In this document: in pieces, positions 1 through 64,000 of the stretch
Numbering within the stretch: the stretch's first letter is position 1
Layout of the letters: every line of letters starts with the position of its first letter
Source: Sphingomonas sp. Leaf357
GTDB taxonomy: Bacteria > Pseudomonadota > Alphaproteobacteria > Sphingomonadales > Sphingomonadaceae
Direction: 5' to 3'
DNA: 64,000 nt
NCBI RefSeq assembly: GCF_001423845.1
Contig: NZ_LMPM01000001.1
Coordinates: 738,001-802,000 of the forward strand
Made by a program: the position numbers and the translations under genes
Notes under the pieces: model-generated
Told to the model about the DNA's origin: nothing
The model's database searches: none
The model's input: only the letters and a program-made list of their open reading frames with translations

Positions 1-1075
1 GTTCTTCAACAAGGGGCTCGAGGGCCGATTGGAACTCGTCCAGAAGAATCGCGGCGGCTGGCAGGGCGCGTCGGGCGTGCAGTTCTTCAACCGCATCTTC
101 GACGTGAAGGGTGACGAGGCATTTCTGCCGAAAAACGAGACCAGCCAGACCGGGCTGTTCACGCTGCAACAATATAGCAGCGGCGCGTTCAAGGCCGAGG
201 GCGGCTTGCGCTACGAATTCACCGACGCCGCCGCGCGCACGCCGGCCGACGATCTGCGCTTCTTCCGGGGCGAGCGCCATTTCCAGGCCCTGTCCGGTTC
301 GCTCGGCGGGTCGTACGGCGTGACCGACTCGCTGCGCTTCGGCGTCAACGTGTCGCACACCGAGCGTGCGCCATCGGCCGAGGAACTGTTCGCCAATGGC
401 GGCCATGCCGGCACGCAGGCCTACGAACTCGGCAATCCCGACTTCAAGCTGGAGAAGAGCTGGGGCGTGGAGGGCACGATGCACGCGCATGGCGACGGCT
501 TCAGCTTCGACGCGTCGGTCTATTACACGCGCTTCTCCAATTACATTTCCGAGAACCAAGTCGCGCAGGGCATTTGCGAGACCGCCGCCGCGCCCTCCGG
601 CCGCGACGTCGACCTGCCGTGCTTCCAGTATCAGCAGGCCGATGCGCGCTATTACGGCGCCGAGGCCGACGCCTCGATCCGGCTCGCGCGGATCGGCGGC
701 TACACGATCAACGCCGATCTGCTGGGCGATTACGTGCGTGCCAACGTGATGGATCAGGGGCCGATCCCGCGCATCCCGCCGGCACGCGTGCTGGGAGGGC
801 TGGAAGCGCAGGGCGACACCGTCCAGGCGCGGATCGAGGCGGAACACGTGTTCGACCAGAACCACATCGCCACGTTCGAAACGCCGACCGACGGCTACAC
901 GATGGTCAACGCCTCGATCGGCTTTTCGCCGTTCGGCAAGGCGAGCAAGACCAGCCTGTTGATCAGCGCGAACAACATCTTCGATGTCGAGGCGCGGCGT
1001 TCGGCGAGCTTCCTGAAGGATTTCGCACCGCTGGCGGGCCGGGACATCCGCGCGACGTTGCGGTTCGGGTTATGA
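1..1075 (+). CDS. TonB-dependent receptor, C-terminal part (5' end outside window)
   Basis: The reading frame is open from the window edge (frame starting at base 2) to TGA at 1073-1075, so the true start lies upstream. The roughly 357 visible residues are outer-membrane beta-barrel. They have alternating aromatic strands, the segment ERAPSAEELFANGGHAGTQA typical of the TonB receptor barrel, and a C-terminal strand ending in RATLRFGL. The SFLKDFAPLAGRDIR motif near the end recalls zinc-linked (ZnuD-like) receptors. That substrate guess comes from memory of the family and is not proven. The plug domain and TonB box are not visible. The gene converges on kdpD with only about 20 bp between them. 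Confidence 0.88.
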   Translation, partial: FFNKGLEGRLELVQKNRGGWQGASGVQFFNRIFDVKGDEAFLPKNETSQTGLFTLQQYSSGAFKAEGGLRYEFTDAAARTPADDLRFFRGERHFQALSGSLGGSYGVTDSLRFGVNVSHTERAPSAEELFANGGHAGTQAYELGNPDFKLEKSWGVEGTMHAHGDGFSFDASVYYTRFSNYISENQVAQGICETAAAPSGRDVDLPCFQYQQADARYYGAEADASIRLARIGGYTINADLLGDYVRANVMDQGPIPRIPPARVLGGLEAQGDTVQARIEAEHVFDQNHIATFETPTDGYTMVNASIGFSPFGKASKTSLLISANNIFDVEARRSASFLKDFAPLAGRDIRATLRFGL

Positions 1076-1096
1076 CGCCCGGCCCGTAGCGCGGGC

Positions 1097-3718
1097 TCAG
1101 ACGACGTTCTGCCCGATCGTTTTCGCGAAGGTCAGGGTGAAGCTCGCGCCGCCGGTCGCGCCGTTGGCGGCGGCGACGTCGACCTGCATCGCATCCGCGA
1201 AGCCCTTGACGATGGCGAGGCCCATGCCGCTGCCGCCGTTACGGTCGCTGCCTTCGCCGCGCGCGAAGAGTTCGAACAGGTCCTTTCCGGTATCCGGCAG
1301 GCCCGGGCCGTCGTCGCGGATGTCGAGCGTGACGGCGCTGCCGATCCGGGTGCCGACGATTGCGATCCGGCCGGCGGCGGCATGTTGCGCGGCGTTGTTC
1401 AGCAGGTTGACGAGGATGTGGTGCAGCAACGTGGGGTCGGCCCGGACGAGCGGGAGGTCCGGCGGCACCTGAAGATCGATGCGCCGGTCGTGCAGCAGAT
1501 CGCGCGAGGCGTCGACCGCGCCGTTCACCGCATCGGTCAGGTCGATCGGTTCGAGCGAAAGCTGCACCGCGCCGCTGTCGAGCCGGACCATCGCGACGAG
1601 ATTGTCGAGGAAGCGCCGCAGCCGCTGCATCTCGCTGCGCGCGACGGGGATGGCGGGCGCGTCGGGATGTTCGGCGGCGAGCGTATCGATCGCGCCGGAG
1701 GCGGCGGCGAGCGGGGTGCGCAGATCGTGGCCGATCGAGGACAGCAACGCGGCGCGCAACCGGTCGCGCTCCTTCAGCAGCGACAGTTCGCGCATCTCGC
1801 CGTCCAGCCGCAACCGTTCCTGCGCGAGCGACGCCTGGCCGACCAGGGTGGAGAGCAACACCGCGCGGTCCGCCGGCACCGGCTCTGCCCCGTCGTCGCG
1901 CGAGACGCCGAGCAAAGCGAGCACGCCGAGCGAGGTCTTGAGCGGATGGAATTGCCAGTCCGCGCCGTTCAGGGTGGTGGTGCCGTAGCCGGTGGTCTCG
2001 CCCCGCCGGAACGCCCATTCGGCGGCGGCGAGATCGATCGGGGTGAGAGCGGCGTCCGCCGGCGTGGCGGCGACGATCGTCGCGCGGCCATCGCGGTCGC
2101 CGAGCAGGACCGCGTTGACGTCGAGCAAAGCGGCGACCTCGGCACAAATCGTCTCCGCCGTGCTCTGCGCATCCGACACGCGGGTCAGCGATTGGGCGAA
2201 CGCGGCGAGCGCGGCATTCTCGCGCGCGCCGCGCACCCCGATCGCGGCGCGCGAACGCATGTTGCCGGTCAGGCGGCTGATCAGCACCGCGACGCCGAGC
2301 AGGATGACGAAGGTCAGCACGCTCTGCGGATCGGCGATGGTCAGCGTGTGGATCGGGGGCAGGAAGAAGAAGTTGAAGGCCAGCGCGGCGAGCACGCCGG
2401 CCAGCACGCCCGGGCGCAGGCCGAAGCGGCTCGCCGCGCCGACGACCGGCAGCAGATAGATCAGGTCGAGCGCACCGGTGCCGATCAGCGGCTCGACGAA
2501 ATACGCCAGAATCGTGGTCGCGGCGACCAGCAAGCTCGCCCACAGATAGGGCAGCAGCGGATCGTCGAACCGCCGCCGCGTGCGTGGCGCCTCTCCGGTC
2601 GCCGGGATGACGTGGACGGCGAGGCCGGTGGAATCGCGCAGGATCGTATCGACGACCGAGCCGTGGCGCATCTCGAACCACCAGCTGCGGCGCGACTTGC
2701 CGATCACCAATTGCGTCGCGCGCATCGTCGCGATCTGCGCCTGTAGCCCGGCGATGACGTTTTCCGCCGGCACGGTGACGATCGTCGCGCCGAGGCTGGC
2801 GGCGAGGCGCAAGGTGGCGGCGACGCGGGCCTTTTGGTCGGCGTTATAGGCTTCGGCGCGGGCGGTTTCGATGAACACCGCCGTCCACGGCGCCTTGAGG
2901 GCATCGGCGAGGCGCTTGGCGGTGCGGACCAGGGCATCGACACCGGGCAGATCGCCGACCGCGACCAGCACGCGCTCGCCGGCGGCGAAGGTGCCGGTGG
3001 CGGCGCTGGCGTCGAGATGTTCGAGCATCTGGCGATCGACATTCTCCGCCGCGCGGCGCAGCGCCATTTCGCGCAAGGCCGAGAGGTTCGCCTTGGAGAA
3101 AAAGTGCCCGAGCGCGCGGGTCGCCTCGGCGGGGATGTAGACCTTGCCCTGTTGCAGCCGCTCGATCAGCTCGTCGGGCGGGATATCCACCACCTCGATC
3201 TCGGCATCTTCCAGCACGTGATCGGGCACGGTTTCGCGCACGCGGACGCGGGTGAAGCTGGCGACGAGATCGTTGAGGCTCTCGACATGCTGGATGTTGA
3301 GCGTGGTGTAGACGTCTATGCCCGCGTCGCGCAGTTCGGCGATGTCCTGCCAGCGTTTGGGATGACGGCTGCCCGGCGCGTTGGAATGGGCGAGTTCGTC
3401 GACCAGAGCGAGCTGCGGCGCGCGGGCGAGCACGGCATCGAGGTCCATCTCGGTCAGCGGCTGTCCGCGATGATCGATCCGGCGGCGGGGGATGATCTCG
3501 AGCGGGGCGACCAGCGCCTCGGTTTCGGCACGGCCATGCGTCTCGACGATCGCGAGGACGACGTCCGTCCCGGCGGCGGCGCGGGCGGCGCCTTCACCGA
3601 GCATCTCGAAGGTCTTGCCGACGCCGGGCGCGGCACCGAGGAAGATCTTCAGCTTGCCGCGCTGCTCGCGTTGCGCGGCTTTCAGTAGCGCGTCGGGGGA
3701 GGGGCGGGCGTCGGTCAT
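1097..3718 (-). CDS. kdpD: KdpD, osmosensitive K+ channel sensor histidine kinase
   Basis: This 873-residue inner-membrane sensor kinase of the KdpDE system responds to potassium limitation. In order it has: the N-terminal KdpD domain with Walker A GAAPGVGKT (about 30-38) and the family segment VDELAHSNAPGSRHPKRW; a universal-stress-like domain (about 245-370); four membrane helices (about 395-490); a GAF-like region; the phosphoacceptor box SIGHDLRTPLAA; and an ATPase domain with N box NLLNNAAQHA and G boxes DDGPGLP and GGSGMGLAI. All catalytic boxes are intact. It is divergent from the kdpFABC genes and separated from its partner kdpE, which lies downstream of kdpC. A palindromic repeat pair sits directly upstream of its ATG. 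Confidence 0.96.
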   Translation of the reverse strand: MTDARPSPDALLKAAQREQRGKLKIFLGAAPGVGKTFEMLGEGAARAAAGTDVVLAIVETHGRAETEALVAPLEIIPRRRIDHRGQPLTEMDLDAVLARAPQLALVDELAHSNAPGSRHPKRWQDIAELRDAGIDVYTTLNIQHVESLNDLVASFTRVRVRETVPDHVLEDAEIEVVDIPPDELIERLQQGKVYIPAEATRALGHFFSKANLSALREMALRRAAENVDRQMLEHLDASAATGTFAAGERVLVAVGDLPGVDALVRTAKRLADALKAPWTAVFIETARAEAYNADQKARVAATLRLAASLGATIVTVPAENVIAGLQAQIATMRATQLVIGKSRRSWWFEMRHGSVVDTILRDSTGLAVHVIPATGEAPRTRRRFDDPLLPYLWASLLVAATTILAYFVEPLIGTGALDLIYLLPVVGAASRFGLRPGVLAGVLAALAFNFFFLPPIHTLTIADPQSVLTFVILLGVAVLISRLTGNMRSRAAIGVRGARENAALAAFAQSLTRVSDAQSTAETICAEVAALLDVNAVLLGDRDGRATIVAATPADAALTPIDLAAAEWAFRRGETTGYGTTTLNGADWQFHPLKTSLGVLALLGVSRDDGAEPVPADRAVLLSTLVGQASLAQERLRLDGEMRELSLLKERDRLRAALLSSIGHDLRTPLAAASGAIDTLAAEHPDAPAIPVARSEMQRLRRFLDNLVAMVRLDSGAVQLSLEPIDLTDAVNGAVDASRDLLHDRRIDLQVPPDLPLVRADPTLLHHILVNLLNNAAQHAAAGRIAIVGTRIGSAVTLDIRDDGPGLPDTGKDLFELFARGEGSDRNGGSGMGLAIVKGFADAMQVDVAAANGATGGASFTLTFAKTIGQNVV

Positions 3719-3730
3719 GGCTCATGCGCC

Positions 3731-3834
3731 TCGTCGTCACCCCGGACGTGGTCCGGGGTCCACCGTGCCGCATACTCACCGGCCGGAGAGCGTGCGGCAC
3801 GGTGGACCCCGGAACACGTCCGGGGTGACGGAAG
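3731..3834. repeat. REP-like inverted repeat pair (family A) between kdpD and kdpF
   Basis: Two copies of a palindromic unit lie in opposite orientation. The left one contains CACCCCGGACGTGGTCCGGG and the right one CCCCGGAACACGTCCGGGG. Each is itself a hairpin (CCCCGGAC...GTCCGGGG type), and the pair can also fold on each other. The same family recurs at 5947-6042 and 52026-52134. It lies about 15-115 bp upstream of the kdpD start, so it may sit in the kdpD leader. Confidence 0.9.
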
Positions 3835-4018
3835 GGGGGCGGGGCTGGCGCAAATCACATTTACCGTATGGCGCGGGCAGCAGGCCAACGCCACGCCGCA
3901 CCCCCGATCTTTATGCGATCTTTACGCGAACCGAGCGCATTCGCCCGCGCATCTTAATGCCGCTCCACCCTAGATGCACTGCCGACCCCGGCGCGCCTGC
4001 CGGGCGTGGAGGCATTCC
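3835..4018. promoter_or_regulatory. kdpD / kdpF intergenic control region
   Basis: Together with the repeat pair this is the 300 bp between the divergent kdpD and kdpF-A-B-C-E genes. It contains the TTTATG-N5-TTTACG direct repeat described separately, followed by an AT-richer stretch (about 3950-3975) that could hold the promoter of the kdpFABC transcript. No ORF is convincing here. I did not identify a clear -35/-10 pair. Confidence 0.5.
3910..3926 (+). promoter_or_regulatory. Candidate KdpE-binding direct repeat
   Basis: TTTATG (3910-3915) and TTTACG (3921-3926) form a direct repeat with an 11-bp period, in the same orientation as kdpFABC and about 95 bp before the first small ORF. As I recall it, the E. 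coli KdpE box is TTTATA-N5-TTTACA, so four or five bases of each half and the spacing agree. This is a match by eye and is not tested. Confidence 0.5.
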
Positions 4019-4114
4019 ATGACCGATATCCTGTGGCTCGGCGCGCTCGCCGGGCTGTTCGCGTCGACCCTCGCCTATGCCCGTCTGTGCGACGAAACCG
4101 GCAAGGGATCCTGA
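4019..4114 (+). CDS. Small membrane protein ahead of kdpF (31 aa)
   Basis: ATG at 4019 opens a 31-codon frame: MTDILWLGALAGLFASTLAY, then ARLCDETGKGS and TGA. It is one hydrophobic helix with a short charged tail, so it is probably a single-span membrane peptide. A purine-rich CGTGGAGG sequence sits 5-12 bp upstream as a ribosome-binding site. It ends five bases before the kdpF start and is the first gene of the plus-strand kdp operon. I recognise no named family. It may be a second KdpF-like lipid-mimetic or assembly peptide, which is inference from position, size and hydrophobicity. Confidence 0.6.
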   Translation: MTDILWLGALAGLFASTLAYARLCDETGKGS

Positions 4115-4119
4115 GCGCC

Positions 4120-4209
4120 ATGAGCCTCAACCTCATGCTGGCCGCGATCACCGCCGCCGCCTTGCTCCTCTATCTCGTGGCCGTGCTTCTGCGGCCCGAG
4201 CGATTCTGA
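4120..4209 (+). CDS. kdpF: KdpF, small subunit of the K+-transporting ATPase
   Basis: This 29-residue peptide, [20 protein letters not shown] then AVLLRPERF, is a single membrane helix ending in the RPERF tail that is characteristic of KdpF. KdpF stabilises the KdpABC complex in the inner membrane. The ATG at 4120 follows the 31-aa ORF by five bases, and kdpA starts 13 bp after the stop, so translation is probably coupled through the operon. Short KdpF genes are often missed in annotation. Confidence 0.85.
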
Positions 4210-4222
4210 ATCGAGCCGCGCC

Positions 4223-5926
4223 ATGACGCTTCAGGGCTGGGGGCTGATCGCCCTCTTCATCATCATCCTGTGGGTGCTGACCAAGCCGATCGGGCTGTGG
4301 CTGTTCGCGCTCTACGAAGGCCGCGCCACGCCGCTGCACCGCGTGCTGGGGCCGGTCGAGACCGGGTTCTACAAGTTCGCCGGGATCGATCCGAACGCCG
4401 AGCAGGGCTGGCGGCGCTACGCGGTGCACATGCTGGTGTTCAACCTCGTGCTGCTGCTGCTGACCTATGCGGTGCTGCGCCTGCAGGGCGTGTTGCCGAT
4501 GAACCCGCGCGGATATGCCGGGATCGCACCCGATGGGGCGTGGAATACCGCGATCAGCTTCACCACCAACACCAACTGGCAATGGTATTCGGGCGAGGTC
4601 GCGCTGTCGAACTTCAGCCAGATGTTCGGCCTGACGATCCACAATTTCCTGAGCGCCGCGACCGGCATCGCTTTGGCGTTCGCGCTGTTCCGCGGCTTCG
4701 CGCGGCGCGAGAGCAAGACGGTGGGCAATTTCTGGGCCGATACGACGCGCGTGACGCTGTATCTGCTGCTGCCGATCTCGATGCTGTACGCGGTCTACCT
4801 GATCGCCAGCGGGGTGCCGCAGACGCTGGCGCAGTCGGTCGACGTGACCACGCTGGAGGGGATCAAGCAGACGATCGCGCTGGGGCCGGTGGCGAGCCAG
4901 GAAGCGATCAAGATGCTCGGCACCAATGGCGGCGGCTTCTTCAACGCCAACAGCGCGCATCCGTTCGAGAACCCGACCGCCCTTACAAATCTGGTGCAGA
5001 TGCTGTCGATCTTCGCGATCGGCTTCGGCCTGACATGGTGCTTCGGCAAGGCGGTCGGCAACACCAGGCAGGGCTGGGCGATCCTGGCGGCGATGACCCT
5101 GCTGTTCGTGGCCGGCGCGGGCGTGACCTATTGGCAGGAAGCCGCCGGGAACCCCGTATTGCATCATATCGGCGTCGCGGGCGGCAATATGGAGGGCAAG
5201 GAGGTGCGCTTCGGCATCGCCGCATCCGCGCTCTTCTCGGTCGTCACCACCGCCGCCTCGTGCGGGGCGGTCAACGCGATGCATGACAGCTTCACCGCGC
5301 TGGGCGGGATGATCCCGCTGATCAACATGCAATTGGGCGAGGTCGTCGTCGGCGGCGTGGGTGCCGGGATCTACGGCTTCCTGCTGTTCGCCCTGCTCGC
5401 GGTGTTCGTCGCCGGGCTGATGGTCGGGCGGACGCCGGAATATGTCGGCAAGAAGATCGAGGGGCGCGAGGTGAAGTTCGCCGTGCTGGCGATCGCGGTG
5501 CTGCCGCTGATGATCCTGGGCGGGACGGCGCTGGCGGCGGTGCTGCCGGGCGGGCTTGCCGGGCCGCTGAACAAGGGGCCGCACGGCTTTTCCGAAATCC
5601 TTTATGCGCTGACCAGCGCGGTCGGGAACAACGGATCGGCCTTTGCCGGGCTCACCGCCGGAACGCCGTTCTACAACGGGCTGCTGGGCGTGGCGATGTG
5701 GGTCGGGCGGTTCTTCGTGATCGTGCCGATGCTGGCGATCGCCGGGTCGCTCGCGGCGAAGAAATACACGCCGCCGTCCTCGGGGTCGTTCCCGACGACC
5801 GGACCCCTGTGGGTCGGCCTGCTGGTCGGGATCATCCTGATCCTCGGCGGCCTGACGTTCCTGCCGTCGCTCGCTCTGGGGCCGATCGCGGATCATCTGG
5901 CGATGATCGGGGGGACGTTGTCGTGA
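4223..5926 (+). CDS. kdpA: KdpA, potassium-binding channel-like subunit
   Basis: This 567-residue polytopic inner-membrane protein is the K+-selective subunit of KdpFABC. It has about ten hydrophobic helices. The four selectivity-filter-like loops of the family are readable in order: [45 protein letters not shown] and [14 protein letters not shown]. Length is normal for KdpA (about 560). The downstream gap to kdpB is unusually long for this operon because a palindromic repeat pair lies in it. Confidence 0.97.
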
Positions 5927-5946
5927 TCGATACTTGCCCCATTCCT

Positions 5947-6042
5947 CGTCGTGACCCCGGACTTGTTCCGGGGTCCACTCCGCCCCCCTTGCCGCTGCCG
6001 GTTTGGCACGGTGGACCCCGGAACAAGTCCGGGGTGACGGAA
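5947..6042. repeat. REP-like inverted repeat pair (family A) between kdpA and kdpB
   Basis: The left copy (ACCCCGGACTTGTTCCGGGG) and right copy (CCCCGGAACAAGTCCGGGGT) are near-perfect reverse complements about 40 bp apart. The unit is the same as at 3731-3834. The pair ends about 20 bp before the kdpB ATG and could form a strong RNA hairpin inside the operon transcript. The kdpB reading frame is open upstream through the right copy. Confidence 0.9.
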
Positions 6043-6062
6043 ACTCTTTTCGGACACGCCCG

Positions 6063-8093
<2,031 letters not shown>

Positions 8094-8104
8094 GACCACA
8101 CCCA

Positions 8105-8217
8105 AGCGCTTCCCCGGCGCAGGCCGGGGTCCAGTCGCGATGGCCGAGGTGACTTCGTGCAACGCGCGCCAATGATCGTCTCCCGACTGGACCCCGGCCT
8201 GCGCCGGGGACGCAGAA
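8105..8217. repeat. REP-like inverted repeat pair (family A variant) between kdpB and kdpC
   Basis: The left arm CCCCGGCGCAGGCCGGGGTC and right arm GACCCCGGCCTGCGCCGGGG are exact reverse complements, separated by about 60 bp. The core differs from the other family A copies (GGCGCAGGCC instead of GGACNNGTTCC) but keeps the CCGGGGTCCA flank. This is the third such pair in the kdp region. Confidence 0.88.
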
Positions 8218-8239
8218 AGGAAACAAAGGAACAGAAGAC

Positions 8240-8827
8240 ATGCTGACCGATTTCAAGACCGCCCTCCGCCCCGCGCTCGCGCTGACGCTCGCCTTCGCGC
8301 TGCTGCTCGGCCTCGCTTATCCGCTCGCGCTGACCGGCATCGGGCAGGCGGTGTTCCCGGCGCAGGCCAATGGCAGCCTGATCGTGCGGGGCGGCAGGGC
8401 GATCGGGTCCAGCCTGATCGGTCAGGGTTTCACGGGCGCGCGCTATTTCCATGGCCGCCCGTCGGCCGCCGGCAGCGCGGGCTATGATGCCAGTGCCTCG
8501 TCCGGTTCGAATCTCGCCCCGACCTCGAAGGTGCTCGCCGACCGAGTCACCGCCGATGTCGCCGCGGCGAACAAGGCTTCACCGGGTATTTCGGTCCCCG
8601 CCGATCTGGTGACGACCTCCGCCTCGGGGCTCGACCCCCATATCAGCCCCGAGGCGGCTTTTTATCAAATCGCGCGCGTCGCCCGCGCCCGAGGCATCGC
8701 GCCGGCGGCCTTGACGGCTCTGGTCGAGCGGCAGACGGAGCGTCCGTTGCTCGGCCTGCTCGGCGAACCGCGCGTCAACGTGCTGGACCTGAACCTGGCG
8801 CTCGACCGGGTGGCGGCGAAGCCGTAA
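8240..8827 (+). CDS. kdpC: KdpC subunit of the K+-transporting ATPase
   Basis: This 195-residue subunit has one N-terminal membrane helix (about 12-35) and a soluble periplasmic domain. Diagnostic segments are [32 protein letters not shown], the Ser/Ala-rich [16 protein letters not shown], and [20 protein letters not shown]. KdpC is thought to raise the affinity or stability of the KdpAB core. An AAAGGAAACAAAGGAA leader, just after the repeat pair, provides the ribosome-binding site. kdpE follows after 11 bp. Confidence 0.96.
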
Positions 8828-8838
8828 GCGTTGCGGCG

Positions 8839-9528
8839 ATGCCGCCCGCCCCCAAGATCCTGATCGTCGAGGACGACACGCACATCCGCCGCCTGCTGCG
8901 CGTGGCGGCGGAGCGTGCGGGATACCGCGTCGGGGAGGCGGCGAGCGCGCGCGAGGGGCTGTCGCTGCTCGATATCGACAAGCCCGACCTGGTGCTGCTC
9001 GATCTCGGCCTGCCCGACCGCGACGGGATCGAACTGATCCAGCTGTTCAAGGCCAAGGGCGCGACGGTGATCGTCGTCTCCGCGCGCGCCGACACGGACG
9101 AGAAGGTCGCGGCGCTCGATCTCGGCGCGGACGATTATCTGACCAAGCCGTTCGATACCGAGGAACTGCTCGCCCGCATCCGCACCGCGTTGCGCCACCG
9201 CATCACCGATCAGGGCGTGCAGGCGGTGATCGTCGCGGGCGATATCGCGATCGACCTCGACCAGCGCCGGGTCTCGCGCGCCGGGGCGGAGGTGCATCTG
9301 TCGCCGAAGGAATATGGCGTGATCGCCGAACTGGCGCGGCATCCCGGGCGGATCGTCGGGCATGCGCAATTGTTGCGAGACGTTTGGGGGCCGGCGCAGG
9401 CGGACCGGCTGGAATATCTGCGCATCGTGATCCGCAACCTGCGCCAAAAACTGGAGGCGGACCCGTCGCGGCCGCAGCGCATCCAGAACGAACTCGGCGT
9501 GGGATACCGGCTGGCGGTCGACCGGTAG
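8839..9528 (+). CDS. kdpE: KdpE, OmpR-family response regulator
   Basis: This 229-residue DNA-binding response regulator is the partner of KdpD. The receiver domain occupies about 1-120, with the acidic pair VEDD near residue 12, phospho-acceptor Asp in LVLLDLGLPDRDG, and the Lys of DYLTKPFDTEELLARIR. A winged helix of the OmpR type follows (HLSPKEYGVIAELARHPG ... VIRNLRQKLEADP). It is the last gene of the kdpF-A-B-C-E unit and ends 6 bp from the convergent efflux gene. Finding kdpE here and kdpD at the other end, reversed, is an unusual split of the usual kdpDE pair. Confidence 0.95.
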   Translation: MPPAPKILIVEDDTHIRRLLRVAAERAGYRVGEAASAREGLSLLDIDKPDLVLLDLGLPDRDGIELIQLFKAKGATVIVVSARADTDEKVAALDLGADDYLTKPFDTEELLARIRTALRHRITDQGVQAVIVAGDIAIDLDQRRVSRAGAEVHLSPKEYGVIAELARHPGRIVGHAQLLRDVWGPAQADRLEYLRIVIRNLRQKLEADPSRPQRIQNELGVGYRLAVDR

Positions 9529-9534
9529 GCCGGT

Positions 9535-10938
9535 TCAGCCCTGCCAGCCGCCGCCCAACGCCTTGAACACATCGACCTGCCGATCGACCAGCAACGCATC
9601 CGAGGCGGTGAGATTGGCCTCGGCGGTGGCGAGCGCGGCCTGCGCGGTGAGCAGCGAGAGGAAATCGGTGCGGCCGAACCGGTAGAGCTTGCCGGCCTGA
9701 TCGGCGGCGGTCGCGGCGCTGCTGCGAGCCCGGGCGAGCGCGGCATTGCGGTCGCGTTCGCGGGCATACGCCGACAGCGCGGTTTCGGTCTGGCGCAGCG
9801 CCTCCAGCACGCCGCCATCGAACGACGCCAGCGCGGCATCGGCGCTGGCCCCGGCCTGAGCGATGCGGGCGCGGACGACCGGACGGTTGGGGAAGCTCCA
9901 GCTGATCAGCGGCCCGAGGCCGATATGGAACGCGTCGCCCGACCCGAAGGCCGAGACCGGTCCGGTAAAGCCGACCGATCCGCCGAGGCTGATCTGCGGA
10001 TAGAGATCGGCGGTGGCGACTCCGATCCGCGCGGTCGCGGCGGCGAGCGATCGTTCGGCAGCGCGCACGTCGGGGCGGCGGCGGATCAGCGCCGCACCGT
10101 CACCGATCGGCATCGGGCGCGCCATGACCGGTGGCGTGGCGCAGACCTCGACGTCCTTCGGATAGCTGGCCGGCGGGCGGCCCATCAACGTCGCGAGGCG
10201 ATAGAGCGCGGCGGTGCGGGTGGCGAGGATCGCCGGGATCAGCGCCGCGCTCTGGTCGACCGCGGCGTTGGCGCGGGTCACGTCGAACGCGGTGCCGCGC
10301 CCGCCGCGCTGCAGACGCTGGGTGACGCCCAGGGTGCGCCGCTGCGTGGCCAGCACGCGGTTGTTGGCGGCGAGCGTCACGTTGGCCGAGCAGGCTGCGG
10401 CATAGCTGCGCGCGACTTCGGCCGCGACGGTGACGCGGACGTTGTCGCGCGCGGCGGCGACCGCCTCGGCGTCGCCGCGGGCCGCCTCGATCCCGCGCCG
10501 GATCTTGCCCGACAGATCGAGCGGATAAGCGAGGCCGAGGCCGAGATCGTAGCCGACCGTGCCGGGCAGGCTGGTGCCGGTGCCATATGGCCGGGCCAGC
10601 GTCGCGCCGCCGCTGAGCGTGGTGCCGAGCGCGCGACCCGCCGCGACCTCCCGCACCACCGCGTCGGCGCGGGCGAGATTGGCATCGGCGGCGCGCAGAT
10701 CGGTATTGGCGGCCAGCGCCTCGGCAACGAAGCCGTCGAGCCGGGCGTCGCCGTACAGCCGCCACCAATGGTCGGGAAGGGGCACGTCGGCAAAGGCCTT
10801 GTCGTGGCCGCTGTCGAACGCTCCCTGCGCGGCGGGCAGATTGGCCGCGGCGCGATCGGGCAGGGAATAGTTCGGCCCGACCGTCGTGCAGGCCGAGGCG
10901 GACGCGGCGAGCAGGATCGCCAATACGCACCGCGTCAT
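9535..10938 (-). CDS. NodT-type outer-membrane efflux lipoprotein
   Basis: This 467-residue TolC-like channel is of the NodT / RND outer-membrane lipoprotein family. The start MTRCVLAILLAASASACTTV gives a short signal peptide with the lipobox SASAC, so the mature protein should be lipid-anchored at Cys. Two outer-membrane efflux repeats follow, with the segment ALIRRRPDVRAAERSLAAAT characteristic of the family. It ends the MarR-FUSC-DUF1656-HlyD operon and overlaps the upstream gene by four bases (ATGA). The likely role is export of aromatic acids or similar toxic compounds across the outer membrane, which is inference from the neighbours. Confidence 0.92.
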   Translation of the reverse strand: MTRCVLAILLAASASACTTVGPNYSLPDRAAANLPAAQGAFDSGHDKAFADVPLPDHWWRLYGDARLDGFVAEALAANTDLRAADANLARADAVVREVAAGRALGTTLSGGATLARPYGTGTSLPGTVGYDLGLGLAYPLDLSGKIRRGIEAARGDAEAVAAARDNVRVTVAAEVARSYAAACSANVTLAANNRVLATQRRTLGVTQRLQRGGRGTAFDVTRANAAVDQSAALIPAILATRTAALYRLATLMGRPPASYPKDVEVCATPPVMARPMPIGDGAALIRRRPDVRAAERSLAAATARIGVATADLYPQISLGGSVGFTGPVSAFGSGDAFHIGLGPLISWSFPNRPVVRARIAQAGASADAALASFDGGVLEALRQTETALSAYARERDRNAALARARSSAATAADQAGKLYRFGRTDFLSLLTAQAALATAEANLTASDALLVDRQVDVFKALGGGWQG

Positions 10939-11810
10939 GCCGCCGCCTTCGGCACGATCGTGACGGTCGCGGTGCGACCGACGATCAGCGACACGCCGGC
11001 GGGCACCCGGTCCAGCTTCACGCGGACCGGAATGCGCTGTGCCAGCCGGACCCAGTTGAAGGTCGGGTTCACGTTGGGCAGCAGATTGCCGGTGGTGGTC
11101 CGCTCGGCATCGTTGATGCCGGCGGCGATGCTGTCGACATGCCCCGTCAACGCTCGCGGCTCGCCCATCAGGTGCACCGTCACCGCATCGCCGAGATGGA
11201 TCTGGCCGAGCTTGGTCTCCTCGAAATAGCCCTCGACGCGAATCGAATCGGTATCCACCAGCGCCATCGCCTGCGCGCCCGCCGCGATGAAATCGCCCGG
11301 ATGCAGATCGAGATTGGTGACGATGCCGTGGACGGAGGCGCGCACGGTGGTGCGATCGAGGTTCAGCGCGGCGGTCGACCGCGCGCTCTCGGCCTGGGCC
11401 AGCGCGGCGGACGCGGTGGCGACGCGCGCGACATTCTGTTCGTGCGTTTCCTTGGCGACCAGATCGCCGAGCGCGAGATCGCGCTGCGCCTCCCGCCGCG
11501 CCTGGAGCAGAGTGGCGCGTGCGCTCTGGATCGCCGCATCGGACTGCGCCAACGTCAGCGCGAAGCGCGGGCGATCGACCACGAACAGCACGTCGCCAGG
11601 CTTCACCGCCTGATTGTCGCGCACCGCGACCTGCGTGATCAGCCCGCCGACATCCGGCGTGACGCGCACGATATCGGCGCGGACATGGCCGTCGCGCGTC
11701 CACGGATCGGTTTCGTAGCGCCGCCACAGCCACACGGCGACCAAGATCGCGAGCACGGCGATCAGCACGGTGGCGAGGGAGCGGAGGGTGGTGGCGTAGA
11801 GCGGCTTCAT
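10935..11810 (-). CDS. HlyD-family membrane fusion protein (AaeA/EmrA-like)
   Basis: This 291-residue periplasmic adaptor has an N-terminal membrane anchor (about 10-30, TVLIAVLAILVAVWLWRR). It then has the biotinyl-lipoyl-like half motif (VGGLITQVAVRDNQAVKPGD), a short coiled-coil hairpin rich in Ala/Gln, and the second half (LDLHPGDFIAAGAQAMALVD). The C-terminal VRLAQRIPVRVKLDRVP is typical of the AaeA/EmrA group. It links an inner-membrane exporter to the outer-membrane channel. The ATG overlaps the stop of the small DUF1656 gene upstream. Confidence 0.92.
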   Translation of the reverse strand: MKPLYATTLRSLATVLIAVLAILVAVWLWRRYETDPWTRDGHVRADIVRVTPDVGGLITQVAVRDNQAVKPGDVLFVVDRPRFALTLAQSDAAIQSARATLLQARREAQRDLALGDLVAKETHEQNVARVATASAALAQAESARSTAALNLDRTTVRASVHGIVTNLDLHPGDFIAAGAQAMALVDTDSIRVEGYFEETKLGQIHLGDAVTVHLMGEPRALTGHVDSIAAGINDAERTTTGNLLPNVNPTFNWVRLAQRIPVRVKLDRVPAGVSLIVGRTATVTIVPKAAA

Positions 11811-12022
11811 GATGCGTGTCCGACTTGGCCGGTCGCAAGCGACAACAGCCCGAGAATGATGACGAAGAGCGCGAGATCGACCAGCGGCCGATAGACGATC
11901 AGCCGGTACGCCCCGATCAGCACCAGCACGCGCGTGGCGAGGCCGGTCAGCACGACCGCGAGGATGGCGAGCAGCAGGATGGTCGGCAGGTAGACGCCGC
12001 CGATCGACACTTCACCGGTCAT
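11807..12022 (-). CDS. DUF1656 family small membrane protein (AaeX-like)
   Basis: This 71-residue protein has two hydrophobic helices (about 12-38 and 45-64) and the family start EVSIGGVYLPTILLLAILA. AaeX-like proteins are encoded between the FUSC pump and the HlyD adaptor in many proteobacteria, which is exactly its place here. Both ends overlap their neighbours by four bases (ATGA type), so the operon is tightly coupled. The molecular role of the family is not established. Confidence 0.85.
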   Translation of the reverse strand: MTGEVSIGGVYLPTILLLAILAVVLTGLATRVLVLIGAYRLIVYRPLVDLALFVIILGLLSLATGQVGHAS

Positions 12023-14073
12023 GCCGCCGCCTCGTATGCCTGGGCCATGGGGAAGAGATTGCGGCGCAGCGAGGTGAGCGCGAGCACGCCGCGCCGCCGG
12101 CTCTGCGGATCCTCGCTCCGCGACAGGCCGGTCAGCGCGGCGTCGATCCCGTCGAGCAGCACCGGTTCGGGCGGGGCGGGACGATCGGCGCGCAGCGTGC
12201 GGTAATGCGTCGCCACGCCGCGCAGGACCGGCGCGATGATCGCGGATTCCTGCGCGGTGCCGTCGATCCGCAACTGGCGCAATTCGCCGACATTCACGCC
12301 GACGCGCAGATCGGTCAGCGCGTCGAGCAGGGGCTTGCCCGGGTTCTGGCCTTGCAGCGCGAGGCGCGGGGCGAGCAGGCCGATCCGGTCGAGCATGCGG
12401 CTGACCCAGCCCGGCGCGTCCGGCGGGCCGGGCGCCTCGCTCTTGCGCGCGAGTTCGGCCCAACCGGCGCGGATCAGGCGGCGCGCGCTGTTGTCGGTGC
12501 CGATCGTCTGGAACAGCCCGACCGTGACGACCGCGAACAGCGTGCCGATCAGCTGCGATACGCCGCCGTTGACGAACGTATCGAAACTGCCGCCATAGCG
12601 ATCGTTCAGGCCCACGGTGTTGAGCCCGCCGAGCAGCGCGCCGAGCGTCACCAGCGTCGTCGCGGGACGTGCGAGGAACATGCCGCCAAGCAGCATCGCG
12701 GGCGAGAGCACGGCGATCAACGTGACGAAATCGGTGACTCGCGGCAGGATCGCGAAGGCATAGATCGCGGCCACGATCAGTCCGAGGATCGTGCCGTAGA
12801 AGAACGCCATGATCGACGGCGCGGGGTCGTCCGAATTGCCGAACAGCGCGCAGCATACGCCGGCGATCAGCACCGCGCCCGCGCCGTCGGTCCAGCCGGT
12901 GGCGATCCAGAAGGCGGAGCCGAGCAGGATCGTCGCGACCGTGCCGGCCGCCGCGCGGAGCGCAATGCCGCGATCGCGGTGCAGCGGGCGGCGGGCGCTG
13001 CGCGCGAGCAGGCCGGCGACGCTGGGCGTGACCGGCGCGCGGCTCGGCGAGCGGATCTGGTCGCGCAGGTCGCGGGCGTTGCGGTGCGCGTCGATCAGGT
13101 CGGCGAGGCGCGCCAGCACGCTGAGGCGCAGCGCGTCGCGCCAGACGAGCGTGTCCGTGACCGGCGGTTCGAGCGCGCGGGCGCGGGCGATCAGCGCATC
13201 GGCACTCGCCGACCGGTCCGCCAGCGGCGGCGGATCGCGCAGCCATTCGCGCACATCCTCGATCAGCGCCAGCGCCTCGGGCCGGGGCGCATCGGCACGG
13301 CGGAGCAATTCCGTGATCCGGTCATCGACCGCGCTGGCCAGGGGCAGCAGCATCGAGAGTTCGGCCTGCAGCGCGCGCAAGGTGCGCACGCGCGGCAGCA
13401 GCCGGGCGGTATCGAACGGCAGGTGGATCGACAATTGGTGCAGCTCGTTGATGTCGAGCGCGAGGCGGCGGCGATCGGCGTCGAGCGTTGCCGGCGTGCC
13501 CGCGCCTTTACCGGCCAGCGAATCGCGCGACCAGCGTTCGGCATCGGCGATGATCGCGTCGATCCGGGCGAGCAGGGTCGCGGTCACGGTCTGCGGGAAG
13601 ACGAGGCCGTGGATCAGGCTGCCGCACAGGATGCCGATCGTGATCTCCTGCACGCGCAGGATCGCGGTGGTGAAGATCGCATCGGGGGCGAGCACGGAGG
13701 GGAAGCCGATGATGCTCGCGGTGTAGCCGGCGAGCAGGAAGACATAAGCGCGCGGCGTCCGGTCGAGCAGCGAGATGTACAGGCACAGGCCGAGCCACAA
13801 AGCGAGCGCCAGCGACAGCAGTTCCGGGGCATTGACCAGCCACGGCACAAGAACGACCGCCGCCATGGCGCCCAGAACGGTGCCGGCGACGCGGAACACC
13901 GCCTTGGACAGCACCGCCCCGGCGAGCGGCTGCGCGACGATGTAGGACGTCGTCACCGCCCAATAGGGCCGGGTGAGCCCGATGCGCAGCGCGATATAAT
14001 AGGCCAGCGTCGCCGCGATCAGGCATTTGACCGAAAACAGCGCCTCGCGCGTGCCGAACCGTTCGAGGATCAT
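12019..14073 (-). CDS. FUSC family inner-membrane efflux transporter (AaeB-like)
   Basis: This 684-residue protein has two clusters of membrane helices (about 15-165 and 355-490), each followed by a cytoplasmic segment, the usual FUSC architecture. The start MILERFGTREALFSVKCLIA and the segments GLTRPYWAVTTSYIVAQPLAGAVLSKAVFRVAGT are typical of p-hydroxybenzoate / aromatic acid efflux pumps. It is preceded by a MarR regulator (overlap ATGA) and followed by DUF1656, HlyD and NodT genes, which would make a tripartite pump. The substrate is not identifiable from sequence. Confidence 0.9.
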   Translation of the reverse strand: MILERFGTREALFSVKCLIAATLAYYIALRIGLTRPYWAVTTSYIVAQPLAGAVLSKAVFRVAGTVLGAMAAVVLVPWLVNAPELLSLALALWLGLCLYISLLDRTPRAYVFLLAGYTASIIGFPSVLAPDAIFTTAILRVQEITIGILCGSLIHGLVFPQTVTATLLARIDAIIADAERWSRDSLAGKGAGTPATLDADRRRLALDINELHQLSIHLPFDTARLLPRVRTLRALQAELSMLLPLASAVDDRITELLRRADAPRPEALALIEDVREWLRDPPPLADRSASADALIARARALEPPVTDTLVWRDALRLSVLARLADLIDAHRNARDLRDQIRSPSRAPVTPSVAGLLARSARRPLHRDRGIALRAAAGTVATILLGSAFWIATGWTDGAGAVLIAGVCCALFGNSDDPAPSIMAFFYGTILGLIVAAIYAFAILPRVTDFVTLIAVLSPAMLLGGMFLARPATTLVTLGALLGGLNTVGLNDRYGGSFDTFVNGGVSQLIGTLFAVVTVGLFQTIGTDNSARRLIRAGWAELARKSEAPGPPDAPGWVSRMLDRIGLLAPRLALQGQNPGKPLLDALTDLRVGVNVGELRQLRIDGTAQESAIIAPVLRGVATHYRTLRADRPAPPEPVLLDGIDAALTGLSRSEDPQSRRRGVLALTSLRRNLFPMAQAYEAAA

Positions 14074-14525
14074 GCGCCGCGCCGCCGCTGCTGGAAGCGC
14101 ACCTCGAGCCGTTCGGCGACCGCGAGCGCGGTGGCGAGATCGGCGTCGCTTTCGCCCTCCAGCATATCGTGGCGCAGCGAGGCGAACGCCGCCTCGATCG
14201 TGGAGACGAGCGCCTGCCCGCGCGTCGTGAGCCGCACGCGGCTGACGCGGGCATCAACCGGGTCGCGGTGCCGTTCGATCAGCTCGGCCGCCGCCATCTG
14301 GTCGAGCAGCCGCACGAGCGATGCACCGGTGACGTCGAGTTCGCGCGCCAGATCGGTCTGCCGCACGTCGTTGCCGAGCCGCCCGACCTGCACCAGCGCC
14401 CAGCCGGTCGCGGCCGACACGCCGATCCCGTCGAGCGCGCGGTCGGCCGTCGCGCGCCACATCCGCGCGAGCGGCAGGAGCGTTCGGGCGTAACTCGCCT
14501 CGAGCGTGAATCGTTGCGATGTCAT
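14070..14525 (-). CDS. MarR-family transcriptional regulator
   Basis: This 151-residue winged-helix repressor is the first gene of the efflux operon. The HTH lies at about 45-85 (RQTDLARELDVTGASLVRLL) and the wing contains DPVDARVSRVRLTTRGQAL, both hallmarks of MarR. I take the ATG at 14525 (MTSQRFTLEASYARTLLPLA). A TTG 36 bp upstream is possible but gives a nonconserved leader. The start codon overlaps the candidate operator TTAGNNNNCTAA, so autoregulation of the whole operon, relieved by an aromatic ligand, is likely. Confidence 0.9.
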   Translation of the reverse strand: MTSQRFTLEASYARTLLPLARMWRATADRALDGIGVSAATGWALVQVGRLGNDVRQTDLARELDVTGASLVRLLDQMAAAELIERHRDPVDARVSRVRLTTRGQALVSTIEAAFASLRHDMLEGESDADLATALAVAERLEVRFQQRRRGA

Positions 14526-14540
14526 TAGGGTGCTAACTAA
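14525..14540 (-). promoter_or_regulatory. Candidate MarR operator at the efflux operon start
   Basis: TTAGGGTGCTAA (14525-14536) is an inverted repeat of TTAG/CTAA with a four-base spacer. A second CTAA follows at 14537-14540. It overlaps the start codon of the marR gene, a usual place for self-repression by this family. Confidence 0.5.
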
Positions 14541-14842
14541 TATCGCGACGTCGGGTTGCAAGGGTGGCGCGGGTTGAAGTGATTTTTTGTGGAGGTGTTC
14601 GGAGTATCCGAAAGCAGCACCATCCGGGCGCGGTCATCCGCGAATCGGAAAATGTCCGTGGGGCGTCCGACCGCGCCTGGATCCTGAAACAAGTTCAGGA
14701 TGACGGATCTGTGTGGCGCAAGGGCATGCGAAGATCAGGGAACGAACGATAGCCACTGCCGTTTGAGCCCCCGACCCGGTGGCGCAGCATGCTTCCGAAA
14801 TCAGCGCTTTGGATGTCTGGCTGGTCGTGAGACGAGTGTGCC
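14541..14842. other. Intergenic stretch between marR and transglutaminase genes
   Basis: About 300 bp without a convincing gene. It would hold the divergent promoters of the efflux operon and the transglutaminase pair. The only structure I see is a single palindromic unit at 14678-14706: ATCCTGAA / TTCAGGAT stem, followed by GACGG as in the other sphingomonad repeats. Unlike the other loci, it has no inverted partner. Confidence 0.6.
14678..14706. repeat. Single REP-like hairpin
   Basis: The stem ATCCTGAA (14681-14688) pairs with TTCAGGAT (14694-14701) around a five-base loop, followed by GACGG. It is related in layout to the family A units but occurs alone. Confidence 0.75.
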
Positions 14843-15760
14843 ATGCCATTGCTGACCATTTCCCACGTCACGACCTATACCTACCGACAGCCGGTGCGCT
14901 TCGGCGAGCATCGCGTGATGGTGCGGCCGCGCGAGAGTTTCGACCAGCATCTGATCTCGGCGACGCTGACGATCGATCCCGATCCGGTCGAAATCCGCTG
15001 GTTGCAGGACGTGTTCGGCAATGCGGTGGCGATCGCGACGTTCGACACGCCGTCCAAGCGCTTGGTGTTCAACAGCGAGGTGCGCGTCGATCATCGGCCG
15101 ACCGAATTGCAGCATGTCGATATCGAGGATTATGCGCGGCTCTATCCCTTCACCTATTCGTCGGAGGAGATGCCGGACCTGTTGCGCTCGATCGAGCGGC
15201 AGCATGTCGACCCGCAGCGCCAGATCGACAGCTGGGCGCGGCGCTTCGTGAAGAGCGGCGCGGAGACCGATACGCTCGGCATGCTCAGCGACATGACGGC
15301 GGCGATCAAGCGCGACTTCACCTATGTCGGCCGGCCCGAAAAGGGCACGCAGACGCCGATCGAGACGCTGGCCAAGCGCAAGGGGACGTGCCGCGATTAT
15401 GCGATGCTGATGATCGAGGCGGTGCGCGCGCTGGGCTTCGCGGCGCGCTTCGTCTCCGGCTATCTCTACAGCCCGTCGCAGCATGACCGGCATCTGGGCG
15501 GCGGCAACACGCACGCCTGGGTGCGCGTGTACCTCCCCGGCTCGGGCTGGGTCGAGTTCGATCCGACCAACGGCATCGTCGGCAGTCGCGGGCTGATCCG
15601 CGTGGCGGTGGCGCGCGATATCTACCAGGCCGTTCCGATCTCCGGCACGTGGAGCGGGTTTCCCGGCAGTTTCCTCGACATGACCGTCTCGGTCGACATC
15701 TCGGTCGATCGCGGCACCGAAGCACCGGGCGATGCCCCCCTCCTGAGAAAGTCCAAGTGA
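14843..15760 (+). CDS. Transglutaminase family protein (cysteine peptidase-like), copy 1
   Basis: This 305-residue protein has the bacterial transglutaminase N-terminal beta domain (MPLLTISHVTTYTYRQPVRF; about 1-85) and a transglutaminase-like core. The papain-like triad is visible: Cys in KRKGTCRDYAMLMIEAVRAL, His in NTHAWVRVYLPG, Asp in WVEFDPTNG. Such proteins may act as peptidases, amidases or crosslinkers, and the substrate is unknown. No signal peptide is evident. Its stop codon overlaps the ATG of the second transglutaminase gene, so the two are co-translated. Confidence 0.88.
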   Translation: MPLLTISHVTTYTYRQPVRFGEHRVMVRPRESFDQHLISATLTIDPDPVEIRWLQDVFGNAVAIATFDTPSKRLVFNSEVRVDHRPTELQHVDIEDYARLYPFTYSSEEMPDLLRSIERQHVDPQRQIDSWARRFVKSGAETDTLGMLSDMTAAIKRDFTYVGRPEKGTQTPIETLAKRKGTCRDYAMLMIEAVRALGFAARFVSGYLYSPSQHDRHLGGGNTHAWVRVYLPGSGWVEFDPTNGIVGSRGLIRVAVARDIYQAVPISGTWSGFPGSFLDMTVSVDISVDRGTEAPGDAPLLRKSK

Positions 15761-16569
15761 TGCTGATCCGCGCCGGCTACGAGATCCGATACGAGACCGA
15801 CGTTGCGACGCCGCTGATGGCGATGCTGAGCGTGCACCCATCGCGGCACAAGGATCTCGTCACCACGCACCGCATCGTCGCGTCGCCCGACGTGCCGATG
15901 TACGACTATCTGGATGCGTTCGGGAACGTATGCACGCGCGTGACGGTGCCGGCGGGCGGGCTGACGCTGTCGTGCGACTTCACGGTCGAGGATGACGGCC
16001 TGCCCGATCGCCTGTCGCCCGATGCCCAGCAGCACGCGGTCGAGGATCTGCCGGACGAGGTGCTCGTGTACCTGCTCGGCAGCCGCTATTGCGAGACGGA
16101 CCGGCTGTCCGATACCGCCTGGTCGCTGTTCGGGCATATCGCGCCGGGCTGGGCGCGCGTGCAGGCGATCGTCGAATTCACGCACCAGCATATCGAGTTC
16201 GGCTATCATTTCGCGCGGCCGACCAAGACGGCATGGGATTCGTATCAGGAGCGCCAGGGCGTGTGCCGCGACTACGCGCATCTGGCGGTCGCCCTGTGCC
16301 GCTGCATGAACATCCCGGCACGCTATTGCACCGGCTATCTCGGCGATATCGGCATGCCGCCGCCTTATGCCGCGGGCGATTTCTCGGCGTGGTTCGACGT
16401 GTATCTGAGCGGGGAATGGCATACGTTCGACGCGCGCCACAACATGCCGCGCATCGGCCGGATCCTGATGGCGCGCGGGCGCGACGCGACCGATACCGCG
16501 CTGACGACGACGTTCGGGCCGGCGCAACTGGTCGGCTTCAATGTCGTCACCGACGAGGTGACGGGCTGA
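15760..16569 (+). CDS. Transglutaminase family protein, copy 2 (altered triad)
   Basis: This 269-residue paralogue starts at the overlapping ATG (MLIRAGYEIRYETDVATPLM). The core Cys is present in ERQGVCRDYAHLAVALCRC and the Asp in WHTFDARHNMPRIGR. Where copy 1 has THAWVRVYL, this one reads DFSAWFDVYL, so Ser replaces the expected catalytic His. Either another His serves, or the protein is inactive or has different chemistry. The substitution may be shared by this subfamily, which I cannot check. Its 3' end overlaps the convergent mobA gene by about 20 bp. Confidence 0.85.
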   Translation: MLIRAGYEIRYETDVATPLMAMLSVHPSRHKDLVTTHRIVASPDVPMYDYLDAFGNVCTRVTVPAGGLTLSCDFTVEDDGLPDRLSPDAQQHAVEDLPDEVLVYLLGSRYCETDRLSDTAWSLFGHIAPGWARVQAIVEFTHQHIEFGYHFARPTKTAWDSYQERQGVCRDYAHLAVALCRCMNIPARYCTGYLGDIGMPPPYAAGDFSAWFDVYLSGEWHTFDARHNMPRIGRILMARGRDATDTALTTTFGPAQLVGFNVVTDEVTG

Positions 16570-17104
16570 CGCTTCGCCGCGCGAACCGGTCCAGATCGTC
16601 GGCGAAGTTGAAATTCGCGATCTCCTCGCCGGCATCGACGGCGATGGCTCCAATGCTGGCGGCCCAACGACGGACCGATCGATCGCCGTCCCGCGACAGG
16701 TGCCGGGCGAGATCTTCCGCAAGGCTCGTCGGCCAATATCCGATGATCGGCGTCTGTCGTACGAAGCGCGCGCCGCCGCTCGTGAGACGATCGAGCAAAC
16801 CGGTGGGCAGCACCGGCGTGTCGCAGCCGATCGTAAGGACCGCGTCGAAACCGTGCGCGGCGGCATGACGCAGCGCGCCGCACACGCCGCCGAGGGGCCC
16901 GAGATCGGGGTTCGGCCAATCCGGGATCGTCTCCATCCCCTCCGGCGCGACGTCACGTCCGCACGCGACGGTCTTCGAGACCGTGGCGTGCACGACATTC
17001 GCGGCATGCGCGATCAGCGGCCGCCCTTCCAGCAGGGCCAGCGCCTTGTCGCTGCCGAAGCGAGTCGCCCGTCCGCCGGCCAGGACTGCGCCGAGCACCC
17101 TCAT
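16547..17104 (-). CDS. mobA: MobA, molybdenum cofactor guanylyltransferase
   Basis: This 185-residue nucleotidyltransferase is predicted to convert Mo-molybdopterin to the guanine dinucleotide form in the cytoplasm. The family signature LGAVLAGGRATRFGSDKALA and the GTP-binding GGVCGAL and IGCDTPVLP segments are clear. Start MRVLGAVLAGG at 17104 overlaps the fdhD stop (ATGA), so fdhD-mobA form one minus-strand unit. They lie divergent from the YdeP-like oxidoreductase that would use this cofactor. Confidence 0.92.
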   Translation of the reverse strand: MRVLGAVLAGGRATRFGSDKALALLEGRPLIAHAANVVHATVSKTVACGRDVAPEGMETIPDWPNPDLGPLGGVCGALRHAAAHGFDAVLTIGCDTPVLPTGLLDRLTSGGARFVRQTPIIGYWPTSLAEDLARHLSRDGDRSVRRWAASIGAIAVDAGEEIANFNFADDLDRFARRSVSPSPRR

Positions 17105-17883
17105 GACGGAATTGCGAGCATTGCATCGCTCCGCGCGAGCATCACGAGGCGCAGTCCGCAGGATGCGGCGCGCGCGATCGCCAGATCGGTCGCCGCGGAG
17201 ATCGTCACCAGCAATGGGCAGTCGGCCAGCGCGGCTTTCTCGACCAGTTCGTAGGAGCAACGCGACGACAGCAGGGCGAACCCGCCGTCCCAGCCGATCC
17301 CCGCGCGCGCCATGGCGCCGATCAGTTTGTCGAACGCATTGTGCCGCCCGACATCCTCGCGCACCAGCAGCACCTCTCCGGCCGCCGAACAGAGCGCGGC
17401 GGCATGGACCGCGCCGGTCTCGCGATTGAGCGGCTGGCGCGCACGCAGATCGCCCAGCGCGCGGAACAGCGCCGGACCGTCCGCCCGGCTCCGCGCGGTC
17501 ACGGCGGGCAGCGGGCGCAGCGCCTGTTCGAGATTCTCGATCCCGCACAGGCCGCACGACGATTCAGACACCCGGTGGCGCACGCGATCGAGCACCCCGT
17601 CCGCACATTCCCGCGCCAGCGTCACGCGCAGAATATCGCCTTCGGGGCGGGGATGAACGTCGATCTCCAGCACCGACGCGGCCCCCGGGATCAACCGTTC
17701 GCTCAGTGCGAAGCCGATCGCGAAGTCCTCGCGGTCCGCCGGCGTCGCCATCATCACGGCATAGCCGATCCCGTTGAACTCGATCGCGATCGGCCGTTCG
17801 ACCGCGACCGCGCGCGTGACGGCCTCGCCTCCGCCGTCCGCGCGGAGGCGATCGAACAGGTGTGGCACGGATCCCTCGCTCAT
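17101..17883 (-). CDS. fdhD: FdhD, formate dehydrogenase accessory sulfurtransferase
   Basis: This 260-residue cytoplasmic sulfur carrier delivers sulfur to the Mo-bis-MGD cofactor of formate-dehydrogenase-type enzymes. The CxxC active-site motif is seen in SSCGLCGIENLEQAL, along with LVREDVGRHNAFDKLIGAM and LLSSRCSYELVEKAA, both strongly conserved in FdhD. It is the first gene of the fdhD-mobA unit and is divergent from the YdeP-like gene, its probable client, with a shared control region of 117 bp. Confidence 0.94.
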   Translation of the reverse strand: MSEGSVPHLFDRLRADGGGEAVTRAVAVERPIAIEFNGIGYAVMMATPADREDFAIGFALSERLIPGAASVLEIDVHPRPEGDILRVTLARECADGVLDRVRHRVSESSCGLCGIENLEQALRPLPAVTARSRADGPALFRALGDLRARQPLNRETGAVHAAALCSAAGEVLLVREDVGRHNAFDKLIGAMARAGIGWDGGFALLSSRCSYELVEKAALADCPLLVTISAATDLAIARAASCGLRLVMLARSDAMLAIPS

Positions 17884-17999
17884 CGCCTCGTCCTAACGCA
17901 ATTCCGGGTCTCGCCAACTGTTTGATTTCGCCTGTTTGCGCAGCCGTTCTGCGCTACGGTGCGTTATTGCGACCGACCCTTTTCGGCAGGAACCCTTCG

Positions 18000-20306
18000 A
18001 TGACCAAGCAGAAGTCCGACGCGCCCGACATCACGCCGTTCAAGGGCCCGGCCGGTGGCTGGGGATCGGTGCGATCCCTGGCGGAAATCTTTCCGCGCGA
18101 ACGCGTGCCGCCGGAAACGATGCGCGAGATGGTGCGCCAGAACAAGCCCGACGGCTTCCAGTGCGTCAGCTGCGCGTGGCCCAAGCCGAAGCATGCCCAT
18201 CCGGTGGAATTCTGCGAAGAGGGTGCGAAGGCGACCGCGTGGGAGCTGACCACGTATCGCACCACCCCCGAATTCTTCGCGCAGCATACGCTGACCGAGT
18301 TGCGCACCTGGAAGGATTACGATCTCGAGCAGAATGGCCGCCTGACGCATCCGCTGCGCTACGATGCGGCGACCGACAAATATGTCGCCTGTTCGTGGGA
18401 GGAGGCGTTCGACGAGATCGGCGCGACGGTGCGGCCGATGGTGCCGAAATCGGTGGTCTTCTATTCCTCCGGCCGCACCAGCCTGGAGGCGTCGTACATG
18501 TACGGCCTGATGGCACGGATGTACGGCAACCAGAACCTGCCCGACAGTTCGAACATGTGCCACGAATCCACCTCGGTCGGCCTCAAGGCGGCGATCGGCG
18601 TGCCGGTCGGCACGACCCGGCTCGAGGATTTCGAGCATTGCGACATGATCCTGTTCTTCGGCCAGAATGTCGGATCGAACGCGCCGCGCATGCTGCACGA
18701 TCTGCGCAGCGCGCGGAAACGCGGCGTGGAAATCGCGACGTTCAATCCGCTCAAGGAACGCGGGCTGGAACGCTTCACCGATCCGCAGAACCCGTTCGAG
18801 ATGGCGACGCTCAAGGAGACCAACATCTCCACGCAATATCATCAGGTGAAGGCCGGCGGGGACATCGCGGCGATGATGGGCATCGCGAAATTCCTGGTCG
18901 AATGGCACGACGCAGCGATCGCCGGCGGCGAGCCGGCCGTGCTCGATACCGCGTTCATCGAAGCGCATACCAACGGCTTCGAGCCGTTCGTGGCCAAGGT
19001 GCGCGAGACGGCGTGGGACGATATCGAACGTGAGAGCGGCCTGCCCAAGGCCGAACTGGAAGAGACGGCCCGGCTCTATGCCAAGGCCAAGGCGGTGCTG
19101 GCGATCTACGGCATGGGCCTGACGCAGCATGTCAAAGGCGTCGAGAACGTCCGCATGGTCGTCAACCTGCTGCTGCTGCGCGGCAATATCGGCAAGCCCG
19201 GCGCGGGGCCGACGCCGGTGCGCGGCCATTCCAACGTTCAGGGCCAGCGCACCGTCGGCATCACCGAGAAGACCGAACTGGTCCCGGTCGAGCGGCTGGA
19301 GGCGCAATACGGCTTCACCGCGCCACGCGATAAGGGGCTGGACACGGTCGAGGCCTGTCGCGGCGTGATCGACGGATCGGTCAGGGCGTTCATCGCGCTC
19401 GGCGGAAATTTCCTGCGTGCGGTGCCGGAGACCGGGCCGATGGAGGCGGCGTGGCCGAACCTAGATCTGTCGGTGCAGATCGCGACCAAGCTGAATCGCA
19501 ATCATCTGTTTCCGGGCCGGGTGACATACCTGCTGCCGTGCCTCGGGCGGATCGAGACCGATGTGCAGGCGAGCGGCCCGCAGATCGTGACGGTCGAGGA
19601 TTCGAGCAGCTGCATCCACGCCTCGCGCGGCAAGGCGACCCCGGCGAGCGAACATCTGCTGTCCGAACCCGCCATCGTCGCGGCGATCGCCAAGCGCATC
19701 CTGCCGCACAATCCGAAGGTCGATTGGGACGCGTGGGTCGCCGACTATGCCACGATCCGCGACGCGATCGAGGAGACCTATCCGCAGGTCTTCCCGGATT
19801 TTAACAATACGCTGTTCGAACCCGGCGGCCATTGGAAGGGCAACAAGGCGAGCGAGCGCATCTGGTTGACGGAAAGCGGCAAGGCGGAATTCCTGACCCC
19901 GACCGGCCTGTCGGCGACCGGATTCGCCGAAGCCGAGGGGCGTTTTCGGTTGATGACGTTGCGCTCGAACGACCAGTTCAACACGACGATCTACGGCTAT
20001 CACGATCGCTTTCGCGGCGTGAAGGGCACGCGCGACGTGCTGTTCATGCATGCGGCGGACATGGCCGCCGCGGGCCTGAAGGAGAACCAGATCGTCGCGC
20101 TGGAAAGCGATGCCGACGACGGCATCGTGCGACGCCGCGAGGGGCTGATCGTCACACCCTACGACATTCCGCGCGGCTGTCTGGGGGCCTATTACCCCGA
20201 GTGCAACGTGTTGATGCCGGTGGAGCATCATGCCGAAGAGAGCCATGTCCCGGCGGCGAAATCGGTGCCGGTGCGGATCGTCGCGAGATCATCCGTCGGT
20301 CGTTGA
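18000..20306 (+). CDS. FdhF/YdeP family molybdopterin oxidoreductase
   Basis: This 768-residue protein resembles formate dehydrogenase alpha subunits and E. coli YdeP. The N-terminal CVSCAWPKPKH has a Cys pair of the YdeP type. The Mo-site region reads DSSNMCHESTSVGLKAAIG with Cys where FdhF has selenocysteine, and LFFGQNVGSNAPRMLHDLR and RGHSNVQGQRTVGITEK follow. A C-terminal molydopterin dinucleotide-binding domain is complete (LRSNDQFNTTIYGYHDRFRG). I use the ATG at 18000 with GGCAGGAA upstream. The substrate of the YdeP group is not settled. There is no Tat signal, so it is cytoplasmic. The fdhD and mobA neighbours supply its cofactor. Confidence 0.9.
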   Translation: MTKQKSDAPDITPFKGPAGGWGSVRSLAEIFPRERVPPETMREMVRQNKPDGFQCVSCAWPKPKHAHPVEFCEEGAKATAWELTTYRTTPEFFAQHTLTELRTWKDYDLEQNGRLTHPLRYDAATDKYVACSWEEAFDEIGATVRPMVPKSVVFYSSGRTSLEASYMYGLMARMYGNQNLPDSSNMCHESTSVGLKAAIGVPVGTTRLEDFEHCDMILFFGQNVGSNAPRMLHDLRSARKRGVEIATFNPLKERGLERFTDPQNPFEMATLKETNISTQYHQVKAGGDIAAMMGIAKFLVEWHDAAIAGGEPAVLDTAFIEAHTNGFEPFVAKVRETAWDDIERESGLPKAELEETARLYAKAKAVLAIYGMGLTQHVKGVENVRMVVNLLLLRGNIGKPGAGPTPVRGHSNVQGQRTVGITEKTELVPVERLEAQYGFTAPRDKGLDTVEACRGVIDGSVRAFIALGGNFLRAVPETGPMEAAWPNLDLSVQIATKLNRNHLFPGRVTYLLPCLGRIETDVQASGPQIVTVEDSSSCIHASRGKATPASEHLLSEPAIVAAIAKRILPHNPKVDWDAWVADYATIRDAIEETYPQVFPDFNNTLFEPGGHWKGNKASERIWLTESGKAEFLTPTGLSATGFAEAEGRFRLMTLRSNDQFNTTIYGYHDRFRGVKGTRDVLFMHAADMAAAGLKENQIVALESDADDGIVRRREGLIVTPYDIPRGCLGAYYPECNVLMPVEHHAEESHVPAAKSVPVRIVARSSVGR

Positions 20307-20311
20307 GCCCA

Positions 20312-20343
20312 CCCGTCATCCTCGCCGTCGCGGGGATGACGGG
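20312..20343. terminator. Hairpin between convergent YdeP-like and aldehyde oxidoreductase genes
   Basis: CCCGTCATCC (20312-20321) pairs perfectly with GGATGACGGG (20334-20343) across a 12-base loop. There is no clear T-run, so it may be a REP-type hairpin rather than a classical terminator. It lies in the 42 bp between two convergent genes. Confidence 0.6.
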
Positions 20344-20348
20344 GCAGG

Positions 20349-22595
20349 TCACATTGCGGGCAGTTCCGGCAGCAACTTGTCCAGGGTGACGGGGAAGCCG
20401 CGGATGCGCACGCCGCACGCATTGTAGATCGCGTTCGCCACCGCCGCCGCGGCGCCGGAAATGCCCAGCTCGCCGATGCCCTTGGCGTGGATCGGATTGG
20501 CGTGGATGTCGCGCTCGTCGAGGAAATGGACGTCGAGCTGCGGCACGTCGGCATTCACCGGCACGTGATATTCGGCGAGATCGCGATTGACCATCTTGCC
20601 GCTGCGCGTGTCGTGAATCAGATCCTCGGTCAGCGCGGTGCCGATGCCGAAGGTCATGCCGCCCAGACATTGCGAACGCGCGGTCTTGGCGTTGAGGATG
20701 CGCCCCGCCGCGAATACGCCGAGCATGCGTCGCACGCGCGTTTCGCCCGTTACCGCATTCACCGCGACCTCGGCGAAATGCGCGCCGTACGACGCCTGCG
20801 AGGTTTCCTTCTCCTGCTTGCCGGGCTTGATCGTTCCGGTCGCCGCCAGCCTGTCGCCGACGAGTTCGCCGATCGGGCGCGAGCGATTGTCGCCGATCGC
20901 ATGGCCGTCCTTCAGCGTCAGCGCGTCTTCCGCCACGCCCATCGCCTCCGCCAGTTTGCTGCGCAGCATTTCGCACGCGAGATAGACCGCCGAGCCGGAC
21001 GATCCGGCACCCCAGGAACCGCCCGACCCCGCCGCCGGCGGCGCGTTGGTATCGCCCAGCGCCATCGTGATCCGGTCGACCGGAATGCCGAGAATCTCCG
21101 ACGCGATCTGCGCCAGGATCGTATAGCTGCCCGTGCCGATATCGGTCATCGCCGAGGACACCGTCGCGGAGCCGTCGGGATGGATCTCGACCTCGGCCGA
21201 GGATTCCATCAGCATGTTGCCGCGCACCGCCGAGGCGACGCCCATGCCGATCAGCCATTCGCCCTCGCGGCGGGTGCCGGCCTTGGCGCGCTGATCCCAG
21301 CCGAACTTCGCGGCGCCCTGATCGAGACAGCGCGCCAGTTGCCGCGACGAATAGGGTACCTGTTTCTCCGGATCCTGCGCCGGATCGTTCACCTTGCGCA
21401 GCGCGATCGGATCCATGTCGAGCGTTTCCGCCAACTCGTCCATCGCGCATTCGAGGCCCAGCATGCCGACGGCCTCGCCCGGCGCGCGCATCGACCCCGA
21501 CAAAACGAGGTTCAGCGGCACGTTGTCGTGCGTGATCAGCCGGTTCTCGCCGCCGTACAGCATGTGCGTGCCGATCCCGACCGGTTCGAAATAGCCTTCG
21601 CCGGGCTGGTTGGAGCACAGGCTTTCATGGCCGATCGCCGTCAGCTTGCCGTCCCTCCCCGCGGCGAGACGAACGCGCTGCTCGGTGTTCGACCGGCGCA
21701 CGGTCGCCTCGAACACCTGCTGCCGCGCCATCACCGCCTTGACTGGGCGGCCGATCTTGCGCGCGGCGATCGCGGCGGCGACGCTTTCCGGGGCGATGCC
21801 GAGCTTCGATCCGAACCCGCCGCCGATATAGCGCGCGACGATCCGTACCTGCTTGGCGGACAGACCCAGCGCATCGGCCAGCTGCGACGCGTCGGAGGTC
21901 GGCATCTGATACGCGCCGTAAAGCGTCAGCGAGCCATCCTCCTCCCAGACCGCGGTGGAGGCATGCGGCTCCATCGCGGCGGAATTCTGGCTCGGCGTCG
22001 TATAGGTGACGTCGATCGTCACCGGCGCGTCGGCCATCGCCTGATCGACATCGCCATGCTTGGAATGCGGTTCGGTCGCGCCGGGCGGCGGCTTGACCGC
22101 CTCGTCGCGATGGCCGTCGAAATTGTACGCTCCCTTGCTCGCCTCATAGCCGATCGGCAGCCTCTGCGCCGCGTCGCGCGCGACCTCGAAGCTTTCGGCG
22201 AGCACGATCGCGACGATCTGTCCGACCGAGGTGATCTCCTTTACCCCCTGAGTCGGTGCGGACGTTTCGCCGCCTTGCGCCGCGACGCGGATGAAGCTGT
22301 CGAAATCGGTCACGACGTCGATCACGCCGGGAATGGCGCGGATCGCATCGGCGTCGATCTTCACGACCTTGCCCGCGCCGATCGTCGCCCCGACCAGAAC
22401 GCCGTATGCGAGATCGTCGAAGCGATATTCCGCCGCGTAGGTCGCGGCGCCGGAGACTTTCTTCGGCCCGTCCACGCGGTCCAGCGGTCGGCTGATCACC
22501 CCCTGCACACCGGTATCGAGCAGGCTGTGCGGATGTGGCAGATCCATCGTCAGGCTGTTGGTCTTGTCGTCCGAACCGAAACCGAACATGCTCAT
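20349..22595 (-). CDS. Molybdenum-binding subunit of a PaoABC-like aldehyde oxidoreductase
   Basis: This 748-residue xanthine-oxidase-family large subunit binds the Mo cofactor and the substrate. Start [20 protein letters not shown] overlaps the stop of the FAD subunit (ATGA). The Mo-binding stretches [32 protein letters not shown] and [15 protein letters not shown] are visible, and the catalytic Glu lies in [15 protein letters not shown] near the C terminus. Subunit layout (small Fe-S, FAD with extra cysteines, large Mo) matches E. coli PaoABC (YagTSR), which oxidises aromatic aldehydes. Substrate here is inferred only. No PaoD/XdhC-type chaperone lies next to it. Confidence 0.9.
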
Positions 22596-23560
22596 GCCTC
22601 CGTCAGTTCGCGCAGGGTCGCGATCAATGTGCGCCGCGCGAGCGGGATCTTGAAATCGTTGCTGCCGAAGCCGCGCGCGTCCGCCACCAGCGCATCCGCT
22701 GCCGCCGCGAACGTCGCGGTGTCGGGTGTCTTGCCGATCAGCGCCGCCTCGACGCTCGCGTCGCGCCACGGCATCGGGCCGAGCCCGCCGAACGCCAGCG
22801 AGACGGCGGCGATCTTGCCGTCCTCGATTTTCAGCACGCCCGCCACCGAGACGAGCGCGAAGGCGTAGGACGCCCGGTCGCGCACCTTGCGATAGGCGTG
22901 CCGGCCCTCGGGCGGCGCGGGCAGTTCGACATGCGTGATCAGTTCGCCCGGCTCCAGCACCGTTTCGATCTGCGGCGTGTCGCCGGGCAGGCGATAGAAA
23001 TCGTGGATCGAGATCCGTCGCCGATCGCCATCCGGCTTGAGCGTCACGATCGTGGCGTCGAGCACGCGCATCGCCACCGCCATGTCGCTCGGGTGGGTCG
23101 CGATGCACTGTTCGCTCGTGCCGAGCACCGCCAGGATCCGGTTGACCCCGTCGATCGCGTCGCATCCGCTGCCCGGGACGCGCTTGTTGCAGTGCGCGGC
23201 GATGTCGTAGAAATAATAGCATCGCGTCCGCTGCAACAGATTGCCGCCGGTGGACGCCTTGTTGCGCAACTGCCCCGAGGCACCGGCCAGCAAGGCGCGG
23301 CTCAGCACTTCGTATTTGTCGATCACCCTCGGATCGGCGGCGAGATCGCTGTTCGGCACCAGCGCGCCGATCGTCAGACCGCCGTCCTCGCGCTCCTCGA
23401 TCTTCGCCAGGTCCAGCCGGCTGATATCGACCAACCGGTCCGGGGTCTCGACCTGAAGCTTCATCAGATCCAGCAAGTTCGTCCCGCCGGCTATGAACCG
23501 TCCGCCGGCCGCGACCGCCATTTCCGGCGTGTCGGCCTTGGAATATTCGAACGGCCTCAT
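22592..23560 (-). CDS. FAD-binding subunit of a PaoABC-like aldehyde oxidoreductase
   Basis: This 322-residue protein starts [20 protein letters not shown]. The FAD-binding motif [13 protein letters not shown] is present. Cysteines in [20 protein letters not shown] and [11 protein letters not shown] match the extra [4Fe-4S] loop that distinguishes PaoB from most xanthine dehydrogenase FAD subunits. It passes electrons between the Mo/Fe-S subunits and an acceptor. It overlaps both neighbours by four bases, so the three genes form a tight operon in the order Fe-S, FAD, Mo. Confidence 0.9.
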
Positions 23561-24108
23561 GCGACCAACTCCTTGCGCATCGCATCGTCCTTGGCGTCGG
23601 CGCTCCGACCCTCCGGTTCGTCGCCCGCCACCTCGCGGATCGCATCGACGATGTTGGGATAGGCCGAACAGCGGCACAGATTGCCGCTCATCCGCTCGGA
23701 AATCTCCCCGTCATCGAATTTGGGGGCGGCCAGATCGGCGGAGACATGGCTCGGCCAGCCCTTCTTGACCTCGTCGAGCATGCCGACCGCCGAGCAGATC
23801 TGGCCCGGCGTGCAATAGCCGCACTGATACCCGTCGTGTCGCACGAACGCCTGCTGCATCGGATGGAGATCGCCGACCTGGCCGAGCCCTTCGATCGTCA
23901 CGATCTCGTCGTCCTGATGCATCACCGCCAACGTCAGGCAGGAATTGATCCGCCGCCCGTTCACCAGCACCGTGCAGGCCCCACACTGGCCGTGATCGCA
24001 GCCTTTCTTGGAACCGGTCAGCCCGAGATGTTCGCGGAGCAGGTCCAGCACCGAAGTGCGGATATCGACGTCCGCCTCATGGACCTGTCCGTTGATCGTG
24101 AAATGCAT
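23557..24108 (-). CDS. [2Fe-2S] subunit of a PaoABC-like aldehyde oxidoreductase
   Basis: This 183-residue iron-sulfur protein has the plant-ferredoxin-type cluster in [22 protein letters not shown] and the second cluster in [11 protein letters not shown] and [19 protein letters not shown] take the ATG at 24108 ([20 protein letters not shown]). The frame stays open for 42 codons upstream but that part has no twin-arginine motif. E. coli PaoA carries a Tat leader that exports the whole complex, so this enzyme is probably cytoplasmic, or the leader has been lost. It is the first gene of the operon. Confidence 0.9.
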
Positions 24109-24371
24109 GTCGGGCGTCCCTTCGATCGGCCCCAAATTGGCCGGTGTCAGGGCGGAAGCGAATGAACTGAGGTGAGGTTCCGATGCGAATCCAGTGGCTT
24201 CACTAATCCAGATCAACCCGCGCGAGATTCGCACTGAGCGATATCAAGTCTCGGAACGATGCCGGTTCCCTCCGGTTGGGCAACGGATATCATGTTACGA
24301 TTCCGACGGCCTGAGCCCGATCGGCTTGCCCGAGCATTCAGCACCTGACCGTTTCACCGAAGGACTTCCCA
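24109..24371. promoter_or_regulatory. Divergent control region, aldehyde oxidoreductase / catalase
   Basis: These 263 bp separate two divergent transcripts. The right half contains GGAAC (24253-24257), then 16 bases, then GGTT (24274-24277), close to the sigma-EcfG pattern GGAAC-N16/17-CGTT known from alphaproteobacteria. It is about 95 bp before the catalase ATG. No other gene is seen. Confidence 0.45.
24253..24277 (+). promoter_or_regulatory. Candidate sigma-EcfG (general stress) promoter of katE
   Basis: The -35-like GGAAC at 24253 is followed, after 16 bases, by GGTT at 24274. The known consensus is GGAAC-N16/17-CGTT, so one base differs. A stress-sigma promoter fits a monofunctional HPII-type catalase. 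Confidence 0.4.
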
Positions 24372-26441
24372 ATGGCCGACACCCCACGCAACCCCGGCAA
24401 CGGCGGCGAGACGCACCAGCAGGCTGGCGGCGATGTCGCCGTCCTCACGACCAATCACGGCGTACCGATCAGCGACAATCAGAACAGCCTGAAAAGCGGC
24501 GCGCGGGGGCCGACCCTGCTCGAGGATTTCGTGCTGCGGGAGAAGATCTTCCACTTCGATCACGAGCGGATCCCCGAGCGCATCGTCCACGCCCGTGGCT
24601 CGGGCGCGCATGGCTATTTCGAGGCGACCGACGATATCTCCGATTTGTCCAAGGCCGCCGTGTTCACCAAAGGCGAGAAGACCGAAGTGTTCGTGCGCTT
24701 TTCGACCGTCGCGGGTGGGGCCGGCTCGGTCGATACGCCACGCGACGTGCGCGGCTTCGCGGTGAAATTCTATTCGCGCGAGGGCAATTGGGATCTGGTC
24801 GGCAACAATATCCCGGTATTCTTCATCCAGGATGCGATCAAGTTCCCCGATCTCGTCCATGCGGTGAAGATGGAGGCCAATAGCGGCTACCCCCAGGCGG
24901 GCAGTGCGCACGACACGTTCTGGGACTGGGCGTCGCTGATGCCGGAAAGCACGCACATGCTGATGTGGGCGATGTCCGATCGCACGCTGCCGCGCAGCCT
25001 GCGCATGATGGAGGGCTTCGGCGTCCACACGTTCCAGCTGGTCAATGCCGACGACAAGGTCAGCTTCGTGAAGTTCCATTGGAAGCCGAAGCTCGGCCTC
25101 CAGTCGACGATCTGGGACGAGGCTTTGAAGCTGCAGGCGGCCGATAACGATTATCACCGCCGCGACCTGTTCGAGGCGATCGATACCGGTGCCTTCCCCG
25201 AATGGGAGCTGGGCATTCAGGTGTTCGATCAGGATTTCGCCGATGCGCAGCCCTATGACGTACTCGATGCGACCAAGCTGATCCCGGAGGACGACGTTCC
25301 TGTGCGGATCATCGGCCGGATGGTGCTCGACCGTAATGTCGACAATTTCTTCGCCGAGACCGAGCAGGTCGCCTTCCTGCCGACCAACGTGCCGCCGGGG
25401 ATCGGTTTCTCGAACGATCCGCTGCTGCAGGGGCGGTTGTTCAGCTATCTCGATACGCAGAAGTCGCGATTGGGCACGACCAACTTCCACCAGATCCCGG
25501 TCAACGCGCCGCGCTGCCCGTTCGGCAATTTCCAGCGCGACGGGATGATGCAGACGATGGTGCCGAAGGGGCGCGCGAACTACGAGCCGAACAGTCTGGC
25601 CGAGCATGGCGAGGAAGCCGGACCGCGCGAGACTCCGAAGGGCTTCGCGACCGTCAATGCGGCGACCGGCCCGGACGAGACCGGCGACAAGCTGCGCGTC
25701 CGCGCCGACACGTTCGCCGATCATTTCAGCCAGGCACGTCTGTTCTACCGGTCGCAGACCGAGAACGAGCAGGCCCATATCGCGTCGTCGTTCGTGTTCG
25801 AACTGTCCAAGGTCGGGCTGCTCGATCAGGTGCCGCCGCGCATGGTGGCCAATCTGCGCAACGTGGACGAGGATCTCGCCCAGCGCGTCGCGGACGGCCT
25901 GGGCATCGATCTGCCGGCCAAGGCGAAAGCGGCGAAGGAGCCGGTCGACATGGCCCCGTCCGATGCGCTGTCGATCCACAAGAACATGAAGGAGACGCTG
26001 GAGGGGCGCGCGGTCGGCATCCTGATCGCGGACGGCAGCGACGCCGACGCGCTCAAGGCGGTGGTCGATGCGGTGACGAAGGCCAAGGGCAAGGCGGTGA
26101 TCGTCGCGCCCAAGGTCGGCGGCGCGAAGCTGTCCGACGGCAACGTCCAGAAGGCCGATGGCCAGCTTGCCGGCAGCCCGTCGCAGATCTTCGATGCGGT
26201 GGCGATCATCCTGTCCGACGAAGGCTGTGCCACGCTGCTGAAGGAAGGTGCCGCCGTGCAATGGGCAATGGACGCGTTCGGCCATCTGAAGGCGATCGGC
26301 GCGAGCGATGCGACCAAGCCGCTGCTCGATAAGGCCGGGGTGGAGCCGGACGATGGCGTGACCGATCTCGGCAAGGCGTTCATCGCCGCCGCCGCGAAGC
26401 GTTTCTATGATCGCGAGCCCGGCGTGAGGACGCTGGCATGA
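24372..26441 (+). CDS. katE: Catalase HPII-type (large-subunit, clade 2)
   Basis: This 689-residue haem catalase disproportionates hydrogen peroxide in the cytoplasm. The catalytic His is in [20 protein letters not shown] (His73). The distal Asn lies in [20 protein letters not shown], and the proximal Tyr region is [20 protein letters not shown]. After the core (to about 500), a C-terminal flavodoxin/GATase-like domain (about 545-689, [20 protein letters not shown]) marks the large-subunit clade. It is slightly shorter than E. coli KatE (753). It is followed without gap by a 161-aa gene whose ATG overlaps its TGA. Confidence 0.96.
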
Positions 26442-26923
26442 CCGGGCGTTCGCGCGCCGTGGCGCTCGATCCGTTTTCCTATTGGGACCGGATGTTCGCC
26501 AGCTGGCGGATGATGGCGGCGACCGGCGACCGCGTGGTGCAGACCGCGCAGGCGTCTGGCGCGGTCATCGCCTCGCGCGGCGAGACGATGCGTGCTGCGG
26601 TGAGCGCGCCATGGTCGGGCGATTATGCCGAACTGTCGCGCATGGTGCCGGAAAAGGTCGCGGCGTTTTCCTCGTCCGGTCTGGTCATGATGCAGGCATG
26701 GGTCGATGCTCAGGCGGCGTGGTGGGATCAGGCGCAATCGCTGAGCGCGATGATGCTGCGCGGACGTCCGGCCACCCCGGTGGAGCTGATGGCGTTCGGG
26801 TCGACCGCTGCCGCCAGCGGGCTGAAGGCGATGGAGGCGGCGGCGCGGACGGGCCGAGATACGCTGGCACCGATCCACAAGGCGGCCACCGGCAATGCGC
26901 GGCGGCTCGGGCGCAAGGGCTGA
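26438..26923 (+). CDS. Small Ala/Met-rich phasin-like protein next to catalase
   Basis: This 161-residue protein has no clear named family. The ATG overlaps the katE stop (ATGA), so it should be translated with the catalase. It starts [20 protein letters not shown] and is helical throughout, with amphipathic stretches rich in Ala, Met and Trp (SSSGLVMMQAWVDAQAAWWD, LMAFGSTAAASGLKAMEAAA) and a basic tail RRLGRKG. Composition and predicted helices recall phasin or polyhydroxyalkanoate-granule proteins. This is a weak analogy, not an assignment. Loss of the gene would be expected to show whether it is a catalase partner or a passenger. Confidence 0.7.
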   Translation: MTGRSRAVALDPFSYWDRMFASWRMMAATGDRVVQTAQASGAVIASRGETMRAAVSAPWSGDYAELSRMVPEKVAAFSSSGLVMMQAWVDAQAAWWDQAQSLSAMMLRGRPATPVELMAFGSTAAASGLKAMEAAARTGRDTLAPIHKAATGNARRLGRKG

Positions 26924-26974
26924 GCGAGCATAAAGCAATCGGGGCGGTGCCGCTGGCATCGCCCCGAAATCGGT

Positions 26975-27496
26975 TCAGGCGGGTTCTGCTGCCGTTTCCG
27001 CGCGAGCGTTGATCTTCGATTTGGCCATCGCGGTCAGCTTGTCGTCGGTGGCATATTCCTCGTCGAGCGTTTCCTGCAGGATCGCGGCGATGTCGCTGCG
27101 ACCCAATTGCTCCGCCCAGGTGACGAGCGTGCCGTAGCGCGTGATCTCGTAATGCTCGACCGCCTGGGCCGACGCGATCAGCGCGGCATCGAGCACCGCC
27201 GGATCCGCGATATCGCCGGCAACCTCGTTGGCCTCCTTGATGATGCCGTCGATCGCCGGGCAGGTGACCGCCTTGGGCTTCTCGCCGAGCAGGTCGAACA
27301 CCTGTTCGAGCCGCCGGATCTGGCCTTCGGTTTCCTGCAGATGCGTCTGGAACCCGGCCCTCAACCCGCCATCGCTGGCCTTCTCGACCATCTTCGGCAA
27401 TGCCTTGGTGATCTGGTTCTCGGCATAATAGACGTCCTGCAGTTGATGCAGGAAGAGATCGTCGAACGTCGCGATATCCTTGGTGAACAAGCCCAT
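26975..27496 (-). CDS. DUF892 (YciE/YciF-type) ferritin-like protein
   Basis: This 173-residue four-helix protein starts MGLFTKDIATFDDLFLHQLQ and has the DUF892 pattern LQDVYYAENQITKALPKMVE, TEGQIRRLEQVFDLLG and EHYEITRYGTLVTWAEQLG. The Glu/His residues in these helices are the expected di-iron ligands of the ferritin-like fold. YciE/YciF homologues are stress-induced, and their reaction is not established. A good ribosome-binding site (CGAGGAGTG) precedes the ATG. It is single-gene and convergent to the catalase partner gene. Confidence 0.92.
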   Translation of the reverse strand: MGLFTKDIATFDDLFLHQLQDVYYAENQITKALPKMVEKASDGGLRAGFQTHLQETEGQIRRLEQVFDLLGEKPKAVTCPAIDGIIKEANEVAGDIADPAVLDAALIASAQAVEHYEITRYGTLVTWAEQLGRSDIAAILQETLDEEYATDDKLTAMAKSKINARAETAAEPA

Positions 27497-27752
27497 GTGA
27501 CACTCCTCGGTTGAAGGTGCGCTGGACGCGAAATTTAAGCGTATCCAGCGTAGCGCATCAACCGGCAGCGCAGCGGGGAAGTTGCCGAACCGCGCCGATT
27601 TAATGTGCTGATCTGCCTCAAGCTACGAGCCGATACTTTTGATCGTCCTCGGCGTCTAACCTTGCCGGGGCGAGAGCGTTATCGACTGCGCGCCGAACAT
27701 CGGGCATCGCGGGTCGGATCAGAGTCCCGAAGCGAAGAGGCAAATCCGCGCC

Positions 27753-28922
27753 ATGACGCCCCTCAACCGTGCGAACAACGTAGCCGACCTGCGCTCGATC
27801 GCGCGGCGACGACTGCCACGGCCGATCTTCGATTATATCGATGGCGGTGCCGACGACGAGGTCTCGCTGCGGCGCAACGTCGATGCGTTCGCGGATTACG
27901 AGCTGGTCCCCGACATGCTCAACGACGTGTCGGAGATACGGACCGAGACGCGCGTCTTCGGGCAGATCTCGCGCTGGCCGTTGATGTTGTCGCCCACCGG
28001 CCTGACCCGCATGTTCCACGGGCATGCCGAGCTTGCCGTGGCCCGCGCCGCCGCGCGCCACGGCCTTCTCTACAGCCTTTCGACGATGGGCACGACTCGT
28101 CTGGAGGATCTCGCCCAGGCCTTCGCCGGACCGAAGGTGTTCCAGATCTACATCTTCAAGGATCGCGGATTGACCGCGGAATTCGTGGCGCGCTGTCGTG
28201 CGGCGGGCTTCCACGGATTGGCTCTGACCGTCGACACCCCCGTCGCCGGCAATCGCGAACGCGACCGGGTCAGCGGCTTGTCGTTGCCGCCGACCTTGAC
28301 CTTCCGGTCGCTGCTCAGCTTCGCGCTCCATCCGTCCTGGTCGCTTCCCGCATTGACCGGGTCCAAGTTCGACCTCGCCAATGTCAGTCACAAGATCGAC
28401 GCGCTGGCATCGGGTCCGATGAGCCTGTTCGACTATATCGGCGGGCAGTTCGACCGTTCGGTCGGCTGGCGCGATGTCGAATGGCTGGCCCGTGAATGGA
28501 ACGGGCCGCTCGCAATTAAGGGCGTGATGACCCCGGAGGACGCGCACCGCTCGATCGCCTCGGGCGCGACCGGCGTCATGGTCTCCAATCACGGCGGGCG
28601 TCAGCTGGACGGCGCACCCGCCCCGATCGATCAGATCGCGGCGGTGCGCGACGCGGTCGGCGATGCGCCGGACGTGATCTGTGACGGGGGAATACGGCGC
28701 GGTTCGGACGTGGTGAAGGCGCTCGCGCTGGGAGCGACCGCCTGCTCGATCGGTCGTCCCTATCTCTACGGCCTCGCAGCGGGCGGTGAGGCCGGCGTCG
28801 ATCGTCTCCTCTCGCTCCTGAAGGAGGAATTCGTGCGAACCCTGATGCTCGCCGGCATCAACGATATCGCCGCCATCGCCCGCCGGCACGTCCGGCATCG
28901 GCCGGGGACGCGTCTTCGATGA
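27753..28922 (+). CDS. FMN-dependent alpha-hydroxy-acid oxidase / L-lactate dehydrogenase family
   Basis: This 389-residue TIM-barrel flavoenzyme of the LldD / glycolate oxidase family oxidises an L-2-hydroxy acid to the 2-oxo acid. The start reads MTPLNRANNVADLRSIARRR, followed by PIFDYIDGGADDEVSLRRN. The active-site His is in VSNHGGRQLDGAPAPIDQIA, and phosphate-binding FMN contacts are in DGGIRRGSDVVKALALGATA. Lactate is the best guess, but mandelate or another hydroxy acid cannot be excluded. The coding region ends 10 bp before a sequence identical to the last ten bases of the tRNA-Arg gene (see findings), where decayed genes begin. Confidence 0.9.
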   Translation: MTPLNRANNVADLRSIARRRLPRPIFDYIDGGADDEVSLRRNVDAFADYELVPDMLNDVSEIRTETRVFGQISRWPLMLSPTGLTRMFHGHAELAVARAAARHGLLYSLSTMGTTRLEDLAQAFAGPKVFQIYIFKDRGLTAEFVARCRAAGFHGLALTVDTPVAGNRERDRVSGLSLPPTLTFRSLLSFALHPSWSLPALTGSKFDLANVSHKIDALASGPMSLFDYIGGQFDRSVGWRDVEWLAREWNGPLAIKGVMTPEDAHRSIASGATGVMVSNHGGRQLDGAPAPIDQIAAVRDAVGDAPDVICDGGIRRGSDVVKALALGATACSIGRPYLYGLAAGGEAGVDRLLSLLKEEFVRTLMLAGINDIAAIARRHVRHRPGTRLR

Positions 28923-28933
28923 AAAGGATCTGG

Positions 28934-29340
28934 TGCACCCTACGGGAGCTGCCGCAGAAGCTCCTGCCGAACTTCCTAACCTAGAAGTCTGGCTCGATCA
29001 TCAGCATCTCAGGCAATCTTGAGCCCGAGGTCGTGAATGCCGCGATGGTGGCGAAAGCAGGCCTGGTGGTCTGGTCCAGGGGGCTCTCCGAGCAGCTCGG
29101 GCAGCATTGTGTCACCGTCAACTGCGTGCAGCCGGGCCTGATCGACACCGCCCAGATTTGCCGCCTCTAACCCAGGGAGGAGCGCAACAAGTTCGCAAGC
29201 CAGGAGATCGCCTTGCGCGACTTCGGTCAGCCTGAGGACGTCGGCAATGCAGTCGCGTTTCTCGCCTCACCGAGGGCGCGTTGCATTACGAGCATCGTCT
29301 TGATCGTCAATGGCGGGATGCGCCGCTACTGCTTCAAGTC
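28934..29340 (+). pseudogene. Short-chain dehydrogenase (SDR) remnant
   Basis: In one frame the sequence reads like the C-terminal half of an SDR. QKLLPNFLT is followed by a TAG stop at 28982, then KSGSIISISGNLEPEV, AMVAKAGLVVWSRGLSEQLG, VTVNCVQPGLIDTAQ, a TAA stop at 29168, and finally DFGQPEDVGNAVAFLASP and IVLIVNGGMRRY. The active-site Tyr-x-x-x-Lys position reads MVAKAG, with Lys kept and Tyr absent. The Rossmann N-terminal half is missing. Two in-frame stops and the truncation make this a pseudogene. Confidence 0.85.
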
Positions 29341-29653
29341 AACGATCGGCGTCAGTAGGGGCGACTGGGCGAAGTATGGACACATCGCCGCATTGCAGAC
29401 CCTCGACGAGTTCAAGGTTGTCGCGATCGGAAGCCGAACGCAGGCGACGGCGGATGCGGTGGCCGAGGAATATGGCATCCCCAATGCCTTCAATGACGGG
29501 CAGACGCTCATCGAATATCCAGACGTCGATCTTGTTGCGGTGCTCACTCCGGCTCTGGAGATCATCGATCGTATGTTCGCTACGTCGGAAGCGAGCTTCG
29601 CTAAGATTGTTTATCATCGTTCACCCGCTCGGTGGTCGGAACGGCCTCTCTAG
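29341..29653 (+). pseudogene. Gfo/Idh/MocA oxidoreductase N-terminal remnant fused to the SDR tail
   Basis: Continuing the same open frame from the SDR tail, residues GVSRGDWAKYGHIAALQTL, VVAIGSRTQATADAVAEEYG and PDVDLVAVLTPA match the Rossmann N-terminal third of Gfo/Idh/MocA dehydrogenases. The start methionine region and the whole catalytic domain are missing, and the last 30 residues look unrelated. The open frame 29213-29653 is therefore a fusion of two gene fragments and is unlikely to make a working enzyme. Confidence 0.8.
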
Positions 29654-29794
29654 CGGATGAACAAACGCACGTTTCAGACAAGGCCTAAAACGCGCCGAAT
29701 GTCGGCTTCTGACTCAGCGCGTGCGTTGCTCATGCGGCTATGGAGGGGTCCGACCACCCTTATGGGCTGTGCGGCAGCGCCGTCTAACGGGCAA

Positions 29795-30073
29795 TCACAG
29801 ATCGGAGCTTTTAATTTCAATAATCTCGTTGTTGGAAAGCCCTGCGCTTTCCTCCCGTAGGAAGTGCAGGAGTTCGCCAGCTTCTTGAGGACCAAACTGC
29901 AGGTCGAGGCTATCCATCTGAATGGAAATCGATTTTTGCTTATCTGCGGATAGGCCGGCAACGATAGCTACGCAGTCCTCTAGCGTTCCTTGTCCTAGGA
30001 TGTCTGAGGATGCGGCACCAGACGCGTCGACCGAGTAGATCGTAGCCGATTCGCTCAAGGGGTATGTCGTCAT
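29795..30073 (-). CDS. Hypothetical 92-aa protein
   Basis: The start MTTYPLSESATIYSVDASGA at 30073 is preceded by GAGGAAACGCG, a good ribosome-binding site. The product is acidic, ending in a Leu/Glu-rich half (LREESAGLSNNEIIEIKSSD). I recognise no family and see no membrane segment or metal motif. It lies alone among decayed genes. The clear ribosome-binding site and balanced codon use argue that it is real. Confidence 0.6.
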   Translation of the reverse strand: MTTYPLSESATIYSVDASGAASSDILGQGTLEDCVAIVAGLSADKQKSISIQMDSLDLQFGPQEAGELLHFLREESAGLSNNEIIEIKSSDL

Positions 30074-30354
30074 CGCGTTTCCTCATCGGCATCGTCGATA
30101 GAAGAACGCACCGAATTCCGTATTGGGCACACTGATAGCGGGCAAGCCGAACTGGAACCTGAACACGTGGCCGGTTTCGAGGCATGACAAGGACGTCGTG
30201 AATGACCAACTGTGGGTCCTTAGCCCGATCCTTTATCATGCGCAGACTGCTTAGAGGCGCGACTTGCCAGACGTGCGCACGGCTTGCGTCAGAATGCGCT
30301 CTTCGATTGCAACAAGGCGCATCGACAGTCCCACTTGGAATTATTGATCCTGGT
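30074..30354. other. Intergenic stretch with no gene recognised
   Basis: About 280 bp between the 92-aa gene and the MFS remnant. Short frames on both strands give no recognisable protein. Composition is less GC-rich than the surrounding genes. Confidence 0.5.
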
Positions 30355-30860
30355 CTAAACGAGCGGCGTGGCCAGCGCAGCGCGTCGAAGGGCCAAGTCA
30401 TCAAGGATGTCGCGATGGGCTTTCGCATCCACGCGATAAAATAGGCAGACGCTTGCAGCCGCCAGCGCGAACGCGCCGGTCCCCGGGCCATAGATGATGC
30501 CGATCCAGATGATCGTTCGTGGTGGCAGGTCGGCGGCGGCGATCGCCGCACCGTGGGCCGCCGTGCCGCTTTGAAGGTCGATCAGTTGCATGGCGAATCC
30601 GGCCACGAGCGAGCCGAACCCGGCAGCGGCCTTGCTGGCAAAGGCCCAGCCTGCGAAATACAGACCTTCGCGGCGCGCGCCGAACAGATGCTCGTGCTCG
30701 TCGGCCGCATCGGCCATCATCGAGGCGAAGGCGATCGCCGCCATCGCCATCAGCGCCCCGCCGATGAAGACGGCGCTCGCCAACAGCATAATCGGCGGAT
30801 GCTCGCCCGGCAGCAACCCGATGAGGCGTGCCGAGGGCGGAAGGGCGAACGCGGCAAGCG
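30355..30860 (-). pseudogene. MFS transporter C-terminal remnant (sugar:cation symporter-like)
   Basis: The minus-strand frame encodes only the last four or so membrane helices of a major-facilitator protein. Readable parts are PPIMLLASAVFIGGALMAMA, ASMMADAADEHEHLFGARRE, GLYFAGWAFASKAAAGFGSL and TIIWIGIIYGPGTGAFALAA. The segment DxxDEHExxxGxRREGxxFA is typical of GPH-type symporters. The 5' two-thirds are gone, and the frame runs head-on into the start of the divergent TetR gene. I infer a deletion that joined the two genes. Confidence 0.8.
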
Positions 30861-30861
30861 G

Positions 30862-31467
30862 GTGCGCCGCACGCAGGAGCGGCGGACTGCGGAAACGCGC
30901 GCTGCCCTCTTCGCGGCGGCGGTGTCAACGATCGACCGGCTCGGTTATGCCGGCGCGAACAATGCCTCGATCGCGGACGAGGCCGGCATAACGCGCGGCA
31001 CGATCGCCCATCATTTCTCGACCCGCGCGGCCTTCATGGCGGAAGTCGTGCGCTGGGTGTTCGAGCAGGAGACGCTGGCTGTCCGCGACCTGATGGCCAC
31101 CCGGCATCTCGGCATGCGCGTGTCGGACTGGCCGGGGCTGTTGTGGGAGGTCTTCTCCAGGCCCTCCGGCGTCGCCGTGATGGAAATCCTCGTCGCGTCG
31201 CGCAGCGACCCCGACCTGGCGGCGCTCGTCATGCCGATGCAGGAAGAGGTGGAGCGGAATGGGGCCGCCAATTTCCTGCACCGCATCGGCGCGCAAGTGA
31301 CGGACATGGCGGCCATCCGCCTCGTCGTGTGGGCGATCCGAGGAATGACGATGGGTCGCACCTTCATCACCGACCGCGACGGCATGGAGGAGGCGGTAGC
31401 GCTGCTGTCGCGCCTGATCGAGCGCGCCGTGCCGACGGGCGCGTTTGAGGATTTGGCGGAACTTTGA
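30862..31467 (+). CDS. TetR-family transcriptional regulator
   Basis: About 201 residues. The HTH is clear (RRTQERRTAETRAALFAAAV ... ASIADEAGITRGTIAHHFST) followed by an all-helical ligand domain. The likely start is GTG at 30862, since no ATG lies in frame near the family start and the upstream codons are antisense to the MFS remnant. The ribosome-binding site is weak. If a deletion made this junction, the original start and promoter may have been lost. It may once have controlled the divergent transporter, and its present target is unknown. Confidence 0.78.
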   Translation: MRRTQERRTAETRAALFAAAVSTIDRLGYAGANNASIADEAGITRGTIAHHFSTRAAFMAEVVRWVFEQETLAVRDLMATRHLGMRVSDWPGLLWEVFSRPSGVAVMEILVASRSDPDLAALVMPMQEEVERNGAANFLHRIGAQVTDMAAIRLVVWAIRGMTMGRTFITDRDGMEEAVALLSRLIERAVPTGAFEDLAEL

Positions 31468-31817
31468 TCGAAGATTTTGCGAGCATTTGATGCCTGTTTT
31501 GGCAGCAAAATGAATGAATGTCAGAGTCCAGGAGCCGGGTTTTCAACTTGAACGTCTGGGGCTGGATCGTGCCGGTCGCGAGGCTGACATTCGGCTACCG
31601 ACCCAATTTTCTCCATGCGAAGATTGCGTGCCCAGGTCGGAAGGCTGCCGTTGGTTGAGCCGACCACGCTCGCATGACGACTCCGCTGGCTTCTTGCCGG
31701 CGATGCTGGAAAATCGACTGGATGGACGATTTAGTCGATTTCAAGCGGCGAAACGATAGTTTGCCGTAGCGATTGCAACTCTTGCTCGATGCGAACGAAG
31801 CGCGCAGCGATCACGGT
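31468..31817. other. 350-bp stretch without a recognised gene
   Basis: An open frame of 81 codons exists (31514-31759, plus) but its product, rich in Arg, Ser and Cys, resembles no family I know and has no good ribosome-binding site. I see no hairpin terminator or repeat. Confidence 0.5.
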
Positions 31818-33548
31818 CTATCGGTGCGCGCGGACGGCCGATATGCGCAGCGCTTGAGCCAGCGGAACGGCGAGATCCGAAAGAAGTTCGCGCTCCTGCC
31901 GGTCGTACAGGCTCCCATCAGGTCGGGCACCGATCAGAAGCCAATGCTTTTTATCGGCTGCCAGCGGAATACGGACGGGGAACAGTGGATCGCGTTTCCG
32001 CATCTCGATCGTGCCCGCGCGACGGGGCGTGTCATCTGCGAACCGCAGATCGATCTCATCCGCCTCGATAACGTGTGCTGCGAGCACTTCGCCGTCCGCG
32101 ATGACGGCACCGCGCATCGCATGAAGGTCGTGTGCGAGATGGCTCAGCGCGGTTCGCGCGACGGTCGCCGGATCGGATGTTTCGCCAAGCTCGGTCAATA
32201 GCGGCGGCAGGTCGTGACGTAGATGGATCAGATTCCTGCGGAACCGATGCTCGACCCAGTGCCCGATCTTGTGATGTAGCGGGACGATCGCGACCGCGGC
32301 GAAGGCAGCGCCCAAAGCCCCGGCAAGCGCGCCCATGCTTTCGCCGAGATATCGTTCCCCGACCAGTTCGATGATCTTTTCCGATCCCGCAAAGATCGCG
32401 AGCAGCGCGAGCGTCAGTATGCCGAGGAGGATGGACCGGCTTACCGCAGCCTGTGTGTCGTACAGGCGATATCGCAGCACGGACAGGACCACGCCGGCGA
32501 CAATGATTGTCAGCGGGACCGCCAAGATCAGCGGGGTAACGATCCAGCTCCACAGCTCCGAGCCGAAATCGCGATGGCTGCTGAGATAGGCATTATAGCC
32601 GAACGCGCCCCCGGTCAGGAGCACTATGCCGCTAACAAAGCCGATCATCGCCCAGCGCCATTGCTGTCGGGCTACAGGCGTTTCGCTTCGGTAGCGAATA
32701 ACCATCGTGAGCACAGTGAGCGGAGTGAGCAGAATGAGCCCGATCGTACCCAGTGGCGGCAGGAAGATGCCGCCTATTGCGATGACTGTCGTGGCGGCCA
32801 TCAGATAGCGTGTCCAATGGGGTTCCAGCTTGCCGTTTGGAAACGCCTGCATCGCCAGCAACATGCCGAGCGTGCCAATGGCAGGCACGATGGTGACCAC
32901 CCACATCCCGCCCGGGTGATACTTCCAGAATACACTGGCGAAGGAGAAGCCCGTCGCGAGGCTGAGCAGCGATAACGACAGAAGCGCGGCAACCGGGTCC
33001 CGCCGTCGACCGAACAGGAGGATGGCGCCAAACACCATCACCACGGGGGCCGCCAGGCCAACCAGAGCGCTCGACCATGTGAGCGAAACCGGCGTGAGGC
33101 CGGTCCCCGCATACAATGCCTCCCCATTCGCCAAGCCGCGGGTCAGCTTCACTTTGCGTGGCGGGGCCTGTCCGCGCTGGATCACCATCGGTATCGAGCC
33201 ACCCGATCGCTCGGCGCGCAGTCTGATGCGATCGCTGAAAGACGAGTCAGGCCCGGCTGACGGGATCGCGAGGCGCGCCAACGACAGGACGCGGTCGCCA
33301 ATCCGGACGTCGGCGTTGCGCATTTCATCGCCGCCAAGACGGTCGATTCGCGCGTCCCTACCGATGCTGATGCCAAGCATGTCCAAGCCATAGGCAGAGC
33401 CAGCGCCGTACCTGAGCTGATGCCAAGCACCGCCCGATACGCCGATCAGCGTAATCGCCAACACCGCCACCCACAGCACACCGTAAAACCGGGCCGGCCA
33501 GCCGGTGAGGGTCGGCAATGTGTCCGGGATTGCAAACCATCGCGTCAT
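31818..33548 (-). CDS. Orphan membrane sensor with GAF-like C terminus, lacking a kinase domain
   Basis: This 576-residue protein starts MTRWFAIPDTLPTLTGWPAR. A first membrane helix (about 22-42) is followed by a periplasmic region (about 45-150) resembling a PDZ fold (GLDMLGISIGRDARIDRLGG, NADVRIGDRVLSLARL). About eight further helices (about 165-420) come next, then a cytoplasmic GAF-like segment (about 430-576, ELGETSDPATVARTALSHLA, MRGAVIADGEVLAAHVIEAD). The layout recalls the sensor half of ComP-type kinases, but no His box or ATPase domain follows. No response regulator is adjacent. It may act by protein contact or be a truncated kinase. Function unknown. Confidence 0.75.
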   Translation of the reverse strand: MTRWFAIPDTLPTLTGWPARFYGVLWVAVLAITLIGVSGGAWHQLRYGAGSAYGLDMLGISIGRDARIDRLGGDEMRNADVRIGDRVLSLARLAIPSAGPDSSFSDRIRLRAERSGGSIPMVIQRGQAPPRKVKLTRGLANGEALYAGTGLTPVSLTWSSALVGLAAPVVMVFGAILLFGRRRDPVAALLSLSLLSLATGFSFASVFWKYHPGGMWVVTIVPAIGTLGMLLAMQAFPNGKLEPHWTRYLMAATTVIAIGGIFLPPLGTIGLILLTPLTVLTMVIRYRSETPVARQQWRWAMIGFVSGIVLLTGGAFGYNAYLSSHRDFGSELWSWIVTPLILAVPLTIIVAGVVLSVLRYRLYDTQAAVSRSILLGILTLALLAIFAGSEKIIELVGERYLGESMGALAGALGAAFAAVAIVPLHHKIGHWVEHRFRRNLIHLRHDLPPLLTELGETSDPATVARTALSHLAHDLHAMRGAVIADGEVLAAHVIEADEIDLRFADDTPRRAGTIEMRKRDPLFPVRIPLAADKKHWLLIGARPDGSLYDRQERELLSDLAVPLAQALRISAVRAHR

Positions 33549-33988
33549 ACATGATCCCCCGACCATCCGCTTCGTGCAGCGTTCAATCCAAGCTGGCCAA
33601 CCACATTGGCAGCGGCGCGATACCATTGCTCGAAGGGAAGCAATGCACTAAAAAATTAGATGCTAATCAAGCGGCTGGTCGGTGGATGGCCCGACCGCAT
33701 TCATACACACTCATGCCCACGCAGATTGATCTTGAAAACGCCCAGTTGCAGGCGTTAGCTTACTGAGATCGGCTGGCAGCCTTCCACCCCATGTCGGTCG
33801 TTCAAACAGCAACCCATAATCGCCAGAAACTGTCGTTGACAGACATGAGCAAACGTCGGGAACTGGGCGGCCGCAAACTGCAGGTGGATTGCCGGATGTG
33901 GGTCGAGTCAGTCGATGAAAGGTGCGGCACGGTCCGGATTGGAACGCGTGCCCATACTAAATGGCGTGCAACAGAAGCGCTTGCTAAT
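33549..33988. other. 440-bp stretch without a recognised gene
   Basis: This is AT-richer than its surroundings. Short plus-strand frames (33518-33766 and 33791-34003) give peptides I cannot relate to a family. Around 33790-33805 the sequence CCCCATGTCGGTCGTTCA partly resembles CCCCATCCCCGTCGTTCA at 43088-43105, which suggests scraps of dispersed repeats. It may contain the promoter of the orphan sensor gene. Confidence 0.5.
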
Positions 33989-34579
33989 TCAGCCGTGGGA
34001 TAAGATTTTTGCTATCCTCTGATCCGGGACCAGCCACCATGCTGCGACGGCCGCATAGCCAACATAAGCAAGGATAGGCACGACAAAAGCAAGCGCGATG
34101 GCGGCGAGGTAAATTACGACGGAGGCGGTGCCTTTCCAATCGGCATGTATCGCGGCCCGGAGCGGGGAACTAGCACCCTGTGCGCGGACGATTGCCGTTT
34201 GCATGATTCGCCAGCTCACCGCGCATAGCAGCAGCACGGCGCCGTAGATCGCAATCGGCAAGGCAGCAGCGTTGTGTTCGTCCATCCAGGCAGTGGAGAA
34301 CGGGATGAGCGAGAGCCAGAACAGCAGGTTAAGATTGGCCCACATGATCGAGGGGCCGACATGCGGCACAAGCCGGAAGAAGTGATGGTGATTGTTCCAG
34401 TAGATGGCGACGTAGATGAAGCTCAGCGCGAAACTGAGAAACGTCGGACCGAGCTCGCGCAGGTTTGCCAAATCGGCGCCATGAGGTGGCTTCAGCTCAA
34501 GCACCATGATCGTTATGATGACGGCTACAACTCCGTCAGTAAGTGCAATCAGCCGCTCAGAACCAATTTTCGGGCGCAT
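33989..34579 (-). CDS. DUF1211 / TMEM175-like potassium channel protein
   Basis: This 196-residue membrane protein with about six helices starts MRPKIGSERLIALTDGVVAV. The TMEM175 pore-lining motif RxxxFSDGVFAI appears here as RLIALTDGVVAVIITIMVLE, with Leu-Thr in place of Phe-Ser. YWNNHHHFFRLV in the third helix and LNLLFWLSLIPF are also family features. Bacterial members are tetrameric K+ channels, but with the changed motif conductance cannot be assumed. It is the last gene of the pirin-hydrolase-reductase unit, 13 bp after the preceding stop. Confidence 0.82.
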   Translation of the reverse strand: MRPKIGSERLIALTDGVVAVIITIMVLELKPPHGADLANLRELGPTFLSFALSFIYVAIYWNNHHHFFRLVPHVGPSIMWANLNLLFWLSLIPFSTAWMDEHNAAALPIAIYGAVLLLCAVSWRIMQTAIVRAQGASSPLRAAIHADWKGTASVVIYLAAIALAFVVPILAYVGYAAVAAWWLVPDQRIAKILSHG

Positions 34580-34592
34580 TGGAATCTCCGGA

Positions 34593-35183
34593 TCAGTACG
34601 GCGGGGCAGAATGTTCCCGCTGGGTACGGGCGGCTTGGGCCCACCAGCCAAGGTCGTCCGCGAAATGCGGGAAAGCGCGCGTAAGAGCGGAACCGCCATC
34701 GCCCACGGGCGCTCCGGCCGCATCTATGGAATGACCGATCGCGCCGACCGCGAGCGTGCTAGACACGACGACCATGCCCATCTCGGACAATATGCCGTGC
34801 CAGGCGAGCCCGGCGCGCGAGCCGGCGAAACGGCCCGCCGAATAGCTGGCGATCGCCGCAGGTCGCCAAAACCATTCCTCCAGGAAGTGATCGGTGAGGT
34901 TCTTCAGGCCGGGCTGGACACCCCAATTATATTCTCCCGTCACGAAGACGAAGGCGTCGGCCGCCCTGATCTTCTCCGCGAGTGCTTCCAATGCCGGGGG
35001 AGCCTCGCCCTTCGGATACTCCTTGTACATGCGATCCAGCATCGGCAGGTCGAGCGCCTTGGCGTCGATCAGTTCCGCCGATGCGCCGCGCTCCGCAAAC
35101 GCGCCGACCAGCCATTCGGCGAGACGGATGCCCTGCCGCGCCGAGCGGTAAGAACCGTAGAAGATCATGATCCGGTCGCCCAT
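34593..35183 (-). CDS. NAD(P)H-dependent FMN reductase (flavodoxin-like fold)
   Basis: This 196-residue protein has an N-terminal FMN-phosphate loop IMIFYGSYRSARQGIRLAEW (the GSxRxxxxG pattern of SsuE/ArsH/chromate reductase relatives) and the FMN-contact segment VTGEYNWGVQPGLKNLTDH. The family reduces quinones, azo dyes or free FMN. It is third in a minus-strand unit: pirin, alpha/beta hydrolase, this reductase, TMEM175-like channel. A pirin plus quinone-type reductase fits defence against redox-active phenols, which is inference. Confidence 0.88.
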   Translation of the reverse strand: MGDRIMIFYGSYRSARQGIRLAEWLVGAFAERGASAELIDAKALDLPMLDRMYKEYPKGEAPPALEALAEKIRAADAFVFVTGEYNWGVQPGLKNLTDHFLEEWFWRPAAIASYSAGRFAGSRAGLAWHGILSEMGMVVVSSTLAVGAIGHSIDAAGAPVGDGGSALTRAFPHFADDLGWWAQAARTQREHSAPPY

Positions 35184-35260
35184 CGTAACGTTCCCTCATG
35201 ATGCCCGATTGTCACGCGACAGCACGGGGCGGGCAAGTCCCCCCGTGCCAGCGCGATCGA

Positions 35261-36088
35261 TCAGCCTTCGATGAAGGCGAGCAGATCGGTGTTGATCCGA
35301 TCGGCGTGGGTGACCGGCATGCCGTGGGGGAAGCCGGGATAGGAGATGAGCTTCGCGCCCTTCACGATTTCGGCGGACATCTTGCCGGTGGTCGCGAACG
35401 GCACGACCTGATCGTCCTCGCCGTGCAGCACCAGGGTCGGGACGTCGATCGCCTTCAAGTCTTCGGTGAAGTCGGTTTCGGAGAAGGCCTTGACGCCGAG
35501 CGTGTGCGCCAGCGCCGAACCCATCATCCCCTGCCGCCACCAATTGAGGCGCACCGCCTCCTTCACCTGCGCGCCCTCTCGATTGTAGCCGAAGAAGGGC
35601 AGGGTGAAGTCGTGGTAGAATTGCGACCGGTTCGTCGCGGTTTGCTCGCGAACCATGTCGAAAACGTCGATCGGCACACCGTTCGGGTTGGTGTCGGTCT
35701 TGACCATGATCGGCGCGACGGCACTCATCAGCACCGCTTTCTTGACCCGCCCGGGCTTGGCGCGGGCGACGTAGCGGGCGACCTCGCCGCCGCCGGTTGA
35801 ATGTCCGACATGGACGACATCGTGCAGCTCGAGCGCATCGGTGAGCGCGATCACGTCGGCGACATAGGTATCCATGTCGTGGCCACCCGCCGACTGGGTC
35901 GAGCGGCCGTGTCCGCGTCGATCATGAGCGATCACGCGATAGCGTTTCTGGACGAAGAACATCATCTGCGCGTCCCAATCGTCCGAACTGAGCGGCCAGC
36001 CGTGATGGAACATGACGACGGGCGCGTCCTTGCCGCCCCAGTCCTTGTAGAAGATCTCGGTCGCGTCGGCGGTGGTGATGAACGGCAT
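35261..36088 (-). CDS. Alpha/beta hydrolase (non-haem haloperoxidase / arylesterase-like)
   Basis: This 275-residue hydrolase starts MPFITTADATEIFYKDWGGK. The oxyanion region is FHHGWPLSSDDWDAQM. The nucleophile Ser is in VHVGHSTGGGEVARY, the acid in LHGEDDQVVPF, and the His in GFPHGMPVTH. These together match the cofactor-free haloperoxidase/arylesterase group. The natural substrate is probably an ester or lactone, and perhydrolase activity is common in the family. It lies between pirin and FMN reductase genes with 55-80 bp gaps. Confidence 0.9.
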   Translation of the reverse strand: MPFITTADATEIFYKDWGGKDAPVVMFHHGWPLSSDDWDAQMMFFVQKRYRVIAHDRRGHGRSTQSAGGHDMDTYVADVIALTDALELHDVVHVGHSTGGGEVARYVARAKPGRVKKAVLMSAVAPIMVKTDTNPNGVPIDVFDMVREQTATNRSQFYHDFTLPFFGYNREGAQVKEAVRLNWWRQGMMGSALAHTLGVKAFSETDFTEDLKAIDVPTLVLHGEDDQVVPFATTGKMSAEIVKGAKLISYPGFPHGMPVTHADRINTDLLAFIEG

Positions 36089-36143
36089 GGCAGGTCTCCT
36101 TGGGATCGGCTTGATGAGGGTACGCTACAGCGTCGGGTAGGAA

Positions 36144-36842
36144 TTAGGCGGCGTCGACCAGGACGATCTCTGCATCCTCGATGGCGGTGACGCGAAGCAC
36201 CGCTTCATCGGCAATGGCGGCGCCGTCGCGAGCTTCCAGGCGGGTGCCGTTGACGACCACCGTGCCGGTCGCCGGTACGAGATAGCCGTGGCGGTCGGTA
36301 CCGAGCGGATACTCCGCGCTCTCCCCAGCCTTGAGCGTCGCGGCGACGATGCGCGCGTCGGTGCGGATCGGCAAGGCGTCGTGATCGTCGGCAAATCCGC
36401 TCGCCAGCGTCACGAACTGGCCCGAGCGTTCGCCTCGGGGAAAGGGCTTCGCGCCCCATGATGGCGCTTCGCCGCGCGTCTTGGGCTCGATCCAGATCTG
36501 GAAGATGCGGGTGATGCCCGGCTCCTTGTTGTATTCGGAGTGGCGAACGCCCGATCCCGCGCTCATCACCTGCACGTCGCCGGCCTCGGTGCGGCCGATG
36601 TTGCCGAGCGAGTCCTGATGCGTGATCGCACCCTCGCGGACATACGTAATGATCTCCATGTCGTTGTGCGGGTGCGGGGGGAAGCCGGTGCCGGGCGCGA
36701 TGGTATCGTCGTTCCAGACCCGGATGCCGCTCCAGCCCATCCGGGCGGGATCGTAATAGCCTGCGAACGAGAAGTGATGCTTCGCATCGAGCCAGCCGTG
36801 GTTGGCACCACCGAGGCTGGCGAAGGGACGACGGTCGATCAT
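36144..36842 (-). CDS. Pirin family protein (bicupin, possible quercetinase)
   Basis: This 232-residue bicupin starts MIDRRPFASLGGANHGWLDA. The N-terminal cupin carries the metal ligands in GFPPHPHNDMEIITYVREG and VMSAGSGVRHSEYN (His/His/His/Glu of the pirin set). The second cupin is degenerate, as usual. Bacterial pirins can act as quercetin dioxygenases or as regulators. It is the first gene of the four-gene unit and diverges from a LysR gene across 100 bp, the normal arrangement for LysR control. Confidence 0.93.
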   Translation of the reverse strand: MIDRRPFASLGGANHGWLDAKHHFSFAGYYDPARMGWSGIRVWNDDTIAPGTGFPPHPHNDMEIITYVREGAITHQDSLGNIGRTEAGDVQVMSAGSGVRHSEYNKEPGITRIFQIWIEPKTRGEAPSWGAKPFPRGERSGQFVTLASGFADDHDALPIRTDARIVAATLKAGESAEYPLGTDRHGYLVPATGTVVVNGTRLEARDGAAIADEAVLRVTAIEDAEIVLVDAA

Positions 36843-36942
36843 GGTTCGGTCTCCGGGAGAGCGTGGTTGCTCCGCTGACCATAAGATGCACCTCGATCGG
36901 ACTTGACGAAATGGCAAGGTTGGCATCTCATCCTTTCTGAAA

Positions 36943-37869
36943 ATGATGAAGCGACTTCCCGATCTCGAAGCATGGGCGATTTTTTCCAAGGTCGCCGAGC
37001 ATGGCTCGTTCTCGCGTGCCGCGCGCGCGATGGGGATGTCCGATCCGACCGTATCGAAAGCGATCGGACGGCTGGAAGCGCGTCTTGGCCTGACGTTGAT
37101 CGCGCGCACCTCGCGACGCATCGCGCTCACCGATGCCGGCCGTGCCGCGCTGGAGCGGGCCTCGCGGATCCTCAGCGAGGGCGAAGCGGTCGAGGATGAG
37201 GCCGGTGCGCAGTCGACGGTGCCGCGCGGACGCGTGCGTATCAGCGCGCCGCTGTCGTTCGGTATCGCCTATCTTGGCTCGACGCTGCCGGCCTTCCTCG
37301 ACGCCTATCCGGAGATCACCATCGATTTTGCGCTGAGCGACCGCAAGGTCGATTTGGTGGCGGAGGGGTTCGACCTGGCGCTCAGGATCGCCAGCCTGAA
37401 CGATTCCTCGCTGCTGTCGCGCCGGCTTTGCACCGTCCGGTTGCTGCTGGTGGCATCGCCCGATTATCTTGACCGCCACGGCATGCCGACGCATCCGGCT
37501 CAGCTCGGCGGGCATTGCGCGCTGGCCTATACGGGGGGCGCTTCGCGGACCTGGCGCTTCACGCACCCGACGTTCGGAGAGGAAACGGTCGAACCCGCGG
37601 TGCGCGTCTGGACCGACAATGCCGATTTGCTCAACCCCGCGCTGCTCGCGGGGCAGGGGCTCGCGATCCAGCCCGAGTTCCTGGTGTGGCGGGAACTGCG
37701 TGATGGCAGGTTGATGCCGGCGATGCCGGAATGGTCCGTGGCACCCCTGGGGCTCCACCTCGTCATGCCGCCGAGCCCGTTGCGACCCCTTCGGGTTCAG
37801 GCCCTAATCGATTATCTCGCCCGCGAATTGGCGAGAGCGCCTTGGGACGTAGACCGGATAAGGGAATAA
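36943..37869 (+). CDS. LysR-family transcriptional regulator
   Basis: This 308-residue protein has an N-terminal HTH (MMKRLPDLEAWAIFSKVAEH ... SFSRAARAMGMSDPTVSKAI) and a periplasmic-binding-like effector domain (RVRISAPLSFGIAYLGSTLP). The HTH belongs to the AaeR/DmlR-like clade. It is divergent from the pirin gene and very likely controls the pirin-hydrolase-reductase-channel unit. Two consecutive ATG codons (36943 and 36946) are possible starts. Confidence 0.93.
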   Translation: MMKRLPDLEAWAIFSKVAEHGSFSRAARAMGMSDPTVSKAIGRLEARLGLTLIARTSRRIALTDAGRAALERASRILSEGEAVEDEAGAQSTVPRGRVRISAPLSFGIAYLGSTLPAFLDAYPEITIDFALSDRKVDLVAEGFDLALRIASLNDSSLLSRRLCTVRLLLVASPDYLDRHGMPTHPAQLGGHCALAYTGGASRTWRFTHPTFGEETVEPAVRVWTDNADLLNPALLAGQGLAIQPEFLVWRELRDGRLMPAMPEWSVAPLGLHLVMPPSPLRPLRVQALIDYLARELARAPWDVDRIRE

Positions 37870-38039
37870 TATGCTGAAGTCTCACCGTCCAACGAACGGC
37901 GGTACGGTCTCGAATACGTCCCGAAGCGACATGACGGAACGGCCGGACTTGAGACTCAGAAAAATGGCGCAGCAAGCAGGCATTCTTGGTCTGAGCAACC
38001 TTTACCCCACGGAAATCTCCGACGGCATATGCCGGCGAG

Positions 38040-38651
38040 ATGAGTAGCTCATCAGTCGACCACGGCGCAGAAGACACCCCGGAAAGAAAAGCCAGCCCCG
38101 CAATGGCGACGCTGTTGGTCGGCGGCGTGTTCGCGCAGGCGGCCTTATGGCTGTGGATCAGCCGGACGCTCCTCCCGGGAGAACTGATCAGTCCTGTCAG
38201 TCCAAACCTGTTCGCGGCGGCGGTGTTCGTCGGCGTCTTCTGCAGTCTGCTGCTCGCAGCCAGGATCATGACGGTCCAGACGCGGTCGACCGGCGATCGT
38301 CGTGGTAGAAAGCTGGACGCGATCGTCGGCGCGCTGGTCCTTCCTACGCTGGCCTCCACCGCCTGCCTGCGGATGGTGGTGCAAGCCGGGGCCTTCATCG
38401 GTGTCACACCCCAGGTCAGCCCGGCGCGGTTCGCCATCGAGAGCTTTCGCAAGAACCATGGCACGCACCTTCTCCGCGTGCGGCTCGGCGACGGCGGGCG
38501 AGAATTCAGCGTTCCTGTACGCACGATGCTCTATGATGCCGCACAGCCGGGAGACACGATCACTCTACCGGTCGAAACTGGGCGCTACGGCGTTCAGCGA
38601 GCAATGGTCGCTGCTGATCCAGCCGATGCCGACTTGCATCATCATTCCTGA
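38040..38651 (+). CDS. Hypothetical membrane protein, 203 aa
   Basis: The start is ATG at 38040 with CGGCGAG upstream. Three hydrophobic helices are visible (about 22-42, 55-78, 93-122), followed by a soluble C-terminal domain of about 80 residues (RFAIESFRKNHGTHLLRVRL, DAAQPGDTITLPVETGRYGV) ending in HHHS. I recognise no family. Codon use is ordinary for the genome. Neighbours (a LysR gene upstream and a secreted protein downstream on the other strand) give no clue. Confidence 0.6.
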   Translation: MSSSSVDHGAEDTPERKASPAMATLLVGGVFAQAALWLWISRTLLPGELISPVSPNLFAAAVFVGVFCSLLLAARIMTVQTRSTGDRRGRKLDAIVGALVLPTLASTACLRMVVQAGAFIGVTPQVSPARFAIESFRKNHGTHLLRVRLGDGGREFSVPVRTMLYDAAQPGDTITLPVETGRYGVQRAMVAADPADADLHHHS

Positions 38652-38772
38652 GCGACGTTCGCCTTCCGCCTGTCGGACAAGGCGACCGCCCGCTGACGGA
38701 CGGCAACCGGCGCTCGTCCGGCGCGAGTAGGCCGGCACGGTCCAGGCAGGCGCGACGACCTCGCTTGGACGA

Positions 38773-39159
38773 TCAGTGCTTGTTGAAATAGCCGACCTGT
38801 CCGCACCTCCGATACGACACCGTCGTCGTTCCCCTGGTCAAGGCGAAGCGCTCCGCGCCCTGCCGGCGAAGCTTGAACGTGTCCGTGTCGGATGTCGCAG
38901 GGCTTCCATCGCCGGCCGCACGGCAGGTTTCCGCAATCGTCAGCACGCCGGCCGACCGCATCACGATTGTATCGGTGCATTTGCTGGCATGCGGATATGA
39001 AAAGCTGCGCCCGTCGAAGCTCAGGATGGTTGCATTGGGCTGATGATCACACGCCAGATCAACAGTGCCATAGTCGCCTGGCCTCAATGGGATGGACGCG
39101 GCACTTGCCTCCGTAGCGAACAGGAGGACAAGCATCGTCGCACCGGATCGTATTCGCAT
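38773..39159 (-). CDS. Hypothetical secreted protein, 128 aa
   Basis: The start MRIRSGATMLVLLFATEASA at 39159 forms a signal peptide with probable cleavage after ASA. The mature part has four cysteines (LACDHQPN, SKCTDTIV, ETCRAAGD, YRRCGQVG) that could form two disulfides, fitting a periplasmic location. A longer frame starting at 39228 is possible but would hide the signal peptide. No named family recognised. Confidence 0.65.
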   Translation of the reverse strand: MRIRSGATMLVLLFATEASAASIPLRPGDYGTVDLACDHQPNATILSFDGRSFSYPHASKCTDTIVMRSAGVLTIAETCRAAGDGSPATSDTDTFKLRRQGAERFALTRGTTTVSYRRCGQVGYFNKH

Positions 39160-39309
39160 CTGGTTTCTTTCCTCGTCTAGCTCGATCAGCGACAACCCTT
39201 GATACGCTTCAAAGTGCCCGGGCAGCACCGTATCGGACGATCCGCCACCATCGTTTCACGACCCCTGCTCATGCGCCCAGCCAACTTTATCAAGGATTTG
39301 CGTCATGTC

Positions 39310-39334
39310 GGAACGCGGGACCTGATCAGGAGTT
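39310..39334 (+). promoter_or_regulatory. Candidate sigma-EcfG-type promoter upstream of the LOV kinase
   Basis: GGAAC at 39310-39314 is followed by 16 bases and AGTT at 39331-39334. The consensus is GGAAC-N16/17-CGTT (one mismatch). It lies about 57 bp before the GTG start of the LOV histidine kinase. It is a by-eye match only. Confidence 0.3.
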
Positions 39335-39390
39335 TGACGCTCGCTCGGTGATTGTAATCCAACAGGATCCGCAGTCGTGAGGGCCGATCC

Positions 39391-40494
39391 GTGGGACAGC
39401 GTGAAGACTGGCATATCACCGATCGTATCACGCACGAGGACGGTGAGGGCGATCCGTTCGCGGCAGCGGTGCGCGCGACACGGATGCCGATGGTGATCAC
39501 CGATCCTCGTCAGCCCGATAATCCGATCGTTTTCTGCAACCAGGCATTCCAGCAGCTGACCGGCTACCACCGCCACGAGATCATCGGTCGCAACTGCCGC
39601 TTCCTGCAGGGTCCGGATACCGATCCCGAAGCCGTGCGGCGGCTGCGCCAGGCTGTTGCCGGCCAGACCGACATCGACGTCGATCTGCTCAACTATCGCA
39701 AGGACGGCAGCACGTTCTGGAACGCTTTGTACCTGAGCCCAGTTCGCAGCGCGGCGGGTGAAGTGCAGTTCTTCTTCGCCTCGCAACTGAACGTCAGCGA
39801 CCGTGTCGAGGCGCAGATCGCGATCGAAAGACAGAAGGCCGAAGTCGAGCGGGAAGTGGCGCGGCGCACCGCGGACCTGCAGGAGGCGCTAGAAGCCAAG
39901 ACCCTGCTGCTTCACGAGGTCGATCACCGTGTGAAAAACAACCTGACGATGATCGGTTCGTTGCTGCGATTGCAGGCCCGTCAGATCGACGATCCGGCGA
40001 TCGCCGACAAGCTCGAGGTGATGCTGGAGCGGGTCGATGCCTTGGCGACGGTGCATCGCAGGCTTTACCAGTCCGACGACATCAGCAGGTTCGACATCAG
40101 TGCGTTCGCGGTCAACCTCGTCTCCGACGTGATCGGTGCCAGCGGTCGCGGCGACATCGCCGTCATGGCCGACACGACGAAGATCGAGATACCGTCACGC
40201 GATGCCGCCGCGCTTGGGCTGGTGCTGAACGAGGTGCTGACCAACTCCATCAAGCACGGTTTTCGTGACGGGCGTTCGGGCACGCTCCGGATCACGACAC
40301 GCGTCATCGACGGACGCGCCGAACTGATCGTTGCCGACGATGGCCCCGGCATGATCGATGGTGCTTCGTCAACCGGGCTGGGGCGTACCCTGATCAAGCG
40401 GCTGTCACGTCAGGTGAAAGCCGAAGCGCGGTGGCGGGCTGCCGATCCCGGAACCGAGGTCGTCATCTCCTTCCCCGTGGATATCGATCAATGA
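39391..40494 (+). CDS. LOV-domain blue-light sensor histidine kinase (HisKA_2/HWE type)
   Basis: This 367-residue soluble kinase starts at GTG. The LOV domain (about 22-137) has the flavin-adduct Cys in GRNCRFLQGPDTDPEAVRRL (Cys69), plus NYRKDGSTFWNALYLSPV. A J-helix/coiled coil (about 138-172) joins it to a HisKA_2 box, LLHEVDHRVKNNLTMIGSLL (His179 likely phosphorylated), and an ATPase domain (NEVLTNSIKHGFRDG, VADDGPGM, TGLGRTLIKRLSRQV). Light should drive kinase activity. The single-domain response regulator overlaps its stop (ATGA). In related alphaproteobacteria such kinases feed the general stress response, which is inference here. Confidence 0.93.
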   Translation: MGQREDWHITDRITHEDGEGDPFAAAVRATRMPMVITDPRQPDNPIVFCNQAFQQLTGYHRHEIIGRNCRFLQGPDTDPEAVRRLRQAVAGQTDIDVDLLNYRKDGSTFWNALYLSPVRSAAGEVQFFFASQLNVSDRVEAQIAIERQKAEVEREVARRTADLQEALEAKTLLLHEVDHRVKNNLTMIGSLLRLQARQIDDPAIADKLEVMLERVDALATVHRRLYQSDDISRFDISAFAVNLVSDVIGASGRGDIAVMADTTKIEIPSRDAAALGLVLNEVLTNSIKHGFRDGRSGTLRITTRVIDGRAELIVADDGPGMIDGASSTGLGRTLIKRLSRQVKAEARWRAADPGTEVVISFPVDIDQ

Positions 40495-40943
40495 TCCGTC
40501 CGCGCGGCCCACTGAACGTCATCGTCGTCGAGGACGAAGCGCTCTTGGCGATGGATATCGAGGCGATGGTCGAGGATTGCGGGCACCGGGTCATCGCCGA
40601 AGCCGCCTCGTCGTACGAAGTGGATGCGTTGCCAGCAACGCTCACGCCGCATCTGGCGTTCGTCGACATGCATCTGGCGCAAGGCACCAGTGGCCTGGAC
40701 GCCTGCGCGACGATCCGACGGCGGTGGGAGGCTGCGGTCATCGTCTTCGTGACCGCCAACCCCGCCAAAGTACCGGCCGATTTTGCCGGCGCGCATGGAA
40801 TTATTCCGAAACCCTTCACGCGCAACGGCTTGATGTCTGCGATGCGGTATATCGAGGAGGGCGTCTGCGATCCGCCCCCTACCGCGCCAACCCCTGCGAG
40901 CTTTCTCGCCTCGCCGGCCTTCGCTGCGCTTTGGGGAGAATGA
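40491..40943 (+). CDS. Stand-alone receiver-domain response regulator
   Basis: This 150-residue protein is essentially one CheY-like receiver. It has the acidic pair in VVEDEALLAMD, phospho-acceptor Asp59 in LAFVDMHLAQGTSG, Thr in IVFVTANPAKV, and Lys in HGIIPKPFTRNGLM. No output domain follows; the last 25 residues are Pro/Ala-rich. The ATG overlaps the TGA of the LOV kinase gene, so it is the direct partner. It could pass the phosphate on, like other single-domain regulators. Confidence 0.92.
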   Translation: MIRPRGPLNVIVVEDEALLAMDIEAMVEDCGHRVIAEAASSYEVDALPATLTPHLAFVDMHLAQGTSGLDACATIRRRWEAAVIVFVTANPAKVPADFAGAHGIIPKPFTRNGLMSAMRYIEEGVCDPPPTAPTPASFLASPAFAALWGE

Positions 40944-41065
40944 GTGGCGGCATGCCCGGGCCGGCGATCGCACTGAGGTCAGTGCGGCGCTGGCGATCGG
41001 AGCCAGGCAACCTCGGCGAACGCCGCAATTCTTGAACGTGATCGAGACATATCCTGCCCCATTTC

Positions 41066-41914
41066 ATGATCGCCGAGAGCGAGACTCCAGCCGAGCGCGA
41101 CGCGCGGCGTGCGCATGCCGGCAAGAGTTCGGGCGAGACCTATGCCGCGACATTGAAGCAGCTCGCCCCGCATTGCTCGGTCGACATTGTCCAGCCGGCC
41201 GACGACGACGCGCCGATTTACAGCCCCCACGATCTGGCCCGCTATGACGCGGTGTTCCTCACCGGATCGCCTCTCCATGTCTATGAGGCCACGCCCGAGG
41301 TCCGGCGACAGCTCGATTTCATGCGGGCGGTGTTCGCCTCCGGCACACCATCGTTCGGATCGTGCGCCGGTCTTCAGGTCGCCGTGGCCGCCGCCGGGGG
41401 GCGCATCCGCAAGATGCCAGAACGCATGGAGGCTGGCATTTCCCGACGGATCGTCGCTACGCCAGCCGGCCGCGACCATCCTCTGCTCGCCCACCGTGCC
41501 GCGACCTGGGATGCTCCCGCGATCCATGGCGATGAGGTCGACGAATTGCCGGACGGTGCGACATTGCTCGCGACGAATCCCGTGACCCGTGTCCAGGCGG
41601 TCGAAATACGCCACGATCGCGGCATCTTCTGGGGCGTGCAATATCACCCTGAACTCGCGCTCGGCGAGATCGCGGTGGCATTGCGGCGTCAGGCCGACGA
41701 CCTCGTGGCGGCAGGCCTTGCCGATAATGCGAGCGACGTCGCGGCGCGCGCGGACCAGCTCGACAGGTTGCACGATACCCCTGACAAGCGCGCGCTACGC
41801 TGGCTGCTCGGCGTCGATGGAGAGTTCGCCGACGAGCATGGCCGCCGTCGGGAGATCATCAATTTCCTGAACGCGCTGCCGGCTTTGGATCGGCGACCCT
41901 CGAAGCGCCGCTAA
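41066..41914 (+). CDS. Class I glutamine amidotransferase-like protein
   Basis: This 282-residue protein has a GATase1 core. The nucleophile is Cys in SFGSCAGLQVAVAAAGG and the His-Glu pair lies in FWGVQYHPELALGE. It resembles stand-alone GMP-synthase-like amidotransferases (YfeJ group), not tied to one pathway. The start MIAESETPAERDARRAHAGK is preceded by in-frame codons back to a TGA, so a slightly earlier non-ATG start is possible. It lies downstream of the LOV module but about 120 bp away. Confidence 0.85.
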   Translation: MIAESETPAERDARRAHAGKSSGETYAATLKQLAPHCSVDIVQPADDDAPIYSPHDLARYDAVFLTGSPLHVYEATPEVRRQLDFMRAVFASGTPSFGSCAGLQVAVAAAGGRIRKMPERMEAGISRRIVATPAGRDHPLLAHRAATWDAPAIHGDEVDELPDGATLLATNPVTRVQAVEIRHDRGIFWGVQYHPELALGEIAVALRRQADDLVAAGLADNASDVAARADQLDRLHDTPDKRALRWLLGVDGEFADEHGRRREIINFLNALPALDRRPSKRR

Positions 41915-42478
41915 CGACGACTTCCATGTCGCGTCGCGCGGACGTGACCTGACGGATCATGAATGAACGGCCGGTCCCGGGAAACATCGATGGCTGCCTT
42001 GATGTCCGATTGTGGTGCTTGTCAGCCGAAAAAAACGATTGCGCGGCTGGCGCCCGGAGTGGGCTATTCACTTTTACATTTCAGGTGTCCGCTTTCGGTC
42101 GCTTGGGCCTATCGGCCGTCCTCGACAGAAAGGCTAACGAACGCAACGATCAGCCGGTTATGAAGTATTCTTAGAATTCCGGCTGATTTATTCAGACGAC
42201 TGAATTTCATGTGTGCGTGGGACGGATGCGGTGCGCTGGCGGCGGCGACCGTGAAGTTTCGACGCACCCCCCAGGGTCAGAGGCGAACTGCCAGCTCGGC
42301 GCGCTGCTTCGGTCCGGCGTGGCAGGGATTGCATAGGTCTGCAGGTTGGCCCCGTCCGAGAACAATCGCTCGTCTCCGTGATAAAGGCGGACGTTATCAT
42401 CGACAAGCAACTTGATGTTGCCCTCGGTACAACCGCCGACTGGCGTTTAACTTCTTTAGGGGATCTGGGCTATGTTTC

Positions 42479-42670
42479 TTAAGCAAGGGAAGAGGGTGCT
42501 TCCGCCGTTTTCACAGATACCGGTCGAATTACGGCGGAAAATGCTCGTTTTGCTTCACGCTTCCGCTCGCGATCATAGGTCCGGCGCTTCTCGGCCACCG
42601 GGTCGGCCGTCGTGACTGGCTGCGCCGCTTCCATCTCTGTCCCAGCGCGCACGAGATCATCGCCAGACAC
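42479..42670 (-). CDS. Possible small basic protein, 63 aa (doubtful)
   Basis: A GTG-started frame gives an acidic-to-basic peptide with the strongly charged run EKRRTYDRERKREAKRAFSA. Similar charged tails occur in small replication or mobile-element proteins, but I cannot name one. The ribosome-binding site is poor, and it may be a remnant. Confidence 0.25.
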   Translation of the reverse strand: MSGDDLVRAGTEMEAAQPVTTADPVAEKRRTYDRERKREAKRAFSAVIRPVSVKTAEAPSSLA

Positions 42671-43009
42671 GCCGGCGGCAATCGGTGTTTCAGGGCTACT
42701 GCACTAACGCTCATGCTATCGAGAGGCTCTTGATGCTCTGACGGTATCGCGCGCGATCGTCAGCTGCGCTCTCGCAGCGCGCCGTAGCGCGATTGAGCCT
42801 GCGGCGCGCAGTAGTCTCTCGCCGCCTAGACATCAATTTTGAAGTTTAGCTACTGTTAGGAAGCGGCATTCCCAAGGCGTGAAGAAATCGCCCAATCCTA
42901 TGCAGAGGGTGGCACAACTTCGAGGTTCGAGAGCGTAGAGCGCCCATTCCGCGCCCAGCCGGATAGCAACGGCAGCACCTCCGGCGGCTAAGTCTTTGAA
43001 AAGATTGGT

Positions 43010-43091
43010 GCGCCCGACATGAAAGCGATGGGCACTCAGATCATTGGGAAATTCTCGTCCTGAGGGCAGGTTGATGGCTGTTCTGCGCCCC
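43010..43091 (+). repeat. Dispersed direct repeat, left copy (flanks hipA-like module)
   Basis: The core at 43024-43055 matches 45732-45763 in 30 of 32 bases, in the same orientation, and weaker similarity extends to about 82 bp (GCGCCCGACATG at the left, TGCGCCC at the right). In the plus frame both copies keep MxAMGTQxIGKF, so the repeat may derive from a coding fragment. Confidence 0.8.
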
Positions 43092-43366
43092 ATCCCCGTC
43101 GTTCAGCCTTTCCAGCACCGCGCCTAAAGGCGTGATCTGTTCATGTGACCGCGCGAGAACGGATTAAGGAAAACCCAACGGTCCGCTTTCGAGCGCGATC
43201 CCGCTGACACGACGCCAGGTCAAGCTTTAAGGACAATAGCGGCGATAAGAATGCCATTGTAAGCGTAGCCTGACGAATTTAACCTTTAGTCGGATGTTAA
43301 GACGTAAAAATTGCTATTCGAGCGCCACATTTGAAAAACAGCTTTCCTCGCCTGGAAGGGCTCACA

Positions 43367-43424
43367 TGACAATCTTTATTGACATTTGAAGGTCTCAATG
43401 TGATTATCGCGGTCAAGATTGACA
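43367..43424 (+). promoter_or_regulatory. Candidate operators around the hipA-like promoter
   Basis: TGACAATCTT (43367-43376) and AAGATTGACA (43415-43424) are inverted with one mismatch and bracket the promoter. Inside it, ACATT (43382-43386) and AATGT (43397-43401) form a perfect inverted repeat in the -35/-10 spacer. Either could bind the HTH protein encoded by the second gene. Confidence 0.45.
43379..43407 (+). promoter_or_regulatory. Strong housekeeping-type promoter of the hipA-like operon
   Basis: TTGACA (43379-43384), a 17-base spacer, then GATTAT (43402-43407). The -35 is a perfect consensus match and the -10 has four of six. It sits 26 bp before the ATG and is AT-rich compared with the region. 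Confidence 0.6.
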
Positions 43425-43433
43425 GGAGGCGTC

Positions 43434-44609
43434 ATGCCCGATCGCGCTGCCACCGTTACCTACAAGGGAGCAATCGCTGGCGAGCTTAGCGAGTTGGAGA
43501 GCCGTGATACAAGGTTTGTGTACATTGAGGGCTGGCAGACGCAGATCGCGTGTGCGTTGCCGGTTGAGCAACCAGACCATTACTACCGTGGCGGTCTCAT
43601 ACCCTTTTTCGAGCATCTTGGTCCGGAAGGATGGCTACGCGGCAGGCAGGCGCGGGCAGGAGGCACAGCAGAGCAGGACGACTTTGGCCTGCTTTTGAAC
43701 TACGGGGCCGACTGCATTGGCGCGGTCGGCATCGTTCCTGCTGACGGCAGCGCACTTATAGCGCCCGATGAGCCGAATGCTCTTGAGGAAGCGGCAGCCC
43801 TCCCCGGCCGGACCCTTTCGGGCGTGCAGAAAAAGCTTCTCGCCTATCGCGGTGAAACGGGCTTTGAGCCATGCGTTCGAGCGAGCGACCCTGCAACGCA
43901 CATCGCCAAGTTCAATCGGGAAGATCTGCCAACGCTCGTGCAGAATGAAAATCTGTCGCTCGAGCTCGCACGTGAAATCCTCGGGGAGGCAGAGATCACC
44001 AAGGCAAAGCCTGCCCGGCTCGCCGGCATCGATGGCCTTGCGCTACTGGTCGAACGCTTCGATCGCGCAGGCGAGGAAAAGCTGAGGCTTGAAGATTTTG
44101 CCCAGATCCTCGGCAAGCCCCGCGGCCGACAGTTCGATGGAAAATATGACTCGTCCTATGAAGAAGCCGCGAGCGTAATCGCGCGCTTCTCAGCGCGGGC
44201 ACGTATCGATCTCGCACGCTACTATCGGCTGGTGATCTTCAACCTCGTGCTCGGCAACGCCGATGCGCACCTCAAGAACTTCTCGTTACTCGAAAGCAGC
44301 AGCGGGCTTCGCCTTAGCCCCGCCTATGACCTGATAAACACACTCGTCTATCCCAATTACGAACGCATCGCTGCGCTCGCAATCGATGGCCAGAAGCGGC
44401 CCTTCGATACTCTCGACCGATCGACAGTCGAGAAGCTTGGCGTTTCGATTGGCCTGCCTTCGCAAGAGGTAGGTCGGTCGCTCGACAGTCTCGCGAAAGC
44501 CTTCGCCAGCGCCCGGACCATTGAGTTCGGACCCCGCGTCGAACCTGACGATTTTCGTATCAACTATCGCGAAGTCATTCGCGAGAATGCCGCAAGGATC
44601 TTCGCATGA
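43434..44609 (+). CDS. HipA-family serine/threonine kinase (toxin-like)
   Basis: This 391-residue HipA-like kinase has an N-terminal subdomain (about 1-100, with GELSELESRDTRFVYIEGW and PFFEHLGPEGWL) and a kinase domain. The glycine-loop region reads RTLSGVQKKLLAYRGETG, the catalytic loop LGNADAHLKNFSLLE (Asp and Asn present), and the metal-binding Asp is in LSPAYDLINTLVY. E. coli HipA phosphorylates glutamyl-tRNA synthetase; the target here is unknown. I use the ATG at 43434 behind a strong CAGGAGG. The kinase gene comes first and the HTH gene second, overlapping by ATGA. Toxicity must be assumed, not shown. Confidence 0.9.
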   Translation: MPDRAATVTYKGAIAGELSELESRDTRFVYIEGWQTQIACALPVEQPDHYYRGGLIPFFEHLGPEGWLRGRQARAGGTAEQDDFGLLLNYGADCIGAVGIVPADGSALIAPDEPNALEEAAALPGRTLSGVQKKLLAYRGETGFEPCVRASDPATHIAKFNREDLPTLVQNENLSLELAREILGEAEITKAKPARLAGIDGLALLVERFDRAGEEKLRLEDFAQILGKPRGRQFDGKYDSSYEEAASVIARFSARARIDLARYYRLVIFNLVLGNADAHLKNFSLLESSSGLRLSPAYDLINTLVYPNYERIAALAIDGQKRPFDTLDRSTVEKLGVSIGLPSQEVGRSLDSLAKAFASARTIEFGPRVEPDDFRINYREVIRENAARIFA

Positions 44610-45589
44610 CCGAATGGCCAATCGACTGGCGCGCCGTTGTCGACGAAGCGGTTCGGCGCCGCAAGGCAGAGAGTCTGACCCAATCAGATCTGGCAGCGCT
44701 GGCAGGTGTAAGCCGACCAGTGGTCGTCGCCTTCGAGCAAGGCGAAATCAATCTCAGGTTCGAGCGTGTCGTGGCTGTCCTCGATGCCTTGGGCCTGTTC
44801 GTCCAGCCGGGCCGCTCGGATAGCCTGCAGTCGTTCGTGCACGAAGCCCGCAAGCGTTTCGTCGAGCTGACTGCCGACCTCGACGAAGACCACCCCTCGC
44901 GGCAGGGGTATGGTCATAGCGAACAGGCCTATTCCATCGATGGCGTCGATGCCTTGCCGTCGCTCGCCCAGCTAAAGACTATTCTCGCGCACGCCCCCAA
45001 GACCTCGGGCTGGACGCCGTTTTGGGTGCCGACCAAGGAGACGATCAAGCCGGCATTCTACGAAGGCCTAATCGAGTGTTGGCTCGGTCGCCCTTCGAAT
45101 GATCGCGTCTTCAACGACGCGGCCCATAGCGACTTCTGGCAAGTCGCCCGCGACGGCACGGCCTATCTCCAGCGAGGGTACCAGGAAGATGGGCGTGATT
45201 TCGATCCTGGCACTTTTTTCGACCTGACCTTGCCGATCTGGCGCACCGCCGAAGTGCTCGTGCATGCCGCTTGGCTTGCGCGCGAGCTCGGTGCCGGGGC
45301 GGCAGACCCGATCCGGTTCGTCGCGAGGTACACTGGTCTATCTGGGCGCGAACTTATCAGCTGGGCGAAACCCGGGCTAAGGCTGGCGATAGATGAACGT
45401 CTGCGGGCACGCGCCGACAGCGTCGATCTGACCACACTCACGAGCGCGGGAGAAATCGACAAACAGCTCGAGAAGGTAGTCGGCACGATCGTGCGGCCGC
45501 TGTATGAACGCTTCGACGGGTTCGAACCCGCAGAATCTTTGATCGCGGGACAGATCGCCGACTTCAGGCGGCAACTGCAAGACTTCTGA
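44606..45589 (+). CDS. HipB-like HTH protein with a large C-terminal domain
   Basis: This 327-residue protein starts at the ATGA overlap with the hipA-like gene. Residues 1-70 are an XRE/HipB helix-turn-helix (SLTQSDLAALAGVSRPVVVA, FEQGEINLRFERVVAVLDAL). The remaining 250 residues are far more than a HipB antitoxin has. They contain TSGWTPFWVPTKETIKPAFY, HSDFWQVARDGTAYLQRGYQ, TLPIWRTAEVLVHAAWLARE and RYTGLSGRELISWAKPG. From memory, this block resembles the C-terminal domain that follows AlbA_2 (Schlafen-type) DNA-binding domains in other bacteria, but I could not verify that. It is probably both autorepressor and antitoxin, and the role of the extra domain is unknown. Confidence 0.85.
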   Translation: MTEWPIDWRAVVDEAVRRRKAESLTQSDLAALAGVSRPVVVAFEQGEINLRFERVVAVLDALGLFVQPGRSDSLQSFVHEARKRFVELTADLDEDHPSRQGYGHSEQAYSIDGVDALPSLAQLKTILAHAPKTSGWTPFWVPTKETIKPAFYEGLIECWLGRPSNDRVFNDAAHSDFWQVARDGTAYLQRGYQEDGRDFDPGTFFDLTLPIWRTAEVLVHAAWLARELGAGAADPIRFVARYTGLSGRELISWAKPGLRLAIDERLRARADSVDLTTLTSAGEIDKQLEKVVGTIVRPLYERFDGFEPAESLIAGQIADFRRQLQDF

Positions 45590-46080
45590 CACTCGTTGCG
45601 CTGGCCGTAAGTTGGCGAGCGGGGTTGGTTTGCTTCCCGACGCAACCCGCCATTCTGCAACCGGCAAAGTTCAAGCTACTCCGTGCCCAACGCTTTCCTA
45701 AACGGTCCATTTTTGGCGCACCGGACATGATAGCGATGGGCACTCAAATGATTGGGAAATTCTGCTTCCGCGAGCAGCGTGACGGCAGTTATGCGCCCTA
45801 TTATCGGCCGTTGGGCCGGACGACCGTCGAAGCCGAAGCCGCCGTTCATTTTCCAACAAACAAGGCGACGGGAATTTCTGGCTTCGGGGATTTGCGGTTC
45901 GCCAGATTCACGCAGACCTCTAGTCCTAATACAGCGGAAGGCCAATCAAGGTGCGCGACGTCGGGAAGCTTGCGCTTGTGACTTCCTCCGATAGCAATCT
46001 CAGAGAGCCGGCTGAAGGCGACATGTGCGTCAACGAATATACATAAGGGCAATGAATTATATTGAGGTCAGTGATTTTCC
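45590..46080. other. 490-bp stretch with the right repeat copy, no confident gene
   Basis: It contains the second copy of the direct repeat (45717-45801) and AT-rich sequence towards 46080. Overlapping short frames exist on both strands (45625-45981 plus, 45676-45945 minus), but neither has a recognisable product and both run through the repeat. Confidence 0.55.
45717..45801 (+). repeat. Dispersed direct repeat, right copy (flanks hipA-like module)
   Basis: Core 45732-45763 is 30/32 identical to 43024-43055 in direct orientation. Weaker similarity runs from GCGCACCGGACATG to ATGCGCCC. Together the two copies bracket the hipA-like gene pair and 2.7 kb of DNA. Confidence 0.8.
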
Positions 46081-46679
46081 ATGACATACGCGCATACGAC
46101 TAGCAGTCCCGCCCTCCGGGCCCCTCAATCGCAACCTCGGCACCCCGCCGTCCGCAACCGCCGGGCGGCGGGTTCGCCACGTGTGCACCACTTTGGCAAA
46201 AGTCTGGCGCTCTCGAACTGGTATGTAGACGCCGACTGGTGGATGCCGATGTATCAGAAGGCATTCCCGACATTGGTGTCGGCGGTAGCGGTGCGAGAAG
46301 ACGGATGGGCGCAGCGCGGTGGGATCGATCGCCTGCTTACGCTGGCGTGCGGGCGCACCTACACTGTGGACGAGAAGGTGCGCACCGCCGACTGGCCCGA
46401 TGTGCTGTTGGAGCGTTGGTCGGACGAGGCCCGCAAAGCTCCAGGCTGGGTGCAGAAACCGTTAGCGTGCGACTTCATCGCCTACGCCTTCGCTCCGGCC
46501 GGCACGTGTCTTTTGCTCCCGGTCGCTGCGCTACAACGTGCCTGGCGTCAGCATGGCCGGCAATGGATCGCGATTTACGAACGCGGCTTGCTCATAACCC
46601 TGGCTATGTGTCCGTTGGCGTTCCCGTCCCGCGCGGTGTGCTGATGCAGGCGTTGGTCGAGGCGATGATCGTTTCGTAA
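46081..46679 (+). pseudogene. Possible PD-(D/E)xK-like nuclease gene with a 3' frameshift
   Basis: The ATG frame encodes 187 residues to 46644. After a low-complexity start (about 1-35), a globular part reads HFGKSLALSNWYVDADWWMP, GGIDRLLTLACGRTYTVDEK and DVLLERWSDEARKAPGWVQK. Asp followed by DEK 13 residues later fits the Asp...(D/E)xK nuclease pattern, an inference from two motifs. Near 46585 the sensible protein continues in another frame: YERG, then LAHNPGYVSVGVPVPRGVLM and QALVEAMIVS to the stop at 46679. One missing base around GGCTTGCT explains it. The as-read product ends in an unrelated 18-residue tail. Confidence 0.65.
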
Positions 46680-46872
46680 CTGCGTGGCTATGTCAGCGGA
46701 CGAATGGCACTGATCGCTCACCGGAAAAGCCTGAAAATAATTCGCTAACAATAGCGATCAAAACTGAGTCAATTAATTCGCTGCGGTTCTCGATAACGAA
46801 ACTGGCAGATTTCCGTGGCTTTCTTGGCTTTTATCCCGCGATAAAAATCGGCAATCCAATGTGGGTCAAATC

Positions 46873-48318
46873 CTACGCCCACCATGGCACATAGCCGCTA
46901 CGTGGCGCCGCGTCGTCTGCGAGCTTGATATATCTCGCTTCGAGCGTCTGCTTAAAAACTCGTGAGATTTGCGCGGCATTCCCCGTCTCAATGTCAAGGC
47001 GCTCGCGTAACGAGGCATTGGTTGCGCGTTCCCCCTCCAAAAACCGGAGTGTGGCATGTTGATAGCATGCTCGTGTCCGCTCGGAAGGCGTCATGTCTGC
47101 GAATGGGCGGGGTCCGTACAGCGTTACCCGCATCGCGCCTTCAAGCTGAATAAAGTCGGGCGGGGGCAATTTGCTTTTCTCCGCTTCGTAGACGACCTTA
47201 TCGATCCCGCTTCCTCGCTCCTCACAAATGTTCATCCTGCGCATTAAAGACGCCATGCCTTCGTTGCGCGATCGTGGTGGGTAATCGATAAAACGATTTG
47301 GATCCACGAGGGGTTTGCCTGGATTCGTGATCTCAATCCGATTGTCGAAAATCTCGATCATTGGCCCGGTGCCACTAATGGTCATATCCTGATGGATCAG
47401 GGCATTGGCAACCAATTCTCGGATTGATAATTCCGAAAACGGCGATACCTCTTCTCGAAAGGCTTTGCCTATGCGCTCGCGCTTCGGAAGATAAAAATCC
47501 ACCACGGAAACAAGCGGCTCAAACGCTTTCGCGTATCCGAAATCGCCCGTTCGCTCCTTAACCGTCTCGACCCGCGTGTCGCCTACGTAGCGAATAACAC
47601 GCGGTGCCTTACGTTCGAGGCGATCGAAATCTTTAAGGCGCTCTGCGAAAAGAACAGCGCCTAGGTTGAGGATGTTCCAGTAGCCCCCGCCGTCTTCAGC
47701 GATAAGCCGGTCGGCAGAGAGGGTGGCCAGAATGTCGGCGTGGGAATCGGGTATCGGTTGCTTCAAAAGCTCAAAATACGACGCGTAATCGAGCATTTCC
47801 AACACTCGATCTGGCGTAACAAATTGCGATGCGACCCCTTCTTCCCAACGATACGACTGGATAATCGACCAAAGTCGCTGCTCGAGTTCGGGATGGTCGG
47901 ACAGAGCGGGAGTGGCATCACCGATCCTGATGTAAGATTTACCTTCGAACCGAACCGGAGCGCTGGACGCGGCTTTCACCCTAAGGATTACGACCCGGAC
48001 GCCTTCCTTTTGCAGATCTTGAAAGTCGATGTGCGGCATCGGATCCGTTTGGCGAGAAAGCCAAAATTCCAAAGACTGGTTACCGCGCTTTGCGACCGAA
48101 GGCTCAAAATCGGTTCCGACGAGGTTCTTCGTTCCATCTTCGATTCCCCAAACGAGGTATCCGAATGGCTCTTCGTCGAGCGCGGCCGCGTTGCTCAGGG
48201 CAGAAATGTAACGCCCGATACGATCGGGGTCCGTATTGTTCGCTTTAAACTCGATCCAATCTCGCTCAGGCTTGCTGAGAATATGATCGAGCAGGGTATG
48301 TAGGCGTTCTGGCGACAT
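46873..48318 (-). CDS. Schlafen AlbA_2 domain ATP-binding protein
   Basis: This 481-residue protein has an N-terminal AlbA_2 (Schlafen-like) domain: RDWIEFKANNTDPDRIGRYI with SALSNAAALDEEPFGYLVWG, and SYIRIGDATPALSD. Its GHKL-like ATPase region is FSELSIRELVANALIHQDMT, IEIFDNRIEITNPGKPLVDP, GMASLMRRMNICEERGSGID. A winged-helix tail follows (NASLRERLDIETGNAAQISR). Such proteins are common in mobile islands and have been proposed as regulators or defence factors; no reaction is established. The frame ends beside the nuclease-like gene and starts 80 bp from the excisionase-like gene. Confidence 0.9.
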   Translation of the reverse strand: MSPERLHTLLDHILSKPERDWIEFKANNTDPDRIGRYISALSNAAALDEEPFGYLVWGIEDGTKNLVGTDFEPSVAKRGNQSLEFWLSRQTDPMPHIDFQDLQKEGVRVVILRVKAASSAPVRFEGKSYIRIGDATPALSDHPELEQRLWSIIQSYRWEEGVASQFVTPDRVLEMLDYASYFELLKQPIPDSHADILATLSADRLIAEDGGGYWNILNLGAVLFAERLKDFDRLERKAPRVIRYVGDTRVETVKERTGDFGYAKAFEPLVSVVDFYLPKRERIGKAFREEVSPFSELSIRELVANALIHQDMTISGTGPMIEIFDNRIEITNPGKPLVDPNRFIDYPPRSRNEGMASLMRRMNICEERGSGIDKVVYEAEKSKLPPPDFIQLEGAMRVTLYGPRPFADMTPSERTRACYQHATLRFLEGERATNASLRERLDIETGNAAQISRVFKQTLEARYIKLADDAAPRSGYVPWWA

Positions 48319-48400
48319 CGCCTGGTGTTAGTTGCACATCATGTAAATGCCAATCGGCCATGCATTGCTATCGCCACAGCCTCGATTTGAAAACCTTGGC

Positions 48401-49045
48401 TTAGGCTTTTCCTCCGACCACCAACACCCTGATGCTCTCAGTTGTAGTAAGCGTCCGCGTATCATTCTTGACCCTGACTAATGTGCCCTTGATCATCATG
48501 TCGTTGATCTTCGTGCGACCAAGGCCGAGCGCCGCCATCGCTTGGTTCACGGTGACGGTGAGCGCGCCATGGGGGATTGCCGCCGGATCGGACTGACGAG
48601 CTTTCGCCGGTGCATCTGCTGACGCTGCGATCTCGCATAAGACCGGCTGACCTACGGATGTCTTCGCCTTTGGCTTTGTCGAAACCTGGCCACGATGATG
48701 TTCGATCGTCTGATGCAGGTGCTTCGCCGCAAAGCCGATCCCGGTAATGCGAACGGCCGGCGCGCCGCCAATCAGATCAGCGGCAGGGAGCCGCACAGTG
48801 CCCCCGGTCCATACATCCTCGACTACCCCTTCGCGGATGATCCGCTGCCACAGATCCACGGGCACAGCCGCGCCCAGCACTCGATCCCTCCCGCCGGCAA
48901 CCGGCTCAGTCTCGATGACGCGCGCATATGATTTGACCAAGCCAGCCGCCGCGTTGTCGGAGATGACGCGGCGAGCGTACAAAATGCCGGCGCTTTCGAC
49001 GAGTTCGACCGCCTTGATCGGCGAGATGGGAACGACTGCGGTCAA
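48401..49045 (-). CDS. Hypothetical protein with excisionase/AlpA-like C-terminal HTH
   Basis: This 214-residue protein uses a TTG start at 49045 behind GGAGATCG. The N-terminal 130 residues (AAGLVKSYARVIETEPVAGG, AVPVDLWQRIIREGVVEDVW) have no assignment. The last 50 residues read HGALTVTVNQAMAALGLGRT, KINDMMIKGTLVRVKNDTRT, a pattern like the winged HTH of excisionases and AlpA-type regulators. Its position, 215 bp from the 3' end of tRNA-Arg, is where island excision functions are often encoded. No integrase is present. Confidence 0.65.
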   Translation of the reverse strand: MTAVVPISPIKAVELVESAGILYARRVISDNAAAGLVKSYARVIETEPVAGGRDRVLGAAVPVDLWQRIIREGVVEDVWTGGTVRLPAADLIGGAPAVRITGIGFAAKHLHQTIEHHRGQVSTKPKAKTSVGQPVLCEIAASADAPAKARQSDPAAIPHGALTVTVNQAMAALGLGRTKINDMMIKGTLVRVKNDTRTLTTTESIRVLVVGGKA

Positions 49046-49260
49046 AACGATCTCCGTCGCTGGCCGGGGAAGGCCGTTCGCACCTTCATTGCAGTGAGTA
49101 GTGAAAACTTCGCTACGCGCGACTGCACTTCGCTAGTTATAGCCGACCTGTTCGCCGCTGTTCGCGGGCAGTCGATGCCAAGTGTGGGAGCCGATGAGGT
49201 AGCGTGAACGAATCCATTGCTAAATTCGGCAGCATTTACATCATCTTGCGGAGAGGACGG
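49046..49260. other. Intergenic DNA between the island and tRNA-Arg
   Basis: This 215-bp region is less GC-rich (for example around 49220-49245) and contains no gene I can support. It is the sequence immediately beyond the 3' end of the tRNA gene, where an attachment site would be expected. I see no long duplication of the tRNA 3' end here. Confidence 0.5.
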
Positions 49261-49337
<77 letters not shown>

Positions 49338-49382
49338 CGATGCGGGGCTTGCCTAGCAAAGCTGTGCGGCGCGCGCCAGCGT

Positions 49383-49763
49383 TTAACGTCTGGGCTTCTT
49401 CACCATCGTCACCGGCTGGAACTGGCCGAGGCCGCAACTGGCGCCGCGGCTGACCGGCGGGTTTTCGATCACGGTGATGATATCGACCGAACAGAGCTGG
49501 CTGAGCGACGTTTCGTAGGCAAAGGCTTCGCGGAAGCCGAGGCCGGGGCAGGCGTTGGGCAGGGTGTTGCGGTAGACCTTGCCGCCGGTCGTCTCGAAAT
49601 CGATCACGCGGTCGCCATGGACATGGGTGGCGCGGATGCGCGGGATCGAAAGGCAGCTTTCCGGTTTGCCGGCCGCCACGGCCTCGGGGATCCGGCTGCG
49701 GTCGCGCGCCATGCCGGGGGCGGTGAGGGCGATCGCGGTGAGCGCGAGGACGGTTCTACGCAT
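49383..49763 (-). CDS. Small secreted protein (DUF6491-like)
   Basis: This 126-residue protein starts [20 protein letters not shown], a signal peptide. The mature part has conserved-looking stretches [36 protein letters not shown] and [15 protein letters not shown] with several Cys. It resembles the DUF6491 family known to me from sphingomonads; the assignment is from memory. The function is unknown, but it is probably periplasmic. The first eight bases overlap the end of nth, so the two are probably co-transcribed. Confidence 0.75.
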
Positions 49764-50424
49764 GGGCTCTCTCCTCGCCCGTCGGCTTCGGCGCGGGCGT
49801 CTTGGGCTTGAACGCACAGAGATCGACGACGATGCACCGCCAGCATTCCGGCCGCCTGGCCTTGCAGACATAGCGGCCGTGCAGGATCAGCCAGTGGTGC
49901 GCGTGCAGGCGGAAGGGCTGCGGCGTCGCTTTGTCGAGCTTGAGTTCCACCGCCAGCGGGGTCTTGCCACGGGCGAGACCGGTGCGGTTGCCGACGCGGA
50001 AGATGTGCGTGTCGACCGCGAACGTATCCTGTCCGAACGCCACGTTGAGCACGACATTGGCGGTCTTGCGTCCGACACCGGGCAGGCGTTCGAGCGCGTC
50101 GCGGTCGTTCGGCACCACGCCGCCGAACTCGTCGATCAGCATCCGCGACAGAGCGATGACGTTCTTCGCCTTGGTGTTGAACAGGCCGATCGTCTTGATG
50201 TGTTGCTTCAGGCCCGCCTCGCCCAGCGCGAGCATCTTCTGCGGCGTATCGACCTCGGCGAACAAGGCTCGAGTGGCCTTGTTGACGCCGACATCGGTGG
50301 CCTGCGCGGAGAGGGCGACGGCGACGACCAATTGAAAGGGATTGCCGTATGCGAGTTCGGTCTCGGGATGCGGATCGTGTTCGGCGAGGCGGCGGTAGAA
50401 TTCGAAAACGTCTGTCTGCTTCAT
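49756..50424 (-). CDS. nth: Endonuclease III
   Basis: This 222-residue DNA glycosylase/AP lyase for oxidised pyrimidines starts [20 protein letters not shown]. The helix-hairpin-helix with catalytic Lys ([20 protein letters not shown] for the first helix, [20 protein letters not shown] for the hairpin) and the catalytic Asp in [17 protein letters not shown] are clear. The [4Fe-4S] cysteines lie in [17 protein letters not shown] at the C terminus. Size is standard. It follows dapB closely on the same strand. Confidence 0.96.
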
Positions 50425-50434
50425 GGCGCCTTCT

Positions 50435-51163
50435 TCACAGCCCGAGCACCTGCCCCATCGTATAGCGTCCCGCCGGCTGCCGCGCGAGCCACAGCGCGGC
50501 GGTGATCGCGCCCTTGGCGAAGATCGCGCGATCCTCGGCACGGTGGCCGATCTCGATCCGCTCGCCGGTGCCGGCGAAGATCACCTGATGATCGCCGGCG
50601 ACCGATCCGCCGCGCAGCGAGGCGAAACCGATCGTGCCCTCGCTGCGCGCGCCGGTCAGCCCCGCGCGATCCGCGACGCGCGTTTCGGCCAGCGTCGTGC
50701 CGCGCCCCGCCGCCGCCGCCTCGCCGAGCAGCAACGCGGTGCCGGAGGGGGCATCCACCTTGTGGCGATGATGCATCTCGACGATCTCGATGTCCCAATC
50801 CGGACCCAGCCGCTCGGCTGCCTCGCGCACCAATTTGGCGAGCAGTGTGACGCCGAGTGAGACGTTGCCGGTCTGCAGCACGGGGATGTCCTGCGCGGCG
50901 GCGTCGATCAGTGCGTGGTGGGTCGGCGACAGGCCGGTGGTGCCGATCAGGATCGGGGTGCGCGTCGCGCGGGCGGCGACGAGCGTCGCTTCCAATGCCG
51001 ATGGCGCGGAGAAATCGACCAGCACGTCGGCATCGTGCGCGAGCAGCATCGCGTCACCGCCGGCATCGATCCCGCCGACCAGAGTGCCGCCGAGATCGGG
51101 CACCAACGCCGCCAGCGCCTGCCCCATGCGCCCCGCGCTGCCGATGATGCCGATCTTCGTCAT
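50435..51163 (-). CDS. dapB: 4-hydroxy-tetrahydrodipicolinate reductase
   Basis: This 242-residue enzyme of the diaminopimelate/lysine pathway reduces (hydroxy)tetrahydrodipicolinate with NAD(P)H. The dinucleotide motif is IGIIGSAGRMGQALAALV, followed by DFSAPSALEATLVAA. The substrate and catalytic signature EIVEMHHRHKVDAPSGTALL holds the catalytic His and Lys. It ends 10 bp before nth and is divergent from the sirtuin gene. Start at the ATG 51163 (MTKIGIIGSAGRMG). Confidence 0.97.
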   Translation of the reverse strand: MTKIGIIGSAGRMGQALAALVPDLGGTLVGGIDAGGDAMLLAHDADVLVDFSAPSALEATLVAARATRTPILIGTTGLSPTHHALIDAAAQDIPVLQTGNVSLGVTLLAKLVREAAERLGPDWDIEIVEMHHRHKVDAPSGTALLLGEAAAAGRGTTLAETRVADRAGLTGARSEGTIGFASLRGGSVAGDHQVIFAGTGERIEIGHRAEDRAIFAKGAITAALWLARQPAGRYTMGQVLGL

Positions 51164-51270
51164 GACCGCCCTGCTGCCACAGGGGGCGGGAGGCGAACAG
51201 CCCCTTATCCTCAGACGTGGTTGATTTCGACACGCTTGGCGCGTGGTGCGCGACCGGGGTACAGTGGCGC

Positions 51271-52002
51271 ATGAAGGGCATTCGCAACATCGTCGTGCTG
51301 ACCGGCGCGGGCATTTCCGCCGAGAGCGGCATCGCGACGTTTCGCGGACCGGGCGGCCTGTGGGAAGGGCACCGGGTCGAGGATGTGTGCACGCCCGAGG
51401 CGTTGGCGGCCGACGCGGAATTGGTGCATCGCTTCTATGACGTGCGGCGGGCGGCGCTGGCGACGGTCGTGCCCAATGCGGCGCATGACGCGCTGGCGCG
51501 GCTGGATGCGGAGTGGCCGGGAGAGCTGCTGATCGTGACGCAGAATGTCGATGACCTGCACGAGCGCGCCGCGGCGAAGCGGATGCTGCACATGCATGGC
51601 GAATTGCGATCGGCGTTGTGCGCGGCGTGCGGGTCGCGCGAGGCATGGTCCGGGGATCTGCCGCCGGGATCGGCGTGTGGCGCGTGCGGGGCGGGGGCGC
51701 TCCGGCCGGACATCGTGTTCTTCGGCGAGATGCCGTACGAGATGGAGCGGATCGAGGCGGCGCTGGCGCGCTGCGATCTGTTCGTGTCGATCGGCACGTC
51801 GGGCGCGGTGTATCCCGCCGCCGGGTTCGTGCAGACGGCGCGCCATTATGGCGCGGAGACACTGGAATTGAACCTCGATCCGTCGGCGGGAAGCGTGTTC
51901 TTCGCCGAAAGCCGGATGGGCGCGGCGGGGGTGCTGGTGCCGGATTGGGTGGCGGAGGTTTTGGGCTGGGACGGATCGACATTCAGGCCCGGACGGTCTT
52001 GA
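51271..52002 (+). CDS. cobB: NAD-dependent protein deacylase (Sir2 family, CobB-like)
   Basis: This 243-residue sirtuin starts MKGIRNIVVLTGAGISAESG. NAD-binding GAGISAESGIATFRGPGGLW, TQNVDDLHE and the catalytic His of LHMHGEL are present. The zinc ribbon is CAACG ... CGACG. HRFYDVRRAAL has the Tyr-x-x-Arg pair that in SIRT5-type enzymes favours succinyl/malonyl lysine, so desuccinylation is possible. Two palindromic repeat pairs follow the stop codon. Confidence 0.93.
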   Translation: MKGIRNIVVLTGAGISAESGIATFRGPGGLWEGHRVEDVCTPEALAADAELVHRFYDVRRAALATVVPNAAHDALARLDAEWPGELLIVTQNVDDLHERAAAKRMLHMHGELRSALCAACGSREAWSGDLPPGSACGACGAGALRPDIVFFGEMPYEMERIEAALARCDLFVSIGTSGAVYPAAGFVQTARHYGAETLELNLDPSAGSVFFAESRMGAAGVLVPDWVAEVLGWDGSTFRPGRS

Positions 52003-52025
52003 AAGCGCTTCCCACCACCACAAAC

Positions 52026-52134
52026 CGTCACCCCGGACGTGTTCCGGGGTCCACCAAGCGGCTTTCGATACGAACAATGGCGTGACTGCCGAATTCGCGA
52101 CACGGCGGACCCCGGAACACGTCCGGGGTGACGG
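52026..52134. repeat. REP-like inverted repeat pair (family A) after the sirtuin gene
   Basis: The left copy has CACCCCGGACGTGTTCCGGG and the right copy ACCCCGGAACACGTCCGGGG, inverted and about 50 bp apart. It is the same unit as at 3731-3834 and 5947-6042. Confidence 0.9.
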
Positions 52135-52210
52135 AGAATTTGGGATAAACCACGACGATGAATGTCGATTGGCCCTAGCGGTTTCCCATCTCGGTCCCGC
52201 TACCCTTCCC

Positions 52211-52297
52211 GTTCGCCCTGAGCCCGTCGAAGGGCCGGTCTTTCTAGTCGCCCGGCGAGCAGAAGACCGGTGCTTCGACGGGCTCAGCACGAAGGGG
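52211..52297. repeat. REP-like inverted repeat pair (family B) before era end
   Basis: CCCTGAGCCCGTCGAAGGGC and GTGCTTCGACGGGCTCAGCA form an inverted pair, with CCGGTCTT / AAGACCGG in the inner arms. It is a second unit type, shared with 53283-53648, 56853-56940 and 63524-63610. Confidence 0.9.
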
Positions 52298-52328
52298 CCG
52301 GGGGCATCGCAACCAATCCAATGTCAGG

Positions 52329-53231
52329 TCAATCCACCCAGTCCAGCCCCATCTCGCGGTAGGAATCGCGGTCTTCGTCCCAGCCCGGCTTCACCTTCAC
52401 GTGCAGGTACAGATGCACCGGGCGGCCCATGATGTTCGACAGCTCCGCCCGCGCGCGCGCGCCGATCTCCTTGATGCGCACGCCGCCCTTGCCCAGCACG
52501 ATCGCGCGCTGCGTGGGGCGTTCGACCAGGATCTGCTGGTGGATCTCGACCGATCCGTCCTCGCGCTCCTTATACTGTTCGGTCTCGATCGCGCTGGCAT
52601 AAGGCAGTTCGGCGTGGAGTTGCAGATACAGCTGCTCGCGCGTCACCTCGGAGGCGAGGCTGCGTTCGGTCGCGTCCGACACCTGGTCCTCGGGATAATG
52701 CCACGGCCCATCGGGCATCGCTTTCGCCAGATGTGCCTTCAGATCGGCCAGGCCGTCGCCGGTCGTCGCGCTGACGAAGAAGGTTTCGGCGAACGCGACC
52801 GCGGCGTTCAGCTTCTCGGTATGGACCAGCAACTTCGCCTTGTCGGCGAGGTCGACCTTGTTGAGGATCAGATATTTCGGCTCCGGCCGCCCGGCGATGC
52901 TCTCGGCGATGTCGATCACCTTCTTGCCGAGCCCGCCCTTGGCATCGACGACGAGCGCGAGGATGTCGGCCCCCTCCGCCCCGCCCCATGCGGCCTGCAC
53001 CATCGCCCGGTCGAGCCGGCGCTTGGGTTCGAAGATGCCGGGCGTGTCGACCAGCAGCAATTGCGCATCGCCCTCGATCGCGACACCCATCAGCCGCACG
53101 CGCGTGGTCTGCGCCTTGGGGCTGACGATCGCGACCTTCTGCCCGACCAATGCATTGACGAGCGTGGACTTGCCGGCATTCGGCGCGCCGAGCACGGCGA
53201 TGAGGCCGCAGGATTGGGTTGGTTCAGTCAT
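52329..53231 (-). CDS. era: GTPase Era
   Basis: This 300-residue ribosome-assembly GTPase starts MTEPTQSCGLIAVLGAPNAG. G motifs are GAPNAGKST, DTPGIFEPKRRLD and NKVDLADKAK. The C-terminal KH domain contains RAIVLGKGGVRIKEIGARAR and HLYLHVKVKPGWDED. It binds 16S rRNA near the 3' end. Its ATG overlaps the last bases of the GIY-YIG gene, which is inserted between it and rnc. The order lepB-rnc-era is usual for proteobacteria. Confidence 0.97.
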   Translation of the reverse strand: MTEPTQSCGLIAVLGAPNAGKSTLVNALVGQKVAIVSPKAQTTRVRLMGVAIEGDAQLLLVDTPGIFEPKRRLDRAMVQAAWGGAEGADILALVVDAKGGLGKKVIDIAESIAGRPEPKYLILNKVDLADKAKLLVHTEKLNAAVAFAETFFVSATTGDGLADLKAHLAKAMPDGPWHYPEDQVSDATERSLASEVTREQLYLQLHAELPYASAIETEQYKEREDGSVEIHQQILVERPTQRAIVLGKGGVRIKEIGARARAELSNIMGRPVHLYLHVKVKPGWDEDRDSYREMGLDWVD

Positions 53232-53600
53232 GCTCGTCGGGTTGGCGCATGGAAAGCGTCTCGGCAAGAGGCACGTCCCCTTCCTCCGTTCGTCCTGAGC
53301 TTGTCGAAGGACCGGTCTTCTTGGCCAGCTGAGAAATGCGGGTCCAGTCGCCGCGGATCAAAGCCATTTTTTTGGCGCGAGGCCAGCCTTTGATTCTCCG
53401 TTCGGTTTCCAGCGCTTCGATACGGGAGCCGAATTGCTGGCTCCAAACGAGCGTTACTGGAGCATAATCGCGCGTGAACCCTGGGATCATGCCGCTTTCG
53501 TGCTGGGCGATGCGATGTTCGAGATTGTCGGTGTGGCCGATGTAAAAGCTGCCGGCCCCGGCAATGGAGCATGTACGCCCAAAACGTCATCGCGCGAACC
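53224..53600 (-). pseudogene. GIY-YIG nuclease family gene, frameshifted, with a repeat-encoded tail
   Basis: A frame from ATG 53590 reads MTFWAYMLHC, then loses homology. In the frame one base on, GAGSFYIGHTDNLEHRIAQH, MIPGFTRDYAPVTLVWSQQF and RIEALETERRIKGWPRAKKM continue the GIY-YIG fold (Tyr-Ile-Gly, Arg and Glu of the catalytic set visible) to the stop at 53224. One extra base after HC, in a C/G run near 53560, explains the break. The C terminus (KTGPSTSSGRTEEGD) is translated from the repeat at 53283-53325. The reading frame was probably about 120 codons. A sequencing error is possible. Confidence 0.8.
53283..53328. repeat. Family B REP unit, left boundary of the GIY-YIG gene
   Basis: It contains CGTCCTGAGCTTGTCGAAGG followed by ACCGGTCTTCTT. 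It is the reverse complement of the copy at 53603-53648 (AAGAACGGTCCTTCGACAAG then CTCAGGACGAACGG). This copy lies inside the 3' end of the GIY-YIG frame. Confidence 0.9.
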
Positions 53601-53602
53601 TA

Positions 53603-53648
53603 GAAGGAAGAACGGTCCTTCGACAAGCTCAGGACGAACGGGAAGGGT
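53603..53648. repeat. Family B REP unit, right boundary of the GIY-YIG gene
   Basis: AAGAACGGTCCTTCGACAAG then CTCAGGACGAACGG, inverted relative to 53283-53328. It lies just before the GIY-YIG start codon (minus strand) and just after the rnc stop. Confidence 0.9.
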
Positions 53649-53657
53649 TGACCTATT

Positions 53658-54353
53658 TCACCCCAATTTCGCCAGCAGCGCCATCGCCGCCGCCTTTTCC
53701 GCCTCCTGCTTCGAACTGCCCTCCGCCGCCGCTTCCGCGAACGTGCCCAGCGCGACCTTCACGGTGAAGCGCGGCGCATGGTCCGGCCCCGAGCGGTCGA
53801 TCACCTCGTATGCCGGGGGCTTTCGCTTGTGCGCGGCGGCCCATTCGAGCAGTTCGGATTTGGGGTGCTGCGGCGCCTTGATCTGGCCCGTGGTCCGTGC
53901 GCCCCAGGCGGCGCGGATCGCGGCGCGGGCCGGGGCGAGGCCGGCGTCGAGGTAGAGCGCGCCGATCAGCGCCTCCATCACGTCGCCCAATACATTGTCG
54001 CTATCGCTCGCGCCCGCGTCGCGCGCCTGTTTGCCGAGGCGCAGGTGCAGCGGCACGCCGAGATCGCGCGCGACATCGGCACAGGTGACGCCGGAGACCA
54101 GCATGTGCTGGCGCTTCGACAGCGCCCCTTCGGCCTCGGTCGGGAACAGCTCGCACAGCCATTCTGCCATCACGAGGCCGAGCACGCGATCGCCCAGGAA
54201 TTCCAGCCGCTCGTAATTCTCCGCTGCCTGGCTGCCGTGGGTCAGCGCGCGCTGATAGGCGGCGAGATCGGTCGGGCGGTGGCCGAGCGCGCTTTCGATC
54301 CAGTCGCCCAAACCCTCGCCCGCACGACCGTCATGCGAACGCCTGTCGCTCAA
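53658..54353 (-). CDS. rnc: Ribonuclease III
   Basis: This 231-residue double-stranded-RNA endonuclease has an RNase III domain (about 10-150) with the signature YERLEFLGDRVLGLVMAEWL and metal-binding ASDSDNVLGDVMEALIGALY. It ends with a double-stranded-RNA-binding domain (about 155-230, PKSELLEWAAAHKRKPPAYE ... EGSSKQEAEKAAAMALLAKL). I take the TTG at 54353, whose bases overlap the lepB TGA (TTGA) with GGAAGG upstream; the ATG at 54334 is out of frame. It is part of the lepB-rnc-(GIY-YIG)-era transcript. Confidence 0.95.
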   Translation of the reverse strand: MSDRRSHDGRAGEGLGDWIESALGHRPTDLAAYQRALTHGSQAAENYERLEFLGDRVLGLVMAEWLCELFPTEAEGALSKRQHMLVSGVTCADVARDLGVPLHLRLGKQARDAGASDSDNVLGDVMEALIGALYLDAGLAPARAAIRAAWGARTTGQIKAPQHPKSELLEWAAAHKRKPPAYEVIDRSGPDHAPRFTVKVALGTFAEAAAEGSSKQEAEKAAAMALLAKLG

Positions 54354-55225
54354 AAACCTTCCCCGATGCGGCTCCACCGGGCGGCGGTGAACCACGTCCA
54401 GGGCAGCAGCCACGACGCGCTGCCGTCGGTCGAGAAGAAGCCGACCACAGCCTTGCCCTGGATCCGCTCCATCGGCACATAGCCCATCCCGACCGGCTCG
54501 CCGGGCATCGCATCCGCCGGCGCGGGGAAGCGGCTGTCGGCGCTGTTGTCGCGATTGTCGCCCATCACGAAGACCCGCCCGGCCGGGACGGTGTAGACGC
54601 CGGTATTGTCCGCCGGGGTATTGGCCGCATCCAACACGTCGTAGCTGCGCCCGCCGGGCAGCGTTTCGCGGAAGCGCGAATAGCGGCAGATCTGCTTGCC
54701 CTCGACCACGCCGAGATGCGCGGCGTCGCACTTGCCGTTCACGTCGTCGCCGGCCGGATAGTTCGGGCTGATCGGCAGGATGAAATCGGCGATCCGCTCC
54801 TTGGGCACCGCGACGCCGTTCAGGACCAGCTGCCCGTTGCGCATCTGGATCGTGTCGCCGGGCAGGCCGATGACGCGCTTGATCACGTCGACATCGTCGC
54901 CGGGAGGCCCGCGGAACACCACCACGTCGCCGCGCGCCGGATCGCGCGCCAGGATCCGCCCCGGGATCAGCGGCACGCCGAACGGCAGCGACCAGCGCGA
55001 ATAGCCGTAATTCCATTTCGAGATGAACAGATAATCCCCGATCAGCAGCCGCGGCAGCATCGACTCGCTCGGGATGCTGAACGGCGAGAAGACGAAGCTG
55101 CGGAAGATCAGCACGATCAGCGCGAGCTTCAGCAGGAACGTCAGCGTCTCGCGCGTTTCGGATTTGGGCTTCGCGGCCGAGGCGGCTGGCGCGGGGGTCT
55201 TCCCGCTGGTGGTGGTATCGGACAT
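54350..55225 (-). CDS. lepB: Signal peptidase I
   Basis: This 291-residue inner-membrane serine-lysine protease cleaves Sec and Tat signal peptides. An N-terminal membrane helix lies at about 30-50 (FLLKLALIVLIFRSFVFSPF). The catalytic Ser is in FSIPSESMLPRLLIGDYLF, and the Lys in VDVIKRVIGLPGDTIQMRNG. The third signature is VFVMGDNRDNSADSRF. The first 25 residues are a polar Ala/Pro/Lys-rich cytoplasmic tail. The stop overlaps the rnc start. Confidence 0.96.
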   Translation of the reverse strand: MSDTTTSGKTPAPAASAAKPKSETRETLTFLLKLALIVLIFRSFVFSPFSIPSESMLPRLLIGDYLFISKWNYGYSRWSLPFGVPLIPGRILARDPARGDVVVFRGPPGDDVDVIKRVIGLPGDTIQMRNGQLVLNGVAVPKERIADFILPISPNYPAGDDVNGKCDAAHLGVVEGKQICRYSRFRETLPGGRSYDVLDAANTPADNTGVYTVPAGRVFVMGDNRDNSADSRFPAPADAMPGEPVGMGYVPMERIQGKAVVGFFSTDGSASWLLPWTWFTAARWSRIGEGF

Positions 55226-55331
55226 GGCGGCGGTTTGGGGGGATGCGCGGTTTGCGTCAAGCTGGCGGTTGAAACCGGCCTATACTAGAGCGATCTATGG
55301 GGCGATCCACGGCCCGACCCACAAAAGCGAG

Positions 55332-56831
55332 ATGACGATGCCAAATGCCGACTGGGGCGCGATTCAGGCGCTGCCCGCGAAGACGCTGACCGATCTGTTC
55401 GCGGAGGATGCGGGGCGGCTGGCGAAGCTTTCCGTCGATGTCGCGGGGCTCCATTTCGACTGGTCGAAGACGCATCTGACCGAGGACGCGGTGACGGCGT
55501 TCGCCGCCTTGGCCAAGGCGCAGGGCCTGGCGGCGAAGCGCGAGGCGATGTTCGGCGGCGAGATCGTCAACCTTACCGAAGGCCGCGCGGTCGAACACAC
55601 AGCCGAGCGTGGCGAGGGCACGGCGGATAGCGTCGCCAAGGCGCGCGCGCTGCACGCACGGATGCGCGGCCTGATCGACGCGATCGAAAGTGGGGCGCTC
55701 GGCGCGATCCGCCACGTGTTGCACGTCGGCATCGGCGGATCGGCGCTGGGTCCTGACCTGCTGGTCGATGCGCTGGGTCGCGACGAGGATCGCTACGACG
55801 TGGCGATCGTCGCCAATGTCGACGGCGTGGCCTTGGAGGATGCGTTCGCGCGATTCGATCCCACCGCGACCCTGCTGGTGATCGCCTCCAAGACCTTCAC
55901 CACCACCGAGACGATGCTGAACGCGCAGAGCGTGCTGCAATGGATGACCGAACATGGCGTCTCCGATGTCTACGGCAAGGTCGTGGCGCTCACGGCCGAT
56001 CCGGACAAGGCGCTGGAATGGGGCGTGGACGAAACCCGCATCCTGCCGTTCGCGGAGAGCATCGGCGGGCGCTATTCCTTGTGGTCGTCGATCGGCTTTC
56101 CGGCGGCGTTGGCGTTGGGCTGGGATTGCTTCGAGGAATTGCTCGAAGGCGCCGCCGAGATGGACCGGCATTTCCGCCTGACCGCGTTGCACGAGAACGC
56201 CCCCGCGCTCGCTGCCTTTGCCGACCTCTATTACACTCAGGTGCGTGGGTGCGAGACTCGCGCGACCTTCGCCTACGACCAGCGGCTGAAGCTGTTGCCG
56301 CCCTATCTCCAACAGCTCGAGATGGAATCGAACGGCAAGAGCGTGACGGCGGAAGGCGAGCCGCTCGGCCGCCCGAGTGCCGCGATCACTTGGGGCGGGG
56401 TCGGCACCGAGGCGCAGCATGCGGTGTTCCAGCTGCTCCACCAGGGCACGCACCTCGTGCCGGTCGAATTCGTCGCGGCGATCGAGCCGGGCGATACGCT
56501 GTCCGAGGATCATCACCGCCAGTTGCTGATGAACGCCTTCGCGCAGGGCGCCGCGCTGATGAAGGGCAAGCACAACGACGACGGTGCGCGCAGCTATCCG
56601 GGCGACCGACCGTCCTCGACGATCCTGCTCGACGATCTCGATGCCCGCTCGCTGGGGGCGCTGATCGCGTTCTACGAGCACCGCGTGTTCGTGAACGGCG
56701 TGCTGCTGGGGATCAATTCGTTCGACCAGTTCGGCGTGGAACTGGGCAAGGAAATGGCCAAGGCGGCGGTGGAAGGCGGGCAGAGCTTCGACGCTTCGAC
56801 CGACGATCTGATCAAGCGGGCGTTCGGCTAA
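55332..56831 (+). CDS. pgi: Glucose-6-phosphate isomerase
   Basis: This 499-residue glycolytic isomerase interconverts glucose 6-phosphate and fructose 6-phosphate. Signatures are HVGIGGSALGPDLLVDAL (sugar phosphate loop), IASKTFTTTETMLNAQSVLQ, SIGGRYSLWSSIGFPAALAL, and the second site EMESNGKSVTAEGEPLG. Two Met codons (ATGACGATG, 55332 and 55338) are possible starts; I use the first, with AAAAGCGAG upstream. The open frame extends 86 codons upstream but is not conserved. A TATACT -10-like box lies at 55281. Confidence 0.96.
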   Translation: MTMPNADWGAIQALPAKTLTDLFAEDAGRLAKLSVDVAGLHFDWSKTHLTEDAVTAFAALAKAQGLAAKREAMFGGEIVNLTEGRAVEHTAERGEGTADSVAKARALHARMRGLIDAIESGALGAIRHVLHVGIGGSALGPDLLVDALGRDEDRYDVAIVANVDGVALEDAFARFDPTATLLVIASKTFTTTETMLNAQSVLQWMTEHGVSDVYGKVVALTADPDKALEWGVDETRILPFAESIGGRYSLWSSIGFPAALALGWDCFEELLEGAAEMDRHFRLTALHENAPALAAFADLYYTQVRGCETRATFAYDQRLKLLPPYLQQLEMESNGKSVTAEGEPLGRPSAAITWGGVGTEAQHAVFQLLHQGTHLVPVEFVAAIEPGDTLSEDHHRQLLMNAFAQGAALMKGKHNDDGARSYPGDRPSSTILLDDLDARSLGALIAFYEHRVFVNGVLLGINSFDQFGVELGKEMAKAAVEGGQSFDASTDDLIKRAFG

Positions 56832-56852
56832 GGCCTTAGGCTAACTCCCATC

Positions 56853-56940
56853 CCCGTCCGTGCTGAGCCTGTCGAAGCACTGTCCTTCTTATCTTCGGTC
56901 GAAAAGAAAGGCAGTCCTTCGACAAGCTCAGGACAGACGG
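56853..56940. repeat. REP-like inverted repeat pair (family B) between pgi and gor
   Basis: CCGTGCTGAGCCTGTCGAAG at the left and CAGTCCTTCGACAAGCTCAG at the right are inverted, about 30 bp apart. It lies directly after pgi and may stabilise its 3' end. Confidence 0.9.
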
Positions 56941-56966
56941 TTCTGTGTTCCTGACCGAGGTATTCC

Positions 56967-58319
56967 ATGACCGACCAATACGATTACGACCTCTTCGTCA
57001 TCGGCGCCGGGTCCGGGGGCGTGCGCGCCGCCCGGGTGGCCGCCGCGCATGGCGCGAAGGTCGCGGTGGCGGAGGAGTACCGCATCGGCGGCACCTGCGT
57101 GATCCGCGGCTGCGTGCCCAAGAAGCTGTTGATCTACGGCGCGCATTTCGCCGAGGATCTAAAGGACGCCAAGCGTTTCGGCTGGGACGTGCCCGACCAG
57201 TGCGACTTCGACTGGAAGGTGCTGCGGGACAATGTGCTGGAGGAGGTCGACCGGATCAGCGGCGCCTACACCACCACGCTGGAAAGCCATCATGTCGAGA
57301 TGATCGCCGAGCGCGCGACGATCGCCGGGCCGCACGCGGTGACGCTGGCCGGCGGACGCGAGGTGACGGCGAAGACGATCCTGATCGCCACCGGCGCTAC
57401 GCCATCGGTGCCGAAATGCCCCGGCCACGAACATGGCATCACCTCGAACGAGGCGTTCCACCTGGATGCCATTCCGAAGCGCATCCTGATCGCCGGCGCG
57501 GGCTATATCGCGAACGAATTCGCCGGCATCTTCCACCAGTTCGGCGCGCACGTCATCCTGATCAACCGCAGCGACGTGATCCTGCGCGGCTATGACGAAT
57601 CGATCCGCGACCGCTTGCTGCAGATCTCGATGATGAAGGGGATAGAATTCCGCTTCCACGCCGATTTCCAGGGCATCGAGAAGGGCGAGGACGGGTGCCT
57701 GACGGTGAAGATGTCGGGGCACGAGCCGGTCACCGTGGATTGCGTGATGTTCGCCACCGGGCGCGAGCCGAATACCGCCGGGCTGGGGCTCGAGACCGCC
57801 GGCGTCGAACTTGACGACAAGGGCGCGGTGAAGGTGGACGAGGACAATCGCTCGACCTGCCCGAGCATCTACGCGGTCGGCGACGTGACCAACCGCGTGC
57901 AGCTGACCCCGGTCGCGATCCGCGAGGGACAGGCATTCGCCGACAGCGTGTTCGGCGGCAAGCCGACGCGGGTCGATTACGAGAACATCCCCGCCGCCGT
58001 GTTCAGCCACCCGCCGATGGCTGGTGTCGGCATGACGGAGGCGCAGGCAAAGACCAAGCTCGGATCGTGCAAGGTCTACACCTCGGATTTCCGCCCGATG
58101 AAGAACGTGCTGGCGGGGCGCAACGAACGCGCTTTGTACAAGATGATCTGCGATTCCGACACGAACAAGGTGATCGGCCTGCACATGATCGGCCCCGACG
58201 CGCCGGAGATCCTGCAAGCGGTGGCGATCGCGGTGAAGGCCGGGCTGACCAAGGACGCGTTCGACCAGACGGTGGCGCTGCATCCCTCGATGGCCGAGGA
58301 ACTCGTGCTGATGCGGTGA
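56967..58319 (+). CDS. gor: Glutathione-disulfide reductase
   Basis: This 450-residue flavoprotein reduces glutathione disulfide with NADPH. The FAD motif is FVIGAGSGGVRAARVAAAHG, the redox-active disulfide GGTCVIRGCVPKKLLIYG, the NADPH Rossmann IAGAGYIANEFAGIFHQFG, and the C-terminal dimer motif TVALHPSMAEELVLMR with catalytic His-Glu. Length is normal. It lies alone between a repeat pair and a strong hairpin terminator. Confidence 0.95.
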   Translation: MTDQYDYDLFVIGAGSGGVRAARVAAAHGAKVAVAEEYRIGGTCVIRGCVPKKLLIYGAHFAEDLKDAKRFGWDVPDQCDFDWKVLRDNVLEEVDRISGAYTTTLESHHVEMIAERATIAGPHAVTLAGGREVTAKTILIATGATPSVPKCPGHEHGITSNEAFHLDAIPKRILIAGAGYIANEFAGIFHQFGAHVILINRSDVILRGYDESIRDRLLQISMMKGIEFRFHADFQGIEKGEDGCLTVKMSGHEPVTVDCVMFATGREPNTAGLGLETAGVELDDKGAVKVDEDNRSTCPSIYAVGDVTNRVQLTPVAIREGQAFADSVFGGKPTRVDYENIPAAVFSHPPMAGVGMTEAQAKTKLGSCKVYTSDFRPMKNVLAGRNERALYKMICDSDTNKVIGLHMIGPDAPEILQAVAIAVKAGLTKDAFDQTVALHPSMAEELVLMR

Positions 58320-58349
58320 GGGTGCTGCCGGCATAGCGCCTCAGACAAA

Positions 58350-58385
58350 AAAAGGCCGCCGTCCCGAATGGGGCGGCGGCCTTTT
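58350..58385. terminator. Bidirectional Rho-independent terminator between gor and the TonB receptor
   Basis: AAAAGGCCGCCG (58350-58361) pairs perfectly with CGGCGGCCTTTT (58374-58385) over a 12-base loop. There is an A-run before the left arm and a T-run in the right arm, so it works for both converging genes. Confidence 0.9.
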
Positions 58386-58406
58386 CTGTGCCCGGAGGCG
58401 TCCGGC

Positions 58407-61166
58407 TTAGAGCTGGACGTTCAGCGTGGCGATGAACGCGCGTGGCGAGCCGATCTGGATGAACGGCGTGTTGTACACGATCGACGAACCACCCGACGTG
58501 CCAAAGCCACCGACATAGAATTTGTCGAAAATGTTCTGAACGTTGAGCTGGAGATACGTCGTCTTGTTCAGGCCGGCCCAGTCGAGACCGATGCGCGCAT
58601 CGACGTCGAACGTTGTGTAGCCCGGAGCCTTCGCGCCATAGATCTGGTACTGGAACCCGCGTGTGCCGGCGAACGTCGATTGGGTTGCCGCTGCCGTCGG
58701 GCAGACTTGGTTCACCAGCGCCGCGGTGCAGGCGAGGTTGGGCAAATTCTGATCGTTCAGGAAACGCGGACCGGTCCGCTTGCCCTGCACGCCCACTACG
58801 ATCGGGCCGACTTCACCCTGCACACGGCCACCGAATGAATAGACCGGAGCCGCCGATTCCCGCTTGCCAGCGGTCAGTGCCAGGATCGGAGCACCGACTA
58901 CGGTGCAGTTGGTCGTTAGGGTTGCCGAGCTGCAAGTGCCGATCTGGACGTTGTTCTTGATCTCCGACCACAGATACGACCCGTAGGCATACAAGGTCAG
59001 TTCCGGCACCGGACGATAGGAGAAGCTGCCGTCCACGCCATATTTATCGACCCGACCGAGGTTGCGATAGATCGTCTGCTGCGTGTCGACGTCGAACGCC
59101 GATGCCAGACGGTTCTGGAAGCGCGTGTACCACGGGCTGATCGTCGCCTGGATGCGGCTCGACGTGTAGCGGACGCCGGCATCGATGTTGTCGCTGGTTT
59201 CAGGCGCGGGCTTGGCGGCGGTGCTGCCCACCGGATAGTAGAACGCCTGATACAGGTTATCCGTGCCCGGCACCTGCAAACCCTTCGAATAGTTGGCGTA
59301 GATCGTCACGTTTTCGGTGGGCTTGAAGGTCACGCCGCCGTTCGGAAGGACGCGGTTGTATTTGTACGTGCGCGACTGCGGCGCGGCGAAGCCGGTCACC
59401 GTGTTGGTCGTGGCGTTGTACGTATACGGGTTGGCTGCGGCATAGGCCGCATTGTCGGCGTCGTTACCGCGACCGAGGCAGTCGACGTTGCCGTTCGCCG
59501 CGGTGGCAAAGCAGAAGTTGCTCAGGTTGCGCTTGAAGAACGGTGCACGCACGCCGACGTTTACGGTGAACGCACCGAAATCGCCGCGATATTCACCCGA
59601 GAACTGATCGAGGATCGCGAAGGACAGGCGGTCACGCTTCTGGATCACGCGACCGTTCACGCCGCGCAGCGGATTGTTGATCGGGAACACGTCCTGCGGG
59701 AAACCATTGGCCTGCAGCAGGCCGAGCTCACCGGTCTGACGATGGCGACCATAATCGTGAACGTAGCTGACGCGGATCGTGTTGTTGTCATCGAAGTCGT
59801 AGCGCAGCGATGCGTTCACGCCGTAGCGATTGGTTACGGTCTGGCTCGGAGCGAGAAGAGTGACACCGCCATTGGTGGTGACATTGCCAACCGTTGTCGT
59901 CCGGTCGAGCGTGTCGCCGTCGCCGTTGATGTCACGACCGAAGTAATAGTTACCGCCGATGAAACCATAAAGCGGCGTGGTGATCGCAGGCAAAGTGGAA
60001 GTTGCTGCCCGGGTATAGCCGCCTTCCTGCGCGCGGACAGTGCCGCCGCCATTCGCTTTGGTATACTGATAGCTCGGATCGACCGTCAGGACGAGGCCGG
60101 GTGCCAACGTGAAGCGCGAGTTGATTCGGATGCTGCCGGTGTTCGACGGGTTGTAGCGCTCGTCGAAGGAGGTACCGCAGGTGTTGGGTACGTCATTCAC
60201 ACCGGTTACGCCGTTGAGGACCGTGCAACGGGCGACGCTGTACGGCAGTTCGTCACGGCTGTTTGGGAAACGGTTATTGGTACCGGTACCCGGAGTGCGA
60301 ACTGCGCCAGTGACCAAGATCGGATTAAGCGGGGTCGCACCGCCTGTCGTCGTGTTCTGCGTCAGGACATTGTTGTCCTGGCGCAGCGGGGCCGAACCGA
60401 AGAAGTTGTTGCGGTTGACGTTGTAGTTGCCGGCGAGCGAGATGAAATCGCCGTTGCTGCCGATCGGCTGATAGATGCGGCCGTTATACTGCGCCTTGTC
60501 GATCTTGCCGAAATTGTTGAACACCACGTTGTTCTCGGCATGGCTGGCCGAAAGCCAGGCCTTGGTGCCGAACGAGGTGAACGTGCCGGTGTTGACCAGG
60601 CCGAAGATGCGGAAGAACTGATAGTCGCCGACCGAGCCGATCATGCGCGCGCCGAACTCGTCGGTCGGCACGATCGTGCGGTAGTTGACGGTCGAACCCG
60701 AAGCGGCGGCGGTCGGGCTGTCGACATCGGTCGAACCGTAATTGACGCTGACCTGCTCGATCAGCTCGGGATCGAGCTGCTGGTTCGAATAGACGGCATA
60801 GTTGCCGGTGTCGTTTAGCGGGATGCCGTCGAACGTCAGACCGATGCGGCTCGAATCGAAGCCGCGGATCGTCAGCGTGCCGCCGGCCGAACCGAACGGA
60901 TCGTTGTTCTGGAAGCTGACGCCCGGCAGCGAGTTGATCGTGTCGAGGATCGAGTTGCCCGGGGTCTGGCGCGCGATGAATTCCTGCGTCAGAACGCCCT
61001 TGGCCTTGCTCGTGTCGGGAATCTGCACGCCGCCAACACCCTTGGTGGTGCGCGCGGTGACGACGATCTCGTCGTCGAGATCGGCCGAGCCGGTCGACTG
61101 GGCATAAGCCGCGCCCGGAAGGATCAGTGCAGCAAACGCGACACCGGCAAAAAATTTCGTCCGCAT
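58407..61166 (-). CDS. TonB-dependent outer-membrane receptor
   Basis: This 919-residue receptor has a signal peptide (MRTKFFAGVAFAALILPGAA, cleavage after YAQ or nearby), TonB box-like DEIVVTA, a plug domain with LTQEFIARQTPGNSILDTIN, GGTLTIRGFDSSRIGLTFDG and IEQVSVNYGSTDVDSPTAAA, and a 22-strand barrel ending in ATLNVQL. The plug wording resembles siderophore receptors of this group, but the ligand is not identifiable. A clear AAGGGGAAATTAAC leader precedes the ATG. No regulator or transporter gene is adjacent. Confidence 0.93.
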   Translation of the reverse strand: MRTKFFAGVAFAALILPGAAYAQSTGSADLDDEIVVTARTTKGVGGVQIPDTSKAKGVLTQEFIARQTPGNSILDTINSLPGVSFQNNDPFGSAGGTLTIRGFDSSRIGLTFDGIPLNDTGNYAVYSNQQLDPELIEQVSVNYGSTDVDSPTAAASGSTVNYRTIVPTDEFGARMIGSVGDYQFFRIFGLVNTGTFTSFGTKAWLSASHAENNVVFNNFGKIDKAQYNGRIYQPIGSNGDFISLAGNYNVNRNNFFGSAPLRQDNNVLTQNTTTGGATPLNPILVTGAVRTPGTGTNNRFPNSRDELPYSVARCTVLNGVTGVNDVPNTCGTSFDERYNPSNTGSIRINSRFTLAPGLVLTVDPSYQYTKANGGGTVRAQEGGYTRAATSTLPAITTPLYGFIGGNYYFGRDINGDGDTLDRTTTVGNVTTNGGVTLLAPSQTVTNRYGVNASLRYDFDDNNTIRVSYVHDYGRHRQTGELGLLQANGFPQDVFPINNPLRGVNGRVIQKRDRLSFAILDQFSGEYRGDFGAFTVNVGVRAPFFKRNLSNFCFATAANGNVDCLGRGNDADNAAYAAANPYTYNATTNTVTGFAAPQSRTYKYNRVLPNGGVTFKPTENVTIYANYSKGLQVPGTDNLYQAFYYPVGSTAAKPAPETSDNIDAGVRYTSSRIQATISPWYTRFQNRLASAFDVDTQQTIYRNLGRVDKYGVDGSFSYRPVPELTLYAYGSYLWSEIKNNVQIGTCSSATLTTNCTVVGAPILALTAGKRESAAPVYSFGGRVQGEVGPIVVGVQGKRTGPRFLNDQNLPNLACTAALVNQVCPTAAATQSTFAGTRGFQYQIYGAKAPGYTTFDVDARIGLDWAGLNKTTYLQLNVQNIFDKFYVGGFGTSGGSSIVYNTPFIQIGSPRAFIATLNVQL

Positions 61167-61339
61167 GTTAATTTCCCCTTGGCAGGCTCTTGGCCCGATA
61201 CGTCCGGCGTCCCACGCCACCGGATGCGCCATTGCGCGCTGTTCATGACGGATAAATGACAGCGCCGGACTTGTGTAGGGGGGTGAGTCAGTGATTCATG
61301 CTGCGTTGCAAAAAAGCATCACTTTGTTTTGGCCTAGAT

Positions 61340-63484
<2,145 letters not shown>

Positions 63485-63523
63485 CTAAACCTCGCGCGGC
63501 TGCGATACAACTGCCACCAGCAC

Positions 63524-63610
63524 CCGACTGTCCTGAGCTTGTCGAAGGACCGTCCTTCTTTTCACCCGAAGACAGAAAAGACAGTGCTTCGACAGGCTCA
63601 GCACGGACGG
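63524..63610. repeat. REP-like inverted repeat pair (family B) upstream of ligA
   Basis: TGTCCTGAGCTTGTCGAAGG, then ACCGTCCTTCTT at the left, and AGTGCTTCGACAGGCTCAGC then ACGGACGG at the right, inverted. It lies between ligA and the small 66-aa gene. Confidence 0.9.
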
Positions 63611-63641
63611 TTCAGGTAAAGAGGCGATTCAGATGAGGAGA

Positions 63642-63842
63642 CTAATCCTCTTCGCCAGCCATCGCCTTGGCTTCCTCGTTGACGGAGCGGCGCTCGGCGG
63701 TCTTTTCCGCGCGGGTCGCCATTTCGTCCCAGGCCTTGGCGGCGCGGGCCCAGCGGTCGCGGACATTGTCCAGAATGGCGGAATCGGCGTCGGCTTCCGC
63801 CTGGCGGGCGCGATCGCGATAGAACATGGCGGTGGTATTCAT
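63642..63842 (-). CDS. Small charged hypothetical protein, 66 aa
   Basis: The start MNTTAMFYRDRARQAEADAD at 63842 is followed by a highly charged single helix (AKAWDEMATRAEKTAERRSV) ending in GEED. It has many Ala/Arg/Glu repeats, no membrane segment and no Cys. It looks like a real small protein by its codon use and ribosome-binding context (GGAGAGCGTCC upstream), but I recognise no family beyond similar small proteins in sphingomonads. It is probably cytoplasmic. Confidence 0.7.
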   Translation of the reverse strand: MNTTAMFYRDRARQAEADADSAILDNVRDRWARAAKAWDEMATRAEKTAERRSVNEEAKAMAGEED

Positions 63843-63906
63843 GGACGCTCTCCGGACTGGAATGAAAGCGCGGGCGACGGAGGATTCCGCCGCCCGCGCA
63901 GATCAT

Positions 63907-64000
63907 TCACGCGGAAGCGAGGTTGACCGCGGACATCTTGCCGCGACGGTCCTGCTCCAGCTCGTAGGAAACGCGCTGTTCCTTGTCGAGCGTACGCATG
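63907..64000 (-). CDS. Cold-shock domain protein, C-terminal part (5' end outside window)
   Basis: Thirty visible residues, MRTLDKEQRVSYELEQDRRG then KMSAVNLASA and TGA at 63907, match the end of a CspA-type cold-shock protein, in which the last strand reads like G-x-x-SAVNL. The RNA-binding motifs RNP1 and RNP2 would lie beyond the window end, so the assignment rests on the tail only. The stop is 64 bp before the 66-aa gene. Confidence 0.75.
   Translation of the reverse strand, partial: MRTLDKEQRVSYELEQDRRGKMSAVNLASA

Follow-up and report, generated by a model that had tools for sequence, protein, structure and literature searches.

What does the large second domain of an HTH protein contribute when that protein is encoded beside a HipA-like kinase? 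The question is raised by a gene pair on the forward strand of the window, by which we mean the whole 64,000-nucleotide stretch of DNA analysed here. The first-pass annotation had described a kinase gene followed by the gene for a 327-residue HTH partner, the two overlapping by ATGA, and this arrangement is borne out by the ORFs at 43434-44609 and 44606-45589. Loci found in our searches of other sequences are referred to below by labels of the form L002.

The upstream ORF (43434..44609, + strand) encodes 391 amino acids and is predicted to be a HipA-family Ser/Thr kinase and the toxin of the pair. Its ATG at 43434 is preceded by AGGAGG, and an in-frame TTG is also present at 43419. Pfam matches are to Couple_hipA (E = 1.2e-17) and HipA_C (E = 1.3e-43), and the motifs SGVQKK, GNADAHLKN and SPAYDL are all intact. 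The pair thus shows both features of a HipA-HipB type II module, namely Couple_hipA and HipA_C together with the kinase motifs in one protein, and an adjoining gene for a HipB-type HTH protein in the same operon. A sequence search of the PDB gave HipT of Legionella pneumophila as the best match to the kinase core (E = 1.3e-27), while Shewanella HipA matched most of the kinase length (E = 1.4e-16). No second HipA_C match was found in this genome. Of 35 kinase copies, 32 keep the catalytic pattern NxDxHx(K/R)N, 33 keep SGxQxK and 23 keep the strict PxYD pattern.

The downstream ORF (44606..45589, + strand) encodes the partner, a predicted antitoxin, autorepressor and sensor that consists of a HipB-type HTH and a new C-terminal domain. 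The HTH occupies residues 17-64 and matches TIGR03070 (E = 3.7e-15) with 55.6 bits, below the family cut-off of 71.65. The roughly 250 residues that follow match no Pfam family. The C-terminal domain, residues 74-327 (44825..45586, + strand), has no sequence match in the PDB; phrog_38563 matches the partner over residues 66-312 (E = 3e-15). When modelled alone with AlphaFold2 from 43 sequences, the domain is compact (pLDDT 94.4, pTM 0.92), and the full-length partner gives a pLDDT of 85.9. Fold searches with the domain against solved structures returned no confident match. A protein search with residues 70-327 recovered 524 proteins at E <= 0.001, and HTH domains are present in 116 of the best 120 of these. 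Among 20 sequences the motifs GW..F, ECW, DAAHSDFW, GYQEDG, LPxWR and GLxGRxL are nearly invariant.

The same domain also occurs without an HTH. Among 32 loci identified by a scan of genome contigs, 18 (L002-L019) match from residue 1 or 5 onwards, with the HTH included, and 14 match only from residue 66 or a later position. SLFN_AlbA_2 lies at the N terminus in all eight of those 14 that were scanned, with three of the eight above the Pfam cut-off, and four further proteins from genome searches match SLFN_AlbA_2, all of them above it. These are stand-alone proteins of about 450 residues, and their genes have no common neighbour. In seven examples their copies of the domain are 34-40% identical to that of the window, in which the Pfam scan found an HTH in place of AlbA_2. 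The first-pass annotation had likened the C-terminal block to the domain that follows AlbA_2 modules. This likeness proved correct, and the block is a separate domain rather than an ordinary HipB extension. On a tree of 60 C-terminal domains, the deep branches of which are weakly supported, the HTH and AlbA_2 labels require two changes, compared with 19.4 when the labels are shuffled, which argues that the N-terminal part has rarely been exchanged. One AlbA_2 form is encoded on an archaeal plasmid (Haloarcula, L063, 5461-6798), so the domain is present in both bacteria and archaea.

A Schlafen AlbA_2 protein had also been pointed out 1.3 kb from the pair on the other strand. The gene is there (46873-48318, - strand, with Pfam matches to SLFN_AlbA_2 and HATPase_c_4), but its product carries no copy of the partner's C-terminal domain (score -2.1 bits) and so lends no support to the relationship described above.

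The kinase and the HTH form of the partner are conserved as a pair, as a survey of the kind suggested in the first-pass annotation shows. A kinase lies directly upstream on the same strand in 35 of 36 HTH-type loci, including L006, where it matches only in pieces; the one exception, L102, has lost the HTH as well. These loci, the window aside, were found by searching with the partner or its C-terminal domain and never with the kinase. No kinase lies beside any of 25 AlbA_2-type loci. Duplicates (L055, L056, L083, L092, L094, L099, L100 and L101) and broken or weak rows (L030, L033, L090 and L091) were left out of the counts and the tree; L102, lacking both HTH and kinase, was left out of the tree and kept among the 36. 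A second HipA-like kinase gene is found downstream of the pair at L085 (10508-11743, 0.6 kb away) and L017 (7612-8895, 1.6 kb away).

Members of Sphingomonadales, Rhodospirillales and Hyphomicrobiales carry the pair, which is also found on plasmids, including pSymA of S. meliloti. In the 7 of 35 plasmid records that were looked at, the annotated neighbours are mostly ordinary or mobile-element genes. The distribution of the domain is patchy. With the window's own genome counted, one form or the other turned up in at least 11 of the 396 genomes sampled for the order, 4 of 398 for the phylum, 11 of 385 for the class and 13 of 397 for the family; these samples overlap, the counts are lower bounds and the absences are soft, since for many genomes only part of the initial candidates was scored (6 of 26 for the window's own). 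The partner had no match in 50,697 phage records. Five loci with the domain are on viral contigs; L056 has the same partner as L018, and the other four are of the AlbA_2 type.

Some relatives connect the partner with a protein of known anti-phage association. PD-Lambda-4_A is listed by PADLOC as an anti-phage protein, and PD-Lambda-4 is attributed to Vassallo et al. 2022 in the accessible text of PMC10952713. It is the next sequence in 6 of the 36 HTH loci: two have it fused to the partner, one has it as an intact gene of its own, and three have a partial copy or a remnant. The L046 locus of Sphingomonas donggukensis encodes a 1573-residue HTH and C-terminal domain protein of which residues 322-1571 are PD-Lambda-4_A (E = 8e-193), and the same fusion is present, in two frames, at L047 of Sphingobium lignivorans. 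At L009 an intact PD-Lambda-4_A gene directly follows the partner (E = 5e-201); L006 retains the first 329 residues (92% identical), and in L004 and L010 remnants follow the partner at the corresponding position. Since PD-Lambda-4_A has decayed at L004, L006 and L010 while the partner stays, the pair does not need it. The linked loci belong to two separate clades of the domain tree, one within the group L004, L006, L008, L009 and L010, and the other comprising L046 and L047. In the fused copies of the domain, the H and S of DAAHSDFW are lost. An ApeA-type protein (ApeA_NTD1, HEPN_Apea) is encoded near the kinase and fusion of L046 (13883-15472, - strand).

PD-Lambda-4_A is uncommon: of 196 genomes from the order, 5 gave a match. 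Besides the copy of L046 there are four, two of which match weakly or in part, and the 15-17 kb examined around them contains neither the kinase nor the C-terminal domain. A different neighbour is found at L005, where the end of the partner is overlapped by a 1351-residue protein whose NACHT match is below threshold, and a PDC-S01 / AAA_14 ATPase follows. No PD-Lambda-4_A and no relative of this NACHT-like protein was found at 29 of the 36 HTH loci, 35 of the 36 having been searched for the latter. The window's own genome has no match to PD-Lambda-4_A, and no sequence of that type or of the L005 type was found in the window at 42001-50000. When six neighbour genes were scanned at the unlinked loci, the one PADLOC match was HerA at L007.

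The start of the kinase gene seems to be unusual in the sphingomonad clade. Among 17 relatives, the codon aligned with the ATG of the window is ATC in 13 and ATT in one; in the remaining three it is GTC, CAT and TCG. Nine of the 14 relatives with ATC or ATT (L003, L004, L007-L010, L053, L059 and L096) have no ATG, GTG or TTG from the upstream in-frame stop to residue 16, and in five of these nine the next such codon occurs only at residue 97. The other five have an upstream candidate (L002, L011 and L097) or a GTG at residue 8 (L046 and L052). When ten related pairs were compared without gaps, the differences were spread evenly over the three codon positions in the six upstream codons (0.45, 0.38 and 0.45), and in codons 2-16 they concentrated on the third (0.09, 0.09 and 0.32). 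Because the third-position bias begins there and is absent upstream, the coding region starts at codon 1 or very close to it. To judge from these sequences, a non-canonical AUC or AUU start likely keeps kinase synthesis low in the sphingomonad relatives; the copy in the window differs, with its ATG and good ribosome site. The annotation of L059 contains a short HipA CDS of 786 bp.

Regulatory signals upstream of the pair are less distinct than the first-pass annotation had proposed. The consensus promoter noted there is present, with TTGACA-17-GATTAT at 43379..43407 (+ strand) matching at 10 of 12 positions, but its score is at chance level: one such sequence was found where shuffled sequences lead us to expect 1.3, which is not significant alone. 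As for the operators, an imperfect inverted repeat, ATGACAA-N6-TTGACAT with one mismatch, overlaps the -35 hexamer (43366..43385, + strand) at -68 from the kinase start. Similar inverted repeats with spacers of 6-8 recur at -69 to -71 in 5 of 14 relatives (L002, L003, L008, L046 and L047), so that 6 of the 15 loci compared, from three clades, have one at the matching position, but 9 of the 15 do not. This position was noticed after the fact, and when sequences are shuffled each 110-base stretch contains roughly 1 to 3 repeats of this kind at some position. A repeat so positioned would suit autorepression by the HTH half.

The flanking direct repeats also exist, as two 89-nt copies (43005..43093 and 45713..45801, both + strand) that are 80% identical and are the only matches reported in this genome. 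The core of the repeat recurs, however, in many genomes elsewhere in the genus, with three candidates scored in each, so the repeat is a dispersed one that does not mark a boundary specific to the pair. A gene conserved in the genus lies on one side of the pair at about 41.1-41.9 kb, and a tRNA-Arg(ccg) gene on the other at 49261-49337. The stretch from 42100 to 49261 is a possible accessory island next to the tRNA gene, a reading that is suited by the DNA of the Schlafen-type gene, for which 80 further genomes from the genus gave no match when three candidates were scored in each.

How the pair works may be considered in the light of these observations. We lean towards a HipA-type toxin-antitoxin pair in which the second domain of the HTH partner senses phage infection and then frees the kinase; the pair probably serves phage defence. 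That reading is drawn from the relatives in which PD-Lambda-4_A is fused to the partner or follows it. The HTH half would bind the candidate operator at 43366-43385, repress the operon and hold the kinase inactive. In bare pairs, that of the window among them, the C-terminal domain would sense infection on its own; where a PD-Lambda-4_A ATPase is attached, it would do so through that ATPase. The freed kinase would, like HipA and HipT, phosphorylate a translation factor, for example an aminoacyl-tRNA synthetase, and so stop growth and abort the infection. As a tentative extension that may well prove wrong, the domain could be a portable infection-sensing adaptor, which in its HTH form clamps the HipA kinase, in the fusions wires the kinase directly to PD-Lambda-4_A, so that the kinase carries out the killing for an ATPase-based immune sensor, and in the stand-alone proteins drives an AlbA_2 module acting on nucleic acids.

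Other explanations deserve weight alongside the phage-sensing reading. The locus might be an ordinary chromosomal hipAB serving persistence or addiction, with an antitoxin that senses a host metabolite or nucleotide and not phage; we find this doubtful. The partner, being an HTH joined to a ligand-like domain, might instead serve mainly to regulate the transcription of interchangeable defence genes downstream, with the kinase only tuning it by phosphorylation. The variation of the downstream gene among loci (PD-Lambda-4_A, a NACHT-like ATPase, or none) fits such a role, but the fusions place the partner and PD-Lambda-4_A in a single polypeptide, and kinase-less HTH-type loci were not found apart from L102, which has lost its HTH too; we consider this explanation unlikely. 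Finally, the roles could be swapped, so that the protein with the HTH and C-terminal domain is the harmful one and the kinase restrains it. There is a precedent in PD-Lambda-2, where the toxic part is an HTH-peptidase protein rescued by the product of the first gene (accessible text of PMC9519451), and the domain also stands behind AlbA_2 in genes with no common neighbour. At L006, however, the partner frame is open and the kinase matches only in pieces, a combination that would be expected to kill the cell if the antidote were the kinase, and we think this arrangement very unlikely. If the phage-sensing reading is right, a persistence-type kinase toxin has been plugged into phage sensing through one swappable domain, a new domain family can be named that is also testable in the AlbA_2 proteins, and the PD-Lambda-4_A fusions predict that a defence ATPase and a HipA kinase act in one complex.

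Several features of the pair have counterparts in known systems. Like the window pair, hipAB of clades VI and VII and hipEB have the HipA-type kinase gene first and the HTH gene second (Gerdes et al. 2021, PMC8262856), but the accessible part of that paper describes for them no HTH partner with the extra domain found here. HipBST (PDB 8ezr, 7vkb and 7ab3) contains the HipT to which the window kinase core is closest by sequence, and HipA and HipT are both described as acting on aminoacyl-tRNA synthetases (PMC8262856). The HTH gene comes first in HipBST and HipS is a separate gene (PMC8262856), whereas in the window the kinase comes first and the HipS-like domain and kinase are joined in one 391-residue protein. 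PD-Lambda-2 resembles the layout of the window, being an anti-phage system in which a toxin-like gene precedes an HTH protein with a large second domain; unlike the window pair, it combines a HigB-like toxin with a peptidase domain (PMC9519451). PD-Lambda-4 shares its PD-Lambda-4_A component with the minority of HTH loci described above, which does not include that of the window. The AlbA_2 proteins of about 450 residues, relatives of phrog_38563, share the C-terminal domain, with AlbA_2 replacing the HTH and no kinase beside it.

The HipAD, DS-6 and PDC-M66 systems are, like the window pair, two-gene systems of a HipA-like kinase and a non-canonical antitoxin, and for them defence has been shown (PMC13092281, PMC12548924). 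Where the partner is a DUF3037 protein, defence against phage requires the HipA-like kinase, and toxicity results when that partner is lost (PMC12548924); DS-6/HipAD defence likewise requires the kinase (PMC13092281). The HipAD partner carries DUF3037 (and DUF1829), as the accessible texts of these papers describe it, whereas the window partner has an HTH and the new domain; neither DUF gave a Pfam match in it at E up to 1, and PADLOC gave no match to PDC-M66 at E up to 1. The HipR antitoxins of hipRF and hipRG do combine an HTH with a second domain, as the window partner does, and the authors hypothesise that phage proteins bind this second domain and free the Hip kinase (PMC8262856). The second domain of HipR is predicted to be Stl-like, whereas that of the window partner belongs to a sequence family common to AlbA_2 proteins; its fold, for which the searches gave no confident match, may or may not be Stl-like. 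The pair had been put forward as a possible new toxin-antitoxin layout. Kinase-first order and antitoxins with an HTH and a second domain are both known (PMC8262856), so the novelty lies in the partner domain, of which we did not find a description in the accessible literature on kinase-first order, two-domain antitoxins and HipA-like defence kinases. As far as that literature was compared, the module is likely a variant of the HipA-type toxin-antitoxin modules with a new domain in its predicted antitoxin.
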